Source: Acanthamoeba castellanii str. Neff
Lineage: Eukaryota > Discosea > Longamoebia > Acanthamoebidae
Direction: 5' to 3'
Length of the DNA stretch: 40,662 nucleotides
Assembly (NCBI RefSeq): GCF_000313135.1
Contig: NW_004457406.1
Coordinates: forward strand, 44,132-84,793
In this document: one piece after another, positions 1 to 40,662 of the stretch
How the letters are laid out: the number at the start of each line of letters is the position of its first letter
Numbering within the stretch: position 1 is the stretch's first letter
The notes under the pieces: model-generated
The model's database searches: none
What the model saw: the letters and a program-made list of their open reading frames with translations, nothing else
Told to the model about the DNA's origin: nothing
Program-made: the position numbers and the translations under genes

Positions 1-29
1 AAGACGCGAAAGATGAGGGTGATAGTAAC

Positions 30-176
30 TTGGCGTTCTCGTTGCCGTCGGAGGTGTTGCCGGCGGGCTTGTGGTAGACGTAGGTCTGGGTGGTCGAGGT
101 GATAGTGGACACGGAGGCGCCCTTCTTCTTGACGTCGCCGATGCGCTCTTGCAGCGCCAGAAGTTGCTGCACACAC

Positions 177-218
<42 letters not shown>

Positions 219-3200
219 CACACACACACGACACACACACGACACACAAACACGACACACACACGACACACACACACGACACACACCGCATTATTGTGCT
301 TGTAGTCAGTCATGACAACTTGCACGGCTGGCGAACGTGAAGTAGATGAGCAGCTGCGCACCTCATAGGTCATCGCGTCGGGATCGACATCGTCGTCATC
401 GGCATCAGGGTCGTCCCAAAAGCTAATACGCCCAACACCATCAATGAACACCTTAGAAGTTCTTTCCCTGTCGTGTCGTGTCGTGTCGTGTCGTGTCGTG
501 TCGTGTCGTGTCGTGTCGTGTCGTGTCGTGTCGTGTCGTGCATTGCGTACCGCCCGTGGCGATGGCGGTGCCGATGTCGGTGCCTCGTGCGTTCGCCGTC
601 CCCACCGCCGGTGCTGGCGGCTGCCACGTCAGCGGGAGCGATAGTGCTGAAGACGGGAGTGAAGTTGCGTCGAAAGTACGAAGTCGGCGCGGGGGCCGCC
701 GCAGCCACAGCGGCGTCGGCGAGTTGCCGGCGCTGCCGCTCTCTATCCCGCCGGCTGCCGTCGGTGGCATCGTCCAGACGAGCGCGCGCGGCCTCCGTCT
801 GCTCGCGTAGCTCCCTCGTACGCTCGTTTAGGCTGGTCAGAATCGCCGTCGTGTCGTCCATTGGCGCCACATAACCTACACCCACCACCGCACCACCGCA
901 CCACCGCACACGCAACACAGTTAACAGCCAGACGCGTCGAGAGGGGGTGAGTGTGTGTGACGCACCCTCTTGCCGAAGCTCCTGCGCGAGCCGTCGTGCA
1001 AGCCTTTCATCAGACATGCTCCTGTTCAATTCATCATGCAGCGCGCTGACAACGGCTGTCACGTGAGCTTTCCACCACGCACCGCACCGCACGCACACCG
1101 CACACACCGCGCACCGCACACGCCACATGCCGAGAAGTGAACGTACCGGGCCAACTCTTCGTCGGCCCGAAGCTCCTCGTCAGTTGCAGCAGTTGGGGCC
1201 ACTGCAATGTCGGTGATCGCGCCTCCGCCGTCGCGCAGCTGCTGCTCCAGCATCGACTCGCGCAGGGCCATCTGGAGCAGCTCCTCCTCCGACAGCTCGC
1301 CGCCCAGGCCCTGGTAGTAGTCGACTAGCCCACCACGCCCGCCCACCGGGGACGGCGCCGGCGGCGCGCGGTCGGAAACATTATCGTCGACCAGGTCGGG
1401 CAGCGCGACGATTCGGGTCGCGCCATACCCTCCGTCGCTTTCTCTCTTCTCTCCTTCGCTTTCGTTTTCGTTTTCGCTCTCTTCGGAGATGACCCGCCTG
1501 CGGTGTAGCCTGTCTCGGTCCCGATTGGCCGAGGCGAGCGGCAGGCGCCGCGGGTGCACGAGGAGCTCTTCATGGTCGTCGTCGTCGTCGGTGCTCGCCA
1601 GCGAATCGTCGAGTCGGGTCCGCTCCACGAGGTCGGTGATCGACAGCTCCAGATCATCGTCCTCGTCCTCCATGTCATCGTTGTACGCCAGGATCGCGCT
1701 GACGTAATCCCTGATGATGCCGACAAGAAATTGAGAACGATTCAACACGTCTGTGGTCTAGCGTGCGCCGTGTGTGTCGTGTGTGTCGTGTGCGCCGTGC
1801 GTGTGTCGCGTGCAGAGCGAGAGTGTGACGTACTTCTTGCTTCGGCCTTGCACGGCCACACCCTCCAACGCACAGTACTGCCTCAACACCCTGGATACGG
1901 AGAACAGAGTTGTGAGCTGTCAGGGCTGAAGTGGGACCATGGTGAGAAGGGCGATCGCACTTGAGCGGGTAGCTGTCAAGCCGATTGAGGTCGAGCGTGT
2001 CGATCGTGTCATCATCGTCACTGTCGTCATCTTCATCATCGTCGACGACGACGGTGTTCGGCATTTCGCCCGTGCTGACGCGATGACGGTTATGTAGCTC
2101 CTCCTCGTCGTCGTCGTCTTCTTCAGACGTCGACAAGATCGTGATCACCGCCGATGTCGGCGACGCTCGACGGCCCGTGTTGGCCACCACACCCCCGCCA
2201 CCCCCGTACGGTTCGAGATCACTATCGTCGCTGTCGTCGCTATCGCTGCTGTCGTCAAGCCCGCGCTGCCGGTTGAGGTCGCGATAGGCCTCCATCAGCG
2301 AATCGTCCATTTGCGCGTACGACGCGTAGCCCGTGGGCGACGACGATGTGAACACGGTCGGTGCGTAGAGGTCCGGGTCGAGCTCCTTCCGGCTCATGAG
2401 CCGCGAACCGAACGGATCGGCTGTTGTGTCGTGATCGACACCCAAGCCGAGCGTAAGACTTCGCAAAACAACAACAACAACAAACTGAGCGCAACACTAG
2501 CTGGCGACGTACCACGGTGGTGGTTGGCGGTGTCGCGTTCGAGTTCGGCGAGCATCTCCTGCTGGAGCATCTGCGCGAGCAGTTCGTCCGAGATCGTGCT
2601 GTCCTCCTCGAGAGGAGGCGTCGCAACGACGCCCCCTGAGCCACGGCGACCTCGATCAGCACACGACGCACGATACAACACGCAGGCACGACACACGACG
2701 CATGACACGACACATTCTGGCGACGCACCGGGAGGCTGGCCGCTGTTGCCGTCCAACATGGCGAAGTCGTTGAGCGCGAGGTCGAGCTCGGGATCGGGCA
2801 CCACCACCGCCGTTGGCGGTCGCGTGCCGGCGTTGCCGTGCAAAGGCCGCTGGCGCGACGCAACCACCTGGCGCCTCCCCGCCACAGAGGACTGCTGGTC
2901 TTGCGAGCCGGGCCGGCGTGCGTGAGGGGTGCGCCCAACCGCACCGCCGCGGGTCCCATTGGCCGTCGGGCTGCGGTCGGCGCGTCGTGACGACAGCGAC
3001 CCGGACCCGCGGCGGCCACGCGCGGCAGGCGCTGACGACGACGACGAGCTGAGCGCAGTGAGCGAAGGGTAGCGAGTAGTCGATGATGACCTGTACGCGG
3101 AGGCGGGCCTGGAAGCTGTGGTAGACGGCAACGACGAGGAGGGTAGTGTGTACCTCTGGCAACCGTAGCCGCTACTTGCTGTCGTTGCCGACGACGACGG

Positions 3201-3368
3201 AGCACCAGTTCTGTCGGGCCTTGACGTGCTGGTGCTACTGATGCCGCTGCCTCGACGCGGTGGTGCTGGTGCAGCCGTGGCTGGTGCTGGTACTGCGGCT
3301 GATGATGGTGCAGCACCTCCAGTTTCGCCCTTGCCGTAGAGGAGCTCATCGAGCCATCTGTCGCTCAT
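30..3368 (-). CDS. Probable RING-type E3 ubiquitin ligase with UIM (3'-truncated)
   Basis: Exons (minus): 3368-2729, 2635-2513, 2420-1961, 1890-1834, 1710-1147, 1021-966, 875-551, 422-362, 166-30; phases agree throughout. About 808 residues are visible before the gene leaves the window. The N-terminus (MSDRWLDELL) leads into a long Ser/Ala/Arg-rich disordered region. Around residues 440-520 there are several Asp/Glu runs. Near residues 565-590 the stretch SEEELLQMALRESMLEQQ fits a ubiquitin-interacting motif, and similar short Leu/Glu helices occur elsewhere (DELLAQMLQQEM, DERLARRLAQEL). The last exons read MTYEQLLALQERIGDVKKKG followed by TYVYHKP. That pattern directly precedes the RING-H2 finger in plant BIG BROTHER-like and related E3 ligases. 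The RING itself would lie in the next exon, outside the window, so the E3 call is inference. The likely role is ubiquitin-chain recognition and transfer. The start is the first ATG of the long open first exon. Confidence 0.6.
167..361. repeat. Intronic CA / CACACGACA microsatellite
   Basis: An intron of the E3-like gene holds an uninterrupted CA array (about 172-215) that grades into repeated ACACGACAC units up to about 288. Short open frames of His/Thr across it are artefacts of the repeat. Confidence 0.9.
468..541. repeat. Pentanucleotide (TGTCG)n array, about 14 copies
   Basis: A near-perfect array of the 5-bp unit TCGTG runs inside the intron 423-550 of the E3-like gene. It is open in several frames on both strands, which produces spurious Cys/Val/Ser or His/Asp/Thr ORFs. 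It ends ten bases from the splice donor at 549-550. Confidence 0.92.
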
Positions 3369-3862
3369 CTTTTTCAGATCTCCTCAGAGAGTTGAGATCA
3401 AGACGTCTGCAAACACCAAACAGAATGATTCTGTTATCAGCCTCTTCATCTCGTCCCAACGTAGCTTGGGAAGTTGGCACATCTGGTGCTTCAAGCAAGA
3501 CGAGATGGAGATGCGCGGGGGGGGGTGCAAAGAAGCACCAGCTCCAGGCAACGACTACAATATATGGCAAGGAGAACGCACCTTCTTCACCTTCCTCCAC
3601 CCGCAGGATGCGTCAGGCAGCCAGATGTGCAGATCTTCGAACACCAACAATCCACAAACGTTTTTATTTATTTCTTTTTTCAGTGCGCATTTCTTTTTGG
3701 CGGGAGGGGCGTTTTGTTTTTTTATTTATTTTTCTATTTATCTCCTATTGGGTGAAAACAACTACTGTCGGTGAAGTGAAAACAATAAGACTAGTACCCA
3801 CGTATTGTTCTGGCTGGTGCAAGCACCGCTAACACACGCACAGCCACAACATCAACAACAAC
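3369..3862. promoter_or_regulatory. Divergent intergenic region, candidate shared promoter
   Basis: These 494 bp separate the start of the minus-strand E3-like gene from the start of the plus-strand ubiquitin-like gene. No conserved coding stretch was seen. There is a G-run near 3519-3526 and a T-rich tract from about 3660 to 3740. Promoter function is inferred only from the head-to-head arrangement. Confidence 0.35.
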
Positions 3863-4189
3863 ATGTCTGCCGAAGAGGGGAACAAGACCTTCAAGCTCAC
3901 CGTGGCTACCGGGTACTCGGGCCTGCTACCCCGCAGCTGGGGCGACACCCAGAAATGGACCATTGACGTCTCGCCCACGGACACGCTGGCCGACGTGCTC
4001 ACCAAGATCACCGCTGCCGGCGGACGACGCCTGCCTCCCCTGTCTTCGTTCCTCGTCGCCGCCGGCGCACACGTCAGACTGGTAAGCGACCACGGGCGGC
4101 TGCCGGACCCCAGGCCCGAGGCCACGGTGGGCGAGAACGGCCTCAGCGCCAACACCGTCCTCCGCTGGCACAACGGCGCCTTCGACTGA
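3863..4189 (+). CDS. Small ubiquitin-like-fold protein, single exon
   Basis: An intronless 108-aa ORF starts at an ATG in a CAACA-ATG context. The sequence has a weak ubiquitin-like layout: a first strand pair (KFTLTV-type, seen as TFKLTVATG and KWTIDVSP), a helix (TLADVLTKITAA), a strand resembling the ubiquitin F-R-L-I-F position (VRLVSDHGRLPD), then TVGENGLSANTVLRWHNG, comparable to the ubiquitin 'TLxDYNIxxxSTLHLV' segment. It lacks a C-terminal Gly-Gly, so conjugation like ubiquitin is unlikely. It may be a UFM1- or UBL-domain-like adaptor, but no named family was recognised. The internal GTAAGC at about 4082 could be a donor, but reading through gives a coherent domain. A neighbouring divergent gene also belongs to ubiquitin biology, which may be coincidence. 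Confidence 0.6.
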   Translation: MSAEEGNKTFKLTVATGYSGLLPRSWGDTQKWTIDVSPTDTLADVLTKITAAGGRRLPPLSSFLVAAGAHVRLVSDHGRLPDPRPEATVGENGLSANTVLRWHNGAFD

Positions 4190-4252
4190 AGCCCCTTCAC
4201 AGAATGAACATTTTTTAGAATCCTATCCTACTGTCAGTCTTCACCCAAGGTC

Positions 4253-5942
4253 TCAGTCCAGGGGCGGCTTCATCCAGCTGCCGTGCTTCATGATATCTGG
4301 GTAGTACTGGGCCATCCACTTGTCCTTGGCGCCCCAGAAGCCGGCGAAGTGGACCACGAAGATGTCGAACTCGCCGGCCGCGCCCTCGGGGACTTTCCTC
4401 GCCGGCGCCCCCTTCACGTACTGCATCTGGTCCTGCGGCACCTCCGCGACGCGCGACTTGACCTGGAGAAGCACCCGCGACGCACAACGTGAGTCCAAAC
4501 TCGACCGCACACGCACACACGCACACGCACACGCACACGCACACGCACGAGGCAGGGTGGGGTACGTCGGAGTCGGAGTTATAGAAGGCGATGAGGCCGC
4601 GCTGCTCGGCCCACACGTCGTTGATGTACTGTTTGGAGTCCCAGATGCGGCGGAACAGGGCCAGATTCCAGGCCGAGCATCGGAGCGCCATGATGCCCGA
4701 ATTGAATCCGTTTAGATCTGGTGGCCACCGGTCAGTCGTGAGTGCGTGTCGTGTGTCGTTGTGCGTGTGTTGTTGCGTCGTGTCGTGTGTCGTGTGTCGT
4801 GTCGCGTGTCGTGTGTCGTGCATGTGATGTTGTTGCATACCCTTGGAGAGTACGATCTGCTTATGCTGGTCGTTGAAGTACTGCCCGGTGATGTGCTTGA
4901 TCGTGAATTCGTACCTCGCCACGAGCGAGTCGCAATCAAGCCACAGCAGCCAATCGTAATCGCAATCTCCCTCCTATCCCGTGCCCGCCACACGACGCAC
5001 GCAACACGAAACACGTTTGGTTTAGGCTCGTGTTGTGTGTGTTGTGTGTGTGTGTGCGCGCGCGCGCGCGTGTGTGTGTGTGCGTGCGTTGTGTGTGTGT
5101 GTGTGTGTGTGTACTCACCCCCTCCGTGCCGGCGAGCACGTCGAGCAGGAAGGCCGTCTTGGTCCAGATGGGCGGCCGCGGCGTCTGGCCCTGGGGAGCC
5201 TTGTAGGCCGTGACCCACCACTCAAAGTCGTAGCCGTGGAGCTTGGCATAGAGCATCTTGTTCTTGATGCTCACGTCCCTGTGTGCTGCGCCCGGATCAC
5301 ATGACGTCATCACCTGTGTGTGTGCGTGTGCGGTTGTGAGTCGTACGCGTGCATGTGCGGTGGTGTGTGCGGTGGCGCGTGGGTGCGGTTGTGAGTCGTG
5401 CGCGCGTGTGCGTGCGTGCGCGGTGGTGCGTGTGTGGGCACCTTGACGCGGGAGCGGTGGCACGGGCCATGGACGAGTTTGCCGCTCTTGTCGACCGAGG
5501 AGTCGTGTTGCAGGTACTTCGGGGAGGTGGCGCTACACGCTCCGTTCTTGTGCTCGACAGGCCCCTCATCTCCCTCTTTTCCTTCTTCGGCGACTTTCTC
5601 CTCCGTTTCCTGTTCTTCTTCTGTTTGCTCTGCTTCCGGCCTCTCTGCTGTTTCTGCTTCTTCTTCTGCTTCCACATCTTCTTCGCCAAACACGCCATTA
5701 TCGCCTCCTTGCGGCCGAGTGTCGTCAACATCGAGCCGGCCCTTTCGCGACGTGGTGCCTTATAAATAAGATTTTATTTTAGTATATTAGGGAAGATTTA
5801 TTATTCTGTATTTATTGGCGCGTAGAAAGGGGGGCTGGGTACCTGTTGGGAAGCTGAGGTAATAGATGGAGCTGACAAGGACAACGATGAGCAGAAGGAG
5901 GATGGTTGATCGAAACCGCCGGGGCCAGCTGTCCATCATCAT
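4253..5942 (-). CDS. GT34-like (GMA12/MNN10 family) glycosyltransferase, type II membrane protein
   Basis: Exons (minus): 5942-5843, 5758-5442, 5313-5119, 4973-4841, 4717-4566, 4462-4253; 368 aa. The first exon encodes a short cytosolic end (MMMDSWPRRFR) and one hydrophobic segment (STILLLLIVVLVSSIYYL, about residues 12-29), a classic Golgi signal anchor. A Glu-rich stem follows (about residues 50-95). The catalytic part has SIKNKMLYAKLHGYDF, matching the GT34 motif in which a nucleotide-sugar transferase reads 'NKxxYAxxHGY'. It also has the metal-binding DxD in DYDWLLWLDCDSLV (about 209-222), then FNSGIMALRCSAW and VVHFAGFWGAKDK near the C-terminus. GT34 enzymes transfer galactose, mannose or xylose from nucleotide sugars to glycans in the Golgi; the sugar here is not predictable. 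Introns hold long GT/GTGTCG repeats. The acceptor of exon 4 could be 3 nt different. Confidence 0.8.
5028..5112. repeat. GT/GCGC dinucleotide array in GT34 gene intron
   Basis: Runs of GT broken by a (GC)n core (about 5058-5070) fill most of the intron 4974-5118. The alternating purine-pyrimidine run is a possible Z-DNA former (inference). Confidence 0.85.
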
Positions 5943-6116
5943 CGTTTTTCGATCTTCGCGTCAAAATAGGAGTTAAAAGAGAAAAGAATGAAGCGATTGC
6001 TTCGCTTCTCCCCTCTTTGCTGCGTGTCTTTGGTGTTGTTCGAAAGAAGACGGATGATCCAAGCAACCTTTGTGCTGGCCAATTTTATCGGACTTGACAC
6101 GCCACGTCACGCTGTC

Positions 6117-6134
6117 GGAGTTAAAAAACTCCGA
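6117..6134. other. Perfect inverted repeat CGGAGTTAAAAAACTCCG
   Basis: A 7-bp stem with a 4-base A spacer lies 6 bp beyond the stop codon of the flavocytochrome gene (minus strand), between it and the GT34 gene. It may mark a 3' processing site or a binding site. The half-site GGAGTTAAAA recurs elsewhere in the window. Confidence 0.6.
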
Positions 6135-6139
6135 TGATC

Positions 6140-8247
6140 TCACAGCGCAAAAGTCTCGGCGTGGAGGTCCACCGAGCCCGGGTGGCGGCCGCACACGCCG
6201 GTTACCTGCGCGCGCATGGACTCGGGGCCGCACACCAGCACCGCGACGCGGTCGGGCCAGGCCTGCCGCACCTCGTCGGCGATGATGCCCGCCAGGTCTG
6301 GCCGGCCCTGGCCCACGTGCAGGTCCACAGTGCCCGCCACTTGGGCGGTGGCCTCATCGCCCAGATCGGCGCGGGTCACGTACACGTGCGACTCGAACAC
6401 GCCGGCAGAATCCAGTTTCATGTCTGGCTCGCAGAAAGTTGATGAGCAATGTGTGTCGTGCGTCGTGTGTGTCGTCTGGTGTGTACCGTTGCTGAAGGCG
6501 AGATAGAGGGCGAGCTGAGGCACCGACCAGTGCAGGCTGACCTTGTCGGCCAGCGGCGCGCCACGGTCGTGCATGTGCCTCATGATGGCCAGCATCGGCG
6601 TGACACCAATCCCGCCCGCCACCAGCACCACCTGGCAAGCGCCCCATCATCAGCGTGTGCGTGTGCGTGTGCGTGTGCGTGCGTGTGCGTGTGCGGTGCG
6701 ACTGAATGGGGCAAAGGGGGCGGGGAGCGGACCCTTCGGTAGGCGAACGGGTCGACGGAGAGTGCGCCGTAGGGGCCTTCGACTCTTCCCGAGGCGATCG
6801 TCCCTGGTCGCATCTCCACCGCACGCAGCAGCTGGTGGGTGTAGTTACCTGCATGCAACACAAACTCTGTTGGTGTGCCATTGTGTCGTGTGTGCCGTGT
6901 GTGCGGGTGCGAACCGGCTGATTTGACGTGCACGGTGAACTCGCCGTCGTGGCCACCGCCTGGAGCGGGCGGCGCCGAGGAGATGGTGAATGGGTGCGCC
7001 TGGAGCGGGGCCACAGCCGGTAACGTGAGGAACACGTACTGGCCCGCAGAATAGGCGAACCGACCGTCGACCTTGATCGTCAATCTATGTGTGCGTGTGC
7101 GGTGGTACGTGTGCGGCGGTGCGGGCGTGAGTTGTGTGATGCCCGGCTTGAGGTGGTTAGTTGGGTGAGCCCTTACTTGACGATGTCGCTGCACACTTTC
7201 TGGGCTGAGACGACGGCCGCTCGGGACTTGGGCGAAATGAGAATAGAATACAACCGGTAGAGCAGGTCCACGCCGTAGAAGAAGAGACTGACCGAGGCCT
7301 TCATCAGAAACCCTGCAATTCCAAGTATTCAGCCTGTGTGTCGTGTGTCGTGTGTCGTGTGTCGTGTGTCGTGTGTCGTGTGTCGAACGTGTGTCGTGTG
7401 CGGTGCGGTGATACATACCTCCGCCGCCGTGGTGGAGCAGAATGAAGACGATGAACGAGGGCACGAAGATGATGTGCGCCCAGCGAAACAGCTCGAAGAG
7501 TCGCCGCCGCACGAAGGGCAGGGACATGGCGATGATGACGAGGTAGCACGCCACCGCTACCTCGCCGAACAGATTGTCGGTCTTCTTCAGCGCCTCGTCG
7601 ATCCACTTCTGGCGGCCCTCCTTGAGCCAGGTCACGTGGAACACGGTGCCGTGCGCAATCACCATCGCAATCGCCTAGGGCGCAAAAGAACGAAAAAAGC
7701 GAAGGGTCTTGGTGCAAGAACGAAAGAAGACGAGCCCAGAGAGAGAGAGAGAGAAAGAGAACGAGAAAGTGAGAAGCTCGAGTACAGTGTTGGATATCCA
7801 GCGGTGGTAGGCGATCGCGCGCTCGAAGCTGCACGAGAACAACACCTGCCAGATCGAGTTGCGCGTCACAAACAGCAGCGACAGCGCCAGATCCCTGACG
7901 AGGCGCAAACGCACCGCACACGCACACACGCACACGCTGCAATGAGGAAACGGGGAAGCGAAAACACGAGGTGAGATGGAAGGCCACCAGTGGACGACCT
8001 CGCCGAGACTTTTGGCGAAGTGTTCAGTGTTGGAGCGTCGGTAGGAGTAGAAGATGAAGCCGGCGTGGATGCCCAGGAAGAGGCCGATGAGCACGAGCTC
8101 GAGCAGGGTGAGCCCCACGCCTAGGCCCACCAGCGGCATGCGGCCCAGGCCGATCTTCACCCACGCGAAGGCCGATGGGGAGATGGCCGGCTTGTTGTTG
8201 GGCCACGACTCCAGCCTTCGCATCTCAGCCATCGATTCGCTCATCAT
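6140..8247 (-). CDS. Ferric reductase / NADPH oxidase-like transmembrane flavocytochrome b
   Basis: Exons (minus): 8247-7988, 7894-7786, 7674-7419, 7312-7177, 7084-6915, 6848-6733, 6631-6487, 6423-6140; 491 aa. The N-terminal half has several hydrophobic helices with His residues placed as in bis-heme ferric reductases (AYHRW, IAHGTVFHV, RWAHIIF, LLHHGGG). The C-terminal half is a ferredoxin-reductase module: the FAD motif HPFTISS, the glycine-rich NADPH motif VAGGIGVTPM, CGPESM, and the usual aromatic-containing end HAETFAL. The enzyme would carry electrons from cytosolic NADPH through FAD and two hemes across a membrane to Fe(III)/Cu(II), or to O2. No EF-hands are present and the size is small, so a FRE/STEAP-like metal reductase or small NOX-like enzyme is favoured over a calcium-regulated oxidase. 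The exon 1 donor is GTGGCC, unusual here, but phase and protein continuity support it. Confidence 0.85.
7332..7386. repeat. (GTGTC)n-type repeat in flavocytochrome intron
   Basis: TGTGTCG units repeat within the intron 7313-7418. The same unit family occurs in introns of many genes here. Confidence 0.85.
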
Positions 8248-8536
8248 CACTCTCTTCCTCTACAAAATTGGCGAGCTCAAGATTCGAATTCAATCTCCCC
8301 CCGAGAGAGATGATTAAATCCAAGTGACGTTGGGGGCGAAGACGACGAAGAAGACGTGAGAATGAGTTGTGTGGGTGAACGAAGCAAGTTTATAGTGCAC
8401 CAGTAGCGAGAGAAGCAGAAGCCAACCACCGCGCCCGCAACCATATCTCTCCCCGCCGTTGCCGGCTCCTTTCTGGGGCCTCAGCACCTCTGCGGGCCGA
8501 TCGACATCAATTGCCCGGCAGACGCGGGCCAAGGTC

Positions 8537-10655
8537 TCAGAGCGCGACAGCGGCGACGGCGGCGTCGGTGCCGGCGTCGGCGGACTCGGGGGCGATGAGG
8601 AGTCGGCCAGTGTGCGGGTCGCGTGCGAGGTCGAGTATGCGGTCGAACTCGCCCTGCACTGACGGGTCGTGGTCGATCACCAGCACCGTCTCCTTGCCCA
8701 GGCGCCGCAGCACCTCGCACACCAGCGGCTGACACACAAGACCACCAAAACCAACAGCTAATATGAATATGTGTAATAAAAAAGGAGAATGAAAAGAATA
8801 TGCACAGCGCACACACGGGCCGCACACATGCAAGCGTACCTTGGTGGCCGGGTCGAGGTGGGTGGTCATCTCGTCGACGATTAGGAAGGGAATGCGTACG
8901 CCGCTGCGATTGAACACCATCTCGCTCAACGCAAACTGTGGTTCCCCAGACACACGAGAACGAGAACGAGAACGAAGAAAAACTTCGGCTTGAGGGAGTG
9001 ACAGAGAGAGGGGGAGAGGGAGGAAGTGCGTACGGGGGAGAAGGCCAGCTCGGCACAGCGGCGCTGCCCGCCGGAGAGCTGGGTGAAGGAACGCGAACGC
9101 AGCTTGCCGCTCACCTGGTCGAATTCGTGGAAGTCGATCTGCAGGTCGTCGCCCTCCATCGACAGGGTGCAGTTGATCTTGCCCTGCAACAGAATGGACA
9201 GAAAACTGAATGGAACACCACCGCACACGCACACGCACACGCACCACCGCACACGCACACGCACACAGTGAGATAGGGCTTTCAAGTTGTAGGTGTGCCG
9301 AGAAAGGCGAGGAAGGGCCAACGCACTGGTTGGCATAGTCCTCGAGCTCGTGCAGTACGGCGCTGAGCGCGGTGACAGGTATGCCTTTAGGACCGAATCT
9401 GATGCAGAGGGAGTGTAAGGCCCAGATCTAAGATAGGAGCTAAAACGGCGATTACGGGAGGGTACCCCGTGTCCCAGAATTCAGCAACGCGCAGCTGCTG
9501 GTCGGTGCTGTCCATCGTTGACTGTCAACCACACCACACACCACCCAACCGACCAATCAGCAACTGATGGGTTCGTAGGGAACAAAGAAAAGAAAAGAAA
9601 AACTGCCGGCACAATAAAACCAACGAACCTTGATGTGCGCCATCGACTGCAGCAGAGTGCGGACTTTAGTGTCCTTCTCCGCCTTTTGCTCTTCAAACGG
9701 ATTCCTTGCTGTGTTTCGTCCGAAACGGACGTCAATTAACAGAAGCACACCACAACAGCACGCACCACCGCACACGCACACGCACACGCACACGCACACT
9801 GTCCTGACTGGCGCCACATACAACGAACCTGTGTTAAGCTTCTTCATCTGGGCCGCGGCCTCGCTGAGCGCGCGTTCCACGTTCTTGCGGTTGTTGCGCA
9901 TGTTGGCGGCGATGGTCAGCTTCTCGGCGCATTCGGTCGACTGCCTGTGCAGCTGGTCGAGGTCCTTCTCCCCGGCCTGCCGGCGCTCGGCGTAGTCCCG
10001 CTTCTCGGCCGCCATCTCGGCGTCGACGGCCTTCAGCTCCTCCGCGAGCCGCGCGACCAGCGACTCCCGCTCGGCCACCTTCTGGCGCAGGTCGGCCACC
10101 AGCCGGTCCTTTATCTCCGATGAGATGGGCTGTCCACACGTATTGCACGTGTCGACCGCCGCCGTCGTAGTTTCCTGATTCTGGCAAGCCCAGAGCAAAG
10201 TCAGCCGTGGCCGTGTCGTGTGTTGAATGTCTGTGCCGTGCGTGTCGTGCGTGTCGTGCGCTACCTGGGCAGGGGAGGAGTGTGGATGCCTTCGATGAAT
10301 CTCGTCCTCCATCTTCTTCTTCTCCTTTGCGGACGCCAGCTGCTCGGCTTGGAGTTGCCCCAGTCTAGCGTGAGAACGTTCATAAGTGCGAGAAGCGGCT
10401 ATGGGTGGTGAGTGGGTGGTGGGTGGTGACGTCTCTCGCTATCTACCTCTTGGACAAGAGGCTGATGGTGGTCTGATGCTTGGCGGCGACGTCGTTGATG
10501 ACCTTGTTCATCTGGTTGATGGCCACTTGTACGCTCTGCTTCTTGTCCATCCACTCCTTCTCCTCCTTTCCTTCCATTCTGTAGTGTATGAATGATGATA
10601 GTCAGCACGCGTGTGTGTGTGTGTGCGTGCGTGTGTGTGTGTGTGCGTGTGTGCG

Positions 10656-10689
<34 letters not shown>

Positions 10690-13529
10690 GAAACGGAAGA
10701 AACGAAGGAGCACGTTTTGACGTTGTCCAGCTGCTGTTGGAGCTCTGTGGCCTTGGCCTCGGCTGATTCGACGGCCTTCCTGTTTTCCTCGACCCACGCC
10801 CTCGCCTGCTCGTCGTAATCGATCTGCGTGTGAAGTGCAAGGAATAATTTCAATATTATAATAACCAACAAGAAAATAAAGAAAATGAAGAAAATAGTGG
10901 AAAACCAAACCTTGGTCCAGGTTTCGTGGGCGGCCATGGCTTTGGCGAGTTCGATCTTGGTCTTTTCCATCTCCATTTCAAGTTTCTTCTTCTGGTCCTT
11001 GGCCGTCTTCTGGGCGAGCGTGCACGCACCTGATGATAGAACGGCAGCGTCGAGTGGACACTGGACACTCAGCGCGCGCACGCACGCACGCACGCACGCA
11101 GAGAGAGATCGAAATAGGATGTGGAAGAGCCTACCCAGGTTGAGCGTTCGCGAAAGGAGTTCCTTCCGGCGCTTGTCGGCGTCGGTCACAAAGTTGGACA
11201 CGGCACCTGACACACCGTGAGTGTCCAGCGATCAAACTTGTACCTTGCCTCCATTTCGAACACAACAGGTACCTTGGCCCAGATACACGCACATGCGCCA
11301 CATGTCAAAGTCGAGTCCCACGATGTTGTTCACCAGCATTTGCTGATCGCGCACGCCCTCCGGTTCCTGCAGAGAAACAAAATAAATAAATAAATAAATA
11401 AATATCATTTACAAAACATTTTTTAAATAATAATAATAACAATAACAATCGTGGTCGCTGTACCTCGATGCCCTCGATCTTGACCTTGGCCCCGGCTCCT
11501 TTCCTCTTCGACCTCGATACTGAGAGCGGCTTACCGTCCACCTGTAGAGAATGCCAGGAATGAACATAAAAATTAGGTACAAGCACACAAAAACAAACAA
11601 GCCACATGACGATACCTCGAGGTGAAGCGTGACGGACACTTCCTTGGCGTCGTCGTGGATGACCTCATCGCCGCGCAGCGATGCCGCAGCAGTTCCTGGC
11701 GGTGGAGGCGGCAGGTGAGAGTCGAAGTGTAGGCGGCCAAATGACAGAAAAGAAGTGGTGCGGGCACCAGGTTTGCGAGGGGTCGTGTTGCCGTAGAGAC
11801 ACCAGGTGAGTGCGTCGCCCAACGAGGTCTTGCCCACGCCCATAGGACCGCGCAGCAATGCCATGCCTAGTGCGATGTCGTCGTGTTACTCATCACAATC
11901 TACGATGCAACTCACACGACACACGACACACGACACACACGACACACACGACACACACGACACACGACACACGACACCGGAGAAGTTATGCACCCGTTGT
12001 CGTGAAATCCAAGTCGGCTCGACCCTTGATAGCACAGAAATCTTCAACAGAAAGACTGTGGTGGGTTTCCGTGAGTGCACAATCGATGCAGGAGGAAATG
12101 ATGAGCCAGTCTGTGCACCTCTTGAAGGAGACCACCTTGCCGATTGGGCGAATGGTGTTGGGCTGATGTGCGACCTCGGAGAGCGCTGTCCGGGCAAAGT
12201 CCACCAACGCCGAACGGTCGGGGTGATCTACTGTGATGACGCACACACAACAAATAGATAAAATTGAAGATTAACAAATTATCAAAATACTGTATGCTTC
12301 GAAAATCAGCTCTACCTTCTTTCTTGGTGATGTCGATGTACTCTTGGACGAAGTGGTCGAGCATCTGCGACGAATAGCCTTCGGCCGCGACTGTCACCAC
12401 AACACAACCAACAATCAGACGAGCAGTCTGCATGTAGAGATAGAAAAGAGCTGGTCGGGTTTCGCACGTACCATTGGGCGTGGTGGTGCTGTCGCTGGCG
12501 GGCACAGTGTGCGCAGCGCGGTCGACGCCGCCACCATCGGTCTTGCGTTTGACGATGCGGCGAAGGAGCACTTCCTTCTCTGTCAGCTCGGCCATCGCTC
12601 TTTCAAACGCCTCCGTACGCATCCCCTCGTGTGAGCTACTCACCTGCGGAATGTCAGCGTCCCGGAACAGCCCAGCCGTTGTAGGTCAGACACGCTCTCA
12701 AACACTGCGTGATCAAGGCGTGAACGACGAGCAGCACCTCGACAATGTCGTGTGGTCGCACAAGCTCGAAGGGTCGCATAGCCGACGTCGGTTGCTCCAC
12801 CGCCCCGTTCTCAGCTCTGGACAGATCAACGCACGTAAGTGTCGCACCACACACACACACACACCACACAACACAGGCAGAAGGGGAACGTCAGGCTGGA
12901 GACGCACGCGTTGAATTGAAAGTCGGCCGGGAACGAGAACTTCCAGTGCTTGGGCATTTGTTCAAAGTTGACGAAACGTGGTACGATGCTTTCCGATGAA
13001 ACCACCGCAACGCCGTGCGGCTGTGCGCGTGTGATCCAGCGGCGGCGCATTAGTTAAACATCACAGCATTTGGTGAACATCACAAACAGCAAGCGGGGTT
13101 GCCGACACGAGCCATATTCATACCTCATTCATTTCACCAAAGTTCTGCTCGAAGGGGCTGCCCACATACCAAATCCGGTCTCCTGCGACAACGCGTGGGC
13201 GAAGTCAGCGCCTGGTGGGTACAAGTTAGGGCGAAGTGAGGTCAGCGTGTGTTTGGTACCAATGAGTTGTCGCTTGTGGTAGTGGCCCACGTAGCACGCC
13301 CTCGCCACCTGCTCGATCTGCGCTCTTTAGAAAATAAGGAAATGTCAGAGTTGGCTTTGCGATTCAACCCAGCAACTTGACTGAGTAAGAAACCTGGAGA
13401 TGCGCCCGGAGGCTATATGGCCGCCGTTGGCAACGGCTCCGCCGACCTCGGCATGCGCGAAAATGGTCCATCCTGGGGTGGTAAAAATGGATCAAGTCAG
13501 CCTGTGTGTGTCGTGTGTCGTTTGTGTGT

Positions 13530-13570
<41 letters not shown>

Positions 13571-14655
13571 ACTCGAGTCCTTGCCTGGCGTTTGTTCGCT
13601 ACTGCTGGAATCGACAAGCGGCTCGAGTTCGCTAACGTGTACAAACTGGCGCTGTTGCTCCGCGGAGTCCTCGCGCCTGTGAACAACCGACGTGAGGGCA
13701 CGCGAACAAAAGGGTAAGCGCTCAAAGTGATGAGTGCAAAAGCCCCTCCACATGCAGAGGTGGTGTTCTGATCACGCGTGTTACCAGGGAAGGAAGGCCA
13801 GGCGATTGGAGGCATCGTAGATGGGTCGAGTCGCGATGGAAATGTTGGGGAAGAGACCAAACATGCTGATCCCGTGCACGAGTCCGTCCACGCTCACCTG
13901 TCGTGCGGCCAGTGAGCCCAGCTGCCACCACAATACATGTGTATGGATTCAACGCGCATACCTGGTCGTGATTGCCCGGAATGAGTGTGGCCCGCACGCC
14001 CTCGTCGCTCCACTGCTGAAACTCTTGCAGCAATCTGACCCACACACACACACACACACACACAACATTGACACACGCACCGTGAACGATTTTTCCACAA
14101 CGTGCATGTGCAGTGCAGAGAGGTGTACACACCTGTCGACATGGCGGACCTGGAGGGAGTGGCGGTGGTGCCAGAAGTCGCCCAGGAAGACCACCGGCGC
14201 TCTCTCCTCACGCGACAGATCGCGGATGAGGCCCAGCGTGGCGATGCACCGGTCTATGGTGGCCGCGCTCACGTGCAGGTCGCTGAAGAGCACGAACTTC
14301 CACGGTGTCCCCTTGGAGCCCGCCACCGAGCTGTGTGAAGCCGCCCTAATAAACGTACTTCGTTCAGCTGACATGATCTACAGCACAGCAACTAGCTTGG
14401 TGCGCTACCCGCTGTTGGTGGTGGTGAGGCGGCGGCTGCAGAGGCTCGGAGCTGCACGGCCCACGCGCGGCACACCCCTCCACAACGAGGGTAGTGCAGC
14501 TGATGCAAGTGAATGACAAATCGTGTAGTACAATCCACAGCAAAAAAATGGGCCGATCGATTGATGCGTTAAGAAAGAAAGTAGGGTATGTAGGTACCGG
14601 AGTAGTGCAGAGCCGGCAGGCTTGCTCCGCCCCTTGCTTTCAGCAAGCGTGACAT
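8537..14655 (-). CDS. Fused SbcD/Mre11-like nuclease + SbcC/Rad50-like ATPase, probably mitochondrial
   Basis: 31 exons give 1,125 aa: 14655-14598, 14499-14409, 14345-14133, 14034-13962, 13921-13785, 13676-13573, 13472-13394, 13324-13260, 13182-13124, 13020-12908, 12816-12738, 12643-12472, 12390-12316, 12230-12119, 12055-11994, 11866-11768, 11695-11616, 11541-11464, 11366-11273, 11206-11135, 11029-10911, 10823-10714, 10578-10447, 10364-10265, 10180-9829, 9708-9629, 9521-9466, 9398-9323, 9183-9034, 8935-8840, 8728-8537. Residues 1-50 form an acid-free, Arg/Ser/Ala-rich presequence. Metallophosphoesterase motifs: FSDLH (D72, H74), LGDFWHHR (D106), PGNHD (N142, H143), FAHAEV (H232), VGHYHK (H266, H268). 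The ATPase follows: Walker A GPMGVGKT (504-511), Q-loop (YLGQ), coiled coil with CNTCG zinc hook (C804, C807), LSGGQ (1016-1020), Walker B FLIVDE (1047-1052), switch IDHD (1080-1083). Elsewhere two separate proteins process DNA ends; here one chain has both. The coiled coil is short, more like phage gp46/SbcC-like proteins than eukaryotic RAD50. Weakest joins: donors 12736-12737 (GTGCTG) and 9321-9322 (GTTGGC). Confidence 0.85.
10608..10689. repeat. GT/GTGC microsatellite in fused nuclease-ATPase gene
   Basis: GT runs interrupted by GTGCGTGC fill most of intron 10579-10713. Open frames of Cys/Val or His/Thr through it are artefacts. Confidence 0.88.
11913..11976. repeat. CACACGACA array in fused nuclease-ATPase intron
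   Basis: Tandem ACACGACAC units lie in the intron 11867-11993, between the exon with the first ATPase strand and the Walker A exon. Confidence 0.88.
13503..13569. repeat. GT microsatellite in fused nuclease-ATPase intron
   Basis: GTGTGTCG units followed by a pure GT run sit in intron 13473-13572. The run reaches the splice donor (GTCCAC, at 13571-13572 on the complementary strand). Confidence 0.88.
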
Positions 14656-14827
14656 GTTCGTCCCCTCCGGCGCGTTGTGTGTACTTTCCTTTTTTCCTAT
14701 TTTTTCTTCGTTTTCTTTGCACGGTGTTTCTTTTTGAATTATTTTGTGTTTTATGGTCGTAATCGGAGCCATCTCAACAAAAAGGTCTACAAAGCGGGAG
14801 AGGGGTTATGGTGTTGTAGTTTGCTTC

Positions 14828-16387
14828 TTAGCACCTGGCGGTGTAGAGCATCTTGTTGGGGGTGCTCGAGCAGCCGCTCTTGGTGCAGTCGAGCTCGACC
14901 ACGCCGGCAGTGGTGTCCTGGAGGATCTGCTGCTTGACCTGCTCGGCCGTGTAGGACGGGTTGGCGCCGTAGACCAGCGCGGCCACGCCGCACACGTGGG
15001 GCGAGGCCATCGAGGTGCCGGAGATGGTGTTGTAGGCGCTGTTGGAGCCGATCCAGGCCGACTTGATCGACTGGCCGGGCGCCAGGATGTCGACGCAGGT
15101 GCCCCAGTTGGAGAAGTAGGCGCGGGTGTCCTGGGTGTAGTTGCCCTTGAAGTAGGTGGCGCCCACGGTGATGGCCTTGGCCTCCGAGGCCGGGCTGGTG
15201 TTGCACGCGTTCTGGTCCTCGTTACCGGCGGCGACGGCGAAGGGCACGCCAGCGTCGACCACGGAGGCAACGGCGCGGTTGAGGGTGGCCGAGTAGCCGC
15301 CGCCGAGGGACATGTTGGCCACCGACCTGCGGCCGCGCTTGCGGGCATTCTCACCGGCCCACTGGATGCCGGAGATGACGCCGGCCGTGGTGCCGCTACC
15401 GCCGCAGTCGAGGACCTTGACGGCGATCAGGGTGACGCCGCGGGCAATGCCCACAGTGTGGCCGCCGACGGTGCCGGCGACGTGAGTGCCGTGGCCGTTG
15501 CAGTCGGTGTCCTTGGCGTCGGCGAAGTTGGCGCCCCAGATAGCACGGCCCTGGAACTCCTGGTGGGTGGTCAAGATACCACTATGGGAAGAAAGAAAAC
15601 ACCACATAATCAGCGCCTGGACTTGAAGACTGCATGCTGTGGGGCCATGTCAGGTGTGTCACGTACGTGTCAATGATGTAGGCGTCGACGTCGCTGGCCT
15701 CCTGGTTGTAGGAGTAGTCGCCGTCCATGCCGGTGATGGGGTGAGTGTTGATCCTCTGCAAGTTCCAGATGGCGCTGTCCTGACGCTGGCAGTTGGCGGT
15801 CTTGTAGGCCGACGAGATGTGGAAGACCTGGTTCTCCTCGATGAGCTCCACGGCCGGGTGGGTGCGGAAGAAGTGAATGTCACTGTGCACAACAACGAAA
15901 GCTCTCGGTCAGCCCACAACACCTTGAGTGTACCATTGCAGAGTGGGGCGGGAGCGGTCGTACTCGGGGGAGGTCTTGACGTGCAGAGCACGGAAGGAGT
16001 TGCCCACGTTCCACGCGTTGATGATGTCGCCGCTGACCTGGTTGGCGAACATGGCCTTGATGTCTCCGACGTAGGCATTGACTGTTGTAATCCAAGAAAG
16101 ACTATCAGTCAGGTGGTCGGTCGGCGCGCGAAAGCAAAGAAGACGTACACTGAGTGTGAAGCATGTCAGGCTTCATGACGACGATGTACTCGTTCTGGAC
16201 CTTCTGGTTATCGAAGGCCATGTGCAGAGGTGCCAAGGCTGAACATGCAGGCACACGTGGAATCAGCTGATGAACAACGCACACAGAAAATAGGTCAAGT
16301 GATGAGCGGTGGGGAGCGCGTACTGGCAGAGGCGCTGGCGAGCATGACAGCGAGCAGACAAGCGCTCACAAGGTAGTAGGCGCGCAT
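14828..16387 (-). CDS. Secreted subtilisin-like serine protease (S8, proteinase K type) with propeptide
   Basis: Exons (minus): 16387-16324, 16238-16149, 16081-15934, 15882-15667, 15581-14828; 423 aa. Exon 1 encodes a signal peptide (MRAYYLVSACLLAVMLASASA). An inhibitor_I9-like propeptide follows (NEYIVVMKPD to VELIEENQVF). The catalytic domain shows all triad blocks: Asp in DAYIIDTGI, His in NGHGTHVAGTVGG, Ser in SGTSMASPH. The oxyanion Asn lies in VAAGNEDQN. Paired Cys residues (for example TDCNGHG, VLDCGGSG, NACNTS) suggest disulphides as in proteinase K. It is expected to be an extracellular or lysosomal endopeptidase activated by removal of its propeptide. Secreted serine proteases of this class are well known from Acanthamoeba. 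The AC|GTACGT donor that splits the Asp-Thr of the active site is a phase-2 junction also supported by the GGT ATC continuation. Confidence 0.93.
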
Positions 16388-16768
16388 GGTTGGTGCACTA
16401 CGCAGAGAGAAAGAGGAGTCGCTTGCTGAGGAGCCCCGGGTGTGGGTGTAGGGGTGGCGGGTGGTGTGAGGGAATGTCAGCTGGGGTGCTCGGGCCGCAT
16501 TTTATGTGCCACCGGACCGGCCAGAGGGGAAGGGTCGGTGGAGGGTTCCCTCTTTCGTGAAACATCAGCAGCTTGTTGAAGTCCGAAATTTCGGGGCCTT
16601 ATTTTTCCGGACCAGTCAAAAAAAGGCACCGAAAAAGGCTTCCGCTGTTTCTTCCGCGAGACGACTGTCTAGCAACCTCTTTGGCCAGTTCCTTCCTTTG
16701 GGCGACAAGCCAGATCTCACGTTTAGCTCCACTCCATTCTTAAATTTTCCTTGGCTGGTGGTATCCCC
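16388..16768. promoter_or_regulatory. Intergenic region upstream of the subtilisin gene
   Basis: The subtilisin promoter and the 3' flank of the glycanase gene share these 381 bp. A perfect palindrome CGAAATTTCG (16584-16593) lies about 200 bp upstream of the subtilisin start. No coding stretch was recognised. Confidence 0.3.
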
Positions 16769-17959
16769 TCAGGGAGTGAGCCTGTCGCCCTTGCTGTTGT
16801 AGTGGGCGCCCACCTGCGTCAGACTGCCGGCGGCCGAGTTAAGCAGCGAAGGCGCAGTGCCCACGTTCGTCGCGCGCGCCGTGAACCACGCATACCTTTG
16901 GTAGGGGGTCAGTGGAAGAATGTATGTGGAATGTGGGCGAGCTGCAACGCGTACCTCTCAACGTGGGGGTCGCTGTCGAGCGAGCCCAGGACGCGCTCCA
17001 TCCAGGTGAGCTCGTTGGCGACGGAGTTGGACGGGCAGTCAAACTCGGTGAGCCAGATGGGCAGACCGAAGCCCTTGACCTGGCCCAGCCAGTAGTTGAC
17101 GGCTCCCGCGTCGAACCACGGCGCGTTGCAGTCGTAGATGTGGAAGCACAGGAAGTCAAAGTGGCAGCCCGTGCAGTTGCCAAAGAACTGGGCGAACCTG
17201 CCGTTGGACCGCACAGCATCAGGCGTGTGTTGCGTCGTGTGCGGTGGTGCGTGGTGCGGTTGTGTGCGGTGGTGTGTGTGCGGTGGGACGGACCATTCCT
17301 TAGGGCCGATGTTGCCGCCTGGCGCAGCCGAAGGGGTGCCGAGCTTGATCTTGCCAGTGAGGCCAGCAGCGTCCAGCTGGGCGATCACCTTCTTCCACTC
17401 CGTTGCCGCGGCCTGATGGTGTCATCCGGTCAGCTCGCGTTTCAGCAACACCCACAGCGCGTCAACCACCAAACGTACCCGCGGCGACAGGTTGGCTTGG
17501 CTGGCGAAGTTGGGCTCGTTGAAGCCCAGCAGGTGCTTGGTGTTGGCCGGCAGCTGCAGAAAGGAGTCAAAAAAAAGATAAGATATATCTTAATCATTAA
17601 ATATTTGATTTTATTTGTAACTCACAAAAATAACGAAAAAATTGAATCAAAAAAAGCGAAAGCGACGGGGGGGAGGGCACCTTGGAGACGAGGTTGGGCA
17701 CAGAACCAGCGCCCCACACCATGGGCACGAACTCGACGTATCGAGAGCCCAGGTGGCACGAGGCGACGTTGGCGGTGGGCTGCAGTCCCCAGTTGTAGTA
17801 CCACGACATGCGTGAGAGGGCGTTGATGTCGGCGCAGCCGCCGCTCCACGCGTTGGTCGCCACACCGCGGTAGATGGGCTTGGCGGCCCCGTGTGGCAGG
17901 CAAGCAGCGCTTATGGCCAAGGCCATCGCGACGAACACGAAGAGGCGAGGAAGCGTCAT
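16769..17959 (-). CDS. Secreted GH128-like glycoside hydrolase (Asl1 catalytic core)
   Basis: Exons (minus): 17959-17681, 17553-17479, 17412-17294, 17197-16955, 16895-16769; 280 aa. The start is an ATG followed by a signal peptide (MTLPRLFVFVAMALAISAA). Conserved blocks of the 'glycosyl hydrolase catalytic core' family are present: YNWGLQP, FVPMVWG, LLGFNEPNF (the Glu of NEP is the likely acid/base), GTPSAAPGG, FDFLCFHIYDC, and IWLTEFDCP, where the Glu is the likely nucleophile. The end, VERYAWFTAR through SLLNSAAGSLTQVGAHY, is typical of the family. Known GH128 members cleave beta-1,3-glucans, which fits digestion of yeast or remodelling of the amoeba's own cyst wall; the exact substrate is inference. 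Confidence 0.87.
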
Positions 17960-18404
17960 CGGTTATGTCTTCTTGTTGTTAACTCGAATGGTGGCAGCTT
18001 GGTGCAGGAAGTGGCAAGAAGCTTGGTTGGGCCGGAGTCAGGCCTATCAAGGACGCGTAAAGGCGCCTGGTTGGTCGGCACCCTTTGCGTCATCAGCGTC
18101 GGCAGAAGGAGAATCTTTGGGACGAAAGTGCGCAGGTACGGTCAATTTTGGCTGTGTGTAGACACCTTGCGTCGACAGTTGAAAAAGGGCTTGGGAGCAG
18201 CGGCCTCGGCTGTGCCGGTGAAGCTCATCATCATTGCGCAGTACCGGGCACGCCAGGTGGGCCACGCCCAACCGCGCCGCGGGCAGTGCGGCCGTCCAGC
18301 CGCGGCAGCCTTCGGGCGTTGCCGCCGTGTCGGCCTGAGAAGAGAAAGGTGCCGACGGTTGACCCCAAGGTGTATATGTCGTTAATCGAAGGAAGCAACA
18401 CCAA
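17960..18404. other. Intergenic region with no recognised gene
   Basis: A 445-bp gap lies between two minus-strand genes. It contains open frames on both strands (for example plus 17891-18385) but with no recognisable domain, signal peptide or splice pattern. It presumably holds the glycanase promoter and the 3' flank of the dehydrogenase gene. Confidence 0.35.
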
Positions 18405-20119
18405 TCAGATGCCGGCGCCGCCGGTGACCTCGAGGCAGTGGCCGGTGATGTAGGACGCGTGGGGAGAGGCCAGGAGGAGCACGCTGCCCGCCGCGTCGTC
18501 CACGTTGCCGGGACGAGCCAGAGGCACAGTCTTCGCCACAGCCTCGGCCGAGTTGGTCGCACCTTTTGTGCGAACAAGCCATCAGTAAGAAAACAGTGTT
18601 ATTATTAATGTTGTTATGTAACTTATATTTCTATGAAGCGTACCGGGAATGCCGAGGGCGACCTTCTTGCCCTCGACCTCGATGAAGTTCTCCTGTCCCT
18701 TGGCGGCCGTGAGGCGCGTGTTGATCCAACCGAAGGCTTTTAGACGACACCCACAAACGAACGTCAACCACAACATCTTGGCCACTGTGTGTGTGTGTGT
18801 GGTGTTCATGTCGTGGTGTGTCGTGGCGCGTTGTATCGTGTTGTGGTGTGTGAGTAGCGTACCGACAGCGTTGCAGCGAATGTTGAAGGCGCCCCACTCC
18901 TTGGCGATGGTCTTGGTCAAGCCCAGGATGCCCGCTTTCTGATGGGTGGACAATTAGAGATGAGTGGTCTGCCGCTCACAGACCAACACGAGAGCCCCAG
19001 GTCAGTGGCTAGGTGGGCTGAACGTACGGCAGTGGCGTAGTTGGCCTGCCCAGTGTTTCCATGGAGTCCCGACGTGGACGATACCTTGAGACGACAAAAC
19101 ACGCATACGACACACACACGACACACATGACAACAGTTGGCTGTTAAAAACGCAGAGAAGCGACCGCTTCTTCTGGCGAGACGCTGCGGCGGGGCGGGGC
19201 GGAACGCACGTTGATGATGCTGCGCGGGGCAGCCTTGCCCGAGGTCTCGATCTCCTGCTTGGCGGCGTCACGCATGTAGGGCGCGGCGGCGCGGATGAGG
19301 CGGAACGGCGCCGTGTTGTGCACCAACAGCATGGCCTGGCTCGCACACACACAAACAATACGGCCGCGCGGCAGTTAGTCCCACCTCTCTCTCTCTCTCT
19401 CGCCAGGCCGGCCCGGCCCCAACCCTCCGTCAGTCACGCACCTCCCACTGCTTGTCGGTCATCCTGTGGGCGATGCCGTCCCACGTGTAGCCGGCGTTGT
19501 TGACCAGAATGTCGAGCCTGCGGACGCAACCGAGCGTGAGTGTCGTGTGTGTCGTGTCGTGTCGTGGACGGACCGGCCAAAGGCGTCGATGGTGGCCTTG
19601 ATGATGTGTTCGGGGAACTTGGGGTCGGTAACGTCGCCCGCCACCGAGATGGCCTCGCCGCCCTTGGCCTTGATGTCTGCCGCCACCTTGTCCGACTTGG
19701 CTGCAAAGGGGGCGGTCCAGTAGAAAAATATGAATATATAATAAATAATAAATAATCTGATTAATAATTTAAATGGGGCGTTACCCTTGTCGAGATCGGT
19801 GACCACGACCTTGGCGCCCTCGGCAGCGAACAGGTGCGCGGTGGCCTCGCCGATGCCCTGGCCCGAACCCGTCACAATCGCGACCTGAAGAAATCAAAAA
19901 AAATTGTAAAATCGTCATAAATAAATTGAGTTCAACTCATAAATGTGGCTTTGCAAGAGCGTGGGCGAGTACCTGGCCCTTGAGGAGACCGCCCTGGTTG
20001 GTGGCAGCGGTGCGATGGAGATCCAGAAGCTCGGCAGCAGACGGCGCGCTGGCCTCGACATGGCGGGCGATGGCCGTAACCCTTCGGCTTGCCGCAAGCG
20101 CGTTGGTGTTGTGTTCCAT
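18405..20119 (-). CDS. Short-chain dehydrogenase/reductase, FabG-like, with N-terminal extension
   Basis: Exons (minus): 20119-19973, 19884-19785, 19700-19574, 19517-19442, 19335-19210, 19084-19028, 18938-18863, 18736-18644, 18562-18405; 319 aa. A classical SDR fold is visible: cofactor loop TGSGQGIG after a beta strand (VAIVTG), an acidic TDLD after strand 2, GDVTDP, the NNAG motif (ILVNNAGYTWDG), catalytic Ser in INVSSTSG, and Tyr/Lys in NYATAKAG. The C-terminus has EVTGGAG, typical of 3-oxoacyl-ACP reductases. About 49 residues precede the fold, with several Arg and few acids near the start (ALAASRRVTAIARH), possibly an organelle-targeting peptide. The insertion before IINV (KQEIETSGKAAPRS) resembles mitochondrial or peroxisomal fatty-acid SDRs. 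The substrate is unknown. Confidence 0.88.
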
Positions 20120-20793
20120 CTTTTAGTTCTTTCTTGTGTGCGTTTTTGGGTTTGGTGTCTCTGTCGTTCCCTGCTCGTCTTTGTTTTCCTTTTTCTCGTC
20201 ACATTTCACAGTTACTGGGGAAACTTTCCTACTGGACCAGCTTTTTCAGTCAATTTCACAGTTGTGGCCACATGCAATGTGGGGCTGCAGTCACCTCTAC
20301 AAGAAGTACTCTGATGACATCTTTCCTCTTCGTGGGCCTCAGTGGCGCCGCCCTGGCATACGTCGAGAGCCTGAGCCAGCCGGACAGGTTGGCCACGTGC
20401 CGATTCGAGGCTGAGGGCGTACCGCTCACGACGGGCTTCGACGCGTGCAAGGTCACCCGGTCGGCGGCCGATGCAGTGCTCCATTGGCGCGCGGAGTGGT
20501 GGATGAAGACACACACTTTGGTGGGTGTGTGGGTGGCCAACAACTCGGGCGTCCACCCAACGACCTGCCCTCCTTCTACTCCTAACAAAAAAGAGGTGCT
20601 TGTTTCAAAGAGGTGGTGTGGCTTTGTATTTCACATGTTGTGGAGGAATGGCAGGGAGATTACAGGCAAAGAGAGAAAGAAGAGCCAGAGAGAGAAGTGA
20701 GAAGAGGAGGAGCCATCCGCTCCCTCTCCCAAGTCGCGGTCGTGGCGGGCGAGATGATGATGATGATGGTTGCAGTGACGCTGATCGGCGTCT
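20120..20793. other. Intergenic stretch between SDR and UGPase genes
   Basis: This 674-bp gap starts with a T-rich, pyrimidine-rich segment upstream of the SDR gene (about 20115-20225). It holds one doubtful plus-strand ORF (20314-20700), then a purine-rich AG tract (about 20670-20715) in the 3' flank of the UGPase gene. No other feature was recognised. Confidence 0.4.
20314..20700 (+). CDS. Doubtful small ORF, hypothetical protein
   Basis: An ATG-initiated frame of 128 codons begins MTSFLFVGLSGAALAYVESL and continues GC-rich and protein-like to about codon 67 (VLHWRAEWWMKTHTL). There a GTGGGTG could serve as a splice donor. Beyond it the composition turns low-complexity and ends ...KKSQREK. 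The start resembles a signal peptide or single membrane helix. No family was recognised and no second exon could be placed. It lies between two minus-strand genes. It could be a real short gene, a gene remnant, or an upstream part of the SDR promoter. Confidence 0.25.
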   Translation: MTSFLFVGLSGAALAYVESLSQPDRLATCRFEAEGVPLTTGFDACKVTRSAADAVLHWRAEWWMKTHTLVGVWVANNSGVHPTTCPPSTPNKKEVLVSKRWCGFVFHMLWRNGREITGKERKKSQREK

Positions 20794-22693
<1,900 letters not shown>

Positions 22694-23220
22694 GGCTGTG
22701 TGTGTGTAGAACGAATGAAAAAGTTGAAGATGAAAGATGAAAGATGTGTGTAGAGAAAGTAGAGAAGCGAGTAGAGCGCGAGTAGAAGCCTGTTTGTTGT
22801 TGTGCAGTCTGGTGCTGGCTGTGCTGGAAGGAGTTTTGATGAATTCGAAGAGGGCAAGGAGTATCAAGACTCTCTTCTTCTGTACTGTGCTTGTGTGCTG
22901 CTGTCTGTGTTCTCTGTGTGCGTGCTGTGCGAGCTTTGACGGGGCTGAGGTGGTCGTCTTTATGTAGCCGCACCATGCGGCGCTCACGCGTGCACTATTA
23001 ACTCGAAATTTCGCTGCTTTTAAATCCGAAACGGTGGCGGTGGGCCTTCGCTGGGCCGACGAGGTCGAAGTGCGGGTGAGGGCAACGAACCTCGCTCCTG
23101 GCTCTCCCTTGACACGGGCGACACAACGTGCTGTGCGTGTCTGACTTCATCTTCTGATCAAATAAATTCCAAGAGTTTAAATCTTTTCCCCTTTTTCCTA
23201 CGATCGATCCAAGAGCGAAG
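22694..23220. promoter_or_regulatory. Divergent intergenic region between UGPase and importin-5 genes
   Basis: These 527 bp separate two head-to-head housekeeping genes. A perfect palindrome CGAAATTTCG at 23004-23013 sits 208 bp upstream of the importin ATG and 311 bp from the UGPase ATG. The same palindrome lies upstream of the subtilisin gene. Promoter role is inferred from arrangement. Confidence 0.4.
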
Positions 23221-24897
23221 ATGGAGGGAGGGGGCGAAGGAAAGATGGAGGTAGTTGCAACTACGCACTCGAGGGAGGAGGCCTCGCTGACGCACGAATT
23301 CATGATGGGCCTGTTGCGACAGATGGCCACGCCCGAGGGCAGAAGGGCAACTGACGCATTAAACGAAATCACAAAATCGGTCATCAGGACGCATCAGCTT
23401 CTGCGCTTCCTTCATGGCCTCCTTGATCAATCTGCTTCATCTTCTGCCCCAATCGCTACGTCGTCAAAGAAAAATCCGATGTCTGCTGCTGTCGATCTGC
23501 GCTCCGTCATCGCGCTGTGCTGGCAAGTAGTGGCAAAGAACTCCCACACCCATGACACTGTGCCGCTGGGCGTTCTGGGCGACTCCGCCCTGCGCCTGGC
23601 CTACACCGAGCCGCGCCTGGACAGCGACGTGCGGCGCAAGCTGGGCGACCTCGTCCCCCACATCTTCAAGCGAGACTACTCCTTTGGCAGAAGATGGTGG
23701 CCCAAGGTGGTCGAGACGGCGCTCCAGCAGGACAAGTGGTATACCACGACCACCAGCTCCACCACCACCACCTTCGACGACGGCGCGACCCGCCAGCAGC
23801 GCCACGCCGAGCTCGAGGAGATCACGATCGGCTTACTCGCGCAGCTGCTACCGATCGCCTTCTTCGAGGTTGGCAGCGCCATGCTCGATACGCAGATCGC
23901 GCCAACCCTCATCTCTGCCTTGGCCGCCGACAAGCCACCCAAGGTCAGTTGCTGTCGGTCTACTCATCTGCTTGTTGTCGTCGCTGTCGTCGTCGTCGTC
24001 GTCGTCGTCGTTTGTTGTTGACTCACCTCAGCTTGCTTGCTCTTGTTTCATTCATCACAAATCTCACAGATGCGGTACAACGCCTTGGTTGCGACATGCG
24101 GGGTGCTGCAGCAGCAGCCGGGCTCGGATCGACTTTTTCCTCTTGACGACTTTGCGCCGAGCCTGCTCGAGGTGCGGGACACACGCCTCCGGCGCAAGCT
24201 GGCTGCTGATTATTGGTGTGGTTGTAACTGTGATGACCGCGCTCCAGGTCTTGATGGGGCTCAGTGAAGCAGCCGAGTACTCAGTGCTCGACTCGGCCAT
24301 CACGAGCGTGCGGGAGGTATGCTTGGCGACTCCTTCTACCTGCTGCGGGAGATATAGATTTACATCGTGCCGTGTGTGTCGCGTGTCGCGTGTCGCGTGT
24401 CGCGTGTTCTGGCGTGGCGTGGCATGTCTAGATCTCGGAACAATTCTCAACCGAAATGCTTGGCCCGTACCTCGATTTGATGCTGCAATTCACGGCAGCC
24501 ACCACGCTGCCGAACGTTGTGCGCAGCACGGCCTTTGATGCAATCGTAGCCGTGGTACCTCTTCTCGTTTTCGTTTTCTTCGTTTTCTTCGTTTTCGTTT
24601 TTGCTTGCTGCTGACGCCTGGCAATGCAGTCTTCACCCACGCTGCGGGAGATGACTGATTTCGTTCGAAAGACGTTCAGCGTAGCTTTCCAGATCTACCT
24701 TGAGGTAATTCTCAGTGTTTTCCCAGGTTTCACACAGTTAACTCATCATTGCGTGCTCGCACTTGTGTGTCTATTCGAAAGGTGGATGAAGAGAGCAAGG
24801 TCTGGTCTCTCGACGAATTGGAGGAAGAAGAAGCAGAAGAGGAGGAGAAGGAAGAGGAAGAGGAAGAAGAGGAGGTAGTGGAAGCCATGGCTGAGAG

Positions 24898-24931
<34 letters not shown>

Positions 24932-27900
24932 AAAGAGGAGGAGGAGGAGGAGGAGGGCGAAGGCGGCGACCGGGGCTCCCGAGTGTCGCCCACCAAAGCG
25001 AAGACGTGTGAAGAAGCAGCAAGAGGAGCAGCTGCTTGAGGCAGGCGATGATCAACCCAATGGCAATGGGGTGAAGTCGCGGGATCAGGTGACGGAACTA
25101 AATTGGGACGACGGACCTGAGCGCGTGGTTGAGCGCGCGTCCACCTTCGCACGAATCGTGGGTATGTCACGCTCTGGTCCATTCAATGCCTCAGCTGATA
25201 CTAAGCATGGGTGTGTGTGTGGTGTGTGTGGTGTGTGTTGTGTGTTCATCGTACAGGGAGCAAGATCTCTGTGCCAATCTGCATGAAGTGGGTGGATCTG
25301 TTCATCCGCAGCGAGGACTGGAAGTACCGCTACGCGGCGCTCATGAGCTTGACCACCATCCTCGAGACCTGCGCGCCACTCCCCTGCCACTCGACCAAGT
25401 CCGCCACACCAACGGATGACTCGGCCGACAACCGCGAAGCCTCCACAACCTGGGGCCGCACCTCGGGCTACATCACGCATTTGATCATGAGTCGAATGCA
25501 GGACCCGCATCCCCGCGTACGCCACGCTGCCTTCACGTGCCTCTTTTACCTCCCATCATTCCTGAAGCGGGTATGTCGCTTTCGCTTTCGCTTTCGCTTT
25601 CGCTTTCGCTTTTTACGTATCAGGACCCTTGCTGGCACAGGATTCGGACCTTGCAGCGCCGTACCATGGCCTCATCGTCCCGGCTCTGAACGCCGGCATA
25701 CTCGACGTCAACTCCCACGTGCAGGAACGAGCCTGCTCTGCACTGGTACGCTTTCTCTTTCTTTTCTCCTTCTTTTCCTCTTTTTCCTCTTTCTCTCGTT
25801 ATGGCCCGCAACTGTGTGTTCGCGCAGGGGAGTGTATTCGAGGATGAGCTGTCGGACATGCTGGACCTCTACGATGAGCCCGAGCGCGAACGCATCACTA
25901 GGCTGTGTTACGAGCTACTGGACAACCTGTTGGACCTGACGCAGAGCGAGAGCAAGGAAATCAAACAGGCGGCCTTCATGGCCGTCGCTCTCATGTCTGA
26001 TTCGCTCAAGGAGAAGTTCGCCAAGGTATCACCCCCATTATTTTCATATGAAAGGAGTCCGTCACTAGTTTTATAACTTCCACTCGCGTGTCGTGTGTGT
26101 CGTGTGTGGTCGTGTGTGTCGTATGTGGTGCGGTTGTGTCGAACGTGAACAGTATTATGAGCGCTTTGCGCCGGCGTGCCTGGAAATCCTGCGACGAAAA
26201 CAGCCAGTGGCTGGGCGAAACAGAGAGCTTGCCGGCCGCGCCCTGGAATGCCTCACGCAGATGGCCGTATCAGGTATGCTGCCCGTGTGCGGTGGTGCGT
26301 GCGTGTGCGCGTGTGGTGTGTTTGCGGCACACACGCAGCTGACATACAGCGCAGTGGGTTTGGAGACGAGCAGATCATACACCGAGGAGGTGCTCGAGAT
26401 CCTACGCTCCTGGACGCCCTTTGCCCAGCAGCTGCGCACCCAGTCGTCAACGTATGTGATGGCCGCAATCGGCCGCATGGTCGAGTCCCTGAAGCTCGGC
26501 TTCCTCCCCCACTTGGACTTCTTCTTCGGTCACCTCGAGCAAGCCGTGCGCAACCACCTCGTTTTTCTTATCGTCGTCATCCTTCTCCAATCTTCTTATT
26601 TACTCATCGTCATCATCGTCAAGTCTTCTTGTTTACTGACATCGCGTGTGCAGATTTTGACTGGTCCCACCCTGGTGGAGGATGACGTGGCCGTTTGGCA
26701 AAGGCAGTTCAGCATCAACGTGGACGAGATTGAAGCCAAACGCGGCGCCATCAACGCGCTCCACTCTATCCTGCGCGAATTGTCCCATACCGAAGAGGGT
26801 ACGCACCTTCTACTGCCACCTTAACTGAACTGTCTTTGGCGCCAATTTGGCGTTTGGCCTCGGCCCACACACGCAACAGTTTAACTGCAACCCGACCGAC
26901 ACCTTAACTAATCCATGGACCCGGGCTTCGCAGGCGCGCTTGGCTTATTCCCCTATGCCGAGCGCACGGCAAAGGCGCTGGCGGAGGTGTTCCTACATTC
27001 TCTCGATGACCAGGCTTGCATTAATGCAGCCCCCTGTTTCCCACTGCTCGTCACCATCAACCAACAGGTCCTCAAATGGCAAAAGAATAATAGTATGTAT
27101 GCCGCGCGTGTGTGCGGTGTGCGGTGTGTGCGGTGTGTGCGGTGTGTGCGGTGTGTGCGGTGTGCGGTGTTGCAGGCTCGTTACTATTTAGCTGACCACC
27201 TCTAGGTGAAGGCGGTGACGATGACCAAACGGAAGCGAAGAAGCGAAAGAGAATGGCAGACTCGCCGTTCAACACTGAAGACCAGGCAGGCGAACATCAC
27301 GTCAAAGACGCCGACCTGTTTAGGGCGAGGTATTACTACCTACCGGTCGGTTGGTTGTTGCGCGTGCTAACCCCGTTGTGGTATTATTTGGTAGGACCCT
27401 TCGCGAGCAGGACTTGGCGTACCTGATCGGCCACATCTGGAGCTGGTTCCTCAGGGCGATCGAGGCGGCGGCCGAAGGCGAAGTGATCAGTGCGTTCCTG
27501 AACAGCATGGCTTCGGTACAGGCCTCACCACCCACCACCCACCCACAACCACGGTGCAGTGTCGACGTCGTAGCAATGTCACTAACGCCAGGCGCGTGGC
27601 GCGTGGCAGTGTTTGGACCGCGTGGGTGGCGAGTGCCTGCAGGCGAACAACATCCGTAGCACGTTCGAGACCGTTTTCGAGTGCGTGCGCTCGTCGGAGA
27701 CCCAGCTGCGACTATTGCAGGAAGAAGCGGGAGACGAAGAGGAATACATCGCCACCGAGGAAAAGTACGACGCTGCAGTCCTTGTCATGTTTTTTGTCTG
27801 CTCATCACTCACACGGCCTGGTGACACACGACCAACGACACGACCAACGACACGACACGCACGGCGCACGTTCTCAGAGAAAATCAGATCAACGTCGCGG

Positions 27901-29293
27901 CGGAGTTGTTATTTTCTGCTGTGATCAAGCACCATTGGCCACTGTTTGCTGCGCCATGCTCTGTTTTTATTGGGCCGCCCCTGACTCAGCAAGCCGTCCA
28001 GGCCAGTATTGATCTCGCCAACGTACGTTTCAATGTAATTGTTTCCTGCGCGCGTGTGTGGTGTATGGCGTGGCGTGTCGTCTATGTGTGTGGGTGTGGC
28101 TGTGGATTCTTATATTTTTTATTTTTGTTTTTTGTTTCGATCGCCCTTGCCCAGCGTGCTCAGAGCAAGGCAGCGCGCACCACGGCTCTGTATGTGCTGG
28201 CTGACTGCATCGAATACCTCCCGGGCGTAAAGGAGGTATGAGCCGATCAACCACCACAGCCCAACGCTTGTAGACACTTACATTTACGTATTTTAACGCC
28301 ACATGTGCGATGTATTGTGCTGCCATTTGCCACGCGGCTAAGTTGTTGCCGATTTGTCTGCGCACGTTGATGTCCTTCATCGGCGAGCCTGGCTCGCGGC
28401 TCCTACGCACCGCGGTCTTCGGTACGCTGCGCCTGCTCTCACCATTCCACACGCCCACGCACGCACAATTCTGATGGTGTGCTTCATGGTCAGCAATTGG
28501 CGTCTGCGCTGCGAAGCACGGCGAAACCGAGGCGGACACTTTGGTTAAAGAGGCCTTGCCCAGCCTCGTGAAGCGAGTTGGTACGATTCACACGACACAC
28601 ACGCGACACAAACGACACACACGACACACACACGACACACACACAACACGCACGACGCGCACGCCACGATCTCAGCTCTGACATGAGATGAAAATCCCCT
28701 GCCCACAGAAGAACACACTGCCTCGGGGCGTGGCCAGGACGCAGAAGAGGAGGCAGCGATCGACAACGCCGTAGCTGCAGCCCTCAAAATATGCTGTCAC
28801 TGCCACAAGAGCCTCAGCGACACGGAACTCTTCCACGCGGTGCGCACCTGTCCACCGCACACCTGCGTGTCTTTTGAGTTAGTTCGTTTCACGTGTGTGC
28901 GTATGGAGTGTCAACTACCTTTTTTTGTCTTTGTGGCTGTGCGGCCGCGCTTGCAGGTTGAAAAGGTCATGAACCGGCTTCCGCTTGAGCATGATGAGGA
29001 AGAAATGAAGACTGTCGGTGACTTGCTCTTCCATTTTCTTCTGTTAAGGTGCGTGTGCGTGTGCGTGTGCGTGTGCGTGTGCGTGCGCGTGTGCGAGTGC
29101 GAGTGCGTTTCTGGACCCTTGACCAACGCAAATAATGCTTGATTTTAGACCGGAGGAGCGCGTGCAAGCAGCCGTGCTGGGACCAAACGGCGAGAACCGG
29201 GCGAAGATTTTCGACATGCTGAAGGCCCAGTGGGAGGGAGACCCAGAACGCGCCCACATGCTGGCTCAGCTCAACTCCTCTACCTGGCACTGA
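23221..29293 (+). CDS. Importin-5 / Kap121-type karyopherin beta, HEAT-repeat nuclear import receptor
   Basis: 24 exons, 1,245 aa: 23221-23943, 24070-24171, 24248-24316, 24432-24551, 24630-24704, 24782-24874, 25014-25161, 25257-25570, 25641-25745, 25828-26025, 26153-26273, 26355-26560, 26654-26798, 26934-27092, 27206-27329, 27395-27515, 27610-27764, 27878-28022, 28155-28235, 28343-28421, 28494-28580, 28709-28839, 28957-29048, 29149-29293. HEAT helices run throughout. Segments that align in order with importin-5: an acidic loop after YLEVDEESKVW, then EDWKYRYAALMSL, MQDPHPRVRHAA, the SVFEDEL to EKFAKYYERF block, KHGETEADTLVKEALPSL, the NRLPLEHDEEE region, and the end VLGPNGENRAKIFDML. The protein would bind cargo and RanGTP and shuttle ribosomal proteins, histones and other cargo into the nucleus. 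The exon 24782-24874 / 25014-25161 junction in the GAG-rich acidic loop is the least certain: without splicing there, the two coding frames do not join. Confidence 0.87.
24816..24960. repeat. GAG/GAA purine tract in the importin-5 gene
   Basis: A nearly pure purine tract of GAG, GAA and GGA triplets, read as poly-Glu in the upstream frame. In the preferred model its first part is exonic (acidic loop) and the rest, from the GTAGTG donor at 24875, is intronic. Confidence 0.8.
25571..25612 (+). repeat. (CTTTCG)n hexamer run in importin-5 intron
   Basis: Six-base units TTTCGC repeat directly after a splice donor (GTATGT at 25571) and form the pyrimidine-rich body of a 70-nt intron. Confidence 0.85.
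28589..28665. repeat. CACACGACA array in importin-5 intron
   Basis: ACACGACAC-type units follow the donor at 28581 and fill the first half of the intron 28581-28708. This is the same unit family as in several minus-strand genes, here in the opposite orientation relative to transcription. Confidence 0.85.
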
Positions 29294-29466
29294 GGGGCAT
29301 GTCTCTCTTGTTCCCTTCCACGCGAGCACTCGACGCAGAACAAAACACTTCGCTGCGTCTGGTGTTCTGGTGGTTCAACGGTCAGTTCGGTTTCGCGCCA
29401 AAATAGAAAGCTCAAATCGCAAAGCCAACAGTTTCAATTGATCAGAAGGTGGTAGGTTCTAGCACC

Positions 29467-32400
29467 ATGGTGAAGATCAAGGTGGCGGATGCAAGGGCAG
29501 GAAAGGAATATGAATTCGAAGTCAGGAAATCAGGTGTGCGCCCAAGCCCCCAAGAATTTGATTGCCTTCTCCTGCAAAGATTAATTTGCCAAATTGCCTT
29601 GATCCTGCACAGACACGGTAAAGGATTTGAGGGCAAGGATCCTTGAAGAGGTGAAGAAGGTGCCCGGTCGAGACTATGTCGAGGGCAGACACCTCAGGTG
29701 CCCCCTCCTTCGAAAACTCCTCTCCTTCTTGTGATTACTTCCGCCCATTCGGTCAAGTAGCGCGATCGCGCGTGTTTTTTGGGCTGACGTCAAGCATCAC
29801 CTGCAGACTGCTGCACATGGGCAGGGAGATGGAGGACGGTCCCGAAGAGCCCGGCAAGGAGCATCTGGTCTTTTTGTACCGCATCTGCGATGTACGATCC
29901 TTGCTCCCATGCCCGACGCTGCTGCGCTGCGCTGTGCTCTTGTCATCACCAACAGCTCGAGCTGGTGTTACTACGCTTAACCTCGTTTGATGTATCGATC
30001 GTGTGGCCAATGTTGCAGGGGTCGCTGGTGATACTCCACGTGCGGCCCAAGGAGGTGGATGAACCCGTGGCGCAGGAGGACTCGCAACAACCCACAACCG
30101 AGACGTCGTCGTCGGCTTCGGCTTCATCGTCGCCGGCGCCGGTGCCGTTCGTGGTGCCACCGATCGAGCAGGAGCACCTCGACAAAGCCCTCCCCGTCTC
30201 GTTGGTGACCGAGAGAACCAAAGTCAAGCTCCTATGCACCCCTGAGACGTACATATGCCTTCGCTTGTGCGCGTGCGTGCGTGTGCGCGTGCGTGTGTGG
30301 CGTGCGTGCGTGCGTGCGTGTGTGTGCGTGCGTCCAGCTCGAGCGCTGATTCAACTCGTTTCACACTTCAAAAGTGGTGACGACCTATTGCCACACGAGG
30401 AGGGAATCCCGCTCGGCGTCGTCTCGCGAACTCGCCGTGTGTTCCATTTGGACGCCGACACCGTCGCCAAGTTCCAAGACACAAACGTAACGTCAACCAA
30501 CCAACCAACCAACCAACCAACCAACCAACCAACCAACCAACCAACCAACCATGCAGGGCAAGTTTGCGTACATCTGCTTTGACTTGAAAGGTGCCGACCT
30601 GCCCAACCCGGACGGCGTCGACACCCACTGCGTCATGCGGAGGAGGAAGGAGCTCCCCACGACGGGCAACCACCTGGCCCTGTGGCTCATCTACCAGAAC
30701 GTGGAGCTCGACAAGAAGACCTCGGTTGGCCTGCCCGTCGGTCGCGCCGGTGGCAAGAAGGCGGCTGTTGCTGCCAAGGCCTCGGCCTCGGCGGGGAAGG
30801 AGAATGGGACCGCTGCCGCCGGATCGGCTGCCGCGGAGAAGGCAGAAGGCAGTACTGTGCTGGCCTTCCGGCTGAAGCGGCCTGAGGACCTTGAAGAGGG
30901 GTACTACACGCTGGGCGTCGTTGATCCCAGCGCACCTGATGAACGTACGCTCCCCCCCTCTTCGTTGTACTTCACTCAATCGTGTGTGTGTGTGTGTGCG
31001 TGCGTGTGTGTACTGATATGTCTGGCCTCCCCGCATGTTGGATGTTGACAGCTTGTGAAGTGTGTCGGTCGCACGATGACCCTGAGAAAACGCTCATTTG
31101 CGATCAGTACGCACTCCTCACCAGTTCAGATGTATGCGCTTGGGTCTCGCTTCTTAGCTGACCAACCCATCAGGTGCGGCGAGGGCTACCACATCTACTG
31201 CCTGACGCCTCCTCTCGCCCAAGTGCCGCCGGATGACGTACTGCATCGCCTCCCACCACTCGTCGTTCCCTTGACCAACTCACCTCCGCTTCTTTCCCCG
31301 CACACAGGTCGATTGGTACTGTCCTAACTGCTTCAACGGTACGCACACCGCACACGCACACGCGCACACACGCACACGCACGGTTGTCTTACCGGCGGTG
31401 GCGTACACAGACCCCGAAGCTGTGAAGGCGAAGATGTCGGACACCAAGCGCGGCCAGGCGCTGGGTGCCAAGAAGAAGGGCTGGGGAGGCGGCATGGCCA
31501 ACGCCGGTACGTAGCGGCAGACTACGATTCGTGGTGGTACATGTATGGTGGTGGTGCTGACGTCAGCACGGCACACCCTGGGCATATGCGACAGGCCTCA
31601 AGGCCAAGTGCACGATCGTGGAGAAGGACTTCTCCGGCCAAGTGCCCGGCACCTGGGTTGGCCAAACGTGGCCGGTACCCGACCTTTCACTCTCTTTTTC
31701 TTGTTTTTATTCTGCTGAACGGCTCAGTGTCGGCCTGCCGGCTCTCGCCACTGGTGCTGACATATGGGTGGGTCGTGCGTGGGGTGAACGTTGTGCTGGT
31801 GTAGATGCGCATCGACTGCAACAGCGCCGGTGTGCATCGTGAGATGATCGCCGGTATCGCCGGCAACGTCAATCTGGGTACGTGCAACGCAAGTGAACTG
31901 CTTTGCAGAAGAGGAAAAACAACGACAACAGCAACGAAGAGGAGTGTGACCAACAATAAGTTGTGCGTGGCGTTGTGGTGGGTGCGTTTTTATAGGGAAG
32001 GCGGTGAGTCTTGTGGTCTCCGGTGGCTACGAGGACGACGATGATATGGGAGAGCAATTCAAGTACTCGGGCAGCGGGGGTACACCATTCCTCCTCCTCC
32101 TTCGGGAGCTAACTATATAAACAAATAAACATTCACCAATAATATTAAAATAATTGAGAGATGAATGAAAACATTGATCAGTGATTCAATCCTTTCCTTT
32201 TTGCCCAGGGCGCAACTTGAAGGACGGCAACAAAAGAGTGGCCGGCCAGTCGTCGGACCAGATCTGGTCGTCGCGAAACCTGGTACGCGTGCACATCTCA
32301 CCATAAAGGAGCTGATGGTCACTATGGTGTGGACGATGTTCGAACTAAACCCAACAATGTTGGGTTCAAGGCGCTGGCGATGTCGTGCGTGGGCTTCAAG

Positions 32401-32752
32401 CACAAGTGCAACAAGGACTTCAAGGGCCACGTCTGCAAAGAATGTCAGGAGCGGTGGCGCGACGGCAAGCCGGTAACCCCCGAAACCCTGCTTGCTACAC
32501 TACACTGCAACATTGCAGACCAATCCAAAAATACGCCCGTTCATGTTTTTATTGTATTTATTTTGTTTTTAACCGACGGCCAGATCCGAGTGGTGCGGAG
32601 CAACAAGGCCAAGGAGTACGGACCGCAGAGCAAGACCAAGCTGTACCGCTACGACGGCCTCTACAAGGTGGCCGACTACTGGACCGAGAAGGGCAAGTCT
32701 GGTAAGGACCCTCCTCCGCACCAATGGGATCACCACTTAATGGCTGCACTCA

Positions 32753-32800
<48 letters not shown>

Positions 32801-33620
32801 CGCACCACCGCACACATGACACAATAGGTTTCAATGTGTGCCGGTATCTCCTGCGCCGAGACGACCCCGCCCCAGCCCCCTGGACGGCAGCCGGCAAGGC
32901 GTACATCAAGTACTACTCTCCTTCCCTACAATCATGTGTTGCGTTGCGTTGTGTTCGGCCGCTTGTGTGTGCGTGTGCGTGTGCGTGCGTGTGCGTGCGT
33001 GCGGTGACTGTTGGTTGAGTGTATTGGTTGACCGTCACAGGAAAATGCTGTCGGGCGCTAACCAGGCCAAGGAGGAGAAGCTGAAGATGCGCAAGATCCG
33101 CGTGCTGATCGAGCGTGATACGCTCAACAAGCGGACGTGGGACAACCTCGTGCCCCAGATCGACACCACCACCCTGGGCAAGTTCCTCGAGGAGGTGGAC
33201 CGCGAGTTCCCCTGCATGATCTGCCAGACGCGAGTCGACATCCCCTTCACCTTCCCGTGCGGCCACAACATCTGCCAGGTGCACCACACGACACACACGA
33301 CACACACGACACACAACCATGATATTTATTCTACTCTACTCACATGGGCGACTTTGCGTTGGTGTTGTGCAGGACTGCTTCAAGCACTTCAAGACGAAGG
33401 CGGAGAAGAAAGAGTGCGGCATGTGCCGGTACGCGTCACCCCCGCGCAACGTTTGTGTGCGAACAAAAGACGTCGCCTCATCACCTCCTCCTTTACATAC
33501 ATTTCCCCAGAGCTGAGGTGACTGCGGACTTTATCAAGACGGCCAAGTACAACGAGTACCTGGTGGACATCCTCGCCACTCTGTTCCCCAACTTCCAGCT
33601 CCCGCCAGGCCACAAGGTAA

Positions 33621-33652
<32 letters not shown>

Positions 33653-35761
33653 CACACACAACACACAACGAAACTAATGATTGATGGTTGGTGCGAATCC
33701 AGGTGCACGAGGTGCACGTTGAGCCGTGTGCAGGCGAGGAGGAGCCGATGGAGGTCGAAGCCGACGAGGACGACAAGGACGAACAGGAGGTCGTGAAGGC
33801 CGCGGCCGCCAAGAAGCGGAAAGCCGCTGCCCCGGCGGCCACCAAGAAGCGCGCCGCCCCGGCCGCCAAGAAGCGCGCCGCGCCGTCCTCGAGGAAGGGC
33901 AAGGAAAAGAGGTTCGACAGTGACGACGACGGCGACGAAGAGGAGGAGATCGTCGTCGACGGCGAGAGCGGCGACGAGGCGGAAGAGGAAGACGAACGAA
34001 AGCCGGCCAAGCGGGTCACCCGAGCCAAGCAGGCGACGGCGACGACTGCGGCCAAGCGGAAGCGAGGGGACGTGGCGGCGGTGGTGGTGGGCGACGATGA
34101 CGAGGATGCCGACGCCTTCCAGCCGGTCGCCAAGAAGAAGCGGACGTCAGTCGAGGGGAGCGCCAGCAGCAGGCGACAATCGGCGCCGAAGAGCGAGCCG
34201 GAGGAGATGGTGGTCGTGGACGACGGCGACGACGACGATCCGCTGTTGAACGTAGCGGTCGCGCAGACGAAGCAGACGACGAAGATGAAGAAGAAGCAAG
34301 CGGCGACGGTGGCGGTCGATGACGAAGATGACAGTGACGATTTTGTCGACACGCCGTCGAAGTCGAAGAAGGAGCAGGACATAGGCACTGATGATGATGA
34401 TGGCGCGGTTGATGAAAAGGACATCGGCACGGGCTGGGACCTGTGGCTCGAAGATGGGTATGCACTACACACGCACCATCTCTCGCCTCGGCGCTAATGA
34501 CACACGACACACACGACACACACGACACACACGACACACAACTAACCAACTGACACGACACGATGCTCTCTTTTCTTTGCCCGTGGCAGCCTGCCGTGTC
34601 GCGAGTTGACCAATTTTGCGCTGCTCTGGAAGACGCGCTCCTTCGTTGATATGGAGAAGATCGGCGACGGCCTCTCCGTCCGCGCCACCGGCTCCCTCGT
34701 CGCCCCTCCCGAATCGGTACCACCTCGCCGCCGCCCCTCCACACGCGCATGTGTCATTTCGCGTGCCGCGCGTGTCGTGTGTCGCGCCGCGTGTGTCGTG
34801 TGTCGTCTGTCGTGCCTCACCCTCACGCGACGCGACGCGATGCGATGTGCTCACATAGGCCAACACGGGCGCTGAGCTCAAGGTGCGCCTGCCAGGCATC
34901 ATGGAGTGGACCCTCGACTACACCAACGCGTGCCTGTGGCTCCGCACCCCCTTGGCCTGGTACTTTCCTCCGTGGGCTTTGGGGGCCTGAGGGGCTCATC
35001 GATTGTATCTGATACTATCATGGTCGCGGTGGGTTCAAGGTACAAGCTGGCCAAGCCGCTGCCTGAGTATGCGCCCCATTTCGAGGAGGCCAACGCCAAG
35101 TTTGAGATCTGCAACCACCTCACCACCATTCTCGAGGACGATGACAACACCGCCATCGACTTTGACGCCACCGTGGCCAAGGTTAGTTACAGTTTTTAGT
35201 TAGTTAGTTAGTTTGTCAGTTAGTTTAGTTGTTTAGTTGTTTAGTTAGTTTAGTTAGTTTAGTTAGTTTAGTTAGTTTAGTTAGTTTAGTTAGTTTAGTT
35301 AGTGACAGTTGAGTTTGTTGGTTCATTCTAATGCGTCGTATGTAAAAATCAGATGAAGGAGGCCAGCGGGGGCAAGTACGATGAACAGCACGTGCTCAAG
35401 AGGGCGGCCTTCATCGAGGAAAAGATGCTCCAGTTCCCCGAGGCCGAAGCCACCAAGAAGAGGTTCATCAGGCAAATGAAGAGCAAAGCGGGGTCGGGTT
35501 CCTCGAGCAGCAGGCGACCAGCCGCCAACACCAAGAAGAAGGGGAGCAGCACCGCGACGGCGACCAAGAAGTCGGCCACTTCGACGAAGAAGGCCAACCA
35601 AACGCCTGAACCCACGCAGCCCAACGGTTCGCTTTTTCTCCAGTGCTGAAGTTTTTGGTTTGGTTCGTTCATCTCACCCCCCATCTCACATATTCATATT
35701 TTGTTTTGGCCCAGGAGACAAGAAGAAGACGCTGGACCACTTCTTCAAGCCCAGGGCCTGA
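29467..35761 (+). CDS. UHRF1-like protein: UBL-PHD-SRA-RING with added RFTS-like domain and PIP-like C-terminus
   Basis: 26 exons, 1,223 aa: 29467-29533, 29613-29697, 29807-29891, 30019-30248, 30375-30486, 30557-30944, 31052-31106, 31174-31237, 31308-31338, 31411-31506, 31595-31674, 31805-31877, 31996-32079, 32209-32282, 32371-32472, 32584-32701, 32828-32909, 33041-33278, 33373-33428, 33511-33616, 33703-34457, 34590-34716, 34859-34959, 35040-35181, 35353-35626, 35715-35761. UBL: residues 1-91. PHD: 323-370 (C324, C327, C339, C342, H347, C350, C367, C370). SRA/YDG: about 416-600, with SGVHR-like AGVHREMIAGI, VVSGGYEDD, YRYDGLYKV, CRYLLRRDD. RING: about 667-708 (CMIC, CGHNIC, CGMC). A Lys/Asp/Glu linker follows. 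An RFTS-like domain spans about 994-1117 (RELTNFALLW, WLRTPLAWYKL, PEYAPHFEEA). The last residues are KKTLDHFFKPRA. UHRF1 reads hemimethylated CpG and ubiquitinates histone H3 to recruit DNMT1. The N-terminal tandem Tudor domain was not recognised. Confidence 0.87.
30494..30550 (+). repeat. (CCAA)n tetranucleotide array in UHRF1-like intron
   Basis: About 14 perfect CCAA units fill the 70-nt intron 30487-30556, leaving only the donor GTAACG and acceptor CATGCAG as unique sequence. Glycosylation-like Asn/Gln/Pro/Thr ORFs across it are artefacts. Confidence 0.95.
32751..32798. repeat. CA dinucleotide array in UHRF1-like intron
   Basis: A pure CA run lies in the intron 32702-32827 within the SRA-coding part of the gene. 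Confidence 0.92.
35196..35303 (+). repeat. TTAG / TTTAG repeat array in UHRF1-like intron
   Basis: TTAGTTAG and TTTAGTTAG units fill intron 35182-35352 between the RFTS exons and the C-terminal tail exons. The unit resembles some telomere repeats but sits in an intron, flanked by unique coding sequence. Confidence 0.9.
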
Positions 35762-35980
35762 CCTTTGGTGGCCCTTCAAGTACACAACTACAGTGGGTTG
35801 AGCATGTTTACCACAACACAACCCAACAACACAAGAAAATGGTACAAAAAAATTTGTTTGGGCGCACTGCCTTGTGGTCGGTCGTCATCGCGATTGGCCT
35901 CTCTGCCTGGATTGCTCGATGTTGGTCGTGCAGCTGTGTGGCCTCTCTGGAGTCCTGGAGGAGGTGGTGACGGAGAGAGC

Positions 35981-37934
35981 TCACCGGCTGTGAGAGTGGT
36001 CGGCGTCCTCATCTTCGCCGCCGTGGTCGTGATCAAAGGCGAACAGAAGGCTCGCCATCGCCGCGAAGCCCACCACGGCCTGACATTGCACGCAATGCAC
36101 AATCGTGTGAATCAAGGATGGTTCAGTTGATGGTTCAGTTTCTGAATTTGACGACACATAGCAAACAACACAACGGCACGCACACGCACACGCACACGCA
36201 CACGCACACGCACACGCACGATCAAGGAAGCACAAATGTACACGTACCAGGAGGAACTTGATGTACTTGTCCCTGGCCGTTTGGAATTCCTCCAACAAAA
36301 TGTCGACGATGGCCACGTACACAAACGTGCCTGCGTGGTAGGCACCGGTCGTGTGAGCGGTCGTGTGAGCGTGCGTGCGTGCGTGCGTGCGTGCGGTGAG
36401 GGGTTGGTTTCGTTGTGTGTGGCAAGGGAAGTACCGGAAGCGATGGCGGTCAACACGGCGGTGGTGAGCTCTCCGGCGGTGCTCCCGGCGACGGCCGTGT
36501 AGAGGCCCGAACCCAGTAGAATGCCCAAAGGGCACATGATCGCAAACAGCATCAAAAACTGTTTCGAAAATTGAAACCACAATTAACTCACGATTATTAT
36601 ATTCTTTATTTGTATATTTATTTATTAATTTTTATTCATTGTTAATTATTAAATAATCGTTGATTTGTCGCTGGGGTACCTTGAAGAAGGAGAGGCCCTG
36701 CTTGCCGGCCTTGAGCAAGCTCACGCCGAGCGCAAAGGCCTCGATCCACTTGTGGGAGATGAGCGCCACGAAGATGCTCAGCGCCACGTTAAAGTCCTGC
36801 TGGATGCCCAGAGCAACGCCGGCAATGACTGTGTGCGGTGGTGCGCGTGTGTGCGTGTGCGGTGAGCTCCGGCATTACGGCAACACGGTGACTGGATTGG
36901 GGGGGATGAAGTAGTACTGGAGTGGAGGGAGAGCACAGCGATCAGGATGTAGGGCAGGAGCGCCTGGCGATCGTCCAGCACCAGGTCGTGATGGTGGTGG
37001 TCCTACACACGACACGACACGCACGACACGACACGACACGACACGCGTCAGCCCCAACAAACTGGACATGGCGGCGGCGGCGGAAGAATGGCCGACGCAC
37101 GTGGTGACCATGGCCGTGGTGGTGGTGATGGTGGTGCTCGTGGGCGTGGTCGTGATGCACAGGCGCGTGGTGGTGGTGGTGCCCGTGTGCGTGTCCGGGG
37201 TGGTGGTGATGATGCGGCGGCGGCGTATGCTCGTGCGCGTGGCCCGCCTCCTGGTCCTTCGGCACAACCACCGACCCGTATTGTTCGGCAGGCGTCTGCA
37301 CCAACACACGACACACACAACACACACGCCACCCGCGTGAGTATTTGATCGCTTGTGTGTTGTGTGTGTTGTGTGTGTGGTGTGTGTGGTGTGTGTGTGT
37401 CGTGCGTGTGTCGTGTGTGTACTTCGTCGATGGAGAAGGGCTGCTTCTCGCTGGGCAGGCTGGCGACGGTGACGGCGACCGGGTCGCGCAGGAAGAGGAC
37501 CTTCTCCACGAAGAAGGCCAGGCCGAAGCCCACCGGGCACAGGATGACCCCGAACGGGATCTCCCAGTCCGCGCCCAGCTCGTGCGCGAATGTCTCCTCC
37601 GCCTCCCGCAGCAAATGCACTGCGTAAAAAATATTAAAAATATTTTAAAAAAAGGGTGATAGTAAAGGCAATAAAATCGAGATAATTAATACATTCTTAT
37701 TCATATTCATATATATTTTATTTAATTCGATTAAATAAGTTAGGTACCGAAGCCGCCGGCGAGGAAAAGGCCGCCGGCAAAGGCGTTGCCGAGGGAGAGG
37801 AGCCGGTCGCGGAGGTGCGTGGAACGGATGAAGCGGCGCATGAGGAGCGGCACTGCCCCGAACACCATCTCCACCATGAGGATGCCGAAGAAGGCACCCA
37901 CCCTCATCCCTATCTCCTCTCCGTCCATCCCCAT
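35981..37934 (-). CDS. ZIP-family zinc/iron transporter with His-rich loop
   Basis: Exons (minus): 37934-37748, 37619-37423, 37295-37101, 37002-36918, 36828-36680, 36558-36435, 36330-36248, 36079-35981; 372 aa. Eight hydrophobic segments are interpretable. The N-terminal three include VGAFFGILMVEMVFGAVPLL, GNAFAGGLFLAGGFG and IPFGVILCPVGFGLAFFVEK. The loop between helices 3 and 4 is extremely His-rich (blocks such as HHHHHPGHAHGHHHHH), typical of ZIP metal-sensing loops. Helix 4 carries the family signature HSIIAGVALGIQQD and helix 5 has ALISHKWIEAFALG, whose His and Glu residues line the metal site. The C-terminus has HDHGGEDEDADHSH. The protein would import Zn(II), or another divalent metal, into the cytosol across the plasma or a vacuolar membrane. 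Two ATGs (37934, 37928) could start the protein; the first is chosen. Confidence 0.93.
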
Positions 37935-38272
37935 CCCTCCTCTTCTTTTTTTATCGGCTCCTTCGCTCTTCTTTCACCCTCGAGGCCCCTGCACCACTCG
38001 CTGACACTGCCGCGCTCACCTCACACCTCGCTCCCGTCTCTTGTTTCTTGGTGCTATGGCCACAAGCCAACAGGGCTGCGTTCTTCCGCTCTTGTTTCGG
38101 GGCCGAAATCTGGAATTTTAAACATTCAAGGCTTTATGAAACCCAACATAACTGACATTCCAAATGTCAGCCGGTTCTTCTCGTGGCGTTTTGGCAGGAA
38201 CGGACATTTCTCTCTCGATTTTTGATAACCGGTCGGCTCTGGTTGTGCGGCTGTACAGGTGGGGCCGAGTCA
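37935..38272. other. Intergenic region upstream of the ZIP gene
   Basis: A 338-bp gap lies between two minus-strand genes. It starts with a C/T-rich stretch just upstream of the ZIP ATG (about 37935-37985). No coding segment or repeat was recognised. Confidence 0.3.
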
Positions 38273-40092
38273 TCAGGTCTCGGCCTGGAGTTGTCGCTCG
38301 ACTGTCTTGAGGAGCTTCTTGAGGGGCACCCCCTGCACTCGTCGGTTCTTCTCGTCCTGCACGAGCACACACCCAAGAATTTAGATATTTAGATGCACAT
38401 TCCTTCAGATAAAACACTACACTCTTATAGAACAAGCAAGAGTTAGTTGCTTTTCGTGAAATGGTGGCGCACCTGGAGCCTGGCGGCGAGGCTCGCCGGC
38501 AGGTGTCCCTCGATGTGGGTGATGTGGATGCTCGCGTAGGGCCGAGGGTAGTCGCCCCCGATGCGCAAATGGCTGCAATTAATTGTAGGGCTGGATTCAG
38601 CATACCGCACACACGACACACACGACACACACGACACACACGACACACACGACACACACGACACACACGACACACACGACACACACGACACACACGACAC
38701 ACGACACGCGTGCAACTTACCATGTAGATCCGGTGCTGAACGTGACGGCAATCTCGCGGTCTCCCACCACCGCGATACCAAACCTGCTCGAGCAGACGAG
38801 TCACAACACAAGGCCAGAAGGTGAGCAAGGGACCCAGATGGCGAGGCGTCGCGGTGCAGTGCGGTGCGGTACCGCTGTGAGAGCTTGGCCAGCTCGACCT
38901 GCAGGCGCAGGTGGCCGTGCAGGCGGTTCTGGAGCTCGATGACGACGTAGTGGATCGACGCTACTGTCGGCGACACAAACAGGAGATCCTCCACCGGCAC
39001 GTCGGCCGGGCTCAACTGCGAATTTACAAAAAGATGTGTGAACGACCGCCTCGTGTGTGTGTGTTATGTGTGTGTGTGTGTGTTGCATGTGTGTGTGTGT
39101 GTGTCGTGTGTCGTGTGTGTGTGTGTGTTTCGCGTGCGTGGTACCGCGAGCGACTCGAGTGCCATGTCCTCGCGGGGGTTGAAGCGAACGGTGAGCCGGT
39201 ACTTGCGCTCCGTTTCGAGGCCCTCCACAGTTCGGGGCACCACCGAGATGACGAGCTCGTCCTCGCCCTGGGACTCCACGCTGGCGCCCGACAACCCGAC
39301 GATCAGTTGCGAGGCCTGGTCGTACCTGCGATTGCACACACACGCGCACGCACCACCACACACACGACACGACACGACACGACACGACACGACCAACGAC
39401 ACACTCTTAGTTCTGCGGCATCGGGGACAGGAGCAAGTGTTGCAATGCGCCATACCAGGTGTGCCTCTGAAGCTCCTCAGCTTCCTCGGGGGCCATGGCC
39501 GACTGGAGCGCGGTCAGCTCCTGCTTGGCTGCACATTGCCCGGCGCGACGAGCAATGTGTTAGAAGATAGAAGAAGCAGCAGAAGAAGACAATCACGGCA
39601 AACGCGTTACCCTCAACGTAGCGCTTACAGCTCTGCGCCGCCTGGAGCGCCAGCTCCTTCGTCTCCCGCCTCAGCTTTTGGCATCGCTCCATCTCGTACG
39701 CGTAGGTCAACTCTTCACGAGCACAAAAGATGGCCAAGGTCAGTCGACCGGTGGTCTTCTTGTAAGCTGTCAATCAGTGTGTGAGATGATCTGTGTACCG
39801 GCCTCGTCGGTTTCGATGAGGATGTTCTTGAGAGCTGTGATTTCGTCCTCCTTGGAGTTGAGGTAATCGAGGATGGTTTCGAGCTCGCGATCCCTAATGT
39901 CGACCTCAAGGAACTGTTGCTTGAGCTTCATAAATTGCTCCTGTGGCAGCAAACGCGAATCATCAGAATTAATCGAACTGCTATCAAATCATGAAAGATT
40001 AGTCTTACATCGTGTGGTGCTATTTCATCGAAGGCAGAGCCCCTGAGTTCGGGCACGTGCTGGGCTGCGGAGAAGATCTTGACGCTCTCCAT
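38273..40092 (-). CDS. Coiled-coil protein with tandem RWD-like C-terminus, KNL1-like kinetochore candidate
   Basis: Exons (minus): 40092-40009, 39940-39799, 39766-39611, 39528-39456, 39325-39145, 39015-38873, 38783-38721, 38572-38473, 38356-38273; 341 aa. Residues about 30-150 are strongly helical and charged (coiled coil). The C-terminal half alternates beta strands and helices as in two RWD domains: WYDQASQLIVGL and DELVISVVP, then a helix IHYVVIELQNRLHGHLRLQVEL, FGIAVVGDREIAVTF, and ASIHITHIEGHLPASLAARL. This order resembles the KNL1/Spc105 C-terminus that docks the Mis12 complex. The match is by layout and weak residue similarity. The MELT-repeat N-terminus of KNL1 is absent, so it would be a minimal form or a different RWD kinetochore protein. 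The start ATG lies in an unremarkable context, and an upstream exon cannot be excluded. Confidence 0.55.
38608..38707. repeat. CACACGACA 9-mer array, about 11 copies
   Basis: This is the most regular example of the 9-bp intronic unit in the window. It fills intron 38573-38720 of the KNL1-like gene, between the two halves of the distal RWD-like region. Confidence 0.95.
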
Positions 40093-40278
40093 CTAATCTT
40101 TGGTTGTTGGTTCTTGATCGCAACCCCAACCGCACCGCCAACGAGAAGCAAAAAAGGCGGGAAGCCAAAATCTCGTTCCCGCCAATTGAGAAAGTCTGTG
40201 ATCAATGATGTAGAGTCTTTGTTCTTGATATGTACAACTGTATATACAACGCATAGCATGATATGAGGAAGAGAGAGA

Positions 40279-40662
40279 TCATTTGAGAGAAAGCGGCTTG
40301 GAGAAGGTTGGTCGATGTTGGCCCCTCTTGTCGCTTTCGGTGGCGCAGGAGGTGTGGAAAATGGCCTGTGGCGTCGTAGCAGACTTGAGGCTGGTGCTGA
40401 TGATAGGAGAGAAGGAGAGGACGGCAGATGGAGATGAAGACGCCGAAGATGTGCCGGACGAGAGTGGCAGGCGAGGGTTGCGGAACGGATAGTTGAACGG
40501 CGAGTAGGTTCGTCTCTCGATGATGACCTCTTCCTTGTACTTGCCCTCCTTGTATCGAAGCTGCTTGACGAGGACGCCGCGCTGATCGTACCACTTCTGC
40601 GAGCCGTGCGGCAGGCCGTGCTGGTACTTGAGCATCGAATCTACTCGTCCGTTGTCGTTCCA
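40279..40662 (-). CDS. MORN_2 / YwqK-like repeat protein, 5'-truncated at the window edge
   Basis: The frame is open from the right edge to a TGA at 40281-40279, giving the last 127 residues. It begins WNDNGRVDSMLKYQHGLPHG and continues KWYDQRGVLVKQLRYKEGKY. These are two successive repeats of the pattern 'W/Y-x-x-N/R-G-x-x-x-x-x-x-Y-x-x-G' seen in MORN_2 or YwqK-type beta-hairpin repeats. The remaining tail is Ser/Pro-rich and disordered (LPLSSGTSSASSSPSAV) and ends FSKPLSLK. Function is unknown. MORN-type repeats often scaffold or bind membranes, but that is not shown here. The true start lies outside the window; the internal Met at 40635 is not a good start because it splits a repeat. Confidence 0.6.
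   Translation of the reverse strand, partial: WNDNGRVDSMLKYQHGLPHGSQKWYDQRGVLVKQLRYKEGKYKEEVIIERRTYSPFNYPFRNPRLPLSSGTSSASSSPSAVLSFSPIISTSLKSATTPQAIFHTSCATESDKRGQHRPTFSKPLSLK

Follow-up and report, generated by a model that had tools for sequence, protein, structure and literature searches.

Animals and plants divide the handling of the ubiquitin mark of histone H3 between two proteins: UHRF1 or VIM writes it, and DNMT1 or MET1 reads it. Animal and fungal UHRF1 proteins follow the order UBL-TTD-PHD-SRA-RING (TTD, tandem Tudor domain), and the RFTS is a domain of DNMT1 and MET1. Here, we analyzed a window of 40,662 nucleotides from Acanthamoeba castellanii str. Neff (contig NW_004457406.1), where a UHRF1-type protein carries an RFTS domain of its own. 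No description of a UHRF1-RFTS fusion was found in the portions of the literature that were accessible. Beyond the original prediction of the fusion, the analysis adds a PIP-like C-terminus, a UHRF1 part with no detectable TTD, and a DNMT1 in the same genome with two RFTS and a PIP box.

One spliced reading frame from UBL to RFTS

Positions 29467-35761 of the plus strand read as a single gene, whose spliced model comprises 26 exons in one frame and encodes 1223 aa, with GT-AG borders at each of its 25 introns. From the N- to the C-terminus, the protein contains a UBL, a stretch without a Pfam family, PHD, SRA, RING, a linker, the RFTS, and a PIP-like tail (Table 1). The UBL-PHD-SRA-RING series in UHRF1 order, claimed from the letters of the DNA, was borne out by Pfam profiles on the spliced protein, and every landmark named at the time was found where it had been placed. 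The in-frame passage through the 755-base linker exon also held: of its three frames, only the one joining both neighbors is open, and both joins are the same in P0001, described below. Elsewhere in the scans, GTGCGTG gave 66 matches against 4 expected, in short tandem repeats.

Table 1. Features of the RFTS-UHRF1 gene (positions in the window).
Feature	Position	Strand	Basis
UBL, aa 1-85	29467..30036	+	exons 1-4, end inside exon 4; PF00240; AlphaFold block
Stretch aa 86-322, place of the tandem Tudor domain	30037..30944	+	no Pfam family above cut-off
PHD finger	31052..31338	+	exons 7-9; PF00628 45.4 bits, aa 324-370
SRA domain	31636..32865	+	exons 11-17; PF02182 154 bits, aa 419-594; UHRF1 homologue alignment
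RING finger	33210..33523	+	exons 18-20; PF13920 32.4 bits, aa 666-711
Linker exon, RING part to RFTS, acidic/basic low-complexity	33703..34457	+	open frame; P0001 joins
RFTS (DNMT1-RFD)	34453..35454	+	from the final codon of exon 21 through exon 25; Pfam aa 993-1119
PIP-box-like KKTLDHFF, aa 1212-1219	35723..35746	+	sequence; four residues before protein end; present in P0001

P0001 is an independent 1218-aa ORF on a public contig of 5128 bases, with the same domain chain; its source label reads "lgn", which we interpret as Logan, a set of assembled public reads. It is 100% identical to the window protein across 186 residues around the RFTS. In the alignment, 24 of the 25 exon joins fall exactly as in our model and the last is off by one residue: the junction G of the model is missing in P0001, which fits an acceptor three bases further on. 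The other differences lie in the first residues, a few single residues, and small indels, and P0001 is therefore from a close strain and not from the window's own. It must derive from spliced RNA of that strain. UBL, PHD, SRA, RING, RFTS, and PIP-like tail thus lie in one chain, present as a single spliced ORF in a close strain. The splice sites of the window gene were chosen by us, and retention of the intron after exon 21 would give a stop at 34497, which leaves room for a model that fuses two neighboring genes. Such an artifact is, however, extremely improbable, as P0001 carries the whole chain in one ORF and a second ORF of this kind, P0075, likewise holds the DNMT1 chain. The prediction that RING and RFTS share one mRNA agrees with P0001, which rules out two separate genes.

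The UBL scored 28.3 bits (cut-off 25.4) when aa 1-91 were scanned alone and 21 bits, under the cut-off, in the full-length scan; the AlphaFold model of P0001 gives this block a pLDDT of 84-91 beyond the first ten residues. The PHD reads CDQCG where CDECD is expected, with CD-C-D in 10 of the 11 homologues displayed. The SRA keeps the GGYEDD and GNKR loop motifs, YTGSGG appearing as YSGSGG, and the RING (cut-off 27 bits) has all eight C3HC4 zinc ligands. Mean identity to UHRF1 homologues is 51% for the SRA, 45% for the PHD, 34% for the RING, and 26% for the UBL (68-71 of the 71 homologues, P0002-P0072, covering each segment). A tandem Tudor domain in aa 86-322 found no support from Pfam (no family over cut-off), from a TTD profile made from UHRF1 homologues (no significant match), or from the P0001 model, which is uninformative here (pLDDT <50 for most of the region). 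The protein gave no match to the C-5 cytosine methylase domain (PF00145); the DNMT1 of the genome lies elsewhere.

At the C-terminus, KKTLDHFF fits Qxx[VLMI]xx[FY][FY] except for the leading Q, and we read it as PIP-box-like. The loose form, [VLMI]xx[FY][FY], occurs 227 times in 238,516 residues, a rate that would place a chance match in the last dozen residues of ~1% of proteins. Five of the 71 other UHRF1 homologues match it in their last 40 residues, within the tail of the RING part.

The RFTS domain and its relatives

The DNMT1-RFD profile (PF12047) matched with 56.5 bits (cut-off 22, E 4.1e-15) over profile positions 2-142 of 144, and the domain was picked up in the window (27.2 bits) as well when the whole genome was searched in six frames without splicing. 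The AlphaFold model (pLDDT 85.2, pTM 0.76) consists of an N-lobe beta barrel and a C-lobe helical bundle, with further helices to about aa 1143 and an end at aa 1151. In the structure search, only DNMT1/MET1/DIM2 entries matched at E<=0.001. The top matches of both Foldseek and VIA-align were RFTS structures, the two closest being RFTS with ubiquitin and H3, and the VIA-align rows ranked under the RFTS family cover one lobe alone. The fold model is not independent of the profile match, because its alignment contained DNMT1 RFTS rows. The profile search and fold superposition suggested with the original prediction thus both returned RFTS, and a DNMT1-type RFTS after the RING is now supported by a full-length profile match, a predicted fold, and a transcript-like ORF. 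Of two profilin loci put to the structure search, one gave 125 of 125 matches; the other lies on the minus strand, and its plus-strand translation matched no structure.

The domain is divergent. A plain sequence search of the PDB matched it weakly (best E 0.0012), and it is at most 29% identical to any other RFTS compared, the sample being the best 120 of 534 DNMT1-type matches (158 domains in 115 proteins). In the tree from this sample of the best 120, a branch with values of 99/97 sets it, together with plant RFTS2 and the fungal domains, apart from plant RFTS1 and the animal domains; the two reduced trees that contain this branch give it 98 and 99. The UIM2 residues of human DNMT1, I442 and I487 (PMC11662662), align with P and K, respectively, and the UIM1 pair is not alignable. 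The column of I487 holds R, K, or H in plant RFTS2 and fungal rows, and the UIM2 mismatch is therefore not decisive.

This divergence, with UIM2 residues unlike the animal ones, would suit a domain that has lost ubiquitin reading and serves for docking, holding the DNMT1 core, HELLS/CDCA7-like factors, or methylated H3 at the fork; the fungal DIM-2 RFTS recognizes H3K9me3 (PMC13297926). We consider such a scaffold improbable, as both lobes align, the five columns invariant in alignment A3 (P18, G50, T88, Y93, and L95) are kept, and the two nearest structures are those bound to ubiquitin and H3.

PF12047 was found in one of the 74 UHRF1-type proteins returned by a query with the PHD-SRA-RING region (E<=1e-10 among 4708 candidates), namely the RFTS-UHRF1 protein itself, and when the RFTS region was the query, one of 629 candidates reached E<=0.01; both searches covered proteins roughly 670-2130 aa long that have five-residue words in common with the query, and so did not extend to shorter proteins or distant protists.

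A proposed writer-reader loop

We propose, at roughly even odds, that this is the Acanthamoeba counterpart of UHRF1, with an RFTS and a PCNA-binding-type tail added at the C-terminus, and that it acts as a writer-reader loop at forks. The SRA would locate hemimethylated CpG behind the fork, and the RING, with the UBL, would ubiquitinate either the tail of H3 or an H3-like target bound to PCNA. The RFTS would then keep the same protein on its ubiquitinated product while the PIP tail retains it at PCNA. The writer would thereby remain, spreading or completing multiple mono-ubiquitination, and DNMT1, with its own two RFTS and PIP box, would be drawn to the same mark. In place of the tandem Tudor domain that serves for retention in animals, this protein may rely on its RFTS as reader. 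Of the functions considered, such a loop on ubiquitinated H3 is the most likely. Several observations weigh against it: the PHD has CDQCG, the PIP-like motif lacks its first Q and its loose form also arises by chance, and the human UIM2 residues are altered, although this last point is not decisive.

The chief alternative is self-control in cis, modeled on RFTS control of the DNMT1 catalytic domain: the RFTS would bind the protein's own UBL or SRA/RING and hold the ligase shut until it is released by hemimethylated DNA or by ubiquitinated H3. One chain has both UBL and RFTS, and in animals the UHRF1 UBL contacts the DNMT1 RFTS in trans, in a mode distinct from that of ubiquitin (PMC6316679). 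The RFTS of DNMT1 and MET1 are autoinhibitory; the human UIM2 residues are changed; and, as no TTD is detectable, the protein would need a substitute for the closed state known from animals, in which the polybasic region holds the TTD. The low-complexity linker of ~250 residues between the RING part and the RFTS, however, allows a contact in cis but does not require it, and we regard self-control as possible but less probable than the writer-reader loop.

On a broader and tentative reading, the RFTS could be a common address tag for all of the maintenance-methylation machinery in this amoeba, by which UHRF1, DNMT1 (with two copies), and a third RFTS factor of remodeling type, with zf-4CXXC_R1 and WSD, meet on ubiquitinated H3, the writer being self-reinforcing with no need of a TTD. 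A natural chain of writer and probable reader offers a direct way to ask whether an H3-ubiquitin writer-reader loop exists, whether an RFTS can work where there is no methyltransferase for it to inhibit, and whether it can substitute for the reading of H3K9me. A methylome of A. castellanii has been published (PMC12344493), and the question is therefore testable in cells.

Comparison with other RFTS genes and known systems

The suggestion that the DNMT1 of the same genome might lack an RFTS did not hold: this protein (C155, P0075) has two RFTS, two BAH, the methylase, and its own PIP box. The RFTS was therefore not handed over to UHRF1, and a DNMT1 that lost its RFTS in this way is ruled out. 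That the domain arose by a recent local duplication from DNMT1 is likewise unsupported: identity to the DNMT1 domains is 18% and 21%, and the trees do not join them, although long branches limit what the trees say about origin. As to a viral source, scanning viral contigs, which reaches close relatives only, yielded no relative among 24 pattern matches.

The third RFTS gene model of this genome (C9, L018) is to be read with caution, since an exon-wise genome search with PF10497 (six matches among seven candidates) did not return its finger. No report of zf-4CXXC_R1 together with an RFTS was found in the literature. The RFTS of C9 is the nearest by identity (29%) and also in one tree (96/68), within the sample of the best 120 of 534. 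The predicted gene has zf-4CXXC_R1 and WSD; neither SRA nor RING was found in it.

The Acanthamoeba DNMT1 shares genome, pathway, RFTS, and PIP box with the fusion, but identity between its two RFTS domains and the UHRF1-borne one is low, at 18% and 21%. The latter resembles the RFTS of DNMT1 and MET1 in fold and full-length profile match; it differs in its changed human UIM2 residues and in being borne by an E3 ligase, not a methyltransferase. Finally, the protein has a UBL, as do animal and fungal UHRF1, and its PHD, SRA, and RING resemble theirs in sequence and arrangement, while differing from these proteins in having no detectable TTD and in its added linker, RFTS, and PIP-like tail.

Domain order and transcript support for the UHRF1-RFTS chain

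Rebuilt from the DNA, the UHRF1-RFTS gene has 26 exons and 25 GT-AG introns and encodes a single frame of 1223 residues (stop codon at 35759-35761). A small gene finder recovered the exons from 30019 on and was partly different upstream of this position, but this is a non-independent test, as it was trained on the very same exons. Pfam places PHD, SRA, RING and a full-length DNMT1-RFD (PF12047) in the claimed order, the UBL rising above the cut-off solely when residues 1-91 are scanned alone. The original prediction of a UHRF1 order followed by a DNMT1-type RFTS in one chain is confirmed, with the RFTS matched at profile level. The ZIP zinc transporter-like neighbour scored 24.7 bits on side-by-side pieces, below the cut-off of 35.1.

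In a search with the RFTS region, a single protein among 629 candidates reached E<=0.01: the close-strain counterpart P0001, which has 1218 residues and Pfam matches to RING, SRA, PHD and RFD. It is encoded on one 5128-base contig with the source label 'lgn', which we infer to denote assembled public reads. Exon joins match in the alignment of P0001 with the window protein at 24 of 25 positions; at the last join P0001 lacks one junction residue, which fits an acceptor three bases downstream. The two proteins also differ in their start, a few single-residue changes and small indels. Because the genomic gene spreads over 6.3 kb with 25 introns and the contig measures 5.1 kb, the continuous frame of P0001 must derive from spliced RNA. 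In P0001 the whole chain is thus a single ORF, which makes separate mRNAs for RING and RFTS very improbable.

Out of 74 proteins obtained with a PHD-SRA-RING query (E<=1e-10 among 4708 candidates), only P0001 contains PF12047. A. castellanii is reported to encode UHRF1 and DNMT1 (PMC10538959, in the accessible part). The accessible passages of PMC10538959, PMC11244446, PMC12344493 and PMC13297926 do not mention an RFTS in UHRF1, and the term 'RFTS' has a count of zero in the first three; supplementary gene tables may list the protein. We therefore treat UHRF1 with an RFTS in one chain as a new arrangement of the known UHRF1 type.

Features of the UHRF1-RFTS gene, its surroundings and related loci in the genome
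Feature	Location	Strand	Remarks
UHRF1-RFTS gene	window 29467-35761	plus	
Segment in TTD position	window 30037-30944		about 237 residues, part Ala/Lys-rich
SRA insert	window 32371-32472 (aa 509-542)		C-x6-C-x8-C-x2-C; short loop in animal UHRF1
ZIP zinc transporter-like neighbour	window about 37048-37973	minus	downstream of UHRF1-RFTS gene
DNMT1 (L016/L017)	C155:79079-86471		two RFTS, two BAH, methylase
L018	C9:969000-977500	minus	model: RFTS, zf-4CXXC_R1, WSD in one chain
L019	C154, about 41243-41702		further SRA domain with a strong score (170.5 bits)
C-5 methylase matches outside DNMT1	C215:64255-65683; C248:16663; C94:880810		best 126 bits

Possible functions of the joined domains

With GGYEDD and GNKR retained in the SRA, YSGSGG present there as well and the zinc ligands of the RING intact, hemimethylated-DNA sensing and ligase activity are plausible. 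In the parts available, the cited work describes binding of the animal DNMT1 RFTS to H3 carrying UHRF1-made mono-ubiquitins (PMC7060239, PMC11662662) and, by gel shift, of both plant MET1 RFTS to dual-ubiquitinated H3 (PMC12474915). By this analogy our first choice is a writer-reader loop, in which UHRF1-RFTS would write H3 ubiquitin and then read its own product. The main rival is self-control through a UBL-RFTS contact within the single chain; such a contact is reported in the accessible part of a review (PMC6316679) and would here occur in cis. The human UIM2 ubiquitin-contact residues I442 and I487 align with P and K in the window RFTS, as placed by eye via a rodent DNMT1 row aided by the human sequence. 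In the I487 column plant RFTS2 shows R or K and the fungal sequences show K, R, H or L; the substitution at this position therefore appears to be no sign of decay.

The C-terminal KKTLDHFF lacks a leading Q but is similar to PIP boxes at other protein C-termini, for example the one in DNA polymerase eta. A loose PIP match in the last 40 residues, inside the RING tail, was found in 5 of 71 other UHRF1 homologues. Neither Pfam nor a profile built from homologues found a tandem Tudor domain in UHRF1-RFTS, and the predicted model is uninformative over residues 97-312 of P0001; its absence is thus likely, not proven. The cysteine-rich SRA insert could bind zinc.

RFTS domains elsewhere in the genome

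Four RFD matches were found in the assembly of 38.4 Mb and 250 contigs: one in the window gene, two on C155 and one on C9. A profilin encoded in this genome matches PDB 1f2k, the Acanthamoeba castellanii profilin II, at 125 of 125 residues, which assigns the window to this species or a very near one. Identity of the window RFTS is 29% with the C9 domain; with the DNMT1 domains it is 18% and 21%. A tree was built from 52 domains, comprising the four found here and 48 picked at random out of 149 grouped domains; those of P0075 and P0157 were left out, and only rows longer than 150 letters were eligible for the draw. The window RFTS groups with C9 (96/68) and then with plant RFTS2 (96/78), with a program warning of long branches. 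With C9 omitted, it stays in the plant-RFTS2/fungal/amoeba part in two reduced trees (98 and 99), with no nearer placing. The low identity and this grouping make a recent copy of a DNMT1 RFTS unlikely; the origin of the window RFTS would be old or lie beyond the resolution of these trees.

The C9 gene (L018) is a tentative predicted model. Its RFTS scored 48.6 bits (best stretch at profile positions 67-140), its zf-4CXXC_R1, a CDCA7-type finger, 27.9 bits (cut-off 22.7) and its WSD 42.6 bits (cut-off 25.4); the finger was not among the matches of an exon-wise genome search with PF10497. If real, L018 would be a second RFTS protein that is no methyltransferase. No other Pfam family was found beside the SRA in the 333-residue piece of L019 scanned.

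The question originally raised, whether the DNMT1 of the same genome lacks an RFTS, can be answered: it carries two. Its counterpart P0075 (97% over the searched region) confirmed the N-terminus and both RFTS, and indicated that some joins of the model are wrong and short pieces of the methylase part missing. The motif QGSIKAFF near the N-terminus is, in our reading, a canonical PIP box. This DNMT1 shares the arrangement of two RFTS with plant MET1 (PMC12474915, in the accessible part) and would share a PIP box at the N-terminus with its animal counterparts.
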